NCBI RefSeq assembly: GCF_030813715.1
Contig: NZ_JAUSUZ010000001.1
Coordinates: forward strand, 806,001-870,000
Direction: 5' to 3'
DNA: 64,000 nucleotides
From: Catenuloplanes indicus
Lineage (GTDB): Bacteria; Actinomycetota; Actinomycetes; Mycobacteriales; Micromonosporaceae
Part shown: positions 1 through 64,000 of the stretch, piece after piece
Layout: each line of letters starts with the position of its first letter
How positions within the stretch are numbered: the first letter of the stretch is position 1
Notes under the pieces: generated by a model
What the model was told of the DNA's origin: nothing
The model's database searches: none
The model's input: the letters and a program-made list of their open reading frames with translations, nothing else
Translations under genes and position numbers: made by a program

Positions 1-22
1 CGGCAACGCACGGCGAGCTGTC

Positions 23-1573
23 GTGAGCCGCGTTCGCCGGGCGGGCCGCGTCCTCCGGCAACTGGGCGGGCCGCTCAGGCGATCACGTGTCGGGCGTGCA
101 CTGACCGGATCGGTGCGGGACCTGCGCGCGCGGTTCGACCGGACGCGGCATCGTGCCACCGATCGGCGCACGGATCGGCACCGGCGATCCGAGGCACGGA
201 AGAACGCACGGCTCACCCAGGCGATGAACGCGGCGACCGCGGTCGCCAACCGTTACTCGGGTCGAAAGATCGCCGCCTGGCTGATCAGACCGCGACTGCT
301 GCTGATTCAGGGCCGCTACCTGCTCAACGCCCTCCGGACCCGCCGTGCGGGCCAGAGATGGTCACTCTTCGGTCGGATCAACCCGTCTCAGGGGCGGGAC
401 ACGGGAGCACTCGTCCTCACGAATCCGGGCGAGGCGGTCGCACTGTTCATCCGGCGGGCCCTGGCTGCGGAACGACGGCTGTTCGGCACGGACGGACCGC
501 CCAGGACGGCAGGCGACCTGCGGGGTCCGCCTGCACGCCTCCCAGGTGCCATACCCGAGGCGGGTCCCGGACTGTCACCGAACGCATCGGCCGCGCCCGG
601 CTCGCAGCTTCTCCGGCCGGAGCCATTGGCGACAACCGAGCCTGCCGTCGGTGAGATGCTGCGCGGCGTGGTGCCGCAGCAGCGCCAGGTCGGCCTGCTG
701 GGATCGCACCGGCCGTGGGACATCACCGGGCTTCCGCAGGCCGAGGTCATCCGCACCCAGTTGCGGGCGCAGGAGCTCGTGGGGCCGCTGACCGGCCGCC
801 TGCAGATGCAGATGGGCTCGACGAGGATCCACTCCGAATTGCGCGACACCCCGGACAACCTGGGTCAGGCTCACATCGGGCACGTCGGCGACTACACCCG
901 CTCCATCCCCGCCAAAATCGCGAAACTGCGCGAGCGACTGGGCGGTGGCGTCATCGCCGATGCCGACCTCGTCGACCTCTGGCGGCACGTCTCGAGCACC
1001 GGCGACCCGGCCACTCCGCAGATGCTCCGACAGCTCGGCTCCCGAGCCACGACCAACCAGCTCCAGACCGCCGCGAACAACCTGAACCGGATCGTCCTGC
1101 TCGGCGGTCAGGAGGCGACCCGGTTCCTGCGACGAGGGTTCAACGCACGAGAGCACCAGCCGGTCGCGACCGCCACGGCCCTCACCTCGGAGCAGATCCG
1201 TGCCGGCCGGCTGCCGGCCGAGACCCTGATAAGCACCGGCGAGATGCCCTCGCAGCGACGTGGCCGCACCGGTCGAAGTAATCCGGCGGGCGTCCGGCCC
1301 CCGACACTGCGCCCGTCCGGCCTGATGCTCCCCGGCACGGCGGGCGTGAACCTGGCACCGTTCTCCCCGGTCGGCATCACTCGGCAGGACGTCCTGGCCG
1401 GCGCCATCGTCGCGCGCGCCTACCTGTCCTGGAACGCTTACAAGCAGGCGACGAGCCGCGCACTCGCGCTGGAGGCGCAACAGCGTGGGGAGTCCATCGT
1501 CTACCTGGTGCCGAGCGAGGCGGACTTGGTCATGCGTCTGCGCGCCTTCTATGGCACCCCCCGGGCCCCGTGA
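23..1573 (+). CDS. Unknown eCIS-linked protein, possibly 5'-incomplete
   Basis: A GTG codon at 23 can start 516 residues, but the frame is open back to base 2, so the true start may lie outside the window and this may be the C-terminal part of a larger protein. The first ~110 residues are extremely Arg-rich, followed by a short hydrophobic stretch (AAWLIRPRLLLIQ). The middle is Pro/Ala-rich and the C-terminal half looks soluble and alpha-helical. I see no HExxH metalloprotease motif, signal peptide or clear transmembrane helix. It sits directly upstream of baseplate genes, a position often used by cargo/effector or accessory genes in actinobacterial contractile injection loci, so a cargo role is inference from position only. 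Its codon choice looks less extremely GC3-biased than that of the baseplate genes, which would fit separate acquisition. Confidence 0.55.
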   Translation: MSRVRRAGRVLRQLGGPLRRSRVGRALTGSVRDLRARFDRTRHRATDRRTDRHRRSEARKNARLTQAMNAATAVANRYSGRKIAAWLIRPRLLLIQGRYLLNALRTRRAGQRWSLFGRINPSQGRDTGALVLTNPGEAVALFIRRALAAERRLFGTDGPPRTAGDLRGPPARLPGAIPEAGPGLSPNASAAPGSQLLRPEPLATTEPAVGEMLRGVVPQQRQVGLLGSHRPWDITGLPQAEVIRTQLRAQELVGPLTGRLQMQMGSTRIHSELRDTPDNLGQAHIGHVGDYTRSIPAKIAKLRERLGGGVIADADLVDLWRHVSSTGDPATPQMLRQLGSRATTNQLQTAANNLNRIVLLGGQEATRFLRRGFNAREHQPVATATALTSEQIRAGRLPAETLISTGEMPSQRRGRTGRSNPAGVRPPTLRPSGLMLPGTAGVNLAPFSPVGITRQDVLAGAIVARAYLSWNAYKQATSRALALEAQQRGESIVYLVPSEADLVMRLRAFYGTPRAP

Positions 1574-1617
1574 GACCGTCGCGTCACGACCGGCCCGACG
1601 ACCCAGGAGAGACGGAA

Positions 1618-2223
1618 ATGTCCGACCAGCGCTATCAGACCTGCCCCTTGGTTCTCCGTGCAGAGTCACCGGGAGACGCGATGAACGAGATCCTCGACCA
1701 GATCGGCGTTGGGGCGGGTGACGAGATCGCAGCGGATCCGGAGAACGGTATCCGTTATCAGGAGCTGTTCGGCGTTGCACCGGACCTCGTCATCCATTAC
1801 GTCGAGGACGACCTGACCGACGATTATGCGGTCTTCGTGACCTCGTCGCCGGACACGGCGCGGCAGGCGGACGAACTCGCCTCGGTGTTCACCGACCAGC
1901 TCGAGCATTGGACGTTGGACGAGCTGGCTCGGGCGATCGACGACGCGTCCGACCCCCGCGAGTTCGCCGCGGCGCTCGCCCGGGCCGCGCTAGGCGCGCC
2001 CCCGGTCGCGCACGAGGCGCTGTTCCGACGGTTCCAGGCCGGGCTCCGGCACTCCGATCCGGAGGTGAGGAACACGGCCGTGTTCCTCACCTCGCGGATC
2101 GGTTGGCCGGAGTTCCGGCTCGATCTCGCGGAGATCGCGGCCGGCGACGAGTCACCCGCTCTCCGAGAACGCGCACGCACGATCCTTCAGGCATACGACG
2201 CGATCGGGTTGGGACCGCGATGA
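1618..2223 (+). CDS. HEAT-repeat-like hypothetical protein of the eCIS cluster
   Basis: The 201-residue protein starts at an ATG with a good ribosome-binding site (AGGAGAG, 8 bases upstream). An in-frame ATG at 1681 is a less well supported alternative. The N-terminal ~100 residues are acidic and unrecognised. The C-terminal ~100 residues are helical pairs resembling HEAT/ARM repeats (DPREFAAALARAAL, then DPEVRNTAVFLTSRIGW), which suggests a protein-protein docking role. Its last codon overlaps the next gene by ATGA, so it is translationally coupled to the tube-like protein. It could be an assembly chaperone, an immunity partner or an adaptor for the upstream unknown protein. None of these can be decided from sequence alone. 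Confidence 0.6.
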   Translation: MSDQRYQTCPLVLRAESPGDAMNEILDQIGVGAGDEIAADPENGIRYQELFGVAPDLVIHYVEDDLTDDYAVFVTSSPDTARQADELASVFTDQLEHWTLDELARAIDDASDPREFAAALARAALGAPPVAHEALFRRFQAGLRHSDPEVRNTAVFLTSRIGWPEFRLDLAEIAAGDESPALRERARTILQAYDAIGLGPR

Positions 2224-2861
2224 CGCGATTCGAGGACATCGTAAAACCGGTGCGGGCGGGGATCGTGATCGTGGATCCGCTCCGGGGGACGCCGCAGAAG
2301 ATCGTGGTGTTGCAGTTCAATCCGGACACGTTGCAGCGGAGCCTCGCGCCGCAGGCGGCGGGGGCGGAAGGGGGCGGGGACCGCACCGAAGCGCTGCGGC
2401 TCAAAGGGCCGGCGATCGAGACCTGGAAGTTCGATGCGGAAATAGACGCGACCGATCAGCCGGAGCTGGCCGGACACGATGGCATCCACCCGCAGCTGGC
2501 GGTGCTGGAGATGTTGATTCAGCCGACCAGCGCCAGCATCCGCGCCAATCAAGCGCTCGCGGCCACCGGGACACTCGAGATCACGCCGGTGGAAGCGCCA
2601 CTCACGCTCTTCGTGTGGGGCAGCAAGCGGGTGATGCCGGTGCGGATCACGGAGCTGACGATCACCGAGGACGGGTTCGACGCGGATCTCAACCCGTTCC
2701 GGGCGATCGTCAGCGTGGGGATGCGGGTGCTGTCCGCCAGTGATCTGCCGACCGGGCACCGCGGGGCGGAGCTCTACCTCGCGCACCTGTCGCAGAAGGA
2801 ACGGCTCGCCGGGCGGTCGGCCGGTGGGCGTCTCGACACGCTCGGACTGAGCGGGATCTAG
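2220..2861 (+). CDS. eCIS tube/connector protein (Afp7-like)
   Basis: This 213-residue protein resembles the contractile-injection 'CIS tube' N-terminal family found in Afp7-like proteins. The marker is a short N-terminal beta region with QFNPDTLQRSL near residues 33-43, followed by the ETWKFDAEIDATD and LFVWGSKRVMPVRITEL strands typical of that fold. In related particles this protein joins the inner tube to the hub under the sheath. It starts at an ATG overlapping the preceding stop (ATGA). The next gene supplies a separate LysM-like protein, so here the LysM part usually fused to Afp7 may be encoded independently. It acts in cytoplasmically assembled particles. Confidence 0.8.
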   Translation: MTRFEDIVKPVRAGIVIVDPLRGTPQKIVVLQFNPDTLQRSLAPQAAGAEGGGDRTEALRLKGPAIETWKFDAEIDATDQPELAGHDGIHPQLAVLEMLIQPTSASIRANQALAATGTLEITPVEAPLTLFVWGSKRVMPVRITELTITEDGFDADLNPFRAIVSVGMRVLSASDLPTGHRGAELYLAHLSQKERLAGRSAGGRLDTLGLSGI

Positions 2862-2878
2862 AGGAAGGCGAGCCGACG

Positions 2879-3196
2879 ATGACGAGCTCCGATCCGTACC
2901 CCCGGAACAGCCGTTATTTCGGGGTGGAGACGACCGTGTTCCGGACGCCGGGCGGGCGGGAGATCACCTGCCTGAGGACGCGGCCGGTGCCGCAGCCGGG
3001 CGCGTTCGCGGTCGTCGGAGTGCACGAGGTGGTGGACGGTGACCGGGCGGATCTGCTCGCGCACCGCTACCTCGGCGACCCGGAACTGTGGTGGCGGCTC
3101 GCGGACGCGAACGGCGTGGTCGATCCGGACGAGCTGACGAGCACGCCCGGCAGGCGGATCAGGATCACGCTGCCGGAGGGTGTGGCCGGCCGATGA
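2879..3196 (+). CDS. LysM/tail protein X-like baseplate protein
   Basis: A 105-residue protein preceded by GAGGAAGG. The C-terminal half matches the LysM/tail protein X pattern: VVDGDRADLLAHRYLGDPEL, then a WWRLADANG segment and a P-G-(R) motif leading into a basic strand. In phage P2 and eCIS this small protein stabilises the hub-spike junction. The N-terminal 35 residues (DPYPRNSRYFGVET) are also typical of small eCIS baseplate proteins. The stop overlaps the ATG of the gpD-like hub by ATGA, indicating obligate co-translation. Confidence 0.75.
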   Translation: MTSSDPYPRNSRYFGVETTVFRTPGGREITCLRTRPVPQPGAFAVVGVHEVVDGDRADLLAHRYLGDPELWWRLADANGVVDPDELTSTPGRRIRITLPEGVAGR

Positions 3197-4308
3197 TCCG
3201 GATGACGCTGCTGATGGGCCGCCAGATCGTGCGGCCGGTGCCCCAGCCGGTCACCGACGCGCTGCTCAGCGCGCAGATCACGGTGACCGCGGGGCAGCGC
3301 AGCGGATTCCAGTTGTCGTTCGACCTGTCCCGGGCCGGGGTGATCAACAAGACGATGCTGCCGAACGGCGAGTTCGATCCGCAGGTGCGGGTCGTGCTCA
3401 CGGTGACCGTGCGTGGGGTCGCGCACGTGCTGATGGACGGCGTGATCATCCGGCAGGAGGTGTCGGTGACCGGCACGCCCGGTCAGTCGACGCTGACCGT
3501 GACCGGCGAGGACCTGACCGTGCTGATGGACCTGGAGGAGCGCGAGGGTGTCCCGTTCCCGGCGATGTCGCCGGCGGCGCGGGTCAGCGCGATCGTCGGG
3601 CGGTACTCGCAGTACGGGATCACGCCGCTGGTCATCCCGGAGCTGGTGCCGCAGACGCCGATGCCGACGCAGCGGATCGACTTCCAGAAGGGCACCGACC
3701 TCGGCTACCTGACCGAACTGGCCAAGGCCAACGGCTACGTCTTCTACCTCGACCCCGGCCCGGCGCCCGGCGTGAGCCGCGGCTTCTGGGGCCCGGAGGT
3801 GCGCCTCGGCACACCGCAGAAGGCGATCAACGTGAACATGGACCACCTGTCCACGGTGGATCAGCTCACGTTCGGCTTCGACGGGACCGCGCGGGAGGAG
3901 CCGGTCGCGCGCATCCAGATCCCGGTGACGAAGACGTCGGTGCTGCTGCCGGTGCCGGAGGTGAGCGTGCTGCGGCCGCCGCTGGCCCGCCGGCCGGCGC
4001 CCGCGCTGAAGAAGAAGGTGGTCGCGGACACCGCGAAGAAGGACGCGGCGCAGGCCCTGGCGGAGACGATCGCAAAGGTGGTCGAGTCGTCCGACGCGGT
4101 CAGCGGCTCCGGGCAGCTGGACGTGGTCCGGTACGGGACCGTGCTGCGCCCGCGCGAGCTGGTCGGCGTGCGCGGCGCCGGGATCACCTACGACGGGCTC
4201 TACTACGTCAAGAGCGTCACGCACAACCTGCAGCGCGGCGCGTACACCCAGAACTTCACGCTGGCCCGCGAGGGCCTGATCTCGCTGCTGCCGACCGTGA
4301 TCCCGTGA
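3193..4308 (+). CDS. gpD-like hub protein of the eCIS spike
   Basis: A 371-residue homologue of phage late control protein D / the N-terminal gp27-like half of VgrG. Characteristic features are the double beta-barrel pattern (SGFQLSFDLSRAG, VLMDGVIIRQEVSVTG), the LTVTGEDLTVLMDLEER segment and the YLTELAKANGYVFYLDPG segment. The C-terminal part ends with YDGLYYVKSVTHNLQRG, also usual for this family. A Lys/Ala-rich linker lies around residues 270-305. The hub trimer should cap the inner tube and hold the gpV spike encoded next. It is translated from an ATGA overlap with the previous gene. Confidence 0.85.
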   Translation: MIRMTLLMGRQIVRPVPQPVTDALLSAQITVTAGQRSGFQLSFDLSRAGVINKTMLPNGEFDPQVRVVLTVTVRGVAHVLMDGVIIRQEVSVTGTPGQSTLTVTGEDLTVLMDLEEREGVPFPAMSPAARVSAIVGRYSQYGITPLVIPELVPQTPMPTQRIDFQKGTDLGYLTELAKANGYVFYLDPGPAPGVSRGFWGPEVRLGTPQKAINVNMDHLSTVDQLTFGFDGTAREEPVARIQIPVTKTSVLLPVPEVSVLRPPLARRPAPALKKKVVADTAKKDAAQALAETIAKVVESSDAVSGSGQLDVVRYGTVLRPRELVGVRGAGITYDGLYYVKSVTHNLQRGAYTQNFTLAREGLISLLPTVIP

Positions 4309-4319
4309 ACAGGAGAGAC

Positions 4320-4823
4320 ATGCCGGAGTATCTCGGGAAGTACCGCGGCACGGTCGCGGAGAACGCCGACCCGATGCGGATCGGACGGATCCGGGTGCGT
4401 GTGCCCGACGTGCTCGGTGACACGCCGTCGACCTGGGCGATGCCCTGCCTGCCGCTGGCCGGGCCGCAGATGGGCCAGTACGTGGTGCCACCGGTCGGCG
4501 CCGGCGTCTGGGTCGAGTTCGAGCAGGGCGACGTGAGCTTCCCGATCTGGGTCGGCTGCTGGTACGGGTCCGCGGCCGAGGTCCCGCAGGCCGCGATCAC
4601 CGGCCCGGCCGAGCGGCCCAACATCGTGGTGCAGACCGGCGCCGGTCATCGGGTCGTCCTGTCCGACCTGCCCGGCGGCTCCGGCATCAGTCTCCGGGCC
4701 GCATCCGGCGCGGAGATCGTCATCGACGACAACGGCATCACGCTCGACAACGGCCGCGGCGCCCGGATCACGCTGACCGGCTCCACGGTGGACATCAACG
4801 ACGGCGCACTGGCGATCACATAG
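4320..4823 (+). CDS. gpV/gp5-like OB-fold spike protein
   Basis: A 167-residue baseplate assembly protein V homologue. Residues ~5-85 form the OB-fold with the family pattern GKYRGTVAENADPMRIGRIRVRVPDVLG and VGAGVWVEFEQGDVSFPIWVG. The C-terminal repeats (IVIDDNGITLDNG, ITLTGSTVDIND) are the beginnings of a trimeric beta-helix needle. I chose the ATG at 4320, which has AGGAGA directly upstream; a GTG at 4305 would add five residues. This separates the hub (previous gene) and spike into two proteins, whereas T6SS VgrG fuses them. Confidence 0.85.
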   Translation: MPEYLGKYRGTVAENADPMRIGRIRVRVPDVLGDTPSTWAMPCLPLAGPQMGQYVVPPVGAGVWVEFEQGDVSFPIWVGCWYGSAAEVPQAAITGPAERPNIVVQTGAGHRVVLSDLPGGSGISLRAASGAEIVIDDNGITLDNGRGARITLTGSTVDINDGALAIT

Positions 4824-4835
4824 ACGGGGGAACAC

Positions 4836-5168
4836 ATGTCACGCAACCTCCAGCACGTCAACGAGACGATGACCTGCCCGCACGGCGGCCGTGTCGCGGT
4901 CGCGCCGGGCCGCTCGCGAACAAGCGTCCAGGGCAGCCCGGCGGCCGCGCTCGCCGACCAGTGGACCGTCACCGGCTGCCCGTTCACCGCCGGGAACAAG
5001 CCGCAGCCGTGCGTGACCGTCACCTGGACCACCGCGTCCGAGCGGGTCCGCGCGCAGGGCTCGCCGGTGCTGCTGCAGGGCTCGACCGGCCTGTGCCAGA
5101 GCGCGGAACGGATCCCGGCCGGGCCGCCGCAGATCAGCGTGATCCAGCAGCGGGTGGTGGCGCGATGA
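4836..5168 (+). CDS. PAAR-like spike-tip protein
   Basis: A 110-residue protein preceded by GGGGGAAC. It begins with a short helix and then the metal-ligand-rich segment MTCPHGGRVAVAPG, followed by conserved cysteines at TGCPF, PQPC and GLC. This Cys/His-rich small beta protein directly after the gpV spike fits the PAAR-like/DUF4280-type tip cones that sharpen eCIS and T6SS spikes around a bound metal ion. Which residues bind metal is inference. It overlaps the gp25 gene by ATGA. Confidence 0.7.
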   Translation: MSRNLQHVNETMTCPHGGRVAVAPGRSRTSVQGSPAAALADQWTVTGCPFTAGNKPQPCVTVTWTTASERVRAQGSPVLLQGSTGLCQSAERIPAGPPQISVIQQRVVAR

Positions 5169-5530
5169 CCGAGATCGCGTTCCCGTTCCGGATCGACCGG
5201 CGCGGCCGGACCGCGGACGTCGGCTACGACGCGCACGTCCGCGACATGGTCGAGCAGCTGCTGTTCACCGGCCCGGGCGAGCGGGTGATGCTGCCCGAGT
5301 TCGGCTGCGGCCTGCTCGACCTGGTCTTCGCGCCGAACAGCCCGGAGCTCGCGGCCACGCTGCAACTGTCCGTGCAGGCGTCGCTGCAGCGCTGGCTCGG
5401 CGACGTGATCGAGGTCGAGACGCTCGACATCACCAGCGAGGAGAACGTGCTGCGCGTCCGGGTGTCCTACCTGGTGCTGCGGACCGGCGCGCGACGCACC
5501 GACGAGTTCGTGGAGGAGGGCCCGGCATGA
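5165..5530 (+). CDS. gp25-like baseplate wedge protein
   Basis: A 121-residue GPW/gp25 family protein. It has the conserved helix LFTGPGERVMLPEFGCGLLDLVF and the acidic/aromatic beta strands VIEVETLDITSEENVLRV before a Leu-rich strand. In T4, T6SS (TssE) and eCIS (Afp9) this wedge protein nucleates sheath polymerisation and contacts the J-type proteins encoded immediately downstream. It starts and ends in ATGA overlaps with its neighbours. Confidence 0.88.
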   Translation: MTEIAFPFRIDRRGRTADVGYDAHVRDMVEQLLFTGPGERVMLPEFGCGLLDLVFAPNSPELAATLQLSVQASLQRWLGDVIEVETLDITSEENVLRVRVSYLVLRTGARRTDEFVEEGPA

Positions 5531-8500
5531 CCGATACCCGACGAAGTGCGGTCCGGGGGAGCCGGCTCAACGGCATCGACGGGGTCGAGGTCGGCGACGA
5601 CCCGCGCGAGCTGACCGTCACGTTTCTCGGCAAGGCACCGCGACGGCTCGGCGCGGAGAACGTCCGGATCGACGGCGGGCGGCGGGTCACCGGCATCCGG
5701 GTGCTCGAGGTGGAGATCCGCCGCGAGGCGGACCCGGACCTCGACGATCACCTGTGGGTCCGCGTCGACCGGGCCGGAGACACGTCCACGTACACGCTGT
5801 CCATCGTGGAGGCGGGCGGCGCCGCGCGCGTGCCGTACCGGGATTTCGACCAGCGGTACACCAGCACGACGTTTCTCTTCTGCCCGCCGGACACGGATTG
5901 CCGGCCGTCGCCGCGACCGCCGGAGACGACGGAGGACCCACCGGTGATCGACTACACCACCCGCGACTACGCCTCGCTGCGCCGCCAGCTGCTGGACCGG
6001 ATGACGCTGACCGTGCCGCAGTGGCGCGAGCGGCACGAGCCGGACCTCGGCGTCACGCTGGTCGAGCTGCTCGCCTACGCCGGTGACCGGATCGGCTACC
6101 ACCAGGACGCGGTCGCGGCCGAGGCGTACCTGGACACCGCACGCCAGCGGACCTCGATCCGCCGGCACGTGCGCCTGATCGACTACCCGATGCACGACGG
6201 CTGCAACGCGCGCGCCTGGGTCAGCCTGGCGGTCGGCCGGCCGGTGCGCATCGACCCGGCCCGGCACCGGTTCGCCGCGGTGGACGTCAGCCGTGTGCCG
6301 GAGCCGGACCGCCCGGACGTGCCCCCGGTGCTCACCGACGCACAACTCGGCTCCCTGCCCGCGACCGCGACCGTCGAGGTCTTCGAGCCGATCACGGCCA
6401 CCCCGGTCACGCTCCGGCCCGCGCACAACACCATCCGCTTCTGGACCTGGGGCGAGGAGTCGGCGTGCCTGCCCACCGGCACGACCTCCGCGACGCTGCG
6501 TGACGAATGGCAAGATCAAAATCATCGGCCGGGGTACGGCGAGAGCCGGCCCCGGCGTCGCAGACTCCGGCTGGTACCCGGTGATGTCCTGATCCTCGAG
6601 GAGCGGATCGGCCCGCGCTCCGGCGCACCCGCGGACGCCGATCCCCGGCACCGGCAGGCCGTCCGGCTCGTCACCGTCACCGAGGACCTCGACCGGCTCT
6701 ACGACCAGCCGATCCTCGAGGTGACCTGGGCGCCGGAGGACGCGCTCACGTTCCCGGCGACGCTCGCCGGGCCCGGCGGCCCGCACTGCGAGCCGCTCTG
6801 CGACATCACCGTCGCCACCGCGAACGTCATCCTCGTCGACCACGGCCGCGACCTGGGTTTCTGCGGCGGCGAGCCGGAGGAGGTCACGGTGCCGCCGGGC
6901 CCGGTCACCCGGCCGGACTGCGGGCACGCGTCCTGCGGCTGCCCGGACCGGCCGGAGACCGGGCCGGCGGTCGCCGCGATCCACCGGCTGATGGACGCCA
7001 CCGCCGCGGGTACGCCGCTCACGGCGGAGGACGTCGCGGAGCTGTCCACGCTGCTCGGCGAGGCCGCGGTGCTGGGGGTGGACGCGTCGCGGCCCGCGCC
7101 GGAGCAGGCCGCCGCGCTGGAGACGCTGCTCGCCCAGGCCACATATCCGGCGACGACCCGCCCGTTCCGGCCCCGGCTGCGCCGCTCGCCGGTGACGTTC
7201 CGGGCCGCGTACCCGGACACCGAGCTGGTCTCCGCCGCGCAGGCGCGGCTGCTGGCCACGATCCCGGCCCGGGTACGCGTCTGGCTGGAGTCGCTGTGGC
7301 GGCGCGTCGGCGAGAACGACCGGCTGCGGCCGCACGAGATCGAGGCGCTGGAACTGATCTTCGGTCCGGACGCGCTGGAGTCGTGCGGGCTGCGGCACCG
7401 TCCGGACCGCGCGCTGCGCTGGCTGCTGGCCCGCTTCGACCGGCTGCTGGCGGCGAAGCTCCGGCGGCTGGCCGTGCTGCAGGCGCGGGCGGACAACGGC
7501 GAGGCGCTGAGCGCGGACTACGCGTGGGAGATCGCCCAGAGCTGGGGCGCCGGCTACGCGGAGGGCCTCGACCCGGCCGACCCGCGGCTCGCCGGTCCGG
7601 CGCGCGGGGTGCTGGCCCAGGACCCGACGCGGGCGCTGCCGGCGCTCACGGTCGCGGCGCCCGGCGGGCAGGTGTGGACGCCGCGGCGCGACCTGCTGGC
7701 CGAGGGGCCGCGCGGGCTGGGCGTGGCCGGCGAGCAGCAGGACGACGGCACGCTGGTCCTGCGCTTCGGCGACGGCCGGCACGGTCTCCCGCCCGCGCCC
7801 GGCACGACGCTGTCGATCCGCTACCGGGCCGGCAGCGGCACGGCCGGCAACGTCGGCGCGGAGGCGATCTCCCATCTGATCGTCTGCGACGCCGATCCCG
7901 GCTCCTACCAGGAGTGTGTCGCACCTCCCCCGGCCACCTGCGCGCCGCCGCCCACCTGTCCGCCGCCACCGCCCTCCGGCTACCCGCCGCCGCCCGGCCC
8001 GGGCGGCTACCCGGACGGCCCCGGCGGCGGTCCGGGCGGACCCGGCCCCGGCGGCTATCCCGGCGGCCCCGGCCCCGGCGGTCATCCCGGCGGACCCGGT
8101 CAAGACCTCGGCGGCCATCCCGGCGGACCCGGTCAAGACCCGGGCGGTCATCCCGGCGGACCCGGTCAAGACCCCGGCGGCTATCCGGGCGTGCCGGGCC
8201 ACGGCGGGCCCGGGTCCTACCCCGACGATTGCGGCTCCGGCGGCTACCGGGACGGCCCGCCCGGCGAGAACGACGACCGGGACCGCTATCGGGAGGACGA
8301 CGACCGCTACGGCCGCGAACGCCACCCCGACCCCGAGCCCGGCCCCGCCGGTGCCGGCACCGTGAACCGCGTCCGGAATCCGCTGCCGGCCGCCGGGGGC
8401 ACCGACCCGGAGCCGGTCGAGCAGGTGCGCCAGCTCGCCCCGCTGGCGCTGCGCCGGCGCCGGCTGCGTGCGATCACCGCGGACGACTACGCCGAACTGG

Positions 8501-9030
8501 CCGGCGACGTACCCGGCGTGCAGCGCGCCGCCGCGCAACTGCGCTGGACCGGCTCCGGCCGGCAGGTGCACGTCGCGGTCGACCCGCTCGGCACCGGCGT
8601 CGCTCCGCCCGCGCTGCTCGACGCGGTCCGCGCGCACCTGGAACGGTTCCGCCGGATCGGGCACGACCTCGCGGTCGGGCCGGCGTCGCGGGTCCCGGTC
8701 GAGGTGGCGCTGGCCGTCTGCGCCGCGCCCGGCCACCACGCCGAACAGGTCCGCGACGACGTCCGCCGCGCGGTCCGGGCGCTGTTCGCGCCGGACGCGG
8801 TCACGTTCGCCGAGCCGGTCCGGGCCAGCCGGATCGTGGCCGCCGCCGCGGCCGTCGAGGGCGTGGCCGGCGTCCACCTGACCCGGCTGCGCCGCCAGTT
8901 CCGTCCGGACACCGGCGAGCTGGCCGACGGCGTGCTGCGCGTCGGCCCGCTCGAGGTCGCCCAGCTCGACGACGACTCCGGCAACCCGGAGAACGGCCTG
9001 CTCACCGTCTCCATCGGCGGCATCCGATGA
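5527..9030 (+). CDS. Baseplate J-like wedge protein 1 with collagen-like insert (Afp11-like)
   Basis: A 1167-residue putative baseplate assembly protein. The N-terminal ~140 residues are an extra domain. At ~140 the family signature appears (DYTTRDYASLRRQLLDRM, then EPDLGVTLVELLAYAGDRIGYHQDAVAAEAYL). A Cys-rich patch (CGHASCGCP, residues ~464-472) could bind metal. The J-type core resumes at ~720 (LRFGDGRHGLPP, GSGTAGNVG) and again at ~950 (RNPLPAAGGTDPEPVEQVRQ). Residues ~797-938 are a long Pro/Gly/Asp insert with three near-identical 11-residue units, splitting the GTAGNVG motif from the RNPLPA motif that normally follow closely. A less GC-rich stretch near residue 328 also looks inserted. 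Start and stop overlap neighbours tightly. Confidence 0.88.
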   Translation: MTDTRRSAVRGSRLNGIDGVEVGDDPRELTVTFLGKAPRRLGAENVRIDGGRRVTGIRVLEVEIRREADPDLDDHLWVRVDRAGDTSTYTLSIVEAGGAARVPYRDFDQRYTSTTFLFCPPDTDCRPSPRPPETTEDPPVIDYTTRDYASLRRQLLDRMTLTVPQWRERHEPDLGVTLVELLAYAGDRIGYHQDAVAAEAYLDTARQRTSIRRHVRLIDYPMHDGCNARAWVSLAVGRPVRIDPARHRFAAVDVSRVPEPDRPDVPPVLTDAQLGSLPATATVEVFEPITATPVTLRPAHNTIRFWTWGEESACLPTGTTSATLRDEWQDQNHRPGYGESRPRRRRLRLVPGDVLILEERIGPRSGAPADADPRHRQAVRLVTVTEDLDRLYDQPILEVTWAPEDALTFPATLAGPGGPHCEPLCDITVATANVILVDHGRDLGFCGGEPEEVTVPPGPVTRPDCGHASCGCPDRPETGPAVAAIHRLMDATAAGTPLTAEDVAELSTLLGEAAVLGVDASRPAPEQAAALETLLAQATYPATTRPFRPRLRRSPVTFRAAYPDTELVSAAQARLLATIPARVRVWLESLWRRVGENDRLRPHEIEALELIFGPDALESCGLRHRPDRALRWLLARFDRLLAAKLRRLAVLQARADNGEALSADYAWEIAQSWGAGYAEGLDPADPRLAGPARGVLAQDPTRALPALTVAAPGGQVWTPRRDLLAEGPRGLGVAGEQQDDGTLVLRFGDGRHGLPPAPGTTLSIRYRAGSGTAGNVGAEAISHLIVCDADPGSYQECVAPPPATCAPPPTCPPPPPSGYPPPPGPGGYPDGPGGGPGGPGPGGYPGGPGPGGHPGGPGQDLGGHPGGPGQDPGGHPGGPGQDPGGYPGVPGHGGPGSYPDDCGSGGYRDGPPGENDDRDRYREDDDRYGRERHPDPEPGPAGAGTVNRVRNPLPAAGGTDPEPVEQVRQLAPLALRRRRLRAITADDYAELAGDVPGVQRAAAQLRWTGSGRQVHVAVDPLGTGVAPPALLDAVRAHLERFRRIGHDLAVGPASRVPVEVALAVCAAPGHHAEQVRDDVRRAVRALFAPDAVTFAEPVRASRIVAAAAAVEGVAGVHLTRLRRQFRPDTGELADGVLRVGPLEVAQLDDDSGNPENGLLTVSIGGIR
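8080..8178. repeat. Three tandem 33-bp repeats inside baseplate J gene
   Basis: Units 8080-8112, 8113-8145 and 8146-8178 differ at only a few positions. Each encodes the 11-residue unit GHPGGPGQDxG plus one glycine. They sit in a longer Pro/Gly-rich low-complexity stretch (about 7918-8240) that also contains shorter GGYPGGPG-type units. The 33-base period keeps frame, so copy-number slippage would lengthen or shorten the linker without breaking the gene. Confidence 0.9.
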
Positions 9031-9091
9031 GCGCCGGCCAGCACTGCGCCAGCCGTGGATCCGCCGGCCGTCATGTCCCCGGAGGTGCACG

Positions 9092-12000
9092 ATGACCTGC
9101 ACGGCAGCCGGATGCGGATGCGGCGACGACCCGATCGCCACTCCGCTGCCGAGCGGCGGGCCACCCGGCCGGTCCACGATCGCCTACCGCACCGGCACGT
9201 ACGCGGCGTTCCTCGCCACCATGCTGCGGCGGCTGTCCGGCCCGGCATACCCGGCGCTGCACGCGCTGACCGTGCGGGACACCGACGACCCGGCGATCGC
9301 GCTGCTCGACGCGGCCGCGGTGCTCGGCGACATCCTCACGTTCTACTCCGAGCGGATCGCGCACGAGGGCTACCTGCGCACCGCCACCGACCCGCGGTCG
9401 CTGCGGCTGCTCGGCCGGCTGGTCGGGCACCTGCCGCGGCCCGGCATCGCGGCCGGGACCGTGCTGGCCTACACCCTGGACCGGGACGCGCGCACGGACG
9501 CGGACTCCGCGGTCACCATCCCGGCCGGGGCGCGCGCGCAGAGCGTGCCGGAGCAGGGCGAGCAGCCGCAGCCGTTCGAGACCGCGGAGGATCTGCCGGC
9601 CCGCTGGTCGTTCAACGACCTGCGGGTGCTGCTCGTGGTCCGGGACGTGACGGTCGACCCGCGGGCCGACGTCACGATCGTCGGCCTGGAGCGGCCACCG
9701 GCGCCGGACCTGCGGGCCGAGCTGCGCGCGCTGATCGCCGAGGCGCGGGAGAACGACCGGATGTTCGCCCGGAGCAAGATCATCCGAGGGTACGTGACGG
9801 AGACGCTGCAACCCGCGGCGGACGGCGACGACCTGCATCTCGGCCTGAGCGCCGCGCTCGCGGCGCTGCCGCTCAGCGCGGCCCAGCCGTACCCGAACAT
9901 CCACGGCTGGCTCACCGGCTGGCTCCGGCCCCGGCTGCACGAGCTGCGGCGGCGGGCCCGGCAGGCGCCGAACGCGACCACGCTGACCGAGGCGCTGCGG
10001 CTCGGCGAGGCCACGAACCCGGCCACCGACGGCCTCGGTGCGCTCCTGGCCGGACTACGGCGCTCCCCCGCCGTACCCCCGGCCGGGTCCTTTGCCCTTG
10101 ATCGTGATCCGGCGGCACTGTTCGGGCCGGGGTCGGACCTGGGCGTGCAGCTGCTGGCCGCACTCGACCCGCGGCTCGCGGAGACGCTCTACCCGGCATG
10201 GCGGCGCATCGACCTGGCCGCGCCGCCCGCGCTGCACGGGATCCGGGTGATGCGCACGGTGGCGACGCCGTTCGGGGCGACCGCGCCGCTGCAACCGGAG
10301 TTCGGCGAGGACGGCCGGGTGGTGCGCTACGTGGACTGGCCGTTGCGCGGCAGCCAGACCGCCGGCGCGACCGTCACCTACCGCGGGGACGGCCGCCCGG
10401 AACGCGCGCTCCTGAGCTGGACCGAGTCGGACAGCACCGTGCCGGCCGAGGTCACGCTGCCGGAGAGCGGCCCGGTCAACCCGGTGCAGCTCGGTCCCGG
10501 CACGGTCACGATCGCGGTGCAGGCGCCGGACATCGAGGGTCCGCCGGCCGGCGTGACGTTCACGTTCGACGACGCGCTGCTCGGCCGCGAGGTGTTCGTC
10601 TCCCGGCCGATCGAGGGCGACGCGGTACAGGTCCGGATCGGCGGCGTCACGCACACGGTGGAGCCCGGCCGGACCGTCACCGCGGACGCGGGCGGGCTGC
10701 GCCTGGAGATCACCCGGACCGCGCAGACGGTCCGGTTCGCGCTCTCCGCCGCGCTCGCACTCGACTCCCGGAACGTGCTCGCGCTGGACGCGGTCCACGA
10801 GGGCATCGGCCCGGAGTCGTGGGTGGTCGTGCAGCGGCCCGGCCACGCACTGTCCATGGTGGTCACGCGTGTGATCTCGTCCCGCGTGGTGTCCCGCGCG
10901 GACTTCGGCATCACCGGCAAGGTCACCGAGCTGGTGCTGGCGGACGACTGGCTGGACGAGACGGACACCCAGCTCGCGCAGATCCGGGACACCACGGTCT
11001 ACGCGCGCGGCGACGCGCTCACCCCGGCCACCGAACCGGTCACCGACGACGTCACCGGCCGGGAGATCGAGCTGGACCGGCTCTACGAAGGGCTGGCCCC
11101 GGGGCGGCGGCTGGTGGTCACCGGCGAGCGCACCGACCTGCCGGAGACGCCCGGCGTGCCCGGCACCGAGCTGTCGATGATCGCCGCGGTGCGCCAGCAC
11201 GTCGACCCGGACCGGCCCGGCGAGACCGTGCACACGTTCCTGACGCTGGCCGCGCCGCTGTCCTACACCTACAAACGGGACACGGTACGGCTGCTGGCCA
11301 ACGTGGTGCCGGCGTCGCACGGCGCGTCCCGCGACGAACCGATCGGCAGCGGCGACGCGAGTCTGGCCAACCAGTCCTTCCGGCTGTTCCAGGGCCCGCT
11401 GACCTGGCTGGCCTCGGACACGCCGCTCGGCGCGTCCAGCACGCTGGTGGTCCGGGTCGACGGCGTGCGCTGGCACGAGGTGGACAGCCTGGCCGGACGC
11501 GGCCCGGACGAGCGCGTCTACACCACGCGCACGGACGACGAGGACCGGACGATCGTCACGTTCGGCGACGGCGTGCACGGCGCCCGGCTGCCGACCGGAT
11601 ACCAGAACGTGCGCGCGGTGTACCGGGTCGGCATCGGCCGGGACGGCAACACCGGCTCCGGCCGGATCACGCAACTGCTCACCCGGCCGCTGTGGGTCTC
11701 CACGGTGACGAACCCGGTGCCGGCCACCGGCGGCGCCGATCCGGACGGTCCCGGCCAGGCGCGGCGCAACATTCCGCTGTCGGTGACCGCCCTGGACCGG
11801 CTGGTCTCGGTCGCGGACTACGAGGACTTCGCGCGCGCCCGGGCCGGTATCGGCCGGGCCGCGGCCCGCCGGATCCGCACCGGCTCCCGGGAGGTCGTGC
11901 ACGTCACCGTGGCCGGCGTGGACGACGTGCCGGTCGGCGATCTGCGCCCGTTGCGCGTGTCGCTGGCCACCTATGGCGACCCGCAGCTGCCGGTCCGGGT

Positions 12001-12535
12001 CGACGCGCGGGAACCGGTGCTGCTGGTCATCGCCGCGCGCGTGCGGGTGCACCCGGATCACGCGTGGGAGGTGGTCGAACCGGCCGTGCGGGCCGCGCTG
12101 CTGGACCGGCTCGGCTTCGACCGGCGCGAGCTGGCCCAGCCGGCGTACCTGTCCGAGGTGATCGCGGCCGCGCAGTCGGTGCCCGGCGTGGACTGGGTGG
12201 ACGTCGACCTGTTCGGCGGCGTGCCCGGCAGCCTGACCCCGTCCGACCTCGACGACCTGTTCACGCAGCTGGCCGGCGTGCGGACGGTGGTACCGGCCCG
12301 GCCGGCCCGCTTCGAGGAGACCCGGCACACGGCCGTGCGGGACGAGCCGCTGATCGCGGTCGCGGCGAGGTACGGCACGTCCGCGGACGAGCTGGAGCGG
12401 CTCAACCCCGGCCTGACCGGCTCGACCGTGGCCGCCGGGCAGACCGTCACGGTGTTCCGCGGCATCCGGCCGGCACAGCTGGTGCTGCTCTCCCCGCGCA
12501 TCCCCGACACGCTCATCCTGAAGGAGGCCCGGTGA
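9092..12535 (+). CDS. Baseplate J-like wedge protein 2 with C-terminal LysM (Afp12-like)
   Basis: A 1147-residue protein. It starts at an ATG after GGAGGTGCACG, leaving a 61-base gap from the first J gene. The extreme N-terminus is Cys-rich (CTAAGCGCGDD). The J signature (TYAAFLATMLRRLSG, ILTFYSERIAHEGYLRTA) is in the first 120 residues. The conserved VTFGDGVHGARLPTGYQNVRAVYRVGIG and NPVPATGGADPDGPGQARRNIPL segments lie at ~825-890. Residues ~1076-1124 form a LysM domain (LIAVAARYGTSADELERLNPG), an unusual fusion for a J protein. In Afp-type particles two J proteins heterodimerise to build the wedge. The stop overlaps the next GTG. Confidence 0.87.
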   Translation: MTCTAAGCGCGDDPIATPLPSGGPPGRSTIAYRTGTYAAFLATMLRRLSGPAYPALHALTVRDTDDPAIALLDAAAVLGDILTFYSERIAHEGYLRTATDPRSLRLLGRLVGHLPRPGIAAGTVLAYTLDRDARTDADSAVTIPAGARAQSVPEQGEQPQPFETAEDLPARWSFNDLRVLLVVRDVTVDPRADVTIVGLERPPAPDLRAELRALIAEARENDRMFARSKIIRGYVTETLQPAADGDDLHLGLSAALAALPLSAAQPYPNIHGWLTGWLRPRLHELRRRARQAPNATTLTEALRLGEATNPATDGLGALLAGLRRSPAVPPAGSFALDRDPAALFGPGSDLGVQLLAALDPRLAETLYPAWRRIDLAAPPALHGIRVMRTVATPFGATAPLQPEFGEDGRVVRYVDWPLRGSQTAGATVTYRGDGRPERALLSWTESDSTVPAEVTLPESGPVNPVQLGPGTVTIAVQAPDIEGPPAGVTFTFDDALLGREVFVSRPIEGDAVQVRIGGVTHTVEPGRTVTADAGGLRLEITRTAQTVRFALSAALALDSRNVLALDAVHEGIGPESWVVVQRPGHALSMVVTRVISSRVVSRADFGITGKVTELVLADDWLDETDTQLAQIRDTTVYARGDALTPATEPVTDDVTGREIELDRLYEGLAPGRRLVVTGERTDLPETPGVPGTELSMIAAVRQHVDPDRPGETVHTFLTLAAPLSYTYKRDTVRLLANVVPASHGASRDEPIGSGDASLANQSFRLFQGPLTWLASDTPLGASSTLVVRVDGVRWHEVDSLAGRGPDERVYTTRTDDEDRTIVTFGDGVHGARLPTGYQNVRAVYRVGIGRDGNTGSGRITQLLTRPLWVSTVTNPVPATGGADPDGPGQARRNIPLSVTALDRLVSVADYEDFARARAGIGRAAARRIRTGSREVVHVTVAGVDDVPVGDLRPLRVSLATYGDPQLPVRVDAREPVLLVIAARVRVHPDHAWEVVEPAVRAALLDRLGFDRRELAQPAYLSEVIAAAQSVPGVDWVDVDLFGGVPGSLTPSDLDDLFTQLAGVRTVVPARPARFEETRHTAVRDEPLIAVAARYGTSADELERLNPGLTGSTVAAGQTVTVFRGIRPAQLVLLSPRIPDTLILKEAR

Positions 12536-14517
12536 CCGACCGGCTCTACGACCTGCTGCCGCAGGTCCACCGGCGCCGCGACGCGGAGGCGGGCGAACCG
12601 CTGCGCGCGCTGCTCGCGGTCGTCGCGGAACAGCTCGACCTGGCCGAGGCGGACCTGCGCCGGCTCTACGACAACTGGTTCATCGAGACGTGCGACGACT
12701 GGGCCGTACCGTACCTCGGTGACCTCGTCGGATATCGGTCCGCGGCCGGGCGCGCGTCCCGTCGGGACGTGGCCGACACGGTCGCGACCCGGCGCCGCAA
12801 GGGGACGCTGCCGCTGCTGGAGGAGATCGCGGCCGCGGTCGCGCACTGGCCGGCCCGCGCGGTCGAGCTGCGCCGGCTGATCGCCGGCACCGCGGCGCTG
12901 CGTGCCCCTACCGGCCGGTGGGCGGCGGCCACGGCGGACCTGCGCGACGGCGGCGCGCTCGACCTGCTCGGCGGCGCGTTCGACGGGCACACCCGGCTGG
13001 CCGGCGCGTCCGGGCTGTTCCGGCCGCCGTCCGTGGCGGTGTTCGTCTGGCGGCTACGGCCGTTCTCGATCACGCGCGCGCCCGCCTACTCGATCGACCG
13101 GGCCCGGAACCTGTACACGTTCTCCATTCTCGGCAACGATGTGCCGCTGGTGGCGAAGCCGATCCCGGAGCCGTCCGCCACGCACGTCGCGACCGCGGAC
13201 AACGTGCCGGTGTTCATCCGCCGGCGCGCGCTGCAGGACCGGCTCGCCGACTTCTACGGCCCGGGCAAGAGCTTCGCGATCTGGCGCGACGGCGCGCCCG
13301 AGCCGATCCCGCCGGCCCAGGTGGTGGTCGCGGACCTGTCCGGCTGGGCCTACCGGGCCCGGCGCGGGCAGGTGGTGATCGACCCGGAACTCGGGCGGAT
13401 CGCGTTCGGATCGCGGACCGCGCCGCGCGGCGGCGTGCACGTCACCTACCACCACGCCGGCGTCTCCGAGATCGGCGGCGGCGAGTATCCACGGGACCTG
13501 CCGGCCGGGCCGCGCGTCTACCGGGTCGGCACCGACTTCCAGCGGATCACGGACGCCTACCAGCGGTGGCGGGCGGACGGCGGGCCCGAGGGGATCATCG
13601 AGATCGCCGGCAGCGGCGCCTACCAGGAGCAGCTGGAGTTCACCGTCGGGCACGGCGACCACCTGCAGATCCGCGCGGCCGAGGGCTCCCGCCCGGTGCT
13701 GCGGCTGCTCGACTGGTACAGCAACCGGCCCGACTCGCTGCACATCCGCGGGCCGCTGCCGGAGGAGTGCGCGGACGACGGCCGGCCGCCCGGCCGGGTC
13801 ACGCTGGACGGGCTGCTGATCACCGGCCGCGGCGTGAGCGTCACCGGCGTGCTCGGCGCGCTCACGATCCGGCACAGCACGCTGGTGCCCGGCTGGGCGA
13901 TCGAGCCGCAGTGCCGGCCCGCGCATCCGGAGGAACCCAGCCTGGTGCTGGAGAACACGACCGCGTGCGTGCAGGCCACGCACAGCATCCTGGGCACGGT
14001 CCTGGTCATCGCGGACGAGGTGCGCACCGAACCGCTGGACATCTTCCTCACCGACAGCGTGCTGGACGCGACCGGCCGGGAACGGGAGGCGCTGTCCGCG
14101 CCGGAGTGCCGGCACGCACACGCGGTCCTGCACGCCCGGCGCAGCACCGTGATCGGGGAGATCCACACGCACGCCGTACGGCTGGGCGAGAATTCGGTCT
14201 TCGACGGGCGGATGAACGTGGCCCGGCGCGGCATCGGGTGCCTCCGGTTCAGCGCGGTGCCGGACGGTTCGCGGACGCCGCGGCGGTTCGAGTGCACCGG
14301 CGACCGGCCGCGCTTCACCTCCACCCGGTACGGCACCCCCGCCTACCTCCAACTCGCCCACGACTGCCCGCCGTCGATCGCGCGCGGCGCGGAGGACGGG
14401 TCCGAGACGGGCGTGCACCACGACCTGTACCAGCCACAGCGGGCGGACGCGCTGGCGGCGCGGCTGGCCGAGTTCTCACCGGCGGACACGGACGCCGGCA
14501 TCGTCTACGTGACCTGA
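12532..14517 (+). CDS. Tail protein I-like baseplate protein with beta-helix region
   Basis: A 661-residue protein starting at GTG (GTGA overlap) after AAGGAGG. Residues 1-100 match the phage tail protein P2 I-type pattern: YDLLPQVHRRRDAE, LYDNWFIETCDDWAVPYLGDLVG and VATRRRKGTLPLLEEIA. This is the piece that links baseplate wedges to outer fibres. The C-terminal ~300 residues have repeated short beta-strand phrases (IIEIAGSGAYQ, LTIRHSTLVPGW, ARRSTVIGEIHTHAVRLGENSVFDG) typical of a right-handed parallel beta-helix. It may therefore present an outward-facing, fibre-like surface. Confidence 0.82.
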   Translation: MTDRLYDLLPQVHRRRDAEAGEPLRALLAVVAEQLDLAEADLRRLYDNWFIETCDDWAVPYLGDLVGYRSAAGRASRRDVADTVATRRRKGTLPLLEEIAAAVAHWPARAVELRRLIAGTAALRAPTGRWAAATADLRDGGALDLLGGAFDGHTRLAGASGLFRPPSVAVFVWRLRPFSITRAPAYSIDRARNLYTFSILGNDVPLVAKPIPEPSATHVATADNVPVFIRRRALQDRLADFYGPGKSFAIWRDGAPEPIPPAQVVVADLSGWAYRARRGQVVIDPELGRIAFGSRTAPRGGVHVTYHHAGVSEIGGGEYPRDLPAGPRVYRVGTDFQRITDAYQRWRADGGPEGIIEIAGSGAYQEQLEFTVGHGDHLQIRAAEGSRPVLRLLDWYSNRPDSLHIRGPLPEECADDGRPPGRVTLDGLLITGRGVSVTGVLGALTIRHSTLVPGWAIEPQCRPAHPEEPSLVLENTTACVQATHSILGTVLVIADEVRTEPLDIFLTDSVLDATGREREALSAPECRHAHAVLHARRSTVIGEIHTHAVRLGENSVFDGRMNVARRGIGCLRFSAVPDGSRTPRRFECTGDRPRFTSTRYGTPAYLQLAHDCPPSIARGAEDGSETGVHHDLYQPQRADALAARLAEFSPADTDAGIVYVT

Positions 14518-14530
14518 AGGGGACATCCGC

Positions 14531-15847
14531 ATGAGGGGCGACTTCACCCGCGACACGTTCGACCCGGCCGACCACTACTCCGCCGTGCTGCTGCAGCAGG
14601 GGCGGGTGCTGCTGGACGCGGACTTCAACGAGCAGACCGCGATCGGGCTGCATCTGCTGCGCACGCTCGCGGCCGACCTGATCGGGCCGCACGGCGGGCC
14701 CGGGTTCGCGATCGGCGCGGCCGCCACCGGCGACGACGAGCCGCCGGACCTGACGATCGGCGGTGGGCGGTACTACGTGGACGGTGTCGCGGCGGACGCC
14801 ACCCGGCCGGTTCCGCTCGCCGCCGTCGGGGACTCCGGCGCGGTGCCGGAGCCCGGTCCGTGGACGTACTGGTCACAACCGTGGGCCTACCTGGATCCGG
14901 ACAACGACGACGACGCGCTGCCGGAGGCCGTTCCGTACCTGGTCTATCTGACCGTGTGGGACGAGCTGGTCACGGCCGCGCAGGACCCGCGGCTGCGGGA
15001 GACCGCGCTCGGCGCGACCATGCCGGACACGGCCGCGCGCAGCCGGGTCGTCTGGCAGGTCCGGGCCGCGACCGGCATCAACCTGGACGGTACGGCCGAG
15101 GAGCTGACCGGCCGGTTCGACGAGTGGGTACGCGGGCGCCGCTCGACCGGCCGGCTCGCCGCGCGGGTGGACAGGCCGGCCGGCAGCGACGAGGACCCGT
15201 GCGTGATCTCCCCCGAATCGCGCTACCGGGGGCAGGAGAACCAGCTGTACCGGGTCGAGGTGGTCGCGGCGGACGCGTTCGTCTGGTCCCGGGACAACGG
15301 GTCGGTCGTGTTCGAGGTCGACGCGATCGACGGACGGTGGGTCACGCTGGCCGCGCTCGGCCGCGACGACAAACTCGATCTGCACGTCGGGGACGCGGTC
15401 ACGCTCACCGACGACGCGTCCGGGTTCCGCGGCGTGGCCTCGGCCGTGCTGCGCGTCGAGGACGTGGACGTACCGGACCGGCGGGTGCTGCTCTCCGCGG
15501 ACGTCGCGTTCCGGCCCGACGCGTCCCGGCATCCGGTGCTTCGCCGGTGGGACCATCCGGCGAGCGACGACGCCACGGACGGGGGTGCGGTGCCGCTGGC
15601 GACCGGGCGGTGGCTGGGGCTGGAGGACGGGGTACAGGTGTGGTTCGCGCCGGACGGCCGCTATCAGGCCGGCGATCACTGGCTGATCCCGGCGCGGACA
15701 CTCACCGGGGCGGTCGAGTGGCCGGCCGACGACGCGGGGCGGCCGCTGCTGCGGCCGCCACACGGGGTGCACCGGCACTACGCGCCGCTGGCGGTGGTGC
15801 GGGGGGCCGGGGAGTTCCAGGATCTGCGCCGAGGGCTGGGCGCCTGA
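14531..15847 (+). CDS. DUF6519-type eCIS protein
   Basis: A 438-residue protein starting at ATG after GAAGGGGAC. It opens with MRGDFTRDTFDPADHYSAVL and LLQQGRVLLDADFNEQ, the hallmark of the DUF6519 family that ends many actinobacterial and cyanobacterial eCIS and tail-like clusters. A beta-rich remainder includes YRVEVVAADAFVWSRDNGSV. The function is not established; a structural role at the baseplate periphery or tail-fibre attachment is inference. It is the last gene before a strong hairpin terminator, which marks the 3' end of the cluster. Confidence 0.8.
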   Translation: MRGDFTRDTFDPADHYSAVLLQQGRVLLDADFNEQTAIGLHLLRTLAADLIGPHGGPGFAIGAAATGDDEPPDLTIGGGRYYVDGVAADATRPVPLAAVGDSGAVPEPGPWTYWSQPWAYLDPDNDDDALPEAVPYLVYLTVWDELVTAAQDPRLRETALGATMPDTAARSRVVWQVRAATGINLDGTAEELTGRFDEWVRGRRSTGRLAARVDRPAGSDEDPCVISPESRYRGQENQLYRVEVVAADAFVWSRDNGSVVFEVDAIDGRWVTLAALGRDDKLDLHVGDAVTLTDDASGFRGVASAVLRVEDVDVPDRRVLLSADVAFRPDASRHPVLRRWDHPASDDATDGGAVPLATGRWLGLEDGVQVWFAPDGRYQAGDHWLIPARTLTGAVEWPADDAGRPLLRPPHGVHRHYAPLAVVRGAGEFQDLRRGLGA

Positions 15848-15853
15848 CCCGCA

Positions 15854-15888
15854 GGGCTTGCGGCGCCCGTTCCGGCTGCCGCAAGCCC
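15854..15888 (+). terminator. Terminator of the eCIS operon
   Basis: A perfect 11-bp inverted repeat, GGGCTTGCGGC / GCCGCAAGCCC, with a 13-base loop lies 7 bases after the stop of the DUF6519 gene. No U-tract follows, as is usual in high-GC actinobacteria. Confidence 0.8.
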
Positions 15889-15940
15889 ACACGGCCGAGT
15901 ACGTCCCTGGTCACCGGGGCCGCCACGTTCCCGCACGGTC

Positions 15941-16132
15941 GTGAAGGTCACCGCGGACCGCGACCGCTGCATCGGCACCGGCATGTGCGCGCTCACCGCC
16001 CCGGCGATCTTCGATCAGGACCAGGACGAGGCCCTGGTGATCGTGATAGACGAGACACCGCCGGAGGACGCCCGGCGCGTGGTCGAGGCAGCGGCCGGCC
16101 GCTGCCCTTCGGGCGCGATTCAACTGCGATGA
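15941..16132 (+). CDS. [3Fe-4S] ferredoxin, P450-partner type
   Basis: A 63-residue ferredoxin starting at GTG. Cysteines 10 and 16 lie in CIGTGMCALTAPAIF and Cys54 in RCPSGAI. This three-Cys pattern is that of the small [3Fe-4S] ferredoxins that feed electrons to cytochromes P450. No P450 or ferredoxin reductase gene is visible anywhere in the window, so the partner is unknown. It stands 93 bases downstream of the eCIS terminator and 166 bases upstream of the cysteine-peptide locus. A functional link to either is possible but unproven. There is no obvious Shine-Dalgarno sequence. Confidence 0.85.
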   Translation: MKVTADRDRCIGTGMCALTAPAIFDQDQDEALVIVIDETPPEDARRVVEAAAGRCPSGAIQLR

Positions 16133-16208
16133 ATTCATCTTCCCGCTCCCGGCGGCTCGATTCCCCAGTGCTCCCGCGGGCACCGGTCGTCGCCGGCGCT
16201 CCTCCCTG

Positions 16209-16256
16209 CCGGTTCCGCGTCGCACGAGCAGGGGGCGGTCCGGTTCCGCGTCACAC
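16209..16256. repeat. 17-bp direct repeat upstream of the peptide locus
   Basis: CCGGTTCCGCGTCGCAC (16209-16225) recurs as CCGGTTCCGCGTCACAC (16240-16256), offset by 31 bases with one mismatch. The pair immediately precedes the two TetR-like palindromes, whose centres are 32 bases apart. The rest of 16,133-16,259 shows no gene. Confidence 0.7.
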
Positions 16257-16259
16257 AAT

Positions 16260-16309
16260 CTTGACGGCGTGGTCAAGTTGGGTGCACGCTTCTTGACCAT
16301 GCAGTCAAG
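16260..16309. promoter_or_regulatory. Two TetR-type operators over the peptide promoter/start
   Basis: CTTGAC-GGCGTG-GTCAAG (16260-16277) and CTTGAC-CATGCA-GTCAAG (16292-16309) are perfect 6-6-6 inverted repeats. They share identical flanking bases (T before, T after), and their centres are 32 bases apart, about three helical turns. The first contains a -35-like TTGACG. The second contains the start codon of the small peptide in its spacer. No convincing -10 box is visible. The obvious candidate ligand is the TetR protein encoded at 17110-17673 at the end of the same operon. Confidence 0.8.
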
Positions 16310-16433
16310 TACAGAGACGGACGTTCTCGACGACGTCACGGAGGACGCGGAGACCGTCGCGCCCCCGACCCTGATCATGCTGGAGACCGCGGACGACGCC
16401 GCGGTCTGCGACGTGGACGGAGTGTGCGCCTGA
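16299..16433 (+). CDS. Small acidic two-cysteine peptide
   Basis: A 44-residue ORF, too short for most gene callers. The N-terminal part is strongly acidic and Thr/Asp/Glu-rich (residues 2-20). It is followed by APPTLIMLE, and the tail ADDAAVCDVDGVCA holds Cys37 and Cys43 (C-x5-C). There is no signal peptide. The stop TGA shares its A with the ATG of the DsbA-type gene (TGATG), so translation is coupled. The start codon lies inside an operator and has no Shine-Dalgarno sequence, which suggests a leaderless message. The layout (acidic leader, short Cys core) resembles ribosomally made peptide precursors, but no modifying enzyme other than the oxidoreductase is adjacent. A dithiol substrate or partner of the DsbA protein is equally possible. 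I do not recognise the family. Confidence 0.55.
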   Translation: MQSSTETDVLDDVTEDAETVAPPTLIMLETADDAAVCDVDGVCA

Positions 16434-17113
16434 TGAGCGCGAGCGTGTTCGGCGCGGCCGCGGAGCCGATCGTCATCGACGTCTGGAGCGACGTCGTCTG
16501 CCCGTTCTGCTACCTCGGCCACGGCATCCTGGAGCAGGCGGTCGAGCAGTTCCCGCACGGCTCGTCCGTGCGGATCCGGTACCGCAGCTTCCAGCTGCAC
16601 CCGGGCATCACCCGGCCGGTCCCCGCGGACGACTACGTAGTGGCCAAGCTCGGCATGCCGAAGGCGCAGCTGGACGCGTCGCACGCGCAGATCGCCTCGC
16701 GCGGCGCACAGGTCGGTCTGGACTACCGGTTCGACAAGGCGCTGATGGCCGACACCATGGACGCGCACCGGATCATCCACCTGGCCGGCGCGCACGGCCG
16801 GCAGATCGACGCCGTCAAGCGGATGTTCAAGGCCGAGTTCACCGACGGCCTCGACGTCTCCGACCACACCGTGCTGGCCGGCCTCGCGGTCGAGCTGGGC
16901 CTGGACCGGGACGAGGCGATCAGAACCCTGGAGACCAAGGGGTACGAGAAGGAGATCCAGGCGGACCTGTTGCAGGCCCGGCAGTACGGGATCACCGGCG
17001 TGCCGTTCTTCGTCTTCGACAGCAAGCGCGCGGTCTCCGGCGCCCAGCCACTGGAGACGTTCCGGCACGCGCTGGACGTGAGCTGGCAGGACCGCGCCGC
17101 CACCCCGGCATGA
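16433..17113 (+). CDS. DsbA/FrnE-family thiol oxidoreductase
   Basis: A 226-residue cytoplasmic DsbA-like protein (FrnE/2-hydroxychromene isomerase-like group). The N-terminal thioredoxin strand runs into DVVCPFCYLG, with the CPFC redox pair at residues 23 and 26. An inserted helical domain follows, and then TGVPFFVF, holding the cis-proline loop. There is no signal peptide. I place the start at ATG 16433, which overlaps the peptide stop, rather than the GTG at 16424. It ends in an ATGA overlap with the TetR gene. FrnE-type proteins act as disulphide oxidoreductases or isomerases in oxidative stress and in some biosynthetic pathways. Here the most immediate candidate partner is the two-Cys peptide translated just before it. 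Confidence 0.85.
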   Translation: MSASVFGAAAEPIVIDVWSDVVCPFCYLGHGILEQAVEQFPHGSSVRIRYRSFQLHPGITRPVPADDYVVAKLGMPKAQLDASHAQIASRGAQVGLDYRFDKALMADTMDAHRIIHLAGAHGRQIDAVKRMFKAEFTDGLDVSDHTVLAGLAVELGLDRDEAIRTLETKGYEKEIQADLLQARQYGITGVPFFVFDSKRAVSGAQPLETFRHALDVSWQDRAATPA

Positions 17114-17673
17114 CATCGCTCCGCGCCGACGCCCGGCGGAACATCGAAGGCATCCGCCGGGCCGCGATCGACGCGTTCCGCGCCGGCGGGCTCACCGTGC
17201 CGCTGGACGACGTGGCGCGGGCCGCCGGGGTCAGCAAGGGAACGATCTACCACCGCTTCGGCAGCCGCCGCGGCCTGATCGACGCGGTGGTCGACGAGCT
17301 GGTCGCCACGCGGATCGGCGAGATCATCGACGCGGTCGAGGCGCTCGACGGCCCGCTGGAACGGTTCGAGGCGTACCTGCTGCGCACCTGGCTGCTGCAG
17401 TTCGACGAACCGGCCGCGAACGACGTGCTGATGCGCGTGCTGCCCGACTCCGCGCCGCTGACCACGCTGTTCGACCGGTCCTGCGCGTTCGGCCGGCGGC
17501 TGCTGGCCGACGCGCAGGCGGCCGGTGTGGTGCGCGCGGACATCACGCCGGAGGACCTGGTGCAGCTGATCCTGGAGCGCGGCGCGATCATCCGGGCCTG
17601 CGACCGCCAGACTCGCGACGACTACCGCCGCCGCCTCGACTTCACCCTGCGCGGCCTGCGCTCCAGCCGCTGA
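17110..17673 (+). CDS. TetR-family transcriptional regulator
   Basis: A 187-residue repressor. The N-terminal helix-turn-helix spans residues ~15-60 with the family core VPLDDVARAAGVSKGTIYHRF. The C-terminal ~130 residues are the ligand-binding helical domain. It is the third gene of the peptide-DsbA-TetR operon (ATGA overlap), so autoregulation through the CTTGAC-N6-GTCAAG pair is the simplest reading. A second, unrelated palindrome pair (GTGAGT-N4-ACTCAC) lies 164 bases downstream of its stop. Which pair it binds cannot be told from sequence. Confidence 0.9.
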   Translation: MTSLRADARRNIEGIRRAAIDAFRAGGLTVPLDDVARAAGVSKGTIYHRFGSRRGLIDAVVDELVATRIGEIIDAVEALDGPLERFEAYLLRTWLLQFDEPAANDVLMRVLPDSAPLTTLFDRSCAFGRRLLADAQAAGVVRADITPEDLVQLILERGAIIRACDRQTRDDYRRRLDFTLRGLRSSR

Positions 17674-17689
17674 GGTGCCGGTGCGCCAC

Positions 17690-17821
17690 ACCGGCGCTCC
17701 GGCGTGCTGATCGCGCCGAGCCGCTGGTGGCCGGCGCCCCGGTCAGAAGCTCGCCGGTGAGCGGGTCCGCGCGCCCGGATCACTCCCGCCGCATCCGGGC
17801 GAAGACCTCGCGTGCGTCCAT
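17690..17821 (-). pseudogene. Decayed SnoaL/NTF2-like gene remnant
   Basis: On the minus strand an ATG at 17821 with GGGGG upstream opens MDAREVFARMRRE and then hits TGA at 17780-17782. The frame after the stop continues as SGRADPLTGELL before losing similarity. This start resembles SnoaL-like (nuclear transport factor 2 family) proteins, in which a Trp normally sits where the TGA now stands. The rest of the gene is missing. A complete promoter/operator region is still present upstream. The family assignment rests on a short stretch and is tentative. Confidence 0.4.
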
Positions 17822-17836
17822 GCAGACCCCCGTAAG

Positions 17837-17876
17837 GTGAGTGACGACTCACCCAAAATAGTGAGTCGCCACTCAT
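17837..17876. promoter_or_regulatory. Paired GTGAGT-N4-ACTCAC palindromes
   Basis: GTGAGT-GACG-ACTCAC (17837-17852) is a perfect inverted repeat, and GTGAGT-CGCC-ACTCAT (17861-17876) matches it but for one base. Centres are 24 bases apart. The pair sits 16 bases upstream of the minus-strand start of the decayed SnoaL-like ORF and 12 bases beyond the xylanase stop. It looks like a TetR-type double operator left at an otherwise dead gene. Confidence 0.75.
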
Positions 17877-17887
17877 CTTGTCCACGG

Positions 17888-18976
17888 TCACGCCGCGGCG
17901 AGCGTGTCCCGCAGCGCGTAGTAGGCGGGCTTGCGCCGGAAGTCGTCCCACATCACGGTCGCGGCGCCCTCGGCCGGGAAGAAGTGCGGGACCCACGAGT
18001 ACTTGTCCGTGAAGCCCCAGATGGTGAACGAGTTGCAGCCGTCGACCGCGAGGCACGCGTCCAGCGCGGTCGTGTAGTACGTCGCCTGCGTGGCCAGTTG
18101 CTCCGGGGTCGGCACCCCGCCCTCGGGCAGGTCCATCCGCACGTCCAGCTCGGTGATCGCGGTGTGCAGACCCAGATCGTCGAAACGCTGGAGCACGGTC
18201 CGGAGCTGATCCGGCGCCGGGTACCTCATGCTGAGATGCGCCTGAGAGGCAAAACCGTGCAGCGGTACGCCGTCCGCGAGCAACTGCCGGGCCAGCGCCT
18301 CGTACGCGTCCACCTTCGCACCCGGCCAGTCCACGCCGTAGTCGTTCAGGAACAGCTGCGCGTGCGGGTCGGCGCGGTGCGCCCAGCGGAACGCGTCCGC
18401 GACGATGCCCGGCCCGAGTTCCCGGATGAAGATGTTCTCCTGCCGGTACGCGCCGGTGTCATCGAAGATCTCGTTGGCCACGTCCCACTGGTGGATCTTC
18501 CCGCGGTAGCGTCCGGCCACGGTCATGATGTGGTCCTTCAGGATCGCCCGCAGCTCCGCCTTGCTGAACGTACCCTCGGTCAGCCACGCCGGGTTCTGGC
18601 TGTGCCAGAGCAGTGTGTGCCCACGCACCGCCTGCCCGTTCTCCCGCGCGAACCGCACGATCGCGTCCGCCGGCCCGAACCGGTACTCGTACCGTCCGGG
18701 GTGGATGAACTCCCACTTCATCTGGTTCTCCGGGCTGGCCGAGCTGAACTCCCGGGCCAGCACCCGCCGGTACGGCCGGTCGGCCGTGAACGGGTCCGGG
18801 TACTCCTGCTCCAGATGGTGCCCGCCGCCGGCCACCGCGGTGCCGATCCGCAGCCCGTGCGGTGCCGCCTTGCGCAGCGTGCCGTCCCGGCCACCACCCG
18901 CCTGCGCCGGTACCGCCCCGCCCCCGACAAGCACCACGACCGCCAGCACGGCCACGGCGACACGGTTACCTTTCAT
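17888..18976 (-). CDS. Secreted GH10 endo-1,4-beta-xylanase
   Basis: A 362-residue glycoside hydrolase family 10 enzyme. Residues 1-26 are a Sec signal peptide (MKGNR, hydrophobic core, AVPAQA). The TIM-barrel landmarks are HTLLWHSQNPAWL (residues 120-132), WDVANE with the acid/base Glu169, LFLNDYG, and the nucleophile Glu276 in ITELDVRM. WGFTDKYSWVP carries the conserved tryptophans. It lacks any carbohydrate-binding module, so it is a minimal catalytic-domain enzyme for internal xylan cleavage outside the cell. The ATG is preceded by AGGGAGGAG. A consensus promoter and a CGAAA-N-TTTCG operator lie upstream. Confidence 0.95.
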   Translation of the reverse strand: MKGNRVAVAVLAVVVLVGGGAVPAQAGGGRDGTLRKAAPHGLRIGTAVAGGGHHLEQEYPDPFTADRPYRRVLAREFSSASPENQMKWEFIHPGRYEYRFGPADAIVRFARENGQAVRGHTLLWHSQNPAWLTEGTFSKAELRAILKDHIMTVAGRYRGKIHQWDVANEIFDDTGAYRQENIFIRELGPGIVADAFRWAHRADPHAQLFLNDYGVDWPGAKVDAYEALARQLLADGVPLHGFASQAHLSMRYPAPDQLRTVLQRFDDLGLHTAITELDVRMDLPEGGVPTPEQLATQATYYTTALDACLAVDGCNSFTIWGFTDKYSWVPHFFPAEGAATVMWDDFRRKPAYYALRDTLAAA

Positions 18977-18995
18977 CGAGACTCCTCCCTACCGA

Positions 18996-19113
18996 AGTTC
19001 CGGAACTCTCTGGCGAACGCGACCGCCTCGCACGCTAGGCAACGCAGCGAACAACGTCAATGCGAGCTGCCTGCGATATGTGGAATCTGCCGAAAAGAGA
19101 CCGAAACTTTCGG
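18996..19113 (-). promoter_or_regulatory. Xylanase promoter and operators
   Basis: Read on the minus strand: TTGACG (19055-19060), a 17-base spacer, TAGCGT (19032-19037), a good housekeeping-type promoter ahead of the xylanase start at 18976. CCGAAA-C-TTTCGG (19101-19113) lies upstream of the -35 and matches the CGAAA-N-TTTCG pattern known from xylan-regulated actinobacterial genes with LacI-type regulators. AGTTCCGGAACT (18996-19007), a perfect 12-bp palindrome, lies in the leader. Confidence 0.7.
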
Positions 19114-19123
19114 TACGGGATGA

Positions 19124-19360
19124 CTATCCGTCGCGACGGATCCTGGCCAGCCAGTCGGCGACGAGGGACGCGCACAGGTCCCGCTTCTCGAACATCAGGT
19201 TGTGCCCGGCCGCGTCCAGCGCGACGAACGACGCGCGCGGGTAGTGCTCGACCCGGTTCCAGGCGTCGGCGTACCCCACGACGTGGTCCCGCCGCGCAGC
19301 TCGTGCGCGACGTGCCGGGCGATCATCCCACCGAACGAGCACCCTGCGACCTTACGGGAC
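19124..19360 (-). pseudogene. Alpha/beta-hydrolase relic with internal deletion
   Basis: Two reading frames hold different ends of one alpha/beta hydrolase. One frame reads KVAGCSFGGMIARHVAHEL, the nucleophile-elbow strand (G-x-S-x-G) and following helix. About 20 codons on, a second frame reads GYADAWNRVEHYPRASF and then ALDAAGHNLMFEKRDL, the C-terminal region with the catalytic-type His (GHNLMFE). The N-terminal third, the acid-bearing middle and frame continuity are all missing. It lies just upstream of the xylanase promoter and is clearly non-functional. Confidence 0.75.
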
Positions 19361-19449
19361 CGGCCACTGTCCCCGCTTCGACGGCGGTGCTGCGCTCATG
19401 ACGACCGCGGCGGCGTCCGCGTGTTGCCGGGCGTCGATACCGTGAGGGT

Positions 19450-20193
19450 ATGGTCGTTCCCGAGGCGGTGGCGCGGGCGGCGGACACCGGCGGCTTCGGT
19501 GCGGTGCGCGAGGTGCACGCGCCGGACGGGCCGGTGGCCGGGATCGGCGCGACGGTCGCCGGCCTGCTGTTCTGCGGGCTGTTCCTCGCGCTGTTCGCGC
19601 TGCTGACCGACGAGCCGGCCGCGTGGTACTGGTTCGGCCTGCTCGCGATCGCGCTGCTGGCCCGGGCCGTGGCGCGGGAGGTGCCGGCCGGCCGGCGGCG
19701 GGACCGTCCGCACTTCTACGTGTTCGCCGGTGGCCTGGTGCGCGACCACCGCGGCGAGACCACCGCCTGGGCGTGGAACGACGTCGAGTACGTGGAGCGC
19801 CCGTCCTACCAGGCCGGCGCGCAGGGCAGCGGCGGCTGGTCGTACACGTATCTGCTGCGCTCGTACCACGGGCTGGTGGAGATTCCACTGCCCCGGCACT
19901 TCGAGGGGGTCGCAACCGGGATCGCCGCAGCCGCGCTGGATCGCGCGCGGGCCGCGCTGAACCGCGGGGAGACGGTACGGTTCGGCCCGATCGAGGCCGG
20001 CCCGGACGGGCTGACCGTCAGCGGCGAGACGCTGCGCTGGCGGGAGATCGACAGCGTCGGTCACGGTCGCGAGTACGCCGGGATCTACCGGCGGACGCCA
20101 CGCCGGATCTGGAAGCGGCTGCCGGTGGCCACGATCCCGGACGTGCGCGCACTGGCCTCGCTGGCCGGAGAGCGGGCACGCGCCAGCACCTGA
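19450..20193 (+). CDS. Membrane protein of unknown function (DUF6585-like)
   Basis: A 247-residue protein with two adjacent transmembrane helices at ~30-52 and ~58-72. A cytoplasmic PH-like beta domain follows (HFYVFAGGLVRDHRGE, AWAWNDVEYVERPSYQ), and then a second similar module (VRFGPIEAGPDGLTVSGETLRWREIDSV). The double 'W-x-D/E-I/V' PH-like pattern resembles the DUF6585 family of actinobacteria, with no known function. It stands alone: a pseudogene lies upstream and a TauE exporter 158 bases downstream. The ATG has only a weak ribosome-binding site (GAGGG). Confidence 0.6.
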   Translation: MVVPEAVARAADTGGFGAVREVHAPDGPVAGIGATVAGLLFCGLFLALFALLTDEPAAWYWFGLLAIALLARAVAREVPAGRRRDRPHFYVFAGGLVRDHRGETTAWAWNDVEYVERPSYQAGAQGSGGWSYTYLLRSYHGLVEIPLPRHFEGVATGIAAAALDRARAALNRGETVRFGPIEAGPDGLTVSGETLRWREIDSVGHGREYAGIYRRTPRRIWKRLPVATIPDVRALASLAGERARAST

Positions 20194-20316
20194 GGCGCCT
20201 TCCCGTGTTCCCGGGATCGACCGCAGCCGGGGGACGGTGCCCGCGGGTTCTCGGTGACCAGCGGCGGGACCGGTGCCCGCGGGAGCACTCGGGACGCGAC
20301 CACGCCGGAAGTGGGA

Positions 20317-20333
20317 AGATCAGATTTTGATCT
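20317..20333. promoter_or_regulatory. Inverted repeat before the TauE gene
   Basis: AGATCA-GATTT-TGATCT is a perfect 6-bp stem with a 5-base loop in an A/T-rich patch 19 bases upstream of the TauE start codon. It could be an operator or a leader hairpin. The remaining intergenic sequence (20,194-20,316) shows nothing further. Confidence 0.4.
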
Positions 20334-20351
20334 CTGAAGGCGGGGGCGCCG

Positions 20352-21119
20352 GTGGAGCTGACCGCGTTCGAGTGGGTGCTGCTCGCGGGGGCGGCGTGCC
20401 TGATCGGGTTCGCGAAGACGGGGGTCGGTGGGGTCGCCGGTGTGGCGGTGGCCGCGTTCGCGACGGTGCTGCCGGCCAAGGAGTCGACGGCCGCGATCCT
20501 GGTGCTGCTGATCGTGGGTGACGTGCTGGCGGTGGCGCTGTACCGCAAGCACGCGGACTGGCGCCTACTGGCCCGGCTGCTGCCCGCGGTGGTGCCCGGG
20601 CTGGTGCTCGGCGCGTGGTTCGTGCACGTCGTCGACGAGACCGTGATGCGGCGGTCGATCGCGGTGATCCTGCTGGTGATGGTGGCGCTGCAGCTGTGGT
20701 CGTCCCGGCGGCGGCGCGAGGCGGCCACAGCCGCGGAGCGCGCACCGGAGAACAGGCCGGCGTGGCGGCGGCGGCTGGAGGCGGCCGGGATCGGGACGGT
20801 GGCGGGGTTCGCGACGATGACGGCGAACGCGGCCGGGCCGGTGATGACGCTGTACCTGCTGCTGTCCGGGCGGACCGTGATGCAGCTGCTCGGCACCGGC
20901 GCCTGGTACTTCCTGCTGGTCAACGTGGCGAAGGTGCCGTTCAGCGCGGGCCTGCGGCTGTTCAGCACGGACGCGCTGCTGATGGATCTGCTGCTGGTAC
21001 CGGCGCTGCTGGCGGGTGCGGCCGCCGGTTCGCTGGTCGCGCGCCGGATCTCGCTGCGGCTCTTCGGCGACGTGACGCTCGTGCTGACCTCCGTCGCCGC
21101 GATCCTGCTGCTGGTGTGA
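20352..21119 (+). CDS. TauE/SafE-family anion exporter
   Basis: A 255-residue integral membrane protein with about eight helices in two related halves. Each half carries the family motif: GFAKTGVGGVAGVAVAAF near residue 20, and GFATMTANAAGPVMTLYLL near residue 155. Family members move sulphite, sulphoacetate or other small organic anions across the cytoplasmic membrane. The substrate cannot be assigned here because no sulphur or organosulphonate genes are adjacent. The start is GTG, with GGCGGGGG upstream acting as a weak ribosome-binding site. Confidence 0.85.
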   Translation: MELTAFEWVLLAGAACLIGFAKTGVGGVAGVAVAAFATVLPAKESTAAILVLLIVGDVLAVALYRKHADWRLLARLLPAVVPGLVLGAWFVHVVDETVMRRSIAVILLVMVALQLWSSRRRREAATAAERAPENRPAWRRRLEAAGIGTVAGFATMTANAAGPVMTLYLLLSGRTVMQLLGTGAWYFLLVNVAKVPFSAGLRLFSTDALLMDLLLVPALLAGAAAGSLVARRISLRLFGDVTLVLTSVAAILLLV

Positions 21120-21376
21120 ACCCCACGGCCGGTCAGCTCACCACCCGCAGCACCGCGTCCGCCACCGTGCGCCGCACCTCCGCCGCCGGTGGCCGGTCCG
21201 GCACACGTCCCGGCGCATCCCGATCACGGACTCCACAGCCCGGAAACCGCAGCCAAAAACACAATTCATAGCATCGCAGGAATCGATCCTCGCGAAGCCG
21301 GACAGCTCGGCCACGCAAGCGGGCTCGGGTAAGAGACGAGGGGCGCCGGAGCCGCGGTTCGCGTCCGAGAACCGAT
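21120..21376. other. Intergenic region with possible gene tail
   Basis: No intact gene. On the minus strand, about 21,136-21,220 reads as the C-terminal end of a protein (DRPPAAEVRRTVADAVLRVVS, then TGA) with normal actinobacterial codon use, but it has no upstream continuation. It may be the remnant of a regulator. The A/T-richer stretch 21,240-21,290 breaks that frame. Confidence 0.35.
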
Positions 21377-21913
21377 TCAGTACGCGGTGAGCGCGAGCAG
21401 CAGGGAGGTGAGCGCGACCATGAGCAGGGAGATGCCGGAGGCGGTGCCGATCAGGGCGCTCGGGGTCAGCGAGCGGGCCCGTGCGATCGGCACGCCGGCC
21501 AGCGAGACCAGTGTGACCAGGGCCGCCGCCACGTGGATCAGCGGGTGGTCGAGGATCGCGGCAACCGGGAAGAGGTGGGCGCCGACCACGAAAGCGATCC
21601 AGGCCGAGATCCAGTCGGTCCGTTTCAGCGCGGCCAGCAGGCCACCGCCGAGACCCATCGCCGCGCATTCGATGCCGACCACGATCCCGAACGTCCGGCT
21701 GGTGTCCGCGTCGAACGCGGTCCCGCCGGACCAGTTCAGCAGCGCGACCGCGAGCCCGGCCGCGAGCGTGAGCGTGCCGAGCGCGGCGCCGCCGATCAGC
21801 GGCCGGCGCCAGGTGAGCGGCGGCTTCTCCTGCGCCCACCCGAACCACATGGTGCTGAAGAACCCGAAGATGACAGCGGTCATCGCCGCGTCGCGGACGT
21901 GTTCCGTGAGCAT
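21377..21913 (-). CDS. Six-helix integral membrane protein
   Basis: A 178-residue hydrophobic protein starting MLTEHVRDAAM. About six transmembrane helices are visible (for example TAVIFGFFSTMWFGWAQE, IGGAALGTLTLAAGLAVALL and VAALVTLVSLAGVPIA). I do not recognise a functional family. It overlaps the upstream Cys-rich gene by 34 bases in another frame, so the two are co-transcribed and probably translationally coupled. Confidence 0.65.
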   Translation of the reverse strand: MLTEHVRDAAMTAVIFGFFSTMWFGWAQEKPPLTWRRPLIGGAALGTLTLAAGLAVALLNWSGGTAFDADTSRTFGIVVGIECAAMGLGGGLLAALKRTDWISAWIAFVVGAHLFPVAAILDHPLIHVAAALVTLVSLAGVPIARARSLTPSALIGTASGISLLMVALTSLLLALTAY

Positions 21914-22098
21914 GCACCAAGCCCCCCGTCGGCCGTGCGCCGCACGGTAGCAACCACGGGCCGCTCGCCGGGAAGCGGCAGCTCGTCGTCGTCCAGCAGG
22001 TACCGGTACGGGCAGAGGTCCGGGCCCGGCGCGCTGCATGCGCCGCACGGCCGCCCGGGGTCGACCACGCACCGTTCGTCCACGTTCATCACTGTCAT
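21880..22098 (-). CDS. Small Cys-rich protein
   Basis: A 72-residue protein starting at an ATG preceded by GGGAGG. Its N-terminal half holds four cysteines in RCVVDPGRPCGACSAPGPDLCPY (C10, C18, C21, C29), a spacing that suggests a zinc or iron-sulphur knuckle. An acidic LLDDDELPLPGE segment follows. The last ~11 codons overlap the membrane protein gene. The family is unknown. Its association with a membrane protein suggests a cytoplasmic accessory or sensor. Confidence 0.55.
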   Translation of the reverse strand: MTVMNVDERCVVDPGRPCGACSAPGPDLCPYRYLLDDDELPLPGERPVVATVRRTADGGLGACSRNTSATRR

Positions 22099-22252
22099 GA
22101 TCGGCCTCCCGGTGCCCCGCCTCCCAGACTGGCCGGGACGGGACCGGCCGGACAGGGGCGGAAGTCCCGGATGGCGGCCGGCGACGCTTGTTTCGTAACC
22201 GGCGCAACAGGTTGCTTCTTGGACGATCACAGCGGCCGGCAGCTACATCGTC

Positions 22253-23272
22253 GTGCTCAAGGACGGCAGCACCGCGACGCCGGCCGGGATCGCCGGCAAG
22301 TTCGGCGGTGAGGTCGACCGGGTCTACGACCGGGCGCTGCGCGGGCTGACCGGCCGGTTCAGCGCGGCCGAGGCACGCCGGCTCGCGGCCGACCCGGCCG
22401 TCGCCTACGTCGAGCAGAACCAGCGGGTGCGGCTGGCCGCGACCCAGGCGAACCCGCCGAGCTGGGGCCTGGACCGCATCGACCAGCGAAACCTGCCGCT
22501 GGACCGGTCGTACACGTACCCGGCCAGTGGCGGGGTGCGGATCTACGTGGTGGACACCGGCGTGCGGATCGCGCACCAGGACTTCGGCGGCCGGGCCAGC
22601 AACGGCTACGACGCGGTCGACGGGGACGGCGTGGCGCAGGACGGCAACGGGCACGGCACGTTCGTGGCCGCGGTCGCGGCGGGCACCTCGTACGGCGTGG
22701 CGAAGAACGCGTCGATCGTCGGTGTCCGGGTGCTGGACGACAACGGCTCGGGCACCACGGCCGGTGTGATCGCGGGCGTGAACTGGGTGACGAACAACGC
22801 GGTCAAGCCGGCCGTGGCGAACCTCAGCCTCGGCGGCGGCGCGAGCACCTCGCTGGACACGGCGGTGCGCAACTCGATCGCGTCCGGGGTCACGTACACG
22901 ATCGCGGCCGGCAACAGCGGCGTGAACGCGGGCAGCACCTCACCGGCCCGGGTCACGCAGGCGCTCACGGTCGGCGCCACGTCCAGCACGGACGCGCGCG
23001 CGTCCTGGTCGAACTACGGCAGCGTGCTGGACCTGTTCGCGCCCGGCGTGTCGATCACGTCGGCGTGGACGGCGAGCAACACGGCCACGTACACCGGGTC
23101 GGGCACGTCGTTCTCGGCGCCGCACGTGGCCGGCACGGCCGCGCAGTACCTGTCCGCGAACCCGTCGGCGAGCCCGGCGACCGTCCACTCGGCGGTCGTG
23201 AACAACGCGACGCCGAACGTGGTGTCGAACCCGGGCAGCGGCTCGCCGAACCGCCTGCTCTTCGTGGGCTGA
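22253..23272 (+). CDS. Subtilase (S8) lacking its signal peptide
   Basis: A 339-residue proteinase-K/subtilisin-like enzyme. An inhibitor-I9 propeptide runs from the start to ~residue 65 (GRFSAAEARRLAADPAVAYVEQNQ). The catalytic domain has Asp in VYVVDTGVR-type context (IYVVDTGV), His in GNGHGTFVA and Ser in GTSFSAPHVAG, all intact. The coding frame continues upstream of the GTG (AAGSYIVVLKDG is the normal propeptide opening) to a TAA at 22196. There is no methionine or signal sequence in that interval. The secretion signal is therefore missing, so the product would be trapped and is probably a 5'-truncated pseudogene. An intact terminator follows. Confidence 0.75.
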   Translation: MLKDGSTATPAGIAGKFGGEVDRVYDRALRGLTGRFSAAEARRLAADPAVAYVEQNQRVRLAATQANPPSWGLDRIDQRNLPLDRSYTYPASGGVRIYVVDTGVRIAHQDFGGRASNGYDAVDGDGVAQDGNGHGTFVAAVAAGTSYGVAKNASIVGVRVLDDNGSGTTAGVIAGVNWVTNNAVKPAVANLSLGGGASTSLDTAVRNSIASGVTYTIAAGNSGVNAGSTSPARVTQALTVGATSSTDARASWSNYGSVLDLFAPGVSITSAWTASNTATYTGSGTSFSAPHVAGTAAQYLSANPSASPATVHSAVVNNATPNVVSNPGSGSPNRLLFVG

Positions 23273-23280
23273 TGTCCTGA

Positions 23281-23312
23281 AATGCCCGGCCCTGCCAGGG
23301 GCCGGGCATTTT
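23281..23312 (+). terminator. Terminator after the subtilase
   Basis: AATGCCCGGCCC and GGGCCGGGCATT form a 12-bp stem (with a short loop) followed by TTGTTG. This is the most classical intrinsic terminator in the window, 8 bases after the stop codon. Confidence 0.85.
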
Positions 23313-23363
23313 GTTGATCGACCTACATTCACCTATCGGACGCCTGGGTCACCTACAGTCCAC

Positions 23364-23382
23364 AGTCGATCACCCATCGACT
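23364..23382 (+). promoter_or_regulatory. Hairpin abutting the sialidase ribosome-binding site
   Basis: AGTCGAT-CACCC-ATCGACT is a perfect 7-bp stem. GGAGG follows at once (23383-23387), with GTG at 23394. It could be an operator or an RNA element controlling access to the ribosome-binding site. Confidence 0.5.
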
Positions 23383-23393
23383 GGAGGCCTTAC

Positions 23394-25727
23394 GTGCACC
23401 ATCGACCACCCCGATTCATCGCCGGCCTGAGCGTCGCCGCGTCCGCCGCGGCGATCCTGGTCGCGGTCGCGCCGCCCGCGCCCGCGGCCGCCGCGCCGTC
23501 CAACGACCCGACCTGCAACTCGATCGTGAACGGTACCCCCGCCGGCGCGGCCGGTCAGCCGGCCACCGGCTACGTGCTGAACGTGGGCGGCGCGAGCGAG
23601 CAGGCGTTCATCCACACGCCGGCCGGCCAGACCCAGGCCGCGTTTCCGTACATCATCGGCGCGGACACGGTGGCCGCGGACGGCACGCCGGTCCGCCGCC
23701 AGACCGCGAACTTCAGCCTCACCCCGGACGACGCCAACGCCACGCCGCGCGCGGGCCAGGTCACGTCCGTCGACGGCGGGCAGACGTTCCCGGCGAGCAC
23801 GTACACGGAGGACGTGCTCGCCACGCCCGCGCTCGGCGGCGTCGTGCGGCTGCGCAGCGGCGTGCTGCTCGGCTACAGCTTCAAGGCGCAGGCCGGCAAG
23901 CACAGCGGCCTGCAGGTCACCTACACCGCGTTCCGGTCCACCGACGACGGTGCCACCTGGGCCGGCGAGGACGCGGTCTTCAACATGGTCTCCAACTCGC
24001 TCGGCACCCGGATCGCCGGGCAGCCGCTGGAGCTGACCGACGGCACGATCCTGGTCACCGTCTACGGCACGTTCAGCGACGGCGTCAGCGACCGGGTGCA
24101 GCTGATGGCGAGCACGGACGGCGGGCGCACGTTCACCCGGCGGTCGATCGTCGCGAACGGCAACGCCAGCAACGGTTACAACGAGACCGGCATCGCGCAG
24201 TTGCCGAACGGCAAGCTGATCGCGGTCATGCGCCACCACGTGCCGCAGTCCGACGGCCAGGTCCGCGGTCTCGGCACGCCGGTCTACACCACGTCCACCG
24301 ACAACGGTACGACCTGGGCGGCGCTGGCGAACCTGAGCGTGTCGTTCCCGTACGGCTACGACCCGATCAACGATACGACCGGCGCGTTCACGGCCGTACA
24401 GCCGGATCTGAAGCTCATGCCGAACGGTGTGCTGGTGCTGCGCGGCGGCCGCCCGGACAACTGGGTGGCGATCTCCACGAACGGCGAGGGCACCGGCTGG
24501 GTCGGCCAGCTGACCTATCGTAACTGCCCGAGCGACGGCAACCGGGTGCACGGCTCGACCGGCTACGGCGGCATCGACTACGTCTCCGCGAACCGGGCCG
24601 TGGTGATCGGCGACAACTGCGAGCTCACGTGGGCGTGCGTGACCGCGGCGGAGACCGACTTCACGGTGGACAAGCGCACCAAGGTGTGGCGCCGCTGGTT
24701 CGACGTGCTCACCCCGGACGTCGGCCGGATCGACCTGGCCACGAAGTACCGGCAGGGGCACATCTCGGTCAGCACCGATCTGTCCGACAGCGTGACCGGG
24801 CACCCGCGGGCACGCGTCGACGGCGCGTTCGACGGCAGCACGGAGCACTGGTCGAGCGCGGTCAAGGCGAACGGCGGCGGTTCGTTCACGATCAACCTGG
24901 ACCGGCAGTACCCGCTGACCAAGGTGGGCCTGGCGCTGCGCAACGGCCGTCCGGCATCCGGCCGGGTGTTCGTCTCGTCCGACCTGACGAACTGGACCCA
25001 GGTGGCGAACGCCGCGAACCGCACGCACCTGGCGATGGAGTACTTCACGGTACCGGCCGGGACCAACGCCCGGTTCGTCCGGATCGACCTGGACGAGACC
25101 ACCGGCTGCGACGACGTCCTCGGCGACACCTGCGCGTTCCTGAACGAGGTCGAGCTCTACTCGGCGATCAACTCGTTCGAGAACGACCCGGTGAACAACC
25201 GGCCGCGCGGCTTCACCGGCATCGTGCAGAGCTGGCAGACGCAGCGCGCGCCGGAGCTGGCCGACAACAGCAGTGCGTCCGCGCTGCGGATCATCGACAC
25301 GAACCCGGAGGCGCACTCCCAGGTCAACTTCGACGGCCCGGCGAGCACGACCAAGCGCCTGGAGTTCCGGATCAAGCCGATCGAGCTGCACGGCCACCTG
25401 TTCGACGTGGTCGGCCGCAACTCCGCCGGTACGTCCGTCGCCGCGCACCACTTCGCGGTGCAGGCGAACGGCTCGCTGGCCCGCTACAACGGCACCGCCT
25501 GGGTGACGCTCACGCCGGCCGGCACGATCCCGGTGAACGCGTGGTCCACGATCGTCGTCACGGCCACCGTGAACACCGCGTCGATCGAGGTCAACGGCGA
25601 GGTGGTGGCGTCCGGCCTGCCGAGGTGGAACACCGCGACCACGCTGTACGGATACAAGTTCGCCAGCTCCGGCACCGCGCCGGTCGGCGACAACTTCCTG
25701 ATCGACGACGTGCTGTTCACGTCCTGA
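23394..25727 (+). CDS. Secreted sialidase-like protein with carbohydrate-binding domains
   Basis: A 777-residue secreted protein. Residues 1-34 are a signal peptide ending AAAAAP. The region ~55-440 is a six-bladed propeller with Asp-box repeats (STDDGATW, STDGGRTF, STDNGTTW), as in exo-alpha-sialidases and related glycosidases. Residues ~460-600 resemble an F5/8-type discoidin domain (GRPASGRVFVSSDLTNWTQV, RFVRIDLDETTG). The C-terminal ~180 residues resemble a concanavalin-like lectin domain. A role in trimming host or environmental glycans is likely, but the substrate is uncertain because I cannot confirm the arginine triad. The GTG start has GGAGG upstream. A perfect hairpin terminator follows. 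Confidence 0.78.
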   Translation: MHHRPPRFIAGLSVAASAAAILVAVAPPAPAAAAPSNDPTCNSIVNGTPAGAAGQPATGYVLNVGGASEQAFIHTPAGQTQAAFPYIIGADTVAADGTPVRRQTANFSLTPDDANATPRAGQVTSVDGGQTFPASTYTEDVLATPALGGVVRLRSGVLLGYSFKAQAGKHSGLQVTYTAFRSTDDGATWAGEDAVFNMVSNSLGTRIAGQPLELTDGTILVTVYGTFSDGVSDRVQLMASTDGGRTFTRRSIVANGNASNGYNETGIAQLPNGKLIAVMRHHVPQSDGQVRGLGTPVYTTSTDNGTTWAALANLSVSFPYGYDPINDTTGAFTAVQPDLKLMPNGVLVLRGGRPDNWVAISTNGEGTGWVGQLTYRNCPSDGNRVHGSTGYGGIDYVSANRAVVIGDNCELTWACVTAAETDFTVDKRTKVWRRWFDVLTPDVGRIDLATKYRQGHISVSTDLSDSVTGHPRARVDGAFDGSTEHWSSAVKANGGGSFTINLDRQYPLTKVGLALRNGRPASGRVFVSSDLTNWTQVANAANRTHLAMEYFTVPAGTNARFVRIDLDETTGCDDVLGDTCAFLNEVELYSAINSFENDPVNNRPRGFTGIVQSWQTQRAPELADNSSASALRIIDTNPEAHSQVNFDGPASTTKRLEFRIKPIELHGHLFDVVGRNSAGTSVAAHHFAVQANGSLARYNGTAWVTLTPAGTIPVNAWSTIVVTATVNTASIEVNGEVVASGLPRWNTATTLYGYKFASSGTAPVGDNFLIDDVLFTS

Positions 25728-25733
25728 TCCACA

Positions 25734-25765
25734 CCGGGCCCGGCACCGCGTGGTGCCGGGCCCGG
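25734..25765. terminator. Bidirectional terminator
   Basis: CCGGGCCCGGCACC-GCGT-GGTGCCGGGCCCGG is a perfect 14-bp stem with a 4-base loop. It lies between the sialidase-like gene and the convergent minus-strand ABC operon, ending both. Confidence 0.85.
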
Positions 25766-25769
25766 TCCG

Positions 25770-26384
25770 TCACCGGTCGATCGGCGTCTGGGCCGCCGCG
25801 ACCGGCGGCCCGGCCCGCAGCCCGTACCCGATCAGCCCCGCGAGCAGCAGCACCGCGCCGGTGACCGCGGCGGCCCGGTCGCCGGCCGGCTGGATCAGCC
25901 AGAACGCCGCCCGTTTCCACGCCTCCGGCGCGTCCGGCGTCCCGAAGGCCTGCACTCCCGCCCAGAGGATCGGCGCCTGCCAGGCGTACCCGGCCCCGAA
26001 CAGCGCGGCGGTCAGCCCGGCCAGACCGACCAGCCCGGCCGCGTTGCGCACGATCTGTCCGGCCGGCCCGAACTCCGCGCCGGCCAGCCGGGTCGCGAGC
26101 AGCAGCCCGGCCACGATCGCGGCGGCCGTCACCAGGTGCGCGACCCGGCGCGGCGGCCACGGCAGGGCCACGGTGCGTTCCAGCGCCGCGTCGGTGCCGC
26201 CCAGCGTCGGCACCAGCGGTGCCATGGCCAGCGCCGCGGTCAGCACCGCCAGGCCCGGATAGATCGCCAGATCCCCCGCGAGCCATCGCCACCCGCCTGC
26301 GACCAGCGCGATCGCGCCGGCCGAGATCGCGACCGCGGCCGGTGCGCGCCGCGCCCGCAGGTGCAGCACCAGCCCCGGCGTCAC
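25770..26384 (-). CDS. Integral membrane protein of the ABC operon (second permease-like)
   Basis: A 204-residue protein with about six hydrophobic helices. It starts at GTG, overlapping the stop of the preceding membrane gene by GTGA. A short cytoplasmic DAALERTVALPWPPRR segment follows helix 2. There are no recognisable catalytic motifs. As the last gene of a sigma/anti-sigma/ATPase/membrane/membrane operon, it is most likely a small permease component of an ABC exporter, but the family is not recognised. Confidence 0.6.
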   Translation of the reverse strand: MTPGLVLHLRARRAPAAVAISAGAIALVAGGWRWLAGDLAIYPGLAVLTAALAMAPLVPTLGGTDAALERTVALPWPPRRVAHLVTAAAIVAGLLLATRLAGAEFGPAGQIVRNAAGLVGLAGLTAALFGAGYAWQAPILWAGVQAFGTPDAPEAWKRAAFWLIQPAGDRAAAVTGAVLLLAGLIGYGLRAGPPVAAAQTPIDR

Positions 26385-27733
26385 GCCGGCACCTCGCCGG
26401 TGAGCCGCGCCATCAGGTCCGGCTCGCAGCGGGCGGCGGCGTCACGAACCGCCGTCACGCGTGCCAGCTGCTCCTCCTTCGGCAGTTCACGCAGCGCGCG
26501 CAGCCGTTCCCGGACCTCCGGCTGCAGGTCCGACCAGCCCCAGTAGCCGAACCCGGGCTCCCACACCCGGAAGTCGCCGGTGCCGAGCAGCCAGGCCCCG
26601 GCCACCATCAGCGGGACGTCCTCCTGTGCACCGCAGCCGGTCAGGTAGGTGCCGCCGCCCATCGCGATCCGCGCGGCCACGCCCGGGTCACCACCCTCGG
26701 TGGAGCTGTAGTCCACGACGAAGTAGACGGTGCCCGGCTCGTCGTACGGCGCGAACCGGTACCACTGTTCGCTGCTGTGATCACCGATCGTGTGCAGCCG
26801 GATCTCGGCCGCCCGGGTCGGCGCGCCGGGCAGCACGGCGAGCGCGGCGAGCCCGCGGCGCACCTCCGGGACCACCTGCGGCAGCAGGTACGCGTGCGCC
26901 GCGGTCACGCACACCTCCGGCTCGCCGTCCGCGCAGACCAGGCGCTGCGCGGACGGCTCCAGCCGCCAGTGCCCGGCCGGGCCCGGCGCGGCGATCAGCA
27001 CCAGCCCCGCCAGACCCGCGGCCAGTACCACGCCGGCACCCGCGCGGGACAGCCAGGACCGGCCCGCGATCAGCAGGAGCCCGGCGATGACCAGACCGGC
27101 CGCGAGCGCGAGCCGGGCGAGCAGCGCCGCGGCGGTCGGCGTCTCCCAGACCGTCGCGGGTGCGGGCTCCGGCGTGAACGTCAGGTTCGACCACCGGTCG
27201 TAGGCGCCGGTGAGCTGTGGCGGGCGGGCCTGCACCACCAGCAGCGCGGCCGCGAGCAGCGGCGGCAGGACCGGCGACGACCAGGCCCGGCCGGCCGCGA
27301 TCCCGAGCCAGGCCGCGCCGGTCAGGGTCAGCGCGGCGATCACCGGGAGCACGCCGCCGGCCACGTCGAGCATCCCGCCACCGGCCGCGACCAAGACCAG
27401 GCAGACCGAGCCGACCAGCAGGTACGGACCCGCGACCGCGATGCCCAGCGCCGCCGTCGACGGCAGGAACCGCTGCCAGCGCGGCCGGCCGGTGCTCTCC
27501 AGCAGCTCCACGGCCCGCACGCGGATCTCCCGGCGGCCGACCATCGCGCCGCAGGCCGCCGCGAGCGGCAGCAGCAGGCTCAGCCCGGTGGCCAGTTCGT
27601 GGCCGGCCAGCACCGCGGAGGCCCGCCAGTAGTCGTAGATGGTGCCGATGTGCGCCGCGGCGAGCGCCAGCATCAGCAGCGCGGTGACCAGGGACGCGGA
27701 ACGGCGCAGCTCGGTGCGGATCACCCGGGTCAT
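26381..27733 (-). CDS. Large membrane protein of the ABC operon (permease-like)
   Basis: A 450-residue protein. An N-terminal block of about eight to nine helices (residues ~15-275) includes the ABC-2-like opening TRVIRTELRRSASLVTALL. About 170 soluble C-terminal residues (residues ~276-450) include WYRFAPYDEPGTVYFVVDY and TGCGAQEDVPLMVAGAWLL, probably outside the membrane. The soluble tail is unusual for a plain ABC-2 permease and may sense or bind substrate. It is coupled to the ATPase gene through an ATGA overlap. Confidence 0.65.
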   Translation of the reverse strand: MTRVIRTELRRSASLVTALLMLALAAAHIGTIYDYWRASAVLAGHELATGLSLLLPLAAACGAMVGRREIRVRAVELLESTGRPRWQRFLPSTAALGIAVAGPYLLVGSVCLVLVAAGGGMLDVAGGVLPVIAALTLTGAAWLGIAAGRAWSSPVLPPLLAAALLVVQARPPQLTGAYDRWSNLTFTPEPAPATVWETPTAAALLARLALAAGLVIAGLLLIAGRSWLSRAGAGVVLAAGLAGLVLIAAPGPAGHWRLEPSAQRLVCADGEPEVCVTAAHAYLLPQVVPEVRRGLAALAVLPGAPTRAAEIRLHTIGDHSSEQWYRFAPYDEPGTVYFVVDYSSTEGGDPGVAARIAMGGGTYLTGCGAQEDVPLMVAGAWLLGTGDFRVWEPGFGYWGWSDLQPEVRERLRALRELPKEEQLARVTAVRDAAARCEPDLMARLTGEVPA

Positions 27734-28530
27734 CGGCCGTCCCGGTGCCGGGTGAGCAGCAGGGAGTAGCCGCGCTCGGCCGGGCTGTCGCCGACGCCGC
27801 CCTGCTCGCCGAGCCGGGTCAGGTCCGCGGGCGTGCCCTGGAACACGTGCGTGCCGGCGTTGATCAGCACCACGTCGGTGCAGGCCGCCACCACGTCCTC
27901 GACCAGGTGCGTGGAGACCAGCACGCAGGCGTCCGTGCCGAGGTCGCGCAGCAGCTCGCGGAACTCGACGCGCTGCTCCGGGTCGAGACCGACGGTCGGC
28001 TCGTCGAGCAGCAGCAGCGCCGGGTCGTTCACGATCGCCTGGGCGATCCCGGCCCGGCGCAGCATGCCGCCGGAGAGTGTCCTCAGCTTCGCCCCGGCCC
28101 GGTCGGTGAGCCGCACCCGGTCGATGGCCCGCTGCGCCGCGCCCGGGATCTCCGCCCGTGGCACCTCCCGCATCCAGGCCATGTACTCGACGTACTCGCG
28201 GACCGTGAACCTCGGGTAGAAGCCGAACTGCTGCGGCAGGTAGCCGAGCCGGCGGCGCATGCCGCGCAGCGCCCGGCCGCCCGCGGTGGCGTCCGTGCCG
28301 AGCAGCGACAGCGTGCCGCCGGCCGGCGTGACCACGGTCGCCAGCGCCCGCATCAGCGTGGTCTTGCCGGCGCCGTTCGGGCCGAGCAGCCCGTGCACGC
28401 CGGTGCCGAGCCGCAGGTCGAGCCCGGCCACCGCGAGGTGCCGGCCGGCCCTGACCTGAAGTCCTTCGGCCCGCACGTCCCAGGCGTGCAGCCTGGGACT
28501 CACTTCCTCCGCGCTGATCACGCGCATCAT
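27730..28530 (-). CDS. ABC transporter ATP-binding protein (exporter type)
   Basis: A 266-residue ABC ATPase. Walker A is GPNGAGKTT (~residue 50), the Q-loop is in GYLPQQFGFYPRFTVREYV, the signature is TLSGGMLRRAGIA, Walker B is LLLLDEPTVGLDP and the H-loop is VSTHLVED. It resembles exporter subunits such as DrrA/BcrA. Two ATGs are adjacent at 28530 and 28527; I use the first, which follows AGGAG. It overlaps the anti-sigma gene by four bases. Energy coupling for the two following membrane proteins is the obvious role. Confidence 0.9.
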   Translation of the reverse strand: MMRVISAEEVSPRLHAWDVRAEGLQVRAGRHLAVAGLDLRLGTGVHGLLGPNGAGKTTLMRALATVVTPAGGTLSLLGTDATAGGRALRGMRRRLGYLPQQFGFYPRFTVREYVEYMAWMREVPRAEIPGAAQRAIDRVRLTDRAGAKLRTLSGGMLRRAGIAQAIVNDPALLLLDEPTVGLDPEQRVEFRELLRDLGTDACVLVSTHLVEDVVAACTDVVLINAGTHVFQGTPADLTRLGEQGGVGDSPAERGYSLLLTRHRDGR

Positions 28531-29330
28531 GTCTCCTGGGTAGGGGGCCGGCGCCGGCGGAGACGTCCGTCGGCGCGCAGTAGGGCGAGTACGGTGCAGA
28601 TCACGGCCGCGACGGTCCACGCGGGCACGCCCTCGGCGCGGATCATCGGGGGTACGGCCGAGGTGAGCACGGCGGGTGCGACGATCGCGGCGGTCCAGGC
28701 ACCGGCCAGCACGCCGGCCGCCCGGGTGATGCCGATCCGGCTGCCCAGCAGCAGCGTCGCGGACGTGCAGGTGATCGCGGGCAGCAGCCACATCGCCAGC
28801 GACTCGCCGAGCAGCAGCCCGGCCGCGGCGAGCGCGGGCAGCGTGACCGCGAGGACCGCGAGGGTACGCCGCAGCACCAGTTCCAGGCCGCCGCGCGGCA
28901 TCCCGGCGACCGTCTCCCACGCCGGGTCGGCCCGCCGGGACCAGGCGACCGCGAGGCCACCCATCGGCGCGAACGGCGCCAGCACCAGCACGATCGACGG
29001 GAACTCCGGATAGGACCGGTCCAGCAGGTACGTGGCCAGCACCGCGACCGCCGCGGTCGCGGCCCAGCCGAGCAGTGACCAGCTCGCCCACCGGCGCCAC
29101 CGGTGCCGGGCCGGTGCGGGCCGCGGGCCGGTCGCCGCCGCGTCGAGGACCGTGCGCCGGGCGACGTCCAGCAGGTCCCGGACCGGCGGGCCGGCGCGGT
29201 CCGCGAGCCGGGCCCGGCACTGCGCGCACGTGTCCAGGTGCGCCTCCACGCCCCAGGCCGTGACGTCGTCCAGCCGGGGGTCCCCGGCGGCGTACGCGGT
29301 CAGCACCTCGGTGGTGACGTGGACCGTCAT
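28527..29330 (-). CDS. Zinc-finger anti-sigma factor, membrane-bound
   Basis: A 267-residue protein. The N-terminal ZAS-type motif is H31-x3-C35-x2-C38 (AHLDTCAQCRARL), as in redox or signal-sensitive anti-sigma factors. About six hydrophobic helices follow from residue ~80 to the end. It overlaps the ECF sigma gene upstream (ATGA) and the ABC ATPase downstream. It is inferred to hold the ECF factor at the membrane until a signal, perhaps the exporter's substrate, releases it. Confidence 0.82.
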   Translation of the reverse strand: MTVHVTTEVLTAYAAGDPRLDDVTAWGVEAHLDTCAQCRARLADRAGPPVRDLLDVARRTVLDAAATGPRPAPARHRWRRWASWSLLGWAATAAVAVLATYLLDRSYPEFPSIVLVLAPFAPMGGLAVAWSRRADPAWETVAGMPRGGLELVLRRTLAVLAVTLPALAAAGLLLGESLAMWLLPAITCTSATLLLGSRIGITRAAGVLAGAWTAAIVAPAVLTSAVPPMIRAEGVPAWTVAAVICTVLALLRADGRLRRRRPPTQET

Positions 29331-29875
29331 GACAGCGCCTCCCGCAGTGCGGCGCGGGCCCGGCGCGCGCGGCTCTTCACCGTGCCCTCGGGCAGGCCGA
29401 GCAGCACGGACGTCTCCCGCACGGTGAACCCGTCGAGCACCATCGCGCGCAGCACCGCGCGCAGCTCCGGCGCGAGGTCGGCCAGCGCCGCCCCGATCTC
29501 GTCGCCGACCGCGCCGGCCAGCGCCTCCTCGTCCGCGCCCGGCACCGCGGGCACCGGCAGCGTCTCCGCGGGTGTCTCCGGGCGGCGGGCCTGCCGCCGC
29601 AGCGCGTCGACGAGCCGGCGGGCCGCGATCGTCCACAGCCAGCCGGTTGCGCCGCCGTCACCGCCGGCGACCGCGGCGAACGAGCCCGCGGCACGCCATA
29701 CCGTGAGGTACGTGTCCTGCAGCACCTCGGCGGCCAGCTGCTCGTCCGGGCAGCGTCGGCGCAGGCGCAGGAACAACCACGGTGACGTGCGCCGGTACAG
29801 CTCGTCGAACGCGGCCAGGTCGGCCCGCGCGATCCGCCGCAGCAGACCCGCCTCGTCGTCCTCGCTCGCTCTCAC
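29327..29875 (-). CDS. ECF sigma factor
   Basis: A 182-residue sigma-70 family factor. Region 2 covers FDELYRRTSPWLFLRLRRRC and EVLQDTYLTVWRAAGSF. Region 4 covers LAPELRAVLRAMVLDGFTVRETSVLLGLPEGTVKSRARRARAAL. It starts at GTG with no Shine-Dalgarno sequence, possibly leaderless, and leads the five-gene operon. It is likely to transcribe its own operon as well as other targets. Confidence 0.92.
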   Translation of the reverse strand: MRASEDDEAGLLRRIARADLAAFDELYRRTSPWLFLRLRRRCPDEQLAAEVLQDTYLTVWRAAGSFAAVAGGDGGATGWLWTIAARRLVDALRRQARRPETPAETLPVPAVPGADEEALAGAVGDEIGAALADLAPELRAVLRAMVLDGFTVRETSVLLGLPEGTVKSRARRARAALREALS

Positions 29876-29930
29876 ACCCGGTAGATCGCACCGGGCCCGG
29901 CACCCGGATCATCCCGCGAGGTGACGCCGG

Positions 29931-31871
29931 TCACATCATCGAGGACTGCCGGTCACCCTCCTCGCGCAGGATCGCGGCGTGCAGCCACGCGTCCGGGATG
30001 CCGAAGCCGTCCACCAGCGCGGCCATCCGCGGGCGCAGCTCGGTGAGCAGGTCGTTCACGGCGCCGGTGACCGCCTTCGCGCGGGCCGGGGTGAGCCGCT
30101 CGTGCTCCAGGAACCAGCCCTTGTCCGCCTCGATCGTGCTCAGCGCGTACAGATCGCAGACCTTGTTCAGCAGCGCCTTCGTCTCCGGATCCGTGGCCTC
30201 CTCGACGCCGGCCGTGAACGCCTCCAGCACGATCCGGTGCACGTGTGCCTGAGCCGCCTCCAGCACGTGGTCCTGGACGTCGTTGAAGATGTCGAACGGC
30301 CGGTCCCGCTTCGTCTCCGCGCCCCGGCGCAGCCGCCGGACCGCGCCCTCCAGCAGGTGCTTCTCCCGGTCCTCGAACATGCTCAGGTGCCAGCCGCGCT
30401 CGGTCAGCCCGACGCTCGCGTCGCCACGCTTCGGCACCGCGTCGACCAGCCGGGTGATCAGCGTCCGGGCCGCGGTGCGCTCCAGGACCATCTCGCGGAC
30501 CTGCTCGGCCGCGAACGCGGCCTTGCCCCAGCCGTCCAGCGACCCGAACGCGTCCCGGTAGCCGGTGAGCAGACCCTTCCCGACCAGCTGCAACAGGACC
30601 GTGTTGTCGCCCTCGAACGTGGTGAACACGTCGGTGTCCGCCTTCAGGCCGGGCAGCCGGTTCTCCGCGAGGTAGCCGGCGCCGCCGCACGCCTCCCGGC
30701 ACATCTGGATCGTCCGGGTCGCGTTCTGCGTCTGCATCGCCTTCAGCCCGGCCGCGCGCGACTCCAGCTCCCGCTGCCGCCGGTCCTCCACCTCACCGCC
30801 GCCGGCCAGCGCGTCGGAGAGGTCACGGACCAGGAACTCCTGGGCGAACGTGTACGCGTAGGAGCGCGCCACCGCGGTCAGCAGCTTGCGGCGGTGCGCG
30901 AGGTAGTCGTTGAGCACGATCTCCTGGTCCGAGTCCGGCGCGGTGAACTGCCGGCGGGTCTCGCCGTACCGGACCGCGATGGTCAGTGCGCTCTTCGCCG
31001 CCGCGGAGGCGGACCCGCCGACGCTGACCCGCCCGCGGACCAGCGTGCCGAGCATGGTGAAGAACCGGCGCGTGTCGTTGTCGATCGAGCTGGTGTACGT
31101 GCCGTCCGGCGCCACCTGGCCGTAGCGGTCGAGCAGCATGTCCCGCGGGACCCGGACGTGGTCGAACGAGATCCGCCCGTTGTCCACGCCGAGCAGCCCG
31201 GCCTTCGCACCGGCGTCGCCGATCGTCACGCCCGGCGCCGGCGCACCGGCGTCGTCGCGGATCGGCACCAGGAACGCGTGCACGCCGTGCCGCCGCTCGC
31301 CCACGATCAGCTGCGCGAAGACGACCGCCATCCGCCCGTCCCGGGCCGCGTTTCCGATGTAGTCCTTGCGCGCCGCCTCGTACGGTGTGTGCAGGTCGAA
31401 GCTCTCGGTCCCGGGGTCGTAGACCGCGGTGGTGCGCAGCCGCTGCACGTCCGAGCCGTGCCCGGTCTCGGTCATCGCGAAGCAGCCCAGGACGTCGCCG
31501 GAGATGATCCGCGGTAGCCACGCCTCGTGGTGCCGGCGGGTGCCGAGCGAGAAGACCGCGCCACCGAACAGACCCCACTGGACACCGGCCTTCACCATCA
31601 GCGACAGGTCGACCTGGGCCAGCATCTCGGTCGCCACCATGGACCCGCCGGGGTCGCCCGCGCCGCCGAACTCCGCCGGGAATCCGGTGGCCACGCCGAC
31701 CTCGGCCGGAATCTGGCGGACCAGCCGGCTGATCCGCTCCCGCGCCTGCGGGCCGGTCTCCCCGGGCACGGTCACGAACCGGTCGTCGAGCTTGTCCCGG
31801 GCGGACTGGCGCAGCGACGCCCAGCGCCCGTCCAGCACCTCACGCAGGCGGTTCGGCAGATCATCCGTCAT
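29931..31871 (-). CDS. Acyl-CoA oxidase (acyl-CoA dehydrogenase fold)
   Basis: A 646-residue flavoenzyme of the acyl-CoA oxidase type. The N-terminal helical and beta domains carry FAMTETGHGSDVQRL, the FAD/substrate region. The middle has RRFFTMLGTLVRGRVSVGG and MCREACGGAGYLAENRLPG. The catalytic-region signature is TTFEGDNTVLLQLVGKGLL. The C-terminal ~180 residues are the extra helical domain of acyl-CoA oxidases. It oxidises acyl-CoA to 2-enoyl-CoA using FAD, with oxygen as probable acceptor. It stands alone, 55 bases from the ECF gene. The ATG has no strong ribosome-binding site. Confidence 0.88.
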   Translation of the reverse strand: MTDDLPNRLREVLDGRWASLRQSARDKLDDRFVTVPGETGPQARERISRLVRQIPAEVGVATGFPAEFGGAGDPGGSMVATEMLAQVDLSLMVKAGVQWGLFGGAVFSLGTRRHHEAWLPRIISGDVLGCFAMTETGHGSDVQRLRTTAVYDPGTESFDLHTPYEAARKDYIGNAARDGRMAVVFAQLIVGERRHGVHAFLVPIRDDAGAPAPGVTIGDAGAKAGLLGVDNGRISFDHVRVPRDMLLDRYGQVAPDGTYTSSIDNDTRRFFTMLGTLVRGRVSVGGSASAAAKSALTIAVRYGETRRQFTAPDSDQEIVLNDYLAHRRKLLTAVARSYAYTFAQEFLVRDLSDALAGGGEVEDRRQRELESRAAGLKAMQTQNATRTIQMCREACGGAGYLAENRLPGLKADTDVFTTFEGDNTVLLQLVGKGLLTGYRDAFGSLDGWGKAAFAAEQVREMVLERTAARTLITRLVDAVPKRGDASVGLTERGWHLSMFEDREKHLLEGAVRRLRRGAETKRDRPFDIFNDVQDHVLEAAQAHVHRIVLEAFTAGVEEATDPETKALLNKVCDLYALSTIEADKGWFLEHERLTPARAKAVTGAVNDLLTELRPRMAALVDGFGIPDAWLHAAILREEGDRQSSMM

Positions 31872-32035
31872 ACGTTCGATAGTGCCCCAAGATCGTATGA
31901 GCCATGCCCGCTACGGCGCTGACTCGCGCCTCGTGGGACTCGCGTCACCCCACGTGACCATATACAGTGCGGGTGGGAGAACCGCGCCGTTCTGACATGA
32001 GGGGACGCGTTCTTCCGTATCCTCGGAGCGGGTCC

Positions 32036-32566
32036 ATGACCAGCCAGCCGCTGTACGAAGACCCGGACGACTTCCTGCGCATCGACCCCGCCCCGGCCGA
32101 GCCGGGCGGCCCGGTGGTACTGCACGTCCGTGGCGACCTCGACCGGGACACCGCCGACCTGCTGACGTCGACGTTCGGTCAACACCTGATCACGTCCCGG
32201 GCGGCCCGGGTGGAGGTGAGCCTGGCCGAGGTGCGGTTCGTCGACGCGGCCGGGGCTCGCTGCCTGCTGAGCTGCCGGAAAGCCGCGGAAGCCGCCGGGG
32301 CCACGATGACGGTGCGCGACCCGTCACCCCCGGTCGTGCGGGTGCTGGACGCGCTGCGCCTGCTCGACCGACTCGGTCTGGCCGGCGAGCCGGGTCCGGA
32401 AGCCCGGGTCGCCGGCGCGACGTCCGCACACGCCGCACCGGCGACCCACGGCCCGGAGAACCCGCGGGAACAATCCGCCAAGCTGCGCCGGGCGGCCCAG
32501 GAACTCACGGCGCGGGCACGCGAGGTCGTCGACCAGAGCCGGACCATCCGCGGAGCGGGCGGCTGA
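32036..32566 (+). CDS. STAS-domain anti-sigma factor antagonist
   Basis: A 176-residue protein with a STAS domain at residues ~20-120: VVLHVRGDLDRDTADLLTS, then VEVSLAEVRFVDAAGARCLL. The position of the usual phosphorylated Ser is occupied by Ala (VDAAGARCL), so it may be constitutively active or regulated differently. A disordered Ala-rich linker and a basic helical tail (residues ~140-176, REQSAKLRRAAQELTARARE) extend beyond the family's usual length. The ATG at 32036 follows GGAGCGGG. It is divergent from the acyl-CoA oxidase and convergent with the GAF-ANTAR gene. Confidence 0.82.
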   Translation: MTSQPLYEDPDDFLRIDPAPAEPGGPVVLHVRGDLDRDTADLLTSTFGQHLITSRAARVEVSLAEVRFVDAAGARCLLSCRKAAEAAGATMTVRDPSPPVVRVLDALRLLDRLGLAGEPGPEARVAGATSAHAAPATHGPENPREQSAKLRRAAQELTARAREVVDQSRTIRGAGG

Positions 32567-32584
32567 GCCACCGGCCGCCGCCGG

Positions 32585-33352
32585 TCAGCCGTCCCCCGGA
32601 TCGCCCAGCTGGCCGGTCCGGGTGAGGTGGCGGGCGACGTCGACGAGCTTGACGTTGGCGTTCTGGCTGACCCTTACCAGCAGCTGGAACGCCTGGTCGG
32701 CGGTCACATTGTGGCGTTCCATCAGGATGCCCTTGGCCTGCCCGATGACGTCACGCACGGAGATGGCGTTGGTCAGGTGCTGCTCGCGCTGGGCACCGGC
32801 CATCGCGACCGCGGCGTGCGCGGCGAACAGCAGCCCGATGTGCTCGGACTCGTCGTCGAACGCCTTCGTGCTGCGCGAGTAGAGGTTCAGCGCGCCCAGG
32901 TTGCCCGCGACGACGTACAGCTGGAACGACAGCATGCTGCGGATCCCGAGGTCCACCGCGCGGCGGCTGAAGTCCGGCCAGCGATGCTCGGTGGCCATGT
33001 CGGACAGGCGCACGGTCTGCTGCCGGTACATGGCGTCCAGGCACGGTCCCTCCCCGGATTCGTACTGCGCGTGGTCGACGCGCTGCACGACCTCGTCGGT
33101 GGCCGACGGCGTGTCGATCCGGCGCCGGGCGTACACGACCATCAACCCGGCGTAGTCCGCCCCGGGGACGGTCTGCACCGCGGCGGCGACGATGCCGTCC
33201 AACGTGTCCTGCAGGCTGTCCTCCTGCTGGAGGGAGCGCGCCATCTCGCCCATCTGCGCCGCGAGATCGTTCAGGCTCCCGCGGCCGGTGTAGTCGATCG
33301 ACGGCTGCCCCTGCCCGCCACGGCTGCGGCCGTGGGCGGTCTGCTCGGCCAT
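32585..33352 (-). CDS. GAF-ANTAR RNA-binding antiterminator
   Basis: A 255-residue protein with a GAF sensory domain (residues ~50-185: YESGEGPCLDAM, WPDFSRRAVDLGIRSMLSFQL). A C-terminal ANTAR domain (~190-250) has AISVRDVIGQAKGILMERHNVTADQAFQLLVRVSQ. ANTAR proteins bind paired RNA hairpins and prevent termination. Targets cannot be seen here. It is convergent with the STAS gene, 18 bases apart, a common pairing of stress regulators in actinomycetes. Confidence 0.9.
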   Translation of the reverse strand: MAEQTAHGRSRGGQGQPSIDYTGRGSLNDLAAQMGEMARSLQQEDSLQDTLDGIVAAAVQTVPGADYAGLMVVYARRRIDTPSATDEVVQRVDHAQYESGEGPCLDAMYRQQTVRLSDMATEHRWPDFSRRAVDLGIRSMLSFQLYVVAGNLGALNLYSRSTKAFDDESEHIGLLFAAHAAVAMAGAQREQHLTNAISVRDVIGQAKGILMERHNVTADQAFQLLVRVSQNANVKLVDVARHLTRTGQLGDPGDG

Positions 33353-33623
33353 TGTCGTTCCTTCCTTCCCCGGGGCTGTGCGACCCGGACGAACCCATCA
33401 TGCCGTCGGGGGCGGTGACCGGCACGACGTCCCGATCGCCACACCGGTACGGCCACCGTGCGGGCGACTCACCCGTTCGAGGACGGGTCCCTGTCAGGGG
33501 CGCACCGCGCGCGGCGGGGTGTCCAGATCGCGCCATGTCAACTTTGAACCAGTGCGACGAAACACTCCGGTAAACAACCGGCGACGATCATGCGTGCAGC
33601 GAACAACGCGTGAAGGAGCCATC
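33353..33623. promoter_or_regulatory. Intergenic region between GAF-ANTAR and subtilase genes
   Basis: A 271-base non-coding divergent region that should hold both promoters. ACCCGT-TCGAGG-ACGGGT (33476-33493 approx.) is an inverted repeat, and an A/T-richer stretch (33,538-33,605) precedes the subtilase ribosome-binding site. I could not settle on a -35/-10 pair. Confidence 0.4.
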
Positions 33624-36600
33624 ATGCTCGGTCGTCTGCTCGCCGCGGTCCTGGTCGGGACCACGGCGATACCCACAGTGGCCGCACCCGCGGCCGCCGC
33701 ACCGGCGACCGCCGCCGTACCGGCCGGGGCGCCGGTCCGGGTGCTCACGCTGGTCACCGGCGACCGGGTGACGCTGACCGAGGCGGCGGCCGGACGGTAC
33801 GCGGCCACGGTCACGCCCGCGCCCGGGCGGGAGGCGGTCGGCTTCCACACGTACCAGGGCGACGGGAGTCTGAAGGTCGTCCCGGAGGACGCGGTCGCGC
33901 TGATCGGCGCCGGGCGCGTCGACGCGGACCTGTTCGACGTGGAGCGACTGCTCGCGCAGGGTTACGGCGACGCGGACACCGGCACGCTGCCGCTGATCGT
34001 GCGGGGTGGCGGCACCGGCCCGCGCACGGCCGGCACCCCGCTGGGCGGGATCGGCGCTACCGCGATCGCACCCGCGAAGAACACGCTCGCGAACTTCTGG
34101 GCGGAACAGACCGGCACGCGGGCCCGGGCGGCGGGCCAGGCGACGATCTACCTGGACGGCCGCGTCCGGGCGTCGCTGGACCGCAGCGTCGCGCAGGTCG
34201 GCGCGCCGGCCGCGTGGGCGAAGGGCCTGGACGGCAGCGGCGTCACGGTCGCGGTGCTGGACACCGGCGTCGACGCGACGCACCCGGACCTGGCCGGCCG
34301 GATCACCGAGGCGCGGAACTTCAGCACGAGCGCGGACGTGGTGGACCGGCACGGTCACGGCACCCACGTCGCGTCCACCGTGGCCGGGTCCGGCGCGGCG
34401 TCCGGCGGCACCCGGCGCGGCGTCGCACCCGGCGCGGACCTGCTGATCGGGAAGGTGCTCGGCGACGACGGCTACGGCCAGGAGTCGGACATCATCGCGG
34501 CGATGGAGTGGGCCGCCGAGGCCGGTGCGGACGTGGTCAACATGAGCCTGGGCGGCGACCCGACCGACGGCCTAGACCCGATGAGCCTGGCGGTCGACGA
34601 GATCAGCGCGGACACCGGCACGCTGTTCGTGATCGCGGCCGGTAACCACGGCGAGAGCGGCGACTCCACCGTGGGCACGCCGGGCAGCGCCGCAGCCGCG
34701 CTCACGGTCGGTGCGGTCGACCGGAACGACCGGATGGCGAGCTTCTCCAGCCGCGGGCCGCGGGCCGGTGACCTCGGGCTGAAGCCGGAGATCACCGCGC
34801 CCGGCGTGGAGATCGTGGCCGCCCGCGCGGCCGGTACCGCCATGGGCACGCCGGACGGCGCGCACTACACCGCGGCGTCCGGCACGTCGATGGCCACGCC
34901 GCACGTGGCCGGTGCGGCCGCGATCCTCGCCCAGCAGCACCCGGACTGGACCGGCGCGCAGCTCAAGGCGGCGCTGACCAGCAGCGCGAAGACCGTGACC
35001 GGCGACTCCGTGTGGGCGCAGGGCACCGGCCGGCTCGACCTGGCCCGCGCGGTCACCCAGACCGTCGTCGCCAGCCCGGTCGCGGACTTCGCCCGGCAGA
35101 CGATCACCTCCCCGGCCGCGACGCGGACCGTGACGTACACCAACGCCGGCGCACAACCGGTCACGCTGACGCTCACCGCGCCGTCGTTCGCCACGCTCGC
35201 GGCCCGGACCGTGACCGTCCCGGCGGGTGGGACCGCCACGGTCGCGGTCACCATCGCGTTCGCGGGCCGGCAGCCCGGCCGGCTCAGCGGCTGGCTGACC
35301 GCGGCCGCGACCGGCGGTGTGGCGGTGTCCACCGCGGTCGGCGCCGTCGTCGACGGCCCGGTGCACCGGGTCACGATCAAGGGGGTGGACCGCACCGGTG
35401 CGCCCGCGTTCATCCCGGCGCTGACCGTGTTCGGTGACGACAGCCGGTTCGACCAGATGCGATCCGCGAGCCCGGAGGGCGAGACCGTCGAGCTGCAACA
35501 GGGCACGTACTTCCTGACCGCCACGATCGACCAGGACCAGCGGTCGGACAACTTCGTCACGCTCCCGGAGCTGACCGTCGACCGGGACATGACCGTGCTG
35601 CTGGACGCGCGCCACGGCACCCCGATCCGGATCGAGACGCCGCGCACGGCCGTACCGACGTCGGTCACCAGCTACTACGCGCACCGGGTCACCGGCACCG
35701 GCCGGGACCTGGCGCACGGCGTGATGCGGTTCAGCGGCACCACGGACATCTACGTGTCGCCGACCGCGCCGGTGCGGGCCGGGTCGTTCGAGTTCTCCTC
35801 GCGCTGGCAGCTGGTCGCACCGCAGGTCCAGGCGTCGGTGCCGGGCCTCGGCCCGATCCGCGCGTCGCTGGCCAGCACGTCCCCGGTCTACGACGGGCGG
35901 CGCACGTTCCCGCTCGCGGCCGCGGACGCGAGGAACCTGCGCGGCCGGGCGGTGCTGGTCACCGACACCGGCGACGAGGACTTCACCCGGTACGCCGCGG
36001 CCGGCGCGGCCGCGGTCGTGCTGATCCAGGAGCCGGGCGTCGACCCGTGGACCGGCTGGAACCCGGCTGCCACGGAACGCCTCGCGCTGCCCGCGATCAA
36101 GGTGTCGCACGAGGACGGCCGGCGGATGCTGCGCGGGCCGGGCACGCTCGACCTGACGCTGGCCACGTCCAGCCCGTACCTCTACGACGTCGTCCAGGTC
36201 TCCCCCGGCCGCATCCCGGCGCGGGTCACGCACGCGGTGACCACCGCGAACACCCAGCGGATCACCACACGGTACGCGCACAACGGCGGCCTGGAATGGA
36301 TCAAGGAGCAGCGGTTCGCGTGGCGGCCGTGGCAGGAGTTCGCCTGGAACGACACGGCCCGGACCGCACGGACGCCATCCGTGCGCGAGGAATGGGTCTC
36401 GGCCGGTGACTCCCAGTGGTGGCACCTGGTCAACCACGCGTACCCGTGGGACTCGTTCGGCCCGCTGCAGTCCGGCTTCGGTGGCGCGGTCACCTCCTAC
36501 CGGCCCGGCGCCGGCGCGGAGACGTGGGCGGCGCCGGTGGTCCGGCCGGCCGACACCGGCTCCACCCGCGACGGTGACACACTGCGGCTGCGGGTGGCCG

Positions 36601-37082
36601 AGTTCGTCGACGGCGACGGGCACTGGACCAGCGCGTACCCGGGCGAGTCCACGGCCGCGTTGTGGCGCGACGGCGTCAAGGTCGCCGACCTGGCGAACGG
36701 CTACCAGAACGTGGCCACGACGCCGGGCCGGTCCGCCTACCGGTTGCGGATCACCACGGCGCGGGACGGGGACGACTGGCGGTACGGCACCCGGACGGAG
36801 ACCGTGTGGGGCTTCACGTCCGCAACCGGCACCGGCGCGCTGCCGCTGCTGGGCGTGGACTACGAACCGAGCCTGCTCGGCGTGCGGCTCGGGTTCACGG
36901 CCAGGCTGTCGGCGCTGACCGTGGAGTTCTCCACGGACGAGGGGCGCACCTGGCTGCGGACGGTCACGCTCGGCGAGCTGGCGCTGGTGCCACGCGGTGG
37001 TGACGAGCCGGTGTCGCTGCGGGTGACCGCGAAGGACACGGCCGGGAACACGCTCACCCAGACCGTGATCCGCGCTTTCTGA
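33624..37082 (+). CDS. Large secreted subtilase (S8) with PA-like insert and long C-terminal region
   Basis: A 1152-residue secreted protease. The ATG at 33624 follows AAGGAG and opens a signal peptide (MLGRLLAAVLVGTTAIPTVA). A propeptide-like region reaches ~residue 190. The catalytic triad is intact: Asp213 in VAVLDTGVD, His245 in HGHGTHVAS and Ser422 in GTSMATPHVAG. Beyond ~470 come beta-sandwich repeats (TYTNAGAQPVTLTL). A protease-associated-like segment at ~740-860 (GRAVLVTDTGDEDFTRYAAAG) is followed by further beta domains. It resembles the large extracellular subtilases of Streptomyces. A strong bidirectional terminator follows. Confidence 0.92.
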   Translation: MLGRLLAAVLVGTTAIPTVAAPAAAAPATAAVPAGAPVRVLTLVTGDRVTLTEAAAGRYAATVTPAPGREAVGFHTYQGDGSLKVVPEDAVALIGAGRVDADLFDVERLLAQGYGDADTGTLPLIVRGGGTGPRTAGTPLGGIGATAIAPAKNTLANFWAEQTGTRARAAGQATIYLDGRVRASLDRSVAQVGAPAAWAKGLDGSGVTVAVLDTGVDATHPDLAGRITEARNFSTSADVVDRHGHGTHVASTVAGSGAASGGTRRGVAPGADLLIGKVLGDDGYGQESDIIAAMEWAAEAGADVVNMSLGGDPTDGLDPMSLAVDEISADTGTLFVIAAGNHGESGDSTVGTPGSAAAALTVGAVDRNDRMASFSSRGPRAGDLGLKPEITAPGVEIVAARAAGTAMGTPDGAHYTAASGTSMATPHVAGAAAILAQQHPDWTGAQLKAALTSSAKTVTGDSVWAQGTGRLDLARAVTQTVVASPVADFARQTITSPAATRTVTYTNAGAQPVTLTLTAPSFATLAARTVTVPAGGTATVAVTIAFAGRQPGRLSGWLTAAATGGVAVSTAVGAVVDGPVHRVTIKGVDRTGAPAFIPALTVFGDDSRFDQMRSASPEGETVELQQGTYFLTATIDQDQRSDNFVTLPELTVDRDMTVLLDARHGTPIRIETPRTAVPTSVTSYYAHRVTGTGRDLAHGVMRFSGTTDIYVSPTAPVRAGSFEFSSRWQLVAPQVQASVPGLGPIRASLASTSPVYDGRRTFPLAAADARNLRGRAVLVTDTGDEDFTRYAAAGAAAVVLIQEPGVDPWTGWNPAATERLALPAIKVSHEDGRRMLRGPGTLDLTLATSSPYLYDVVQVSPGRIPARVTHAVTTANTQRITTRYAHNGGLEWIKEQRFAWRPWQEFAWNDTARTARTPSVREEWVSAGDSQWWHLVNHAYPWDSFGPLQSGFGGAVTSYRPGAGAETWAAPVVRPADTGSTRDGDTLRLRVAEFVDGDGHWTSAYPGESTAALWRDGVKVADLANGYQNVATTPGRSAYRLRITTARDGDDWRYGTRTETVWGFTSATGTGALPLLGVDYEPSLLGVRLGFTARLSALTVEFSTDEGRTWLRTVTLGELALVPRGGDEPVSLRVTAKDTAGNTLTQTVIRAF

Positions 37083-37098
37083 CCTGCCCCCACCCCTC

Positions 37099-37143
37099 GC
37101 GGGAGCCGGGCGGCCCACATCCGGCGGGCCACCCGGCTCCCGC
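37099..37143. terminator. Bidirectional terminator
   Basis: GCGGGAGCCGGG (37099-37110) pairs with CCCGGCTCCCGC (37132-37143), extended inwards by GGCCC/GGGCC with one bulge. It sits between two convergent genes. Confidence 0.85.
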
Positions 37144-37144
37144 C

Positions 37145-38131
37145 TCATGCGATGGGCTGCCCGCCTTCGGTTGCCGGGTGGGCGGCCGCGAAGCGGTCCA
37201 GCGCGTCCATCACGCGGCCGCGGGCCTCCGCGGAGCCGACGTGGCCGGCGTTCCCCACGATCTGCAGTTCCGCACCGGGCCAGGCCTTGGACAGCTCCCA
37301 CGCGGTGTGCAGCGGCCCGCCGAGGTCCAGCCGTCCGTGGATCAGCACGCCGGGGATCCCGGCCAGCCGGCCCGCGTCCCGGATCAGCTGCCCCTCGGCC
37401 AGCCACGCACCGTGGGCGAAGTACCGCGCGCAGATCCGCACGAACGCGATCCGGTCCGCCGGTGGCCGCTCGGTATAGACGTTCTTCGCGTCGCCCGGCT
37501 CCCCGGAGAGCACCGCGTCCTCCCAGGCGCACCAGTCCAGGGTGGCCCTCTCCCGTACGGCCGGATCCGGGTCCTCCATCAGCCTGGCGTAGGCGGCGAC
37601 CACGTCGTCTCCGCCCCCACCGGCGTCCCGGAACCGCTCCCACTGCTCGGGGTAGAACCGCCCGACGCCACGGTAGAGCCAGTCGATCTCGGAACGCCGC
37701 GTGGTGGTGACCGCCGCGATCACCATCTCCGACACCCGCGCCGGGTGCGTCTGCGCGTACGCCAGCGCCAGCGTCGACCCCCACGATCCGCCGTGCAGCA
37801 GCCAGCGGCCGATCCCGAGGTGTTCGCGCAGCCGCTCCATGTCCGCGATCAGGTGCGCGGTCGTGTTGTGCCGCATGTCCGTCGCCGGATCGGCCGCGTG
37901 CGGCGTGCTCCGGCCGCAGCCCCGCTGGTCGAACAGCACGATCCGGTAGCGGTCCGGATCGAACGGCCGGCGCCAGCCCTCCCCCGCGCCGGACCCGGGC
38001 CCGCCGTGCACCACCAGCGCGGGCTTGCCGTCCGGGTTTCCGCAGGTCTCCCAGTAGACCTGGTTCCCGTCGCCGACGTCGAGCAGGCCGCTGTCGTAGG
38101 GCTCGATCGGCGGATGAAGATCTCTCGTCAT
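37145..38131 (-). CDS. pip: Proline iminopeptidase
   Basis: A 328-residue alpha/beta-hydrolase of peptidase family S33. It has the oxyanion HGGPGSG (residues 42-48), FDQRGCGRSTPH (typical of prolyl aminopeptidases), the nucleophile Ser116 in GGSWGS, the acid in GRLDLGG and the His in NAGHVGS. It removes N-terminal proline from peptides in the cytoplasm. I start at ATG 38131 (MTRDLHPPIEPYDSG) although the frame extends further upstream. A tandem repeat that may be an operator lies 38-74 bases upstream. It is convergent with the secreted subtilase, which could supply its peptides. Confidence 0.93.
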   Translation of the reverse strand: MTRDLHPPIEPYDSGLLDVGDGNQVYWETCGNPDGKPALVVHGGPGSGAGEGWRRPFDPDRYRIVLFDQRGCGRSTPHAADPATDMRHNTTAHLIADMERLREHLGIGRWLLHGGSWGSTLALAYAQTHPARVSEMVIAAVTTTRRSEIDWLYRGVGRFYPEQWERFRDAGGGGDDVVAAYARLMEDPDPAVRERATLDWCAWEDAVLSGEPGDAKNVYTERPPADRIAFVRICARYFAHGAWLAEGQLIRDAGRLAGIPGVLIHGRLDLGGPLHTAWELSKAWPGAELQIVGNAGHVGSAEARGRVMDALDRFAAAHPATEGGQPIA

Positions 38132-38168
38132 GTCCGGATACTCCCGTACCGCGGACCGCGGGGCCTTT

Positions 38169-38205
38169 GATTTAACCGCTCGCGGCTGATTCAACCGCTC
38201 GCGGC
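38169..38205. repeat. Tandem 18-bp repeat upstream of pip
   Basis: GATTTAACCGCTCGCGGC (38169-38186) and GATTCAACCGCTCGCGGC (38188-38205) differ at one base and have a 19-base period. Each contains the small palindrome CCGC-TC-GCGG. The unusual A/T-rich context in the pip upstream region suggests a pair of regulator sites. Confidence 0.65.
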
Positions 38206-38371
38206 GTATATCCGGGGATCTGTCGGTCAACGGTCATTTTCGACCTCGGTCAAATCTGGATCGCGAAGCCCGCGCACACGTGCCAGGCTCCCACGCGGAC
38301 GTGTTCACCGGCCGTTCCACTCTGTGGTCCGGACCACCGGCACCGTGGGCACGACGGCCGTTCCGGTCTCG

Positions 38372-38412
38372 GGATGCCGGTTCCGCACCACGGGGGAGCG
38401 GAACCGGCATCC
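38372..38412 (-). terminator. Terminator of the peptide-importer operon
   Basis: GGATGCCGGTTCCGC (38372-38386) and GCGGAACCGGCATCC (38398-38412) form a perfect 15-bp stem with an 11-base loop. The stem abuts the permease stop codon on the minus strand. Confidence 0.88.
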
Positions 38413-40251
38413 TCACACAGCCGGGCGGCGGCGCAGCGCGGACGTGACCACGGCGAGCACGGACAGCGCGACCAGTGACAGGCACGGGCCGAACACCGTC
38501 CACGGCGCACGCTCCACGTACGGCAGACCCTCGGACAGCACCAGGCCCCAGTCCGGGACCGGAGGTTGCGGGCCGAGACCGAGGAAGCCGAGCGCGGCCA
38601 GCGCCAGCGCGATGCCGGGGATGCGGGCGACCGCGTGCCGGACCAGCGGCCCGAGCAGTCCCGGGACTATGTGCAACGCCAGCACCCGGACCGGGCCGAC
38701 GCCGAGCACCGGCAGGATCCGGACGTACGGCTGGGCACGTGCCTCGGCGAGCAGCGCCGCGGTGTGCGCGGCCAGCGGGGCCCAGCCGACCGCGAGCACG
38801 GCCGCGGCCGCGGCGCCGGTGGACGGACCCGCGGCCGCGGCGACGAGCAGGCCGGACAGGACCGGCGGCGCCGCGTTGGTGATCTCGATCGGGCCGGTCG
38901 CGACGCGCGGCAGCAGACCGGCGAGCAGGCCGATCACCAGGCAGGCGGCGCACAGCAGCAGCGCGGTGCCGATCGTGGCGGCTGCGCCGTGACCGAGGCG
39001 GGCCAGCAGGTCCCGGCCGGACGCGTCCGCGCCGAGCGGCAGCGCCCACGACGGCGCGGCGAGCCGCCCACGGTTCGCCGCGTAGGGGTCCCGGAGCAGG
39101 CCCGCCACCGTCACCGTGGCCAGGACCAGCACCGCGGCCGCCGCGGTGATCCAGAGCCCGCGGCGCGGCACCGTCTGATGGTCGAACCCGGGCAGCGATC
39201 CGGTACGGACGGGTGCGCCCAGCATGCGGCGGCGCGCGACCGCGGCGGCGATCCCGGCCGCGACGCCGAGCAGCAGCAGGATCAGCACGCCGCCCTGCAG
39301 CACCGGCAGATCCTGGGTCTGCGCGGCGCCGAGCGTGACCCGGCCCAGGCCGGGGATCGCGAACACCCGCTCGACCGCGACCGCGCCGCCGGTCAGCCCG
39401 ATGACGACCAGGCCGGCCTGCGGCACCAGGCTCGGCAGTGCCCGTCGCAGCAGCGCGGCACCGGTCCGGGCCCGGCCGGCACCGGCGGTGGCCCAGGTGG
39501 TCAGCCACGGCTCGTGCGCGGCGCGGGAGACCGCGTCCGCGCACAGCATGCCGATCAGGCCACCGGCCGGGACACCCAGCGCGAGCGCGGGCAGCACCGC
39601 GCTGTGCGGGCCGTCCCAACCGTACGGCGGGAACGCCCGCAGCCACACCGCACCCACGATCAGCAGCACGGACGCGAGCAGGAACTCGGGCAGCGCGGTC
39701 AGCGCGGCCGCGACCGCACCGCCGGACGTGCGCGGCCGGCCGCGGACCGCGGCACGCAGCGCGGGAGCGGTGAGCGCGGTCGCGACCACGATCGCCACGA
39801 TCACGGCGAACGCCATCAGCGTGAGCGACACGCCGGCCGCGGCCAGCAGACCGGGCAGCACCGGCCGGCCGCTCACCCACGACGTGCCGAAGTCACCGCG
39901 CAGCACACCGGACAGCCAGCCGCCGAGCAGTGGGAGCGGCCCCGCGTCCAGGCCGAGCTGGGCCCGTACCGCCGCCAGCGCCTCCGGCGTCGCCTCCCGC
40001 TCGGCGGCCCGGCCCCGCAGCACGGTGAGCGCCGGGTCCCGCCCGGACAGCCAGGGCAGCAGCCCGACCAGCGCCACCACCGCGGCCACCGCGGACGTGC
40101 GGGACAGCCCGGTGATGACGGCGTCTGGCCGGATCAGCGCCGCGGCGGCTCTCCGGAGCGTGGCGCCGGCGCCGTCCCGCCACGGCCGGACGGCGTCCGC
40201 GAGCACCGGCCGCCCGGGTCGGGCGGCCGGCCGGCCGGGGTCGTGCGTCAC
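38413..40251 (-). CDS. Fused DppB-DppC-type ABC permease
   Basis: A 612-residue protein combining two binding-protein-dependent permeases. The first half (~40-330) is DppB-like: LRGDFGTSWVSGRPV, AALTALPEFLLASVLL, and ERVFAIPGLGRVTLGAAQTQDLPVLQG. The second half (~360-612) is DppC-like: LPLGADASGRDLLARLGHGA and PGIALALAALGFLGLGPQPPVPDWG. Normally these are separate genes. It starts at GTG overlapping the binding-protein stop (GTGA). It forms the membrane channel of the peptide/nickel-type importer whose other parts are encoded at 40248-43639. Confidence 0.9.
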   Translation of the reverse strand: MTHDPGRPAARPGRPVLADAVRPWRDGAGATLRRAAAALIRPDAVITGLSRTSAVAAVVALVGLLPWLSGRDPALTVLRGRAAEREATPEALAAVRAQLGLDAGPLPLLGGWLSGVLRGDFGTSWVSGRPVLPGLLAAAGVSLTLMAFAVIVAIVVATALTAPALRAAVRGRPRTSGGAVAAALTALPEFLLASVLLIVGAVWLRAFPPYGWDGPHSAVLPALALGVPAGGLIGMLCADAVSRAAHEPWLTTWATAGAGRARTGAALLRRALPSLVPQAGLVVIGLTGGAVAVERVFAIPGLGRVTLGAAQTQDLPVLQGGVLILLLLGVAAGIAAAVARRRMLGAPVRTGSLPGFDHQTVPRRGLWITAAAAVLVLATVTVAGLLRDPYAANRGRLAAPSWALPLGADASGRDLLARLGHGAAATIGTALLLCAACLVIGLLAGLLPRVATGPIEITNAAPPVLSGLLVAAAAGPSTGAAAAAVLAVGWAPLAAHTAALLAEARAQPYVRILPVLGVGPVRVLALHIVPGLLGPLVRHAVARIPGIALALAALGFLGLGPQPPVPDWGLVLSEGLPYVERAPWTVFGPCLSLVALSVLAVVTSALRRRPAV

Positions 40252-41750
40252 GCCGGTGCGGTTCCGGACGTGATCAGCATGCGCTCCCGCGAGTCGCGTT
40301 CGACGGCCGTGAACGCGCCGGACTCGCCCTGAATGACGCGTTCGTGCAGCAGCGGCACGGCCGCGTCCGACTCGAGGATCAGCTTCTCGGCCTGCATGAT
40401 CGCGGCTTGCCGTTGCGCGCCCGGCGCAGCCGCGGACGCCGCCTTCAGCGCCGCGTCGATCGCTGGGTCGCACAGCTGAGCAATGTTGAAGGAACCATCG
40501 CAGGCGAAGTCGCTGTACATGTACGCGACCGGGTCGCCGGAGTCGAGCACGGTGGCTCGGGACAGGATGAACGCGTCGAACGTACCGGCGAGCGCGTCCG
40601 CCTCGATCTGCGCGTACTCGCGGATCTCCTGTTCGACCGTGAACCCGGCCGCCTCCAGCTGCTGCTGCAACTGCACCGCGACCTCGGGCAGCTCGGCCCG
40701 GTCGGTGAACGTGGCCAGCACGATCGGCGTGCCGGTCACCGTCGCCGGTGCGGCCGGGGTGCGCTGCGGCCGGGCCGGTGCGGCCCACGGCAGCGCCGGG
40801 CCGAGCAGGCCGGCCGCGACGTCCGCGCGTCCCTCGTAGACGGTCGCCACGATCGGGTCGCGTTGCACGGCCGCGCGCGCCGCCGCACGCACCGCCGGGT
40901 CCTTGAACGCGCCCTTCTCGGTGTTCAGGTAGAGCGTGTTGGTACGCGGCATCGGCACCTCGTGGATCTGCGCCGCGTCGAGCAGCGCGGCCTGCGAGAC
41001 CGGAACTGCCTCGACCACGTCCGCGGTGCCGGTGCGCAGCGCGGCCGCACGGGCGGTGCCGTCCGGCACGAAACTGACGTCGATCCCGGCCGCCTTCGCC
41101 GGGCCGCCCCAGTAGCCGTCGTAACGGTCCAGCCGCGCCGTGGTGGTGTCCGCCGAGACCAGCCGGAACGGGCCGGTACCGTGGCCGATCGGGTCGACCA
41201 CACCGTCCGCGCCGTAGGCGGCCGCGGCCAGGATGGACAGCTGCGGGCTGGACAGCCGCTGCGGCACCAGCGGATCCGCGTCGCCGGTGGTGACCAGCAC
41301 CGCGTCCGCGGGCGCGGCCGGGTCCGGCGTCACGGTCAGTTCGACGCCGTCCAGGATGCGCGGCCTCGGCGACGCCTTCGTCGCCGCGGTCAGCGTGGTG
41401 ACGACCGACTCGACGGTGAACGGCGTGCCGTCGTGGAACGTGACGCCGTCCCGCAACTCGAACCGCCACGTTCGCGGATCTCCCTGCTGCGCGAACCCGG
41501 TCGCCAGCGCCGGCTGCGCCACCCCGTCCGCGTCCAGCGTCACCAGCGTCTCCGCGGTCGACCAGCGGGACAGCTTGAACGCGTCGTCGCTGAACGGGCT
41601 CAGCCCGCTACGAGGCGGCTGCAGCATCGCCAGCCGGACACGATCACCGGATCCGGCGCCGTCGCCGGAGGCCTCGGTGGTGCCGCCGAAGCAGCCACTC
41701 AGCAACAGGACGGCCGCCAGGGCGGCGGCCGGCAACGTCGTACGGGACAC
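40248..41750 (-). CDS. Substrate-binding lipoprotein of peptide/nickel family (SBP_bac_5)
   Basis: A 500-residue lipoprotein with lipobox LLSGC (Cys20). I chose GTG 41750, just before the lipoprotein signal, with GGAG upstream, because the frame's earlier start would place extra residues ahead of the signal. The SBP_bac_5 pattern is present: TLDADGVAQPALATGFAQQG, WRFELRDGVTFHDGTPFT, LNTEKGAFKDPAVRAAARAAV. It should capture oligopeptides or metal-chelate complexes at the membrane surface and pass them to the fused permease downstream. Confidence 0.9.
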   Translation of the reverse strand: MSRTTLPAAALAAVLLLSGCFGGTTEASGDGAGSGDRVRLAMLQPPRSGLSPFSDDAFKLSRWSTAETLVTLDADGVAQPALATGFAQQGDPRTWRFELRDGVTFHDGTPFTVESVVTTLTAATKASPRPRILDGVELTVTPDPAAPADAVLVTTGDADPLVPQRLSSPQLSILAAAAYGADGVVDPIGHGTGPFRLVSADTTTARLDRYDGYWGGPAKAAGIDVSFVPDGTARAAALRTGTADVVEAVPVSQAALLDAAQIHEVPMPRTNTLYLNTEKGAFKDPAVRAAARAAVQRDPIVATVYEGRADVAAGLLGPALPWAAPARPQRTPAAPATVTGTPIVLATFTDRAELPEVAVQLQQQLEAAGFTVEQEIREYAQIEADALAGTFDAFILSRATVLDSGDPVAYMYSDFACDGSFNIAQLCDPAIDAALKAASAAAPGAQRQAAIMQAEKLILESDAAVPLLHERVIQGESGAFTAVERDSRERMLITSGTAPA

Positions 41751-41784
41751 GATCACTCCGAGGGGTTGTGCGACGAACAGAAAA

Positions 41785-42531
41785 TCAGGCAAGCCGGGGT
41801 ACGGCGGCGAGCAGCGCCCGCGTCTCCGGGTGAGCCGGGCCGGCGAGCAGGCCGGCGGCGTCCCGGTCCTCGACGATCCGGCCGTCGTGCATCACCACGA
41901 TCCGGTCGCAGAGCCTCGCCGCGACCGACAGATCGTGGGTGACCAGCAGCAGCGCGGTCCCGCGCCGCTCCGACAGCGTGCGCAGCGCGCCCGTCACCCG
42001 CGCCCGCAACGGCGGATCGAGCCCGCTGACCGGCTCGTCCGCGAGAATCAGCTGCGGTCCCGGGCTCCACGCCCGCGCGATCGCGACACGTTGCGCCTGA
42101 CCGCCGGAGAGGTCCCGCACGCGTGCGCCGTGCAGCTCGGCCGGGATCTCCACGCTCTCCAGCGCCACGCGCGTGTCACCGTCGTCGCCGCGCAGCCGCC
42201 GGGCGGGCTCGGCCACGATGTCCCGCACCCGGGCACGCGGGTCCAGTGTGGACGCGGGATCCTGCGGTACGTACTGCACGATCCGCCGGAACCACCGCAG
42301 CCGCCGCACCGGACCGGGCGCGACCGGGCGGCCGGCACACCGCACCACGCCGGACTCCACCGCCTCCAGCGCGAGCAGTGCCCGCACCAGCGTGGACTTT
42401 CCGGAACCCGACCGGCCGACCAGCGCGACCCGCTCGCCGGCCGCGACGCTCAGGCCGACGCCGCGCAGCACCGGCCGCGGCCGGCCCGGATAGGTGTGGA
42501 CCAGGTCCGCACACTCCAGCACCGCGGTCAT
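41785..42531 (-). CDS. ABC ATPase, DppF/OppF-type
   Basis: A 248-residue ATPase. Walker A is GRSGSGKST, the Q-loop is VQYVPQDPASTLDP, the signature is DLSGGQAQRVAIA, Walker B is LILADEPVSGLD and the switch is VTHDLS. The VPQDP(A/Y)S(S/T)L phrase is typical of Opp/Dpp/Nik ATPases. It is the second ATPase of the importer. It starts at ATG 42531 and is separated from the first ATPase gene by an unusual 244-base low-complexity gap. Confidence 0.9.
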   Translation of the reverse strand: MTAVLECADLVHTYPGRPRPVLRGVGLSVAAGERVALVGRSGSGKSTLVRALLALEAVESGVVRCAGRPVAPGPVRRLRWFRRIVQYVPQDPASTLDPRARVRDIVAEPARRLRGDDGDTRVALESVEIPAELHGARVRDLSGGQAQRVAIARAWSPGPQLILADEPVSGLDPPLRARVTGALRTLSERRGTALLLVTHDLSVAARLCDRIVVMHDGRIVEDRDAAGLLAGPAHPETRALLAAVPRLA

Positions 42532-42775
42532 CGCCCGCTCACCGTGGCCGTCCCGGCCGGCCACACGGGCCACGCGATCGGCACACCGTCCACGCACCGG
42601 CCACCGGCGACGGCGGCTCGCCACCGCGCGACGATCACCGTGCTTGCCGGAGCAGCCGGAGCAGCCGGGGCCGCGGGGATCGCGCGTCGCGCCGTGGCCC
42701 GGCGAACCGGGGACGCCGGGATCGCGTGCCGCACCGCGACGGGAACACCCGGGGCTGCCGGGTTCGCGCGCCCGG
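42532..42775. repeat. Low-complexity insertion between the two ATPase genes
   Basis: 244 bases without a credible gene inside an otherwise tightly packed operon. It holds degenerate units of about 35 bases built on CCGGGGxCGCxGGGATCGCGxG, seen three times between about 42,665 and 42,775, plus CCGGAGCAG triplicates. It may be a relic or an expanded repeat. It should not stop transcription unless it forms a hairpin. Confidence 0.45.
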
Positions 42776-43639
42776 TCACAGCGTGGCCGCCCGGGCGTGC
42801 CGGACCAGCTCGCGGGTGTGCGGGTGGCGGGGTGCGCCGAGCACGGTGGGCAGCGGGCCGTCCTCGGCCACGATGCCGTCGTGCATGACCACGACGCGGG
42901 TGCAGAGCGCGGCCGCGACGGCGAGATCGTGGGTGATGAACAGCAGCGCCGGCTGGCCGGGGCCGCCGGTCCGGTCGCGCAGCAGCTCGACGATCGCGGC
43001 CTGCGTGATCACGTCGAGTGCGGTGGTCGGCTCGTCCGCGACGATGAGCGGCGGCCGGGCGGCGAGCGCCACGGCCAGGCAGACCCGCTGGCGCTGACCG
43101 CCGGAGAGCTCCCCCGGGTACCGGTCCGCCGTGTCCGCCGGCAGCCCGACCGCGTCCAGCAGCTCCGCCACCAGCGCGCGGACATCGTGGCCACCGCGCA
43201 CCGGCATCCCGGCCAGGCTCCGCGTGAATCGGCCCCGGCGCACCGGCGTCTCGGCGGCGGGCCGGAGCCCGTGCCCCGCCGTCTCGGGCGTGGTGCGGGA
43301 GGCGCGGAGAGGCAGGGCGATCTGGGCGCCTACGGGGATCAACGGGTGCAGCGCCAGTGCGGAGTCCTGGAGGACGGCGGCGGCGCGGCAGACCGGCAGG
43401 CGGACGGCCGCGGGGGTGTCGAGGACCTCATGGCCGGCGATGCGGAGGCTGCCGGTGGCGTGCAGGCCGCTCGGCAGCGCACCGAGGATCGCACGGGCCG
43501 TGAGGCTCTTGCCGGAACCGGACGCGCCGACGATCGCGACGCGCTCGCCCGCTGCGCAAGCCAGATCGACACCGGGGACGAGGGCACGGCCGCGCCGGTG
43601 CACGGCCAGCCCGGCTACGGCCAGCACCCGCTCACCCAC
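42776..43639 (-). CDS. ABC ATPase, DppD/OppD-type
   Basis: A 287-residue ATPase and first gene of the operon. It starts at GTG 43639 with GGGAGGG upstream. Walker A is GASGSGKSL, the Q-loop is AAVLQDSALALHPLIPVG, the signature is ELSGGQRQRVCLA, Walker B is LIVADEPTTALD and the switch is ITHDLA. An insertion of ~35 residues (~115-150, Arg/Pro-rich) between the Q-loop and the signature is not typical. The adjoining palindrome at 43656-43674 should control the whole importer. Confidence 0.9.
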   Translation of the reverse strand: MGERVLAVAGLAVHRRGRALVPGVDLACAAGERVAIVGASGSGKSLTARAILGALPSGLHATGSLRIAGHEVLDTPAAVRLPVCRAAAVLQDSALALHPLIPVGAQIALPLRASRTTPETAGHGLRPAAETPVRRGRFTRSLAGMPVRGGHDVRALVAELLDAVGLPADTADRYPGELSGGQRQRVCLAVALAARPPLIVADEPTTALDVITQAAIVELLRDRTGGPGQPALLFITHDLAVAAALCTRVVVMHDGIVAEDGPLPTVLGAPRHPHTRELVRHARAATL

Positions 43640-43655
43640 GATTCACCCTCCCGGA

Positions 43656-43674
43656 AACGAAAACAGTTTTCGTT
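43656..43674. promoter_or_regulatory. Perfect 19-bp palindrome upstream of importer (Zur- or LacI-like)
   Basis: AACGAAAAC-A-GTTTTCGTT is perfectly symmetric, with its centre 26 bases upstream of the importer's GTG. The GAAAAC-N-GTTTTC core resembles actinobacterial Zur boxes (TGAAAA-type arms). It also resembles LacI-type CGAAA-N-TTTCG sites. Its position between promoter and start suggests repression. Confidence 0.75.
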
Positions 43675-44117
43675 ACGGGTGGCGACTGTACCGGCTGGTT
43701 CCGCTCGGTCCAACCCGGGGTCGGCGCGAGGAGACACCCGCGACCAGCAGACCCGCGCGAGCGCGCTCACCACGACGGCACTGATCAGTGGCAGCACACC
43801 CCGTCACCGATCACCGAGGCCGGCGCACGGCGCCCCCTGGACACACCGGCGGCCGCGATCGCCGCCACGATCGAAGATCCGGCCCGGGGCGGATCCGGCT
43901 TTCGGCACGCGATGCCGGTCAGCCGCGGACCTCGTCCCGGACGAACGCGCAGGAGCTCCGGCTGGTGCCACGATCGCCGAGTGCCGATTCCCGTTCCACA
44001 GTAGAGCGACCGGCCTGACCATTCGTCGAGTTGCCGATTCCCCAGCGTGATCGTTTAGTCGGCCCGGCGCGGGGAATTCGACGCGCGACCTGCGCAAACG
44101 TTACTGAAGGAGTAGCG
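43675..44117. other. Divergent intergenic region
   Basis: About 440 bases with no credible gene between the importer and the diiron-protein gene. TGCCGATTCCC occurs at 43,980 and again at 44,031 as a direct repeat, and the A/T-richer stretch 43,990-44,060 probably includes the promoter of the rightward gene. Confidence 0.4.
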
Positions 44118-45128
44118 ATGAAGCTGCCGATCCCCCGCGGCCCGCTCAGTGAGCACCTGGTCGACGCGCTCGCGCGCGACCCGCATGACCTGGGCATGCC
44201 GCCGGTGCCGGACACGGTCGCGTTCACCGACGAGGACGCGCAGCTGGCCCTGTTCATCGCGTACGAGCTGCACTTCCGCGGCTGGGACGGGGTGGACGAG
44301 CGCTGGGAGTGGGAGCCGTCGCTGCTGCGGTTGCGGGCCGCGCTGGAGGCGCCGTTCGAGCGCGCGCTGCGCGACCTGGCCGGCCCGCTGCCGGACGCCG
44401 CGCCGTCCGAGGTCGCGCACGCGCTGACCGGCGTGGTCAACGCGGACGACGGGCCGTCGCTGGCCAAGCATCTGCAGAAGGGGTCGAGCCTGGCGGAGTT
44501 CCGCGAGTTCGTGGCGCATCGCGCGGTCTATCACCTGCGCGAGGCCGATCCGCACAGCTTCGCGATCCCGCGGCTGGGCGGGCGGGCCAAGGCCGCGCTG
44601 ATCGAGATCCAGGCCGACGAGTACGGGCAGGGGCGCGCGGAGCGCATGCACGCCACGCTGTTCGCGAACACGATGACCGCGCTCGGGCTGGACACCACCT
44701 ACGGCGCGTACGTCGACGCCGCACCCGCGGCCACGCTCGCCACGAACAACACGATGTCGCTGTTCGGCCTGCACCGGCGGTTGCGCGGCGCGATCATCGG
44801 GCACCTGGCCGCGTTCGAGATGACCTCGTCACTGCCCAACCGACGGTACGGCAACGGGCTGCGCCGCCTCGGCTTCGGCCCGGAGGCCACGTTCTTCTAC
44901 GACGAGCACGTGGAGGCGGACGCGGTGCACGAACAGATCGCGGCGACCGACCTGGCCGGCGGCTTCTGCGCGGCCGAGCCGCAGCTGACCGGTGACGTGC
45001 TGTTCGGCGCAGCGGCCTGCCTGGCGGTGGACGCGGTGTGGGCCGGTCACCTGCTGGACGCGTGGGCGGAGGGCCGCAGCTCCCTCCGCCCCGGCGCCGT
45101 CAGTGCTCCCGGCCTGTTCCTGCCGTGA
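44118..45128 (+). CDS. Iron-containing redox enzyme (heme-oxygenase-like diiron protein)
   Basis: A 336-residue all-helical protein starting at ATG after GAAGGAG. It shows the heme-oxygenase-like metal-binding pattern: AYELHFRGWDGVDERWEWEP, FVAHRAVYHLREADPHSFAIPRL, the glutamate-rich EIQADEYGQGRAERMHATLF, and YDEHVEADAVHEQIAATDLA near the C-terminus, offering Glu/His/Asp ligands for two irons. Members of this superfamily perform oxygen-dependent oxidations of small substrates. The substrate here is unknown. Its 3' end overlaps the convergent CDGSH gene by 29 bases, a layout suggesting the two function together. Confidence 0.82.
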   Translation: MKLPIPRGPLSEHLVDALARDPHDLGMPPVPDTVAFTDEDAQLALFIAYELHFRGWDGVDERWEWEPSLLRLRAALEAPFERALRDLAGPLPDAAPSEVAHALTGVVNADDGPSLAKHLQKGSSLAEFREFVAHRAVYHLREADPHSFAIPRLGGRAKAALIEIQADEYGQGRAERMHATLFANTMTALGLDTTYGAYVDAAPAATLATNNTMSLFGLHRRLRGAIIGHLAAFEMTSSLPNRRYGNGLRRLGFGPEATFFYDEHVEADAVHEQIAATDLAGGFCAAEPQLTGDVLFGAAACLAVDAVWAGHLLDAWAEGRSSLRPGAVSAPGLFLP

Positions 45129-45312
45129 AGCCGACCACCTTGTGCGTACCGTCGCAGAAGGGTTTGACCGCGGAGCGGCCGCAGCGGCACAGCGCCACCG
45201 TGGACCGGCCCGCGTCGATCGGCTCGCCGTCCGGCGTCACCAGCTCGAAGTCGCCGCGCACCAGCAGCGGCCCGTCCTCGTAGGGCGTGATCCGCGCCTT
45301 GTGATCCGTCAT
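45100..45312 (-). CDS. CDGSH iron-sulphur protein
   Basis: A 70-residue protein with C42-x-C44-x8-C53-x3-H57 in LCRCGRSAVKPFCDGTH, the [2Fe-2S]-binding CDGSH signature. The N-terminal part (ITPYEDGPLLVRGDFEL) is typical of small bacterial CDGSH proteins. It probably transfers electrons or a cluster. The convergent diiron enzyme gene overlaps its 3' end and may be its redox partner. Confidence 0.92.
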   Translation of the reverse strand: MTDHKARITPYEDGPLLVRGDFELVTPDGEPIDAGRSTVALCRCGRSAVKPFCDGTHKVVGFTAGTGREH

Positions 45313-45350
45313 GATCGCCCGGTTTCCCCGGCGTCATCAGCGCAAACCCG

Positions 45351-46253
45351 TCAGGCCGCCTGGAGGGAGCGCTTGGCCAGCCCGATGCTGTAGCCGTCGA
45401 TCACCGAGATCGGCGGCGCGGCCGGGTCGGTGGCGGCACCCAGCGTGACGAACAGCGGCGTGAAGTGCTCGACCGTGGGGTGCGCGTACGGCATGCCGGG
45501 CGCCCGGTCGCGGAACGCGGCGAGCGTGTCGACGTCGCCGCGGCCGAGCGCCTCGGCCGCCCAGGTGTCGAAGTCGGCCGACCAGCCGGGCACCGCGTCC
45601 GGCCGGTTCCAGTCGACGAACGGCAGGCCGTGCGTCATGTAGCCGGAGCCGATCACCAGGACACCGGACTCGCGCAGCGTGCGCAGCCGGCGGCCGAGGT
45701 CCATCAGGCGGTCCGGGTCGTGCGTGGGCATGCTCAGTTGCAGCACCGGAATGTCCGCCTCCGGGTACATGATCTTCAGCGGCACCCAGGCGCCGTGGTC
45801 CAGCCCGCGGCCGCGGTGCTCGTGCACCGGCTCGGTGTCCGGCATCAGCCCGGCGACCGCATGCGCCAGGCGCTCGGCGGACGGCGTGTCGTAGCGCATC
45901 CGGTAGTACATCGGGTGGAAGCCGCCGAAGTCGTACACCAGCTCGGTGGCCTGCGTGCTGCTCACGCTGAGCGGCGCCGACTCCCAGTGCGCGGAGACGA
46001 TCACGACGCCGTTCGGGCGGGGCAGCGCACGCGCCCAGTCGTGCAGCTGGGTCATCCACTCGGTCATCTCGAACAGCATCGGCGCACCGTGGCTGATGTA
46101 CAGGCTGGGCAGCGGGCCGTCCGCCTCGGTCCAGCCGCGGTGCGCCGCCGCACCTCCCAGCGAGGCGGCGCGGCGCAGGTGCGCGGCGAACGGATGCCCC
46201 GCGGGGATGCGGGCGTCGGCTGCCGCGGTCTTGCCGAGCGGTGCGGATGCCAT
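45351..46253 (-). CDS. DODA-type class III extradiol dioxygenase
   Basis: A 300-residue LigB/4,5-DOPA dioxygenase-type protein. Iron ligands are expected in LYISHGAPM, VSAHWESAPL and GLDHGAWVPLKIMYP, with the conserved GSGYMTHGLP following. An N-terminal extension of ~45 residues precedes the catalytic core. Such enzymes cleave catechol-like rings using Fe(II) and oxygen. The true substrate is not evident. The ATG at 46253 has AAGGAG, and the promoter is clamped between two operators. No MarR/HxlR-type regulator gene, the usual neighbour, is present nearby. Confidence 0.87.
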   Translation of the reverse strand: MASAPLGKTAAADARIPAGHPFAAHLRRAASLGGAAAHRGWTEADGPLPSLYISHGAPMLFEMTEWMTQLHDWARALPRPNGVVIVSAHWESAPLSVSSTQATELVYDFGGFHPMYYRMRYDTPSAERLAHAVAGLMPDTEPVHEHRGRGLDHGAWVPLKIMYPEADIPVLQLSMPTHDPDRLMDLGRRLRTLRESGVLVIGSGYMTHGLPFVDWNRPDAVPGWSADFDTWAAEALGRGDVDTLAAFRDRAPGMPYAHPTVEHFTPLFVTLGAATDPAAPPISVIDGYSIGLAKRSLQAA

Positions 46254-46266
46254 TGCGAACTCCTTA

Positions 46267-46315
46267 GTTGTACCTACAACCTGAAGCCTAGCGATGAGAA
46301 GTTGTAGCGTCAACT
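46267..46315 (-). promoter_or_regulatory. Dioxygenase promoter flanked by two GTTGTA/TACAAC operators
   Basis: On the minus strand TTGACG (46308-46313), a 17-base spacer and TAGGCT (46285-46290) form a consensus promoter. GTTGTA-CC-TACAAC (46267-46280) is a perfect palindrome covering the start of transcription. AGTTG-TAGCGT-CAACT (46300-46315) overlaps the -35. Centres are 34 bases apart. The pattern is that of a MarR/HxlR-type repressor. Confidence 0.85.
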
Positions 46316-46585
46316 AGATGCGCCGGGTACTTGCCTCATGACTATCAGCAACAACTCGGATCGGCCGTTCGGCCAGCACTCCGCTCCGCTTAGCCCGTAA
46401 ATATCTGCATATTCCGTACGATGACGTGGTTTAGCGGTTGAACTATCGCTCAGGCATGACTGGTAGTCAGCTGTCAAGAACCTGTGTATGTGCCCCGGTT
46501 GGCCTATGTTTTGCCACCGGTCGACCGGTCGGACTCCGCCCGCCGCATCAGGCGCGCACGCCGGTGTCAGAAGGATTCGGGGTAC
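46316..46585. promoter_or_regulatory. A/T-richer promoter region of the SGNH hydrolase
   Basis: 270 non-coding bases, visibly lower in GC than their surroundings. It contains TGACT-GGT-AGTCA near 46,457 and the perfect 14-bp palindrome ACCGGTCGACCGGT (46516-46529). An ATG near 46484 extends the SGNH frame, but the signal peptide begins at 46586. Confidence 0.45.
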
Positions 46586-49477
46586 ATGAAAGACGCCATC
46601 CCACGTCGCCGGCGCAGCCACCGCCGGGCCCTCCTCGCCGCCGCGGCGGCCTCGGTGCTGATCGCCGGCTTCGCCGTCCCGCAGGTCGCCAACGCGGCCG
46701 AGCCGGTACGGGTACCGCTGGACACCGTGCCGGCCAGCGACATCCAAGCCTCGTTCGGCACCCTTCGCGACGACCTGCCGAGCGTCAACGGCGTCGTCGC
46801 GGCGAACGGCGCGCTCTACACGGGCGTCGGCTCGCAGATCATGCGGATGGACCCGAAGACCGGCGCCACCACACCGATTGCGGGCGCGGCCGGCCAGAGC
46901 GGCTGCGCGGACGCCACGAACGGCGCCGGCGCCCGGTTCGGCCTGTATGACAATGTCTACACCTGGAACGGCAGTTTCCCGACGCCGATCGGCTTCGACG
47001 GGCGGCTGCTCTACGTGCGCGACGACCTGTGCGGCATCCGGTCCGTGGACCCGGTCACCGGCGCCACCACCACGCTGACCGGGCTGCCGATCAAGGAGCA
47101 CTCCACCACGCCCTGGCGGGCGACGGTTGCGGGCGGCACCATGTACATCCTCGACAACCCGGAGGATGCCCCGTACAAGCTGTACCAGCGGGATCTGGCC
47201 ACCGGCGTCACCACGGTGCTCACCGACAAGATCCCGACGCTGCCGGCACCCGGACCGACCGAGCCCTACTACAGCGACGAGTTCATCGGCACCATCGTGG
47301 CCGACGAGGAGGCCGTCTGGCTGTGGGGAGTGCGCCTCTACCGGGTCGACCGGAAGACCGGCGAGATCACCAGCCGGCAGTTCCCGTTCAACGCGCGGCC
47401 ACTGGCCACGTACCGGGGCAACGCGCCGCAGCACGACGGGCACATCACCGTCGTCGGCGACTGGTTCTACTTCGCGGTGCAGGACAACCAGGACTTCCCG
47501 TCCCTGGCCCGGCTGAACAAGAACACCGGCGAGGAGCAGTGGCTGGTCGGCCGGGACGCCGAGCCGCTCGGCCTCCACGACGACGCCGGCGGCTGGCTCT
47601 CCGAGATCACCGGCGTCACCTCGGACGGCACGCGCGTCTACGTCGCCCAGGACATCACCAGCGGCCCGGCCATCGTGCACACCGTCGACCTGGTCCGCGT
47701 GCCGGCGGCCCCGCCGACGACGGCCGAGCCCGAACCCACGACCGAGCCGGCCCCGGAACCCACCCCCGTCCAGCTGCGCGACGAGTACATCGCACTCGGC
47801 GACTCGTACTCCTCCGGATTCGGCATGGGTGACTACGACTGGGCCACCCACCCGGACACGTGGGGCACGGACAACGACTGTCAGCGGTCGTCCCTGGCCT
47901 ACAGCCGGTGGGTCGCGCTCGACTTCGATCTGCACAGGAAGGCACGAGCCTGCCAGGGCGGCGTGACCGACGACTTCTTCGTGAGCCGCGACCGCCGCGA
48001 GGGCGCCCCGTGGGGTGAGCTCCCGCAGCTCGACCACCTCAGCGAGCGGACCGCCCTGGTCACCATGACCATCGGCGGCAACGACTCCGGATTCTCGGAC
48101 ATCTACCTGAACTGCATGATCGACACCTCCTGCCACACGCGGGACAACATCAGAAAGTCGCTCGCCGACGCTTTCGCCCGCCTGGACGGCGCGACCGGGA
48201 CGGACAGCATCCACTCGTACGCGCAGATCTTCGACGAGACCCTGCGGCGGGCGCCCTACGCACAGCGCGTCATCGTCGGATATCCGGCCTTCTTCCCGAG
48301 CAACCCCGGCACCGGCATCATCGACGGCCGCTGCGAGGGCATCAGCACCTCCACCCAGGTCTGGATCCGGGAGAAGACGCTCCAGCTGAACGCGATCATC
48401 AAGCGCAACGCCGAGTCGCACGGTTTCCGCTACGTCGACCCGAACCCGCGCTTCGCCGGCCACGAGTTCTGCGGCGGCAGCGACGAATGGTTCTACGGCG
48501 TACTCCACCCGGGCAAGGTGCACCCCACGCTCACCGGGCATCTGGCCATCGCCGACGCGATCAAGGACCGGCTGTCGAACGAGACCCGCCCCGGGTACGT
48601 CGTCCACCCGGAGGAGACCGTCAAGACCACCACCACGGTGCCGGCGGGGCTGCAGTCGCTGCACGCCGACATCGAGTGGCCGGGCAGCGACATCCAGCTG
48701 ACGCTGACGTCCCCGTCCGGGGTCGTCTACAGCCGCACCGCGCGGCCCGGCGGCGCGACCGGCGCGTTCGGGCCGACCTGGGACCGGCTGGACGTGCCGA
48801 ACCCGGAGGCCGGCGTCTGGACGGTCTCGATGTTCGGCGCGGACGTCGACCCGCAGGGCGAGCAGGCGCTGCTCAACGTCGTCCCGGTGGAGAAGCCGAA
48901 CAAGGCTCCGGCCGGCGGCTTCGACATGACGCTGTCGAACGGCACGCTCACGCTGGACGGCTCGGCCGCGAAGGACAGCGACGGCACGATCAAGGACCAC
49001 GAGTGGTACGTCGAGTACGCCGACGGCACCGGCGTCCGCGCCACCGGGAAGAAGGCGACTGTCACGGTCACGCCGGGCGCCGGGTTCACGGTCACCCAGG
49101 TGGTCCGGGACGACGACGCGTCCACCGCGTTCACCACGAAGACGGTGGCCGGTGCGCGGGTCGACGTGAAGCCGTTCCTGGCGGACAACACGATCCACGC
49201 GAAGGCGCCGGGCGTCACCCCGATCGCGATCATCTCGACCGCTGAGCTCGACGCCACGAAGATCGACCTGTCGTCGCTGCGGGTCGGCCCGGCCGCCGCG
49301 CGGTCCTACGTCGCGGTGCAGGTGGACCTGAACGCCGACCGCAAGCCGGACCTGCTGATCTACCCGGACACCAGCGCGATGGGGCTCAAGCCCGGTGACA
49401 CGTCGCTCACGGTGACCGGCCGTACCAAGGCCGGCGCCTGGTTCACCGGTGCCGACCGGGTCCGGGTCCTGAAGTAG
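46586..49477 (+). CDS. Secreted SGNH/GDSL hydrolase with N-terminal propeller
   Basis: A 963-residue secreted protein. It begins with a twin-basic signal peptide (MKDAIPRRRRSHRRALL, then a hydrophobic core ending ANAAE). Residues ~45-375 are an NHL-like propeller (VDPVTGATTTLTG, LYRVDRKTGEITS repeats), followed by a Pro/Glu/Thr linker. The SGNH domain at ~395-680 has Ser407 in ALGDSYSSG, Asn499 in GGND and His646 in VHPT. The C-terminal ~280 residues contain a P-domain-like region, a PKD-like region and a final beta domain. It is likely an extracellular esterase or lipase. Joining the propeller to the hydrolase is unusual. The four-Arg n-region could also direct Tat export. Confidence 0.87.
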   Translation: MKDAIPRRRRSHRRALLAAAAASVLIAGFAVPQVANAAEPVRVPLDTVPASDIQASFGTLRDDLPSVNGVVAANGALYTGVGSQIMRMDPKTGATTPIAGAAGQSGCADATNGAGARFGLYDNVYTWNGSFPTPIGFDGRLLYVRDDLCGIRSVDPVTGATTTLTGLPIKEHSTTPWRATVAGGTMYILDNPEDAPYKLYQRDLATGVTTVLTDKIPTLPAPGPTEPYYSDEFIGTIVADEEAVWLWGVRLYRVDRKTGEITSRQFPFNARPLATYRGNAPQHDGHITVVGDWFYFAVQDNQDFPSLARLNKNTGEEQWLVGRDAEPLGLHDDAGGWLSEITGVTSDGTRVYVAQDITSGPAIVHTVDLVRVPAAPPTTAEPEPTTEPAPEPTPVQLRDEYIALGDSYSSGFGMGDYDWATHPDTWGTDNDCQRSSLAYSRWVALDFDLHRKARACQGGVTDDFFVSRDRREGAPWGELPQLDHLSERTALVTMTIGGNDSGFSDIYLNCMIDTSCHTRDNIRKSLADAFARLDGATGTDSIHSYAQIFDETLRRAPYAQRVIVGYPAFFPSNPGTGIIDGRCEGISTSTQVWIREKTLQLNAIIKRNAESHGFRYVDPNPRFAGHEFCGGSDEWFYGVLHPGKVHPTLTGHLAIADAIKDRLSNETRPGYVVHPEETVKTTTTVPAGLQSLHADIEWPGSDIQLTLTSPSGVVYSRTARPGGATGAFGPTWDRLDVPNPEAGVWTVSMFGADVDPQGEQALLNVVPVEKPNKAPAGGFDMTLSNGTLTLDGSAAKDSDGTIKDHEWYVEYADGTGVRATGKKATVTVTPGAGFTVTQVVRDDDASTAFTTKTVAGARVDVKPFLADNTIHAKAPGVTPIAIISTAELDATKIDLSSLRVGPAAARSYVAVQVDLNADRKPDLLIYPDTSAMGLKPGDTSLTVTGRTKAGAWFTGADRVRVLK

Positions 49478-49491
49478 TCCGTCACCGCATC

Positions 49492-49523
49492 ACCGGCCCC
49501 GGGCACACGAGTCCGGGGCCGGT
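49492..49523 (+). terminator. Terminator after the SGNH hydrolase
   Basis: ACCGGCCCCGG (49492-49502) pairs with CCGGGGCCGGT (49513-49523) across a 10-base loop, a perfect 11-bp stem 15 bases after the stop. Confidence 0.85.
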
Positions 49524-49528
49524 TCGCG

Positions 49529-49867
49529 TCAGGCGGCGAGCTGCGGCATGCGCTCGTGCCAGGCCTCGCGGACGGCGGCGGGCAGGTGCAGGTGCGGCCA
49601 CATCCGGCCGAGGAGCTCCCTGTTCACCAGGTCGCAGAGCTCTCCCGTACCCGCGGCATGGGTCAATATGTGCTGGTAGGCGCTTCGCACCTGGGCCGGG
49701 TCGGCCAAATCGTAGCGGCGGGTGCTGCGGTGCCCCGGCGCCATGTGATGCGGCAGTTCGAGCACGCCGAGCCGCTGTCCGTGCAGGTCGCCGAGGCAGG
49801 AGGGCACCGGGGCGCGACGGTCGGCGCCCCTGCCCCGGCCGTCGCGCGTGACGAGAAGCTGAGTCAT
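49529..49867 (-). CDS. Hypothetical protein
   Basis: A 112-residue soluble protein starting at ATG 49867 (MTQLLVTRDGRGRG). Conserved-looking features are LGDLHGQRLGVLELPHHMAPG, the basic RSTRRYDLADPAQVRSAYQHIL and a WPHLHLPAAVREAWHERMP tail. The layout (short beta region then helices) does not match a family I can name. Codon usage and an ATG with moderate ribosome-binding sequence support a real gene. It follows the RelA/SpoT gene on the same strand by 45 bases and may be co-transcribed with it. Confidence 0.6.
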   Translation of the reverse strand: MTQLLVTRDGRGRGADRRAPVPSCLGDLHGQRLGVLELPHHMAPGHRSTRRYDLADPAQVRSAYQHILTHAAGTGELCDLVNRELLGRMWPHLHLPAAVREAWHERMPQLAA

Positions 49868-49912
49868 GCCCCTCACCGTAGGAGCTTCCGGGTGCGGCGT
49901 CCCCGATACCGC

Positions 49913-50599
49913 TCAGCGTGGCCCGTGGATCTCCCGGTGCAGGCGTTCCATCCGCTCGTCCAGCCGGGCCGCGTCGTGCGCGGCCGCGACCAGTTCCTCC
50001 CGCAGCGGGGCCGGGATGTCCGGGTCGTACTTGTAGTAGATCTTGTGCTCCAGGCTGGCCCAGAAATCCATCGCGACCGTGCGCAGCTGCACCTCGACCG
50101 GGACCGCCACCACCCGGTCGGACAGGAACACCGGGATCTCCACGATCAGGTGCAGGCTGCGGTAGCCGTTCGGTTTCGGCGCCGCGATGTAGTCCTTGGT
50201 GAGCAGCAGGTTGATGTCCGGCTGCCGGGTGAGCATGTCCGCGACCGTGTACACGTCGGAGACGAAGCTGCACACGATGCGGATACCGGCGATGTCCCGG
50301 ATGTGCGCCCGGACCTCGTCGACCGTCATCGCGCAGCCGATCCGCGCCGCCTTCGCCGTGATGCTGGCCGGCGTCTTCAGCCTCGGGCTGACGTGCTCGA
50401 TCGGGTTGCCCCGGCCCTTGTGCGCCAGCTCCTCCGCGAGGATCTTGACTTTCGTCTCGACCTCGGCCAGCCCGAACTTGTAGTGCAGCATGAACTGCGA
50501 GAAATCGTCGGCCAGATCCCGGAGCTTCTCGAACGTGGGCGTCACGCTGGACGCGGCCACCAGCTCCCTGCCTGGCCGGGACTTCCTGCGTTGAGGCAT
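49913..50599 (-). CDS. Small alarmone synthetase (RelA/SpoT domain only)
   Basis: A 228-residue protein consisting of a (p)ppGpp synthetase domain without hydrolase or regulatory domains. Key parts are RLKTPASITAKAARI (ATP-binding region), DIAGIRIVCSFVSDVY, DYIAAPKPNGYRSLHLIV (GTP binding, with the conserved Tyr) and VEVQLRTVAMDFWASLEHKIYY (the catalytic EVQ-R-AMD-W-EH set). It transfers pyrophosphate from ATP to GDP or GTP to make alarmones, and being free of the ribosome-binding regions it is likely controlled by expression or oligomerisation. The ATG is preceded by GGAGGG-like sequence. Confidence 0.93.
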   Translation of the reverse strand: MPQRRKSRPGRELVAASSVTPTFEKLRDLADDFSQFMLHYKFGLAEVETKVKILAEELAHKGRGNPIEHVSPRLKTPASITAKAARIGCAMTVDEVRAHIRDIAGIRIVCSFVSDVYTVADMLTRQPDINLLLTKDYIAAPKPNGYRSLHLIVEIPVFLSDRVVAVPVEVQLRTVAMDFWASLEHKIYYKYDPDIPAPLREELVAAAHDAARLDERMERLHREIHGPR

Positions 50600-50688
50600 C
50601 TTCGTAACCCTCCGTCACTCGCGCCATGAGGGTACGTCCCCGCCTCACCTTTCGGCGGAGGCGGAGACGTGGTGGCGCGGGACGAGTT

Positions 50689-51966
50689 TCAGTGCACCGC
50701 GACCGCGGCGTCGGCCGGGACGGTCTCGGTGAGCTGCCACGGGCGGGCCAGCGTCAGCAGCACCAGCGTGGCCGCGGCCAGGCTGCCCGCGATCACCGCG
50801 GCCATGGCCAGCGCGTCCGAGCCGAGCAGGCCGACCGCGGGAGCGGCCAGCGCGCCGATCCCGAACTGGCCGGCGCCGAGCAGCGCGGCAGCGGTGCCGG
50901 CGGCCTCGCCGTGCCGGGACAGCGCGAGCGCGGGCGCGTTCGGGAACGCCAGACCGGCCGCGGCCAGCACCAGCCACAGCGGGGCCAGCACACCGGCGAG
51001 CCCGCCGACCTCCAGCACGGACAGCACGACCAGCAGCACACCGGCGGTCAGCCCGCCGAGCAGCGCGGTCACCAGGATCTGGCTCGGCGTCCACCAGCGC
51101 AGCAGCCGCACGTTCAGCTGCGTAGCGATGATCATGCCGACCGCGCCGCCGCCGAACGCCAGGCCGAACTCCTGCTCGCTGAGCCCGAAGTCGCCCTGCA
51201 TGACGAAGCTGGAGCCGGCCACGTAACCGAAGATCGCCGCCATCATCAGGCCGGTGGTCAGCGCCAGACCGACGTAGACCCGGTCCCGGAGCAGGCCGGC
51301 GTAGGCGCGCAGCACGCTCGCGGGCGTGGCCGGCCGGCGGCGCTCCCGGGGCAGTGTCTCCGGCAGCCCGAACGCGGTCATCAGGATCAGGATCACGCCG
51401 AACACGGCGAGCGCGGCAAACACCCCACGCCAATCGGTACGGGACAGCAGCGCGCTGCCGAGCGTCGGCGCGAGCACCGGCGCCGCACCCATGACCAGCA
51501 TCAGCCGGGACAGGATCCGCGCGGCCGGGAGCCCGGTGAACAGGTCCCGCACCACCGCCATCGCGACCACCGCGGCCGCCGCGGCACCGAGGCCCTGCAG
51601 CACGCGGAGGGCGCCGAGCGTGCCGACGTTCGGCGCGAACACGCACAGGATCGAGGCGAGCACGTGTACCGCGGTGCCGGCCAGCAGCGGAATCCGCCGC
51701 CCGACCACGTCGGAGAGCGGCCCGATCAGCAGCTGCCCGGCCGCCAGCCCGGCGAGCGTGCCGGTGAGCGTGAGCTGCACGGCCGCGGCCGTGGTCGCGA
51801 ACTCCGCGGTCAGCGCGGGCAGCGCCGGCAGGTACATGTCGATCGTCAGCGGCCCGATCGCGATCAGCGACCCGAGTACGATGATCAGACGTGCCCGCTG
51901 CCCGGTGGTCATCAGATCGCCCGGCATGGCGGTGGTGGCCGCCTTCCGTTCCATGGTCGCGGTCAT
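50689..51966 (-). CDS. MFS multidrug exporter (Bcr/CflA-type)
   Basis: A 425-residue twelve-helix major facilitator. The family opening is IAIGPLTIDMYLPALPAL (helix 1), and the loop 2-3 motif is GPLSDVVGRRIPLLAG. RVLQGLGAAAAAVVAMAVVRDLF (helix 4) and PVLAPTLGSALL (motif C, helix 5) identify a proton-driven drug antiporter of the Bcr/CflA group. The ATG has GAGGAGAG upstream. It is monocistronic, with 236 bases of non-coding DNA in front. Confidence 0.9.
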   Translation of the reverse strand: MTATMERKAATTAMPGDLMTTGQRARLIIVLGSLIAIGPLTIDMYLPALPALTAEFATTAAAVQLTLTGTLAGLAAGQLLIGPLSDVVGRRIPLLAGTAVHVLASILCVFAPNVGTLGALRVLQGLGAAAAAVVAMAVVRDLFTGLPAARILSRLMLVMGAAPVLAPTLGSALLSRTDWRGVFAALAVFGVILILMTAFGLPETLPRERRRPATPASVLRAYAGLLRDRVYVGLALTTGLMMAAIFGYVAGSSFVMQGDFGLSEQEFGLAFGGGAVGMIIATQLNVRLLRWWTPSQILVTALLGGLTAGVLLVVLSVLEVGGLAGVLAPLWLVLAAAGLAFPNAPALALSRHGEAAGTAAALLGAGQFGIGALAAPAVGLLGSDALAMAAVIAGSLAAATLVLLTLARPWQLTETVPADAAVAVH

Positions 51967-52202
51967 CGCTCTCCTCGGTCGTCATCCTGCACGTAACGAC
52001 CCCCCGAGAGCCGCCGCACTTACAGTGGCCGACAAGTCCGCCCGGCGCGACCGCATTCCCGATCCGCACGACCGTGCGCCCCGTCACACCAGGGCCGCCG
52101 CGGCTGCTCGATCAGCATCGGGCGATCACGCCTGCCACCCGACCCGGCCGGGCGGCGCACGCGCAGCCGCGCTCCCGCATGCCAGCCCGCGCGCCGCCGC
52201 GC

Positions 52203-52769
52203 TCACGCGTCGCGGCGCGACAGCGACGCTGCGGCCGTGATCGCGGCGGCCAGTGTCCAGAGCGGCACGGCGGCACCCAGCCGGGCGGGATCGCCGGGCA
52301 GCCAGTCGCTCAGGTGCTCGTGACCGCGCAGCAGCGGGGTGGCGATGAAGTACACGCCGAGCAGCACCAGGATCGCCGGGACCGGGTGGCGGAGGATGAG
52401 CGTGACCGCGGCGGCGAGCAGCGCGGTCAGGGTGAGGTGGGCGGTGGCGTGGACGCCGCAGGTCAGGGACGCGAGCGCGGCGACCGGGAGGGTGGCGGTG
52501 GCCAGCGTGGCGGCCTTCGCGGCGAGCAGTGGGAGGCGACGGGGCATGGCCAGCAGTGTGGTGCGGAACTGGTTGCCGGCCTCGTGCTCGGCGGACACGG
52601 CCAGCACGCCGAGGACCAGGAAACCCGCCTGCGTGTACATCAACGGCAGCGCGCCCGGCTCGCCCGCCGCCCAGCGCAGCAGGACGGTCGTGGCCAGCGT
52701 CAGCGCCACGGTCAGCCGCAGTGCCGGCAGCGACCACAGTTTCAGCAGTTCGGCGTGCAGGTAGCTCAT
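52203..52769 (-). CDS. ABC-2-type permease subunit B
   Basis: A 188-residue membrane protein with about five to six helices, opening YLHAELLKLWSLPALRL, the typical ABC-2 N-terminus. It shares the 'SAEHEAGNQFRTTLLAMPRR' pattern with its neighbour (SSEFTPTGEHSAGVTQLHATLTAMPHR), which shows the two permeases are paralogues. It overlaps the upstream permease gene by ATGA and forms the last gene of the exporter operon. Confidence 0.78.
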   Translation of the reverse strand: MSYLHAELLKLWSLPALRLTVALTLATTVLLRWAAGEPGALPLMYTQAGFLVLGVLAVSAEHEAGNQFRTTLLAMPRRLPLLAAKAATLATATLPVAALASLTCGVHATAHLTLTALLAAAVTLILRHPVPAILVLLGVYFIATPLLRGHEHLSDWLPGDPARLGAAVPLWTLAAAITAAASLSRRDA

Positions 52770-53509
52770 GCGTCCCGCCGGTGGAAGAGCCAGGCGGCGA
52801 GGGTGAGCAGCGCGACGACCCAGGTGGTCATGGTGAGGCCGGCGACCAGCGGGGACATCGGGTGGTCGAACTGGCCGCCGCGGATGAACATGCGGGCACC
52901 GGCGATGTCGGGCAGGTAGTAGGCCAGGTCGGTGAGCTTGGTGAGCAGGTAGGACACGGAGACGAAGAAGCTGTTCACGATCAGGACGGTGAGCGGCACG
53001 ATGCCGTTGCGGACGATCAGCGTGATCGCGAACGCGAGCAGCGCGAGCAGCACCCAGTAGATCAGCACCGTGACCAGCCGGGCCGGGTCCACCGGGGGCA
53101 TCGCGTCGCCGTGCAGCGCGCGGGTCAGCGTGAGCACCCCGGCCGCGGCCAGCACGGACTGCACCAGCACCACCGCGCTCAGCACGGCCGCCTTCGCACC
53201 CAGCAGACGCAGCCGGTGCGGCATCGCGGTCAGCGTGGCGTGCAGCTGGGTGACACCGGCCGAGTGCTCGCCGGTCGGCGTGAACTCGCTGCTGACGATG
53301 ACCACGCCGAGCACCAGCGGACCGAGCAGCCCGGCGCCGAGGTCGTTCATGCCGAGATTGGACAGGTCGCCGTAGCTGCCGTCCGCGATCGCGCGGCGGA
53401 CGGCCGGCGCGTTGATCAGCACGATCAGCGGTGCCAGCAGCGTACCGATGATCAAGCCAGCCCAGGCGGTCGGCAGGCCGAGCAGTTTGCGCAGCTCCGC
53501 GATCACCAC
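52766..53509 (-). CDS. ABC-2-type permease subunit A
   Basis: A 247-residue membrane protein with about six helices. It starts at GTG 53509 or at the adjacent GTG 53506; the latter gives the usual GTGA overlap with the ATPase stop. The N-terminus VIAELRKLLGLPTAWAGL and the first-loop VSSEFTPTGEHSAG pattern are ABC-2 signatures. It pairs with the smaller downstream permease and the upstream ATPase. Confidence 0.8.
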   Translation of the reverse strand: MVIAELRKLLGLPTAWAGLIIGTLLAPLIVLINAPAVRRAIADGSYGDLSNLGMNDLGAGLLGPLVLGVVIVSSEFTPTGEHSAGVTQLHATLTAMPHRLRLLGAKAAVLSAVVLVQSVLAAAGVLTLTRALHGDAMPPVDPARLVTVLIYWVLLALLAFAITLIVRNGIVPLTVLIVNSFFVSVSYLLTKLTDLAYYLPDIAGARMFIRGGQFDHPMSPLVAGLTMTTWVVALLTLAAWLFHRRDA

Positions 53510-54216
53510 GCGGCACCGCCACCGGACGCGGTCAGCGCGAAGAACGCGTCCTCCAGGGTGCGGTGGTCACCGGTCACCTCGGCCAGCGTGCCGGACACCA
53601 CGACCCGGCCCTTGTCGATCACGACCACGTCGTCCGCGGTCTCGGCCAGCTCGCCCATCAGGTGGCTGGACAGCAGGACCGTGCGCCCCTGTGCCGCACG
53701 CTCCCGCAGGAAGCTCCGCATCCACCGGATGCCGCCCGGGTCCAGGCCGTTGACCGGCTCGTCGAGGATCAGCACCTCCGGGTCGCCGAGCAGCGCGGTG
53801 GCCAGGCCCAGCCGGCGGCTCATGCCGAGCGAGAACCGGCCCGCGCGCTTGCCGGCGTCGCCGGCCAGGCCGACCACCTCGAGCACCTCGTCGGCGCGGG
53901 TGGCGGGCAGCCCGTTGGACGCGGCGACCCAGCGCAGGTGGGCGCGGGCGGTGCGGGCCCGGTGCGCGCCGGAGCCGTCGAGCAGCGCGCCGACCCGGGT
54001 CAGCGGGCGGGGCAGGTCACGGTAGCGGCGACCGCAGACCAGCGCGGTGCCGGCATCCGCCCGGTCGAGGCCGAGCAGGACGCGCAGCGTGGACGTCTTG
54101 CCGGCGCCGTTCTGACCGAGGAAACCGGTGACGCGGCCGGGCCGGGCCTCGAAGCTCACGTCGTACAGAATCCGGGTCCTGCCCTTGCTCTTGCTGACCC
54201 GATCGATGGAGATCAT
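53503..54216 (-). CDS. ABC transporter ATP-binding protein (exporter type)
   Basis: A 237-residue ATPase. Walker A is GQNGAGKTS, the signature is FSLGMSRRLGLA, Walker B is VLILDEPVNGLDP and the switch is LSSHLMGE, typical of the bacteriocin/antibiotic ABC-2 exporter ATPases. It leads the ATPase-permease-permease operon and is divergent from a two-component system, the classic arrangement for peptide-antibiotic sensing and resistance modules, although no lantibiotic or bacitracin-specific motif is visible. Confidence 0.9.
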   Translation of the reverse strand: MISIDRVSKSKGRTRILYDVSFEARPGRVTGFLGQNGAGKTSTLRVLLGLDRADAGTALVCGRRYRDLPRPLTRVGALLDGSGAHRARTARAHLRWVAASNGLPATRADEVLEVVGLAGDAGKRAGRFSLGMSRRLGLATALLGDPEVLILDEPVNGLDPGGIRWMRSFLRERAAQGRTVLLSSHLMGELAETADDVVVIDKGRVVVSGTLAEVTGDHRTLEDAFFALTASGGGAAW

Positions 54217-54248
54217 GCCGGTCAGTCAACCCCGGTACGGACGCGGGC

Positions 54249-54307
54249 ACATCGGACCGGTGTCCGATGTGCGGGCGCGTCTCAGACCTCAGTCTGAGAA
54301 CTACAGT
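54249..54307. promoter_or_regulatory. Two palindromes in the divergent ABC / two-component promoter
   Basis: ACATCGGAC-CGGT-GTCCGATGT (54249-54270, 9-bp arms) is followed 10 bases on by CTCAGAC-CTCA-GTCTGAG (54281-54298, 7-bp arms). A -10-like TACAGT (54302-54307) precedes the kinase GTG by 7 bases, which suggests a leaderless transcript with the second palindrome over its -35. The response regulator encoded next door is the natural candidate binder. Confidence 0.75.
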
Positions 54308-54314
54308 CGATGCG

Positions 54315-55142
54315 GTGAGACCCCGCCGCACCCTGTCCCCCGCGCTGATCGTCGCGGCCGTCACGAGCGGCGTGCTGATCACGGCCATGTGCACGGCCGG
54401 CGCGTCCGGGCCGCTCGCGTCCGTGGTTCCGGCCGTGATCGTCGGCGGGGCGGTCGGCGCCACGATCTGGACCGTGCGGCGGGCACGGGCCGACCGTGCC
54501 GATTACGAGAGGAGGCTGACCGCGTGGGCCGCGTCCGAGGCGGTCCTGGCCGAGCGGCTGCACATCGCACGCGACCTGCATGACATCGTCTCGCACGGGC
54601 TGGGCCTGATCACGGTGCGCGCCGCGGCCACCCGGCACCTGCCGAAGTCGCCGCAGGTCACGGAGGCGCTGACCGACATCGAGGAGGCAAGCCGGACGGC
54701 CACCGCGGAGCTGCGCCGCATGCTGGGCGTGCTGCGCTCCACCGGCCCGCTCACGCCAGTGGACGGCCTCGACGACCTGGCCGCGATCGTGGCGGACGCC
54801 GGGCGCACCGGGCTGCGCGTGGAACTGACCGTGGGTGAGCTGGGGCCGGTCTCGCCCGGCGTGCAGGTCGCGGTGGCCCGGACCGTTCGGGAGGGACTGG
54901 CCAACGCCGCCCGGCACGCGGGGCCGTGCGACGTGCGCGTGCAGGTGCACCGCGACCGGGAGCACCTGGTGGTGACGGTCGCGGACGGCGGGCCGGCGCC
55001 CGGCTGGCGGGCCACGCCCGGTGCCGGACACGGGCTGGCCGGGCTGCGCGAACGCGTCGGCAGCCTCGGCGGCGTGCTCAGCGCGGCCGCGGTCGACGGC
55101 GGTTTCCGGGTCAGCGCCCGCATACCGGACGCGGCGTCATGA
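54315..55142 (+). CDS. Sensor histidine kinase (HisKA_3, NarL-system type)
   Basis: A 275-residue kinase starting at GTG 54315. Two transmembrane helices lie at ~10-28 and ~36-53 with almost no extracellular loop, so sensing must be within the membrane or through a partner. The dimerisation box ARDLHDIVSHGLG contains phospho-acceptor His89. The ATP-binding domain has REGLANAARHAGP and GAGHGLAGLRERVGSLGG. The intramembrane-sensing layout beside an ABC-2 exporter resembles LiaS/BceS-like detection of membrane-active compounds. It overlaps the regulator gene by ATGA. Confidence 0.9.
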   Translation: MRPRRTLSPALIVAAVTSGVLITAMCTAGASGPLASVVPAVIVGGAVGATIWTVRRARADRADYERRLTAWAASEAVLAERLHIARDLHDIVSHGLGLITVRAAATRHLPKSPQVTEALTDIEEASRTATAELRRMLGVLRSTGPLTPVDGLDDLAAIVADAGRTGLRVELTVGELGPVSPGVQVAVARTVREGLANAARHAGPCDVRVQVHRDREHLVVTVADGGPAPGWRATPGAGHGLAGLRERVGSLGGVLSAAAVDGGFRVSARIPDAAS

Positions 55143-55798
55143 CGCGCGTGCTGCTCGTCGACGACCAGCCGCTGCTCCGCCGCAGCCTCGCCATGATCAT
55201 CGACAATGACCCGGCGCTGGAGGTGGTCGGCGAGGCCGCGGACGGCACCGAGGCCGTGATCCGGGCCCGCGCCACCCGGCCGGACGTGGTGCTGATGGAC
55301 GTGCGCATGCCGCACCTGGACGGCCTCGAGGCGACCCGGCGGATCTGCGCCGACCCCGCGCTGACCGGCACCCGGGTGCTGGTCCTGAGCATGTTCGAAC
55401 TCGACGAGTACGTCTGGCAGGCGCTGCACGCGGGCGCCTCCGGTTTCCTGCTCAAGGACGCCCGGCCGGAAGACCTGATAGACGCCATCCACCGTACGGC
55501 CGAAGGGGTGTCGCTGTTCGCCCCGTCCATCCTGACCCGGCTGGTCACGCACTATGTGGGCACGCCACGGCCCGGCCGGCCCGGTGCCACGCCGGGCGGG
55601 CTGACCGCGCGCGAGGTGGAGGTGCTGACGCTGATCGGACGCGGCCTGTCCAACGACGAGATCGCGACCGCGCTGGTCGTCTCGGTCAAGACGGTGAAGA
55701 CGCACATCACCCACCTGCTGGCCAAGCTCGCCGCCCGGGACCGCGCCCAGCTGGTCATCGCCGCGTTCGACGCGGGCCTGGTGCGGCCGCGCGGATAG
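55139..55798 (+). CDS. NarL/LuxR-type response regulator
   Basis: A 219-residue regulator. The receiver domain spans residues 1-120, with acidic pocket DDQ and phospho-acceptor Asp54 in VVLMDVRMP. The C-terminal LuxR helix-turn-helix (~150-215) carries GGLTAREVEVLTLIGRGLSNDEIA and VKTHITHLLAKL. It partners the kinase encoded just upstream and probably acts on the palindromes in the divergent promoter region, controlling the ABC exporter and its own operon. Confidence 0.93.
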   Translation: MTRVLLVDDQPLLRRSLAMIIDNDPALEVVGEAADGTEAVIRARATRPDVVLMDVRMPHLDGLEATRRICADPALTGTRVLVLSMFELDEYVWQALHAGASGFLLKDARPEDLIDAIHRTAEGVSLFAPSILTRLVTHYVGTPRPGRPGATPGGLTAREVEVLTLIGRGLSNDEIATALVVSVKTVKTHITHLLAKLAARDRAQLVIAAFDAGLVRPRG

Positions 55799-55888
55799 CC
55801 GCAACCGCGTCGCACCCGGTCCGCACCCGCGCTGCCACCGGCGGGCCGGACCGTGTTGGTTCGGGGAAGACCGCGAAACGGAGACGGC

Positions 55889-58420
55889 ATGGGCGTCAGG
55901 CGACGGCTGGCGGCGTTCGGCGCTGCCATGCTGGTGGCGCTGCCCGCCGCCATCGGGCTGCCCGGCGCGGCGCTCGCGGTCCCCGCCGCACCCAAGACCT
56001 TCACCGCGGTACGGAACACGGCCGCACCCGGGCAGATCACGCTCGGCTGGAAGACCGTGCCGGACGCGGACCACTACGTCGTCGACGTGCTGCGCGACGA
56101 CGTGGCCCAGCCCGCGGTGTCGCTGCCGCCGTCGGCCACGTCGTACACGGTGGACGGATCGGACCCGTGCGTCACGTACAAGATCCGGATCGGTGCGGTC
56201 GACGCGTCCGGCAACGGGACCAGCACGGGCTACGTGACGGTGCGGACGCTGACGCCCGGCGTGGTGCCCGGCATGACCACCGGACGGTCGGACGTCACCA
56301 CCGGCACGGTCTACTGGCGGGTGCCGTCGCACACCGGCTACTCGCCGATCACCGGCTACCGGATGCTGCTGACCCGCGACTCGGACGGCGCCGCGCTGGC
56401 CGACCGGACGGTCACCGAGCTGTCGCACAGCCTGCCGGGGCTCGATCCGGCGATGACGTACAGGATCCAGGTCACGTCCGTGAACGAATGGGGTGCGTGC
56501 GCCACGGCGACGTCGCCGATCGGGCGCTGGCGGCCGGCCGACCCGGTCTCGATCACGGCGAGCCGGCGGGCGGAGGCACCGGCCACGGCCGACGTGTCCT
56601 GGGTACCGGCGCCGAGCCAGCCCTCACCGACGTACTACCAGCTGACCTACGCCAGCGGCACGACCACGTCGACGGTACGGGTGGACGCGCCGGCCACGTC
56701 GGCGGCGCTGACACTGGACACGGCGCGGACGTGGACGCTTCAGGTCAAGTCCTACAACGAGTACGGCGGAAGCGGCGCGGCAACGACGACACTCGGCGTG
56801 TACGTGCCACCGTCGCCGTCCGCGACCCCGGCAGCGTCTCCGTCTCCGTCGCCTGCGAGCCCGGCGTCGCCCACGAGCCCGGCGTCGCCTGCCAGTCCGG
56901 CGCCGCCCACGAGTCCGACGCCGGTCGGGAGTCCGACGCCGGTCGGGAGTCCGACGCCGTCCGAAACGGCGAGTCCGTCGCCGTCTGCGAGCCCGTCCTG
57001 GCCCGCGAACGCCACTCCCTCGGCGACTCCCGGCGTGTCGCCGTCCGACACGCCGGGCCCGTCCGTGAGTCCGACGGACATCGCGGCTTCTTCGCCGTCC
57101 GTGGCTCCCGACTCGGCGCTGCCCTCGTCGCCGTCCTCGCCCGCCGACGCGGGCACGCCGTCTACGAGCCCGACGCCGGCCGGAGGCGCGACGCCGTCCC
57201 CGATCCCGGTTCCGACCGGCGGTCCGGCTCCGTCCGCCGATCCCGAGTTGGCGCCCAGCGCCGAGCCGTCCCTGCCTCCGGCCGCCGATCCCGGCCCGGC
57301 GCCTTTCCCGGAGCCGATCCCCACTCCCGGGCAGTCGCCGAACCCGGTCGTCACATCACCCGCTGCCGGCGAAGACCCGAGTCTCCTCCCGCAGCCGAGT
57401 CCCGGACCGGCGCCGAGCCCGGACCCGGTCGCAAGCCCGAATCCGGCACCGGACCCGGACCCGGTCCCGAGTCCGGATCCGGCACCGAGCTCCGGCGCGG
57501 GCCCGGCACCGAGCCCGAATCCGGCGTCCAGCTCCGGCCCGGTCGCAAGCCCGATTCCGGCACCGAGCTCCGGTCCGGGCCCGGCTCCGGGTCCGGAGCC
57601 GAACGGGCCGGAAGCCGGCCCCGTGACCAGTCCGTCACCGGCACCGGAGGACGGGCCGAGTCCCACGCCGGCACCGTCCGTGGCGCCGGGAACGGTGCAG
57701 CCGGGTGACACGACCCCGCCGGTGATCGTCGCGGTGCTGTCCGAGCCGGCCGGCGTCGGCGGGTGGCACCGGGGGTCGGTCACCGTGGCGTTCGCCTGCG
57801 CGGACGGGCAGTCGGCGGTCGTCTGGTGCCCGCCGGCCGTCCCGGTCACCGAGGACGGTGCGGGCCAGGAGGTCACCGGTACCGCGGTCGACGCCGCCGG
57901 GAACCTGGCCGATGCCACGGTCACGGTCAACCTGGATCGCACCGCGCCGGTCATCGTCGCCACGGTGCTGGGCACCCGGTCCGCGAACGGCTGGTACACC
58001 ACGCCGCCCACCGTGCGTTTTGCCTGCACCGACATGGGTTCCGGGGTTGCCTCCTGCCCGGCGGAGCGGCGCCTCACCGCGGAGAGCCGGTCGATGACGG
58101 TCACCGGGCAGGTCACCGACCGGGCCGGGAACACCGCGGTCGCGTCGGTGACCGGAATCAAGATCGACCTGGTCGCGCCCGCGACCCGGATCACCGGCGT
58201 GGTGCCGTTCGGCCCGTTCCGCCGCTTCATGACGCCGGCTCCGGTGTGCGTCACCACGGACGCGGTCTCCGGTGTGGCACGCCGGGCCACGCTGACCGTC
58301 ACCACCACCGGTTCCGGCCGGCGCACCGTCACCTGCGCCGGCGGCACCGACCACGCGGGCCGCACCGCCGCACCGGTCACCGTCACCTACGCCGTCGAAC
58401 AGCGCCGCGTGCGCCGCTGA
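55889..58420 (+). CDS. Secreted fibronectin-III/Pro-rich/Ig-like protein
   Basis: An 843-residue secreted protein. The ATG at 55889 follows a GGAGA and starts a signal peptide (MGVRRRLAAFGAAMLVALP, ending ALAVPAAP). Three fibronectin type III-like domains cover ~45-310 (GQITLGWKTVPDADHYVVDV, ITGYRMLLTRD). A ~300-residue Pro/Ser/Ala linker with degenerate repeats (SPTPVGSPTP) follows. The C-terminal ~220 residues contain three Ig-like modules with paired cysteines (VTVAFACADGQSAVVWCPPA and VRFACTDMGSGVASCPAE). No catalytic motif or sortase signal is visible. An adhesive or stalk-like extracellular role is inferred. Confidence 0.8.
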   Translation: MGVRRRLAAFGAAMLVALPAAIGLPGAALAVPAAPKTFTAVRNTAAPGQITLGWKTVPDADHYVVDVLRDDVAQPAVSLPPSATSYTVDGSDPCVTYKIRIGAVDASGNGTSTGYVTVRTLTPGVVPGMTTGRSDVTTGTVYWRVPSHTGYSPITGYRMLLTRDSDGAALADRTVTELSHSLPGLDPAMTYRIQVTSVNEWGACATATSPIGRWRPADPVSITASRRAEAPATADVSWVPAPSQPSPTYYQLTYASGTTTSTVRVDAPATSAALTLDTARTWTLQVKSYNEYGGSGAATTTLGVYVPPSPSATPAASPSPSPASPASPTSPASPASPAPPTSPTPVGSPTPVGSPTPSETASPSPSASPSWPANATPSATPGVSPSDTPGPSVSPTDIAASSPSVAPDSALPSSPSSPADAGTPSTSPTPAGGATPSPIPVPTGGPAPSADPELAPSAEPSLPPAADPGPAPFPEPIPTPGQSPNPVVTSPAAGEDPSLLPQPSPGPAPSPDPVASPNPAPDPDPVPSPDPAPSSGAGPAPSPNPASSSGPVASPIPAPSSGPGPAPGPEPNGPEAGPVTSPSPAPEDGPSPTPAPSVAPGTVQPGDTTPPVIVAVLSEPAGVGGWHRGSVTVAFACADGQSAVVWCPPAVPVTEDGAGQEVTGTAVDAAGNLADATVTVNLDRTAPVIVATVLGTRSANGWYTTPPTVRFACTDMGSGVASCPAERRLTAESRSMTVTGQVTDRAGNTAVASVTGIKIDLVAPATRITGVVPFGPFRRFMTPAPVCVTTDAVSGVARRATLTVTTTGSGRRTVTCAGGTDHAGRTAAPVTVTYAVEQRRVRR

Positions 58421-58475
58421 GCCGAGCACCCCGAAACCCGGCCGGGGCGGCGTCCCGGCCGGGGGCGTACTCGGC
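58421..58475 (+). terminator. Terminator-like hairpin
   Basis: GCCGAG (58421-58426) and CTCGGC (58470-58475) enclose two CCCGGCCGGG units that can pair with each other, giving a long imperfect stem starting immediately after the stop codon. Confidence 0.65.
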
Positions 58476-58574
58476 TAGGCGTAAAAAGCGTCCCGGGCGC
58501 GTCCGAAGCCGGTATCGCGGCCCGCCGGTGGAATCATCGCGGGGTGCGGTGCAGCGTTGATCTAGGGTGGGAGC

Positions 58575-59471
58575 GTGACCACTGACGTCTCGCGACCGCG
58601 TATCGGTTTCATGTTCGATCGGGATCGGCGGCCGGAGGAGCTGGCCGGGTTTGCCGCCACCGTGGAGGAGCTGGGCGCCGACGACCTGTGGGTTGTCGAG
58701 GACCTCGGCTGGACCGGCGCGATCAGCGCGGCCACCGTCGCGCTCGCCGCGACCCGGACCCTGCGCGTCGGTATCGGTATCGCGCCGGTGGCGCTGCGGA
58801 ACCCGGCGCTGCTCGCCATGGAGCTGGCCACGGTAGCCCGGATCTACCCGGAGCGGCTGGTAGCCGGCCTGGGCCACGGCGTCACGGACTGGATGCGTCA
58901 GGTCGGCGCCGCGCCGAAGTCGCCGTTGTCCCGGCTCGAGGAGTCGATCGTCGCCACCCGGGCGCTGCTGGCCGGTGAGACCGTCACGATGCACGGCCGC
59001 GAGGTCACCATCGACGGTGTGACGCTGGTCCACCCGCCGGCCGTGGTCCCGCCGATCGTCACCGGCGTCGTACGGCCGAAGTCGCTGGAACTGTCCGGCC
59101 GGGTAGCGGACGGGACCATCATCGCGGAGGGCAACGGGCCGGCCGAGCTGGCCGACGCGCTCACGCACATCGAGCACGGCCGCGCGGCCGGTGACCGCCC
59201 GGCGCACGAGCTGATCGTCTTCGTCTACCTGCACGTCGGCGACGACCCGGCCCGGGCCGCGGCCGAGACCGGCGAGATGGTCGCCGGTCAGGCGGCCTGG
59301 CTCGGCAAGCCGGCCGAGGACCTGTTCACGCTGATCGGCCCGGCCGCCGGCCTGCCGGCCAAGGTCGCGGCGCTGCACGCGGCCGGTGCCACCACGGTCG
59401 TCCTCCGCCCGCTCGGCGCGAACCCCGGCGCCCAGGCCCGGACCGCCCTCGAAGCCCTGCGGAACGCCTGA
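58575..59471 (+). CDS. Luciferase-like (LLM) flavin/F420-dependent oxidoreductase
   Basis: A 298-residue TIM-barrel of the luciferase-like monooxygenase family. It starts at GTG 58575 with GGGAG upstream. Family landmarks are GFMFDRDRRPEELAGF (strand 1), DDLWVVEDLGWTGAI, LRVGIGIAPVALRNPALLAMELATVARIYPERLVAGLGHGV, and GPAAGLPAKVAALHAAGATTVVLRPLG near the end. The lack of a bound-flavin-specific motif leaves FMN or coenzyme F420 as cofactor open; actinomycete relatives are mostly F420-dependent. A broken gene of the same superfamily lies immediately downstream on the opposite strand. Confidence 0.88.
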   Translation: MTTDVSRPRIGFMFDRDRRPEELAGFAATVEELGADDLWVVEDLGWTGAISAATVALAATRTLRVGIGIAPVALRNPALLAMELATVARIYPERLVAGLGHGVTDWMRQVGAAPKSPLSRLEESIVATRALLAGETVTMHGREVTIDGVTLVHPPAVVPPIVTGVVRPKSLELSGRVADGTIIAEGNGPAELADALTHIEHGRAAGDRPAHELIVFVYLHVGDDPARAAAETGEMVAGQAAWLGKPAEDLFTLIGPAAGLPAKVAALHAAGATTVVLRPLGANPGAQARTALEALRNA

Positions 59472-59488
59472 GAACGGAGCGCGCGGAG

Positions 59489-59913
59489 TCAGTCCGGCCA
59501 GGCCTTGGCGAGCAGTTCGTAGGAGCGGACCCGGTCGGTGTGGTCGTGGGTGATCGTGGTGATCAGGAGTTCGTCGGCGCCGGTGACGTCGCGCAGGACG
59601 CGCAAGGACGCGGTGACCGTCTCCGGGGAGCCGGCGAACTGCGTGTCGAGCCGGTCCGCGACCAGAGCGCGGTCCTCGGCGGACCAGACGTGCGCGGCGG
59701 GCTGGGGAACGGGATCGCGCCGCCGCCGCGGATGCCGCGGACCCACAGCCCGTACGGGGAGGCCAGCTCGCGGGCCTCCGCGTCGGTCGGCGCGACCACC
59801 ACGTCGGCGGAGACCGACACGTACGGCCGGTCGAGCACGCCGGCGACCTGGGCGCTCTGCCCGGCGCTGCTGCCCAGGATCCACACCTGCAGGCCGGCAC
59901 CCTCGCCCGGCAC
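59489..59913 (-). pseudogene. C-terminal fragment of a second LLM oxidoreductase, frameshifted
   Basis: One frame (from 59913) reads WILGSSAGQSAQVAGVLD and then RPYVSVSADVVVAPTDAEAREL and YGLWVRGIRGGGAIPFPSP, the C-terminal third of a group of luciferase-like monooxygenases. Close to 59,700 the frame must shift by one base to continue as HVWSAEDRALVADRLDTQFAG, ETVTASLRVLRDVTGADELLI and ITHDHTDRVRSYELLAKAW, ending at 59489. The N-terminal two thirds are absent. It is joined directly to a transporter fragment. Confidence 0.8.
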
Positions 59914-60456
59914 CGTTCTTCGCGTTCTTCAACGATCTCGGCGAGATCTGCGCGCCCTGCGGCGTGGCCAGGAAGTCGAGGATCAGCACGTCCGGCGCGG
60001 AGAGATTCAGCCGCACCGTGGCCGGGTCGACCACGTCCACGCTCTTCAGGTCCTTCAGCTGCACGGCCTTGAGCGCCGGGTTGTAGCCCTCGGTGAGCAG
60101 CTGGTCGAAGTTCGCCTTGACCGCGGCCGCGTCGAACCGCCCCCGTCGTGGAACGTCACGTCGGTGCGGAGCCTGATCGTGTACGTGAGGCCGCCGCCCT
60201 CGATCCCGGTCGCCAGCCACGCTACGTAGTTGCCCTGCGCGTCGTGGGTGAACAGCGACTCGAACGAGTTCCAGACCAGCAGGCGTGCCTTGGCCTGTGC
60301 GTACTGGTGCGGGTTGAACGTCAGCGGCTCGGTCTCGACGGCCCAGACCAGGTCGCCGCCGCTTCGCGGCTCGCCGGCCGCACTGGCCGCGGGAGTGGCG
60401 CCGCAGGCCGTGACGGTGAGCAGTAGGACCATCGCTGGTATCAGCCGGAGTTTCAT
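59913..60456 (-). pseudogene. N-terminal fragment of SBP_bac_5 lipoprotein, frameshifted
   Basis: The ATG at 60456, with AGGAG upstream, opens a lipoprotein signal ending LLLTVTACG. The SBP_bac_5 opening follows: TEPLTFNPHQYAQAKARLLVW, ESLFTHDAQGNYVAWLATG and YTIRLRTDVTFHDG. At about 60,140 one base must be skipped to continue as RFDAAAVKANFDQLLTEGY, VVDPATVRLNLSAPDVLIL and LDFLATPQGAQISPRSL. The sequence then stops matching and passes abruptly into the LLM fragment. About two thirds of the binding protein are missing. Confidence 0.8.
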
Positions 60457-60819
60457 GGTGGTGCTCCTGTCCATGGCTTCGCCCGGGCTCGTCGTCGAGC
60501 CCGTTTCCAGGTGGGGGGAAGGGGTCAGGCCGGACAGGACGCCGACCACACACGACCGAAGTCGATGTGGCCGCGGATGGTGAGCCGCAGCGTGCCGCAC
60601 ATGTCACCAGTCCAACGCGGAGCGTAACGAGGTGTCAACGAGATCGGCTCCGGGTGTCGAATATCGCACGTGAGCGGCGCAAACCGTTAACCTAATCCTA
60701 TCTTGCCGATAGTTTTGACCAGCATTATGTGCCGGGGGCGCCCCATCCCGATTGCCCCGGCCCCTTAGGGTGTGACCAGCCCGGGGGGATCCGGCCCGGG
60801 CCGGAGGGATACGGGGCCC
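60457..60819. promoter_or_regulatory. Intergenic region left of the YbaB/WXG cluster
   Basis: 363 bases without a gene. CTATC-TTGCC-GATAG (60698-60712) is a small inverted repeat in the A/T-rich patch 60,685-60,730. The adjacent TTAACCTAA resembles half of an IdeR/DmdR iron box but the other half is absent. TTGACC (60715-60720) could be a -35 for the rightward operon. Confidence 0.4.
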
Positions 60820-61140
60820 ATGGATCAGACGGACATCGCCGCCCGCATACGGCAGGTGCGCGAGCTCGCCGCGACCGCCAGCGCGGAATTGACCAGCGAG
60901 GACCACGAGGTGACCGTGGTCGCCGGGCCGCGCGGCGCGGTGCACTCGGTGGAACTGAGCCCGCGCGCGTTCCGGCTCACCGGCGCACAGCTCGGCGAGC
61001 TGGTGGTGCGCACCATCCGCGCGGCCAACGCCCAGGTGGACGCGGAGATCCGCACCGCGCTGACCGGCGCCTCCTCGATGGGCGCACCGGCACCGTCGCT
61101 GAGCGAGCTGCGGGCGGCGCTGCGGCAGGCACCGCGGTGA
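60820..61140 (+). CDS. YbaB/EbfC-family protein 1
   Basis: A 106-residue small helical/beta protein of the YbaB/EbfC type (HEVTVVAGPRGAVHSVELSP is the central hairpin, flanked by helices, LGELVVRTIRAANAQVDAEI being the second). In isolated form these proteins are nucleoid-associated. In actinomycetes paired YbaB-like genes also sit beside WXG100-type genes and may be secretion-linked. It starts at ATG 60820 with GGAGG about 15 bases upstream. The stop overlaps the next GTG by GTGA. Confidence 0.78.
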   Translation: MDQTDIAARIRQVRELAATASAELTSEDHEVTVVAGPRGAVHSVELSPRAFRLTGAQLGELVVRTIRAANAQVDAEIRTALTGASSMGAPAPSLSELRAALRQAPR

Positions 61141-61538
61141 GCGGCCCGTTCCAGAGCCAGGAGGAGGTACTCGCGCTCATCGCGCGCGTGCGCGAGCAGA
61201 ACCAGCGCGACATGACCCGGCTGGAGACGTACCTCGCCGAGGCCGGCGCGCTGACCGGCGCGGGCTTCTCCGAGGACGGCAGCGTCCGCGCCGAGGTGGA
61301 CGAGGACGGCCTGGTGTCCCGGCTGGACATCCCGGACTCGGCGCTGCGCCGCGGCGCCCACCTGTCCGAAATGATCATGGTGGCGATCCGGGAGGCGCAG
61401 GCCGACCGCGCGCTGAAACTGGTCGACCTCGGCCAGGGCATCAACGGCGCGCACACGGCGGAGCAGGTACGGGACGTCATCCCGGAGCACACCCGCGAGC
61501 GGATCGCGGACCGCAGGAGAGGAGAGGACCGTGGCTGA
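61137..61538 (+). CDS. YbaB/EbfC-family protein 2
   Basis: A 133-residue YbaB-like protein starting at GTG. The central strands read SVRAEVDEDGLVSRLDIPDSALRRG, followed by helix LSEMIMVAIREAQADRALKL. The N-terminal helix and a basic C-terminal tail (HTRERIADRRRGE) extend beyond the typical length. It is paired with the preceding gene as a paralogue and ends 8 bases inside the WXG100-like gene. Confidence 0.72.
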   Translation: MSGPFQSQEEVLALIARVREQNQRDMTRLETYLAEAGALTGAGFSEDGSVRAEVDEDGLVSRLDIPDSALRRGAHLSEMIMVAIREAQADRALKLVDLGQGINGAHTAEQVRDVIPEHTRERIADRRRGEDRG

Positions 61539-61860
61539 CGGCGTCATCGTCCCGACCGACAAGCTGACCAGCACCGGCCAGGTGCTCAAGGGACTGAGCA
61601 CCAGCGCCGAGGAGATCAAGACAGCGATGGCCGCCGCGGACCCACCCGGCGTGCTGTGGGGCGGGCTCGGGCTGCTGTTCGTCGGCTACTACAACGGCAA
61701 GGCGGACGAGGTGCGCGAGCACGTCGGCCTGATCGCCAAGGCGTTCGACTCGCAGCACGGCGCGATCACCGCGAACGCGGAGGCGTACCAGCACCTCGAC
61801 GCGGAGCTGAGCGCGGCGTTCGCCCGCTTCCAACAGAAACTGTCCGGCGGTGGCGCGTGA
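61531..61860 (+). CDS. WXG100/ESX-like small helical protein
   Basis: A 109-residue helical hairpin candidate starting at GTG. It has helix ~8-35 (TSTGQVLKGLSTSAEEIKTAM), a turn with LWGG (W-x-G) near residue 43, and a second helix (ADEVREHVGLIAKAF) leading to a C-terminal helix. The size, lack of Cys and turn position match WXG100 superfamily substrates of type VII secretion. The GTGA overlap with the next gene ties it to the larger protein. Confidence 0.75.
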   Translation: MADGVIVPTDKLTSTGQVLKGLSTSAEEIKTAMAAADPPGVLWGGLGLLFVGYYNGKADEVREHVGLIAKAFDSQHGAITANAEAYQHLDAELSAAFARFQQKLSGGGA

Positions 61861-62933
61861 CGCAGCCGAATCCCGCGCCGCAGGCACCGCCGGCACCACC
61901 GGCGCCGGAGAAGCCGGACACCACCGGGACCGACGCCTACATCAGCAACGACGACAAGCCGGACAGCCAGTACGCCGGCGGCGTGATCGACACCGACCCG
62001 GCCTCGGTGCTGCCGTTCGGCGAGGCGGTCAAGAACACGGTCAACGGCATCCCGGCCGGCATCAACGAGGGCGACTGGTCCGACCTCTACTCCGCGGGCG
62101 CGGACCTGCTCGGCAACGCGGTCTCGATCTACATGGACCCGCTGAACTGGCTGATCTCGGCCGGACTGACGTTCCTGATCGACTTCGTCCAGCCGCTGGA
62201 GGACCTGCTCAGTCTCGTCACCGGCAACGCCGAGCGGATCGAGCCGTACGCGGCGAAATGGGAACAGCTCGGCGCCGCGCTCGTCCCGCTGGCCGCCGCG
62301 GCCCGGCAGGCCGCGGACGACGACCTGATCGAGTGGCAGGGCAAGGACGCGGACGCGGCCAAGGCCCGGCTGCACCAGTTCGCCGAGGCGGTCGAGGCGA
62401 CCGGCGGCGAGGCCTCGTCGATCAACGGCATCCTCACGCTCTTCTCCAAGATCATGGGTGCGGCGCAGCAGCTGATCATCGGCATCATCGCCACGCTGAT
62501 CGAGTGGATGATCATCGAGTGGGGTCTCGCGATGGCCGCCGCGGTGCCGACCGCCGGTGCGTCCGTCGCGGCCGCCGGTGCCGCCACCGCGGTGCAGGCC
62601 ACCGTCGCGACCAGCCGCGCGGTCCGGATCATCGACAGGGTCGTCTCGCTGCTGCACAAGATGGGCGCGGTCCTGCAGAAGGTGCTGCCCGCGATGCTGA
62701 AGGCCCGGGTCGGCGAGAGCGTGCTCCAGTTCACCGCGGCCGGGCTCGGGCACGCCGCACCGGCCACGCTGTCCACCGTCGCCCGGATCGCCGGTGACGT
62801 GGCCAGCGACCCGGCCAGCTACGTCGGCCCGTTCGTCAACAACGTCGGCACCGGCGTCTACAAGAACGCGGAGGCCGGCGGGCCGGACATGTCGGAAGCC
62901 GAGATCGAGGCGGCGCTGGACGTGACGAAGTGA
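61857..62933 (+). CDS. Large WXG/PPE-like protein with hydrophobic segment
   Basis: A 358-residue protein starting at GTG. A Pro-rich start (PNPAPQAPPAPPAPEKPD) precedes helical segments containing DLIEWQGKDADAAKARLHQF (WxG at ~residue 158). A long hydrophobic stretch at ~200-240 (LIIGIIATLIEWMIIEWGLAMAA) could insert in a membrane or pack in a pore. The C-terminal ~120 residues are helical. It resembles the larger, partner-type WXG proteins secreted by type VII systems, in which the small preceding protein would be its dimer mate. No ESX ATPase (EccC) is visible in the window. Confidence 0.65.
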   Translation: MTQPNPAPQAPPAPPAPEKPDTTGTDAYISNDDKPDSQYAGGVIDTDPASVLPFGEAVKNTVNGIPAGINEGDWSDLYSAGADLLGNAVSIYMDPLNWLISAGLTFLIDFVQPLEDLLSLVTGNAERIEPYAAKWEQLGAALVPLAAAARQAADDDLIEWQGKDADAAKARLHQFAEAVEATGGEASSINGILTLFSKIMGAAQQLIIGIIATLIEWMIIEWGLAMAAAVPTAGASVAAAGAATAVQATVATSRAVRIIDRVVSLLHKMGAVLQKVLPAMLKARVGESVLQFTAAGLGHAAPATLSTVARIAGDVASDPASYVGPFVNNVGTGVYKNAEAGGPDMSEAEIEAALDVTK

Positions 62934-63985
62934 ACCCGTTCGAGGCACCGAGGCCGTTCCCCGGCGCACCCGTCCTGCCCTGGCCGGAACGCACGCCGCC
63001 ACCACCGCTGCCACCGGGCACGGCCGGGATCGCGGTCCGGGTCCGGCGTGCCCGCTTCGACTCGCCGAACTTCCGCAGGTCCCGCGCGATCGGCCTCGAC
63101 GACCGCCCGCTGTGGCACGGCCTCGACCGCGCCGTCGTCGTGACCGCACCGGGCGAGCACCTGGTCGAGGTCCGGGACGAGACCGGCGCGGAGTCCGTCC
63201 GCCGGGTCCGCGCCACCGCGGGTGAGATCACCGAGTGGCACATGTGGAGCCCGGCCAGCTACGGCCGGGTGCCCGGCATGCTGGTCCCGGCCGGCAGCCC
63301 GCGCCGCCGCCCCGGTCCCGGCATCTGGCCGATCCTGCTCGCCCCGGCGCTGCTGGCCGCCGGTCCGCTGCTGCTGGCGCCGGAGAGCCGGGCCGGGCGC
63401 ATCGCGATGCTGATCTACATGCTGCTCGTCATGCCGCTGACGATCCTCGCGTACAGCCGGGTGAAGGGCGTGATCGACCGCCGGTACCGGGTCGCGATGT
63501 CCACCGAGGCCCGGGCGGAGCCGTCCGACGTCATGTTCCTGGCGCACGGCGACGTCCCGCCCGGGCTGGCCGGCGCCGCCCACGGCGTCCTGCTGCTCAC
63601 CGGCGACACCACGCTCGAGTACACCCGGGACGGGCGGGAGATCGCCGTACGCCCGGTCACCGACCCGCACGCGTGGATCCGGTGGCCCGCGCTCCGCATC
63701 GACGGCGCGGACCGCCCGTTCGCCTGGCACAACTGGGCGTACCGCCTGCCGCCGGGCCCGCACGAGCTGCTGGTGACGCCGCGGCCACCGGCCGGCGCCG
63801 GGGACCAGGCCCGGATCACCACCACGCCGGTACGCGTCCGCGTCGACATCCGGCCCGGCGAGACCACGCACCTGCGCCTCACCGTGCACGCGACCGTCAC
63901 CGTCGTCTCCGCCGCACCGTCCCCGGGCGCCGCCACGTCGCTCACCTCGTTCACCGCCACGGTCGAGCCGGCCCCGCAACGCTGA
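62930..63985 (+). CDS. Membrane protein of the YbaB/WXG cluster
   Basis: A 351-residue protein starting at GTG (GTGA overlap with the previous gene). Residues 1-30 are Pro-rich and ~32-125 form a beta-rich soluble domain. Two adjacent transmembrane helices lie at ~131-146 and ~154-170 (GIWPILLAPALLAAG, IAMLIYMLLVMPLTILAY). The C-terminal ~170 residues are another beta-rich domain whose phrases (YRLPPGPHELLVTPRPPAG, VRVDIRPGETTHLRL) mirror those of the first. The duplicated soluble domain on each side of a membrane hairpin is distinctive, but the function is unknown. Confidence 0.7.
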   Translation: MNPFEAPRPFPGAPVLPWPERTPPPPLPPGTAGIAVRVRRARFDSPNFRRSRAIGLDDRPLWHGLDRAVVVTAPGEHLVEVRDETGAESVRRVRATAGEITEWHMWSPASYGRVPGMLVPAGSPRRRPGPGIWPILLAPALLAAGPLLLAPESRAGRIAMLIYMLLVMPLTILAYSRVKGVIDRRYRVAMSTEARAEPSDVMFLAHGDVPPGLAGAAHGVLLLTGDTTLEYTRDGREIAVRPVTDPHAWIRWPALRIDGADRPFAWHNWAYRLPPGPHELLVTPRPPAGAGDQARITTTPVRVRVDIRPGETTHLRLTVHATVTVVSAAPSPGAATSLTSFTATVEPAPQR

Positions 63986-64000
63986 GCGCCGGCGTGGCCG

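Follow-up and report, generated by a model that had tools for sequence, protein, structure and literature searches.

What does a peptide of 44 residues that ends in a pair of cysteines do for the DsbA-type oxidoreductase to whose gene its own gene is coupled? The question is raised by a short operon in the 64,000-nucleotide stretch of Catenuloplanes indicus DNA that we have analysed (the window), and we approach it by way of the layout of the locus, the part that the enzyme appears to be missing, and the places where the peptide and the enzyme occur together in other genomes.

A three-gene unit behind paired palindromes

The elements of the locus are as follows.

16260..16277, + strand: probable operator O1, CTTGACGGCGTGGTCAAG, a perfect palindrome that includes a -35-like TTGACG (16261-16266)
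16286..16291, + strand: ACGCTT, a possible -10-like position, read by eye from relatives' promoters
16292..16309, + strand: probable operator O2, CTTGACCATGCAGTCAAG, a perfect palindrome over the peptide start codon
16299..16433, + strand: peptide open reading frame of 44 codons, MQSSTETDVLDDVTEDAETVAPPTLIMLETADDAAVCDVDGVCA, the proposed trans-acting FrnE tail
16371..16430, + strand: tail-like core of the peptide, LIMLETADDAAVCDVDGVCA, by similarity to fused FrnE tails
16433..17113, + strand: tail-less FrnE-type DsbA of 226 amino acids (PF01323, E 3e-44)
17110..17673, + strand: TetR-family regulator (PF00440, PF21597), the probable autorepressor of the operon

The original prediction had described a two-cysteine peptide coupled to a CPFC oxidoreductase through TGATG, and both the arrangement and its coordinates are borne out: the peptide ends in C-x5-C-A and its TGA (16431-16433) overlaps the FrnE ATG (16433) by one base. 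There are other in-frame starts 5' of the peptide ATG, for example a GTG at 16269. At the far end the FrnE gene (end 17113) overlaps the TetR gene (start 17110) by ATGA, again as described, while the term "translationally fused" is a misnomer, since the frames of peptide and enzyme differ and the genes merely overlap. That the peptide belongs to no named family agrees with our search, in which it had zero matches to NCBIfam or Pfam at E <= 10.

The two perfect CTTGAC-N6-GTCAAG palindromes do lie 32 bp apart, start to start, and their reportedly identical flanks are identical for one base on each side and differ beyond. With at most two mismatches allowed, this palindrome has five sites in the window, where 1.18 are expected, the perfect ones being O1 and O2 only. 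Among 25 promoters of relatives (20 distinct), which were chosen because an O2-like motif surrounds the ATG, an O1-like site precedes O2 by 30-32 bp in 22 and the O2 half-site pattern is matched in full by 21; many relatives also carry, by eye, a TAGCTT- or TAACTT-like hexamer that ends 7 bases before the ATG. A consensus scan returned no sigma-70 promoter on the + strand at the locus, and the peptide mRNA may well begin without a leader. The conservation of the N-terminal MQSS/MEST of the peptide arises because its codons overlap O2, and it therefore says little about the peptide itself.

A paired operator ahead of the peptide and a TetR gene nearby were found as claimed. A TetR homologue lies downstream of FrnE at all 30 loci with long flanks, these being the best FrnE matches of the family search described below. 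At seven loci of FrnE clade B the TetR gene is instead divergent and upstream, and TTGACC-N4-GGTCAA sites lie between the genes at three of the seven. Similar palindromes thus accompany similar TetR genes in two different layouts, which supports the assignment of the palindrome as an operator, and the operon is, judging by these patterns, probably autoregulated by TetR at O1 and O2.

The peptide was present in all five searched genomes of the genus and in further relatives. In the first search these were the five genus genomes and two further genera of the family, with a FrnE gene following at all seven loci, in one genus genome after ∼70 bases. A profile built from these seven rows found 52 of 300 family genomes (E <= 0.1), in part through weak matches, and 5 of 246 genomes of the phylum, one of them that of the window itself and the other four with weak matches; a wider profile later found more. 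Named relatives that carry the module comprise nine Actinoplanes/Paractinoplanes records and, from another order, Kineosporia rhizophila, whose locus has both operators, FrnE and the start of TetR. Conservation is concentrated in a C-terminal core, PxLI.LE..DDA.VC..DG.C plus one residue. Nearly every one of 25 aligned peptides keeps its L, G and both cysteines, which are also seen in other families, and the N-terminus is variable and acidic. Purifying selection is modest, with pN 0.24 and pS 0.42 over the last 11 codons and pN 0.36 and pS 0.37 over codons -22 to -12.

Several observations concern the surroundings of the module. A small single-cluster ferredoxin gene (PF13370, 15941-16132) lies upstream of it in the window and adjoins it in four of five genus genomes, and is absent beside the other loci searched. 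In Kineosporia rhizophila the TetR is 84% alike over 50 residues at the contig end, as against 59% for FrnE, and this module was possibly acquired by horizontal transfer. In one genome represented by loci L096 and L021 (G209), and in Actinoplanes palleronii (L210), ∼1.4 kb separates peptide and frnE where relatives show TGATG, which looks like an insertion.

A FrnE core without its tail

The only two cysteines of the window oxidoreductase are those of CPFC (residues 23-26), and its C-terminus, SWQDRAATPA, carries no C-x4-C tail. Its closest solved relatives are drFrnE from Deinococcus radiodurans (E 8e-44; PDB 5cnw, 5co3, 5cp1 and others), to which it is 38% identical with a CPxC in common, and SCO1869 from Streptomyces coelicolor (E 1e-40; PDB 3gl5); the alignment with drFrnE ends at residue 226 of the 260 in that protein. 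An AlphaFold model with a pLDDT of 90 finds in Foldseek, as its top matches, five drFrnE entries and SCO1869 at a TM of about 0.9. The window protein thus has the DsbA-type thioredoxin fold nearest to drFrnE and a CP(W/F)C near the N-terminus, and it lacks the C-terminal CX4C tail. According to a 2022 review, that tail is present in many FrnEs and not in all (PMC8945050), so that the window protein stays a FrnE, outside the tailed drFrnE-like class. The rest of the genome holds one further FrnE match at E <= 0.001, weak and partial. Exactly two cysteines are likewise found in 55 of the 56 FrnEs that have a peptide partner in the family survey. DsbA-Mrx1 type reductases (Rv2466c, NCgl2339, NCgl2478) are also actinobacterial, DsbA-like and equipped with CP(W/F)C, and are coupled to mycothiol/Mtr/NADPH (PMC8280269); Rv2466c is structurally farther from the window FrnE (Foldseek rank 36).

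What the missing segment does in drFrnE is described in the same review: the tail, C239-x4-C244, touches the active site of another molecule, an intermolecular disulfide joins Cys244 to Cys22, and the tail cysteines are dispensable for insulin reduction with DTT (PMC8945050). Of tail-less FrnEs the review says only that their regeneration must differ (PMC8945050).

The core of the peptide, PxLIMLE..DDAxVC..DGxC, resembles the drFrnE tail PLTMLGQDAPAEGCEDGQC, which as compared here reads PAPLTMLGQDAPAEGCEDGQC; the hydrophobic PLTML of the latter and its cysteine pair correspond to the window peptide. The tail of drFrnE differs in being fused C-terminally and in having C-x4-C, where the window has a separate upstream gene and C-x5-C, and SCO1869, whose tail contains CGPDGC, and other tailed actinobacterial FrnEs differ in the fusion as well. 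Upstream peptides of other loci read, for example, PPLIILEGAEDAPVCENGVCL and GLIVLGSGDADACSDGNCF, and a fused tail from the family reads SLTVLGSPDAGSCDDDSCAI.

When the peptides were scored with a tail profile against shuffles in which the cysteines were kept fixed, 43 of 56 exceeded the 99th percentile, only 3 of the 56 lying above every one of the 2754 shuffles scored. With the roles of tail and peptide reversed, 13 of 32 tails passed the 99th percentile and 7 beat every shuffle. The best match of the peptide profile is the tail in 29 of 32 tailed FrnEs (∼12% expected by length), a result to which the cysteine pair contributes. At p<0.05 the drFrnE tail is matched by 42 of 55 peptides and the SCO1869 tail by only 21 of 55, and a PDB-wide profile search with a 23-column peptide core did not recover the FrnE tails of drFrnE or SCO1869 at E <= 10. 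For most peptides, then, the resemblance extends beyond the cysteines, and the window peptide departs from the tails in its C-x5-C. Spacing is in fact mixed: the family's upstream peptides have x5 at 38 and x4 at 18 of 56 loci and all 17 family tails have x4, while in the class all 11 upstream peptides have x4 and, among 28 tails, three have x5 and one x6. As far as sequence can tell, the peptide resembles the C-terminal dithiol tail of FrnE. The earlier idea of a disulphide-carrying peptide therefore comes near to the best reading, but the correspondence to the FrnE C-x4-C tail had gone unseen.

Fused tails and separate peptides across the family and the class

A FrnE match occurs in 284 of 300 genomes of the family, and the best 130 places were analysed, 30 with long flanks and 100 fetched. 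Of these best 130 loci, 17 have a fused tail, 56 a peptide gene upstream, 57 neither and none both; three loci with an internal stop (L114, L123, L192) are counted as neither, and two upstream pattern hits (L110, L195) were set aside by eye. The peptides were recognised with a pattern that replaced a stricter version, which gave 48 upstream peptides and missed those of clade B. The junction of peptide and FrnE is TGATG in 33 of the 56. Most of the loci with neither belong to a separate subfamily that ends in GAQEPETLLAAL or similar, and within clade B neither tail nor peptide is found at 9 of 31 loci. The background of the pattern was gauged on 208 other window ORFs in six frames, with 3 hits, and on 600 random positions, with 9, so that its presence at 56 of 113 tail-less family FrnEs compares with ∼1.5% background.

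In the class, the wider peptide profile matched in 27 of 296 genomes at E <= 0.05. Outside the window this profile has 27 matches, and of the 23 that were inspected, 12 lie upstream of a FrnE, six downstream and five with no FrnE nearby; in the six downstream cases the FrnE is tail-less and the peptide ORF begins on or just past its stop, in another frame. A search led by FrnE instead, over genomes that partly overlap those of the peptide-led one, gave 88 places in 81 of 148 genomes, of which 85 were analysed and 7 without the motif left unclassified. The 78 classified loci divide into 28 with a fused tail, 11 with the peptide upstream, 9 with it downstream and 30 with neither, none having both. 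Five downstream pattern hits (L251, L262, L291, L255, L267) were set aside by eye, and two loci with odd tails, L291 (C-x9-C) and L256 (one cysteine), are counted as neither. In seven of the nine the downstream ORF starts 4 bases before the end of the FrnE stop codon.

None of the tailed FrnEs examined (17 in the family, 28 in the class) has an adjoining peptide gene, pattern hits judged spurious aside. Fisher tests of this exclusivity give about 3e-5 for each set and ignore relatedness. In quick trees the upstream peptides fall in two FrnE clades, and those that lie downstream belong to a third, where they are interspersed with tailed FrnEs. The tree used for independent contrasts retains 155 of the 208 loci surveyed, the rest, mostly with neither, having been lost to the trimming pattern; on it the exclusivity is not significant because there are only three well-supported contrasts. 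The loci with neither, 57 of 130 in the family and 30 of 78 in the class, imply that a tail-less FrnE can do without the peptide.

A proposed split FrnE and its alternatives

We think it likely that the locus encodes a FrnE in two pieces, with a coupled microprotein providing the tail in trans, a reading that draws on the comparisons computed here (conservation, tail-lessness, resemblance, non-coexistence in the sampled loci, two gene orders, operators) and on analogy. A tail supplied in trans is the most likely explanation because that of drFrnE already acts between molecules. In the scheme that we infer for binding, electron transfer and its direction, the reductase, the promoter, and TetR binding and its signal, the FrnE core would retain the thioredoxin fold and CPFC, and the dithiol tail would be made from the separate gene directly upstream. 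The peptide would dock on FrnE through its hydrophobic LIMLE stretch, by analogy with drFrnE, and its C-x5-C would exchange disulfides with CPFC, so that the enzyme is recharged. TetR bound to O1, over the presumed -35, and to O2, over the presumed leaderless start, would keep the operon repressed in the absence of an inducing signal, which might be a thiol-reactive compound, and TGATG coupling would lead to peptide and enzyme being produced together. Mycothiol could also reduce the peptide or FrnE directly, which may account for the many FrnEs with neither tail nor peptide; for a CPFC DsbA of Corynebacterium the mycothiol/Mtr/NADPH pathway is the preferred electron source (PMC8280269). FrnE with a fused tail is already known, and what would be new here is FrnE with its tail encoded separately: the literature consulted, mostly at the level of titles and abstracts and with few subscription journals, describes neither a split FrnE nor this peptide.

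Of the alternatives, one keeps the redox role and loosens the partnership. The peptide might be an unfolded microprotein redoxin that diffuses as a dithiol carrier and serves FrnE, and possibly further disulfide enzymes, irrespective of where in the genome it is encoded; we regard this as rather unlikely. Two genomes of one genus (L217 in G732, L232 in G653) bear on it, each with a tail-like ORF whose 1.5-kb surroundings contain no FrnE. The FrnE of G653 (L303) lies ∼0.8 Mb from that ORF, is tail-less, has no adjoining peptide and clusters, with a support of 78, with FrnEs whose peptide lies downstream. If the unlinked ORFs are real, the tail would act as a free, unlinked redox carrier. Also unlikely is that the peptide is a dedicated client, a metal- or thiol-binding peptide or a TetR ligand that FrnE merely oxidises or reduces, its likeness to the tail being convergence on a cysteine pair. 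The x5 against x4 spacing, the variable, acidic N-terminus and the PDB-wide search without a tail match speak for this, whereas most peptides outscore cysteine-fixed shuffles, and the partner FrnEs are themselves tail-less, with the peptide upstream or downstream and never beside a fused tail in the sampled loci. It also counts against this rival that no TetR homologue was found in the 1.5-kb flanks of the six downstream-type loci or, for most loci of clade B, in the short flanks.

Leaderless ORFs with runs of cysteine codons, reportedly described in mycobacteria by Canestrari in 2020, offer a precedent for a cysteine-responsive leaderless upstream ORF that attenuates or couples frnE expression and whose peptide is functionless; like them, the window ORF is short, bears cysteines, lies upstream of a gene and has a leaderless-looking start, with cysteine codons near the stop and TGATG coupling besides. 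They differ in that the window peptide is conserved in sequence, with its L, G and both cysteines kept in other families too, that its cysteine codons form no run, and that, at 9 of 78 class loci, such a peptide gene follows frnE and cannot serve as a leader there. These downstream copies, together with a simple scan in which no terminator was found, disfavour an attenuator, and we consider it improbable. A ribosomally made peptide natural product with FrnE as its disulfide-forming maturase, which the original prediction had put forward as a minimal ribosomal peptide pathway, would suit a short peptide with a terminal cysteine pair next to an oxidoreductase. It is not supported: in the ∼2.5 kb around ten named loci, ORFs outside the module match in at most four of the other nine, so that no maturation or export gene, nor any extra gene, is common to more than five of the ten, and it is disfavoured for want of such common genes. 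The C-terminal core of the peptide, moreover, is like the FrnE tail and the peptide is matched by no family, and we judge this origin very improbable. Least credible, to the point of being nearly negligible, is a chance ORF in GC-rich DNA, kept only through operator and coupling constraints. The overlap of N-terminal codons with O2 and a pN/pS that is not low speak for it, but the pattern exceeds its background at tail-less loci as given above, and it is also found at many loci with no detected palindrome.

If the split FrnE is as we propose, a redox-active segment of an enzyme would be working as a free microprotein, which would suggest what a conserved class of small genes, named by none of the family models used, may do, and it would be a ready split-redox part for engineering. 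A split form in several actinobacterial families would bear on how FrnE is recharged, and the natural split in two gene orders offers a direct test of FrnE regeneration, with the peptide added or omitted.

Some minor observations remain. The tail-like ORFs at L217 and L232 lie near what by eye are an apparent MFS transporter and a small membrane protein. Elsewhere in the window, large ORFs between 9092 and 15847 resemble, by eye, phage-tail or injection-system baseplate proteins, and a minus-strand ORF at 17888-18976 likewise resembles a GH10 xylanase. Two TGAGT-type palindromes at 17838-17875 stand upstream of what resembles a truncated gene start, a very short minus-strand ORF.
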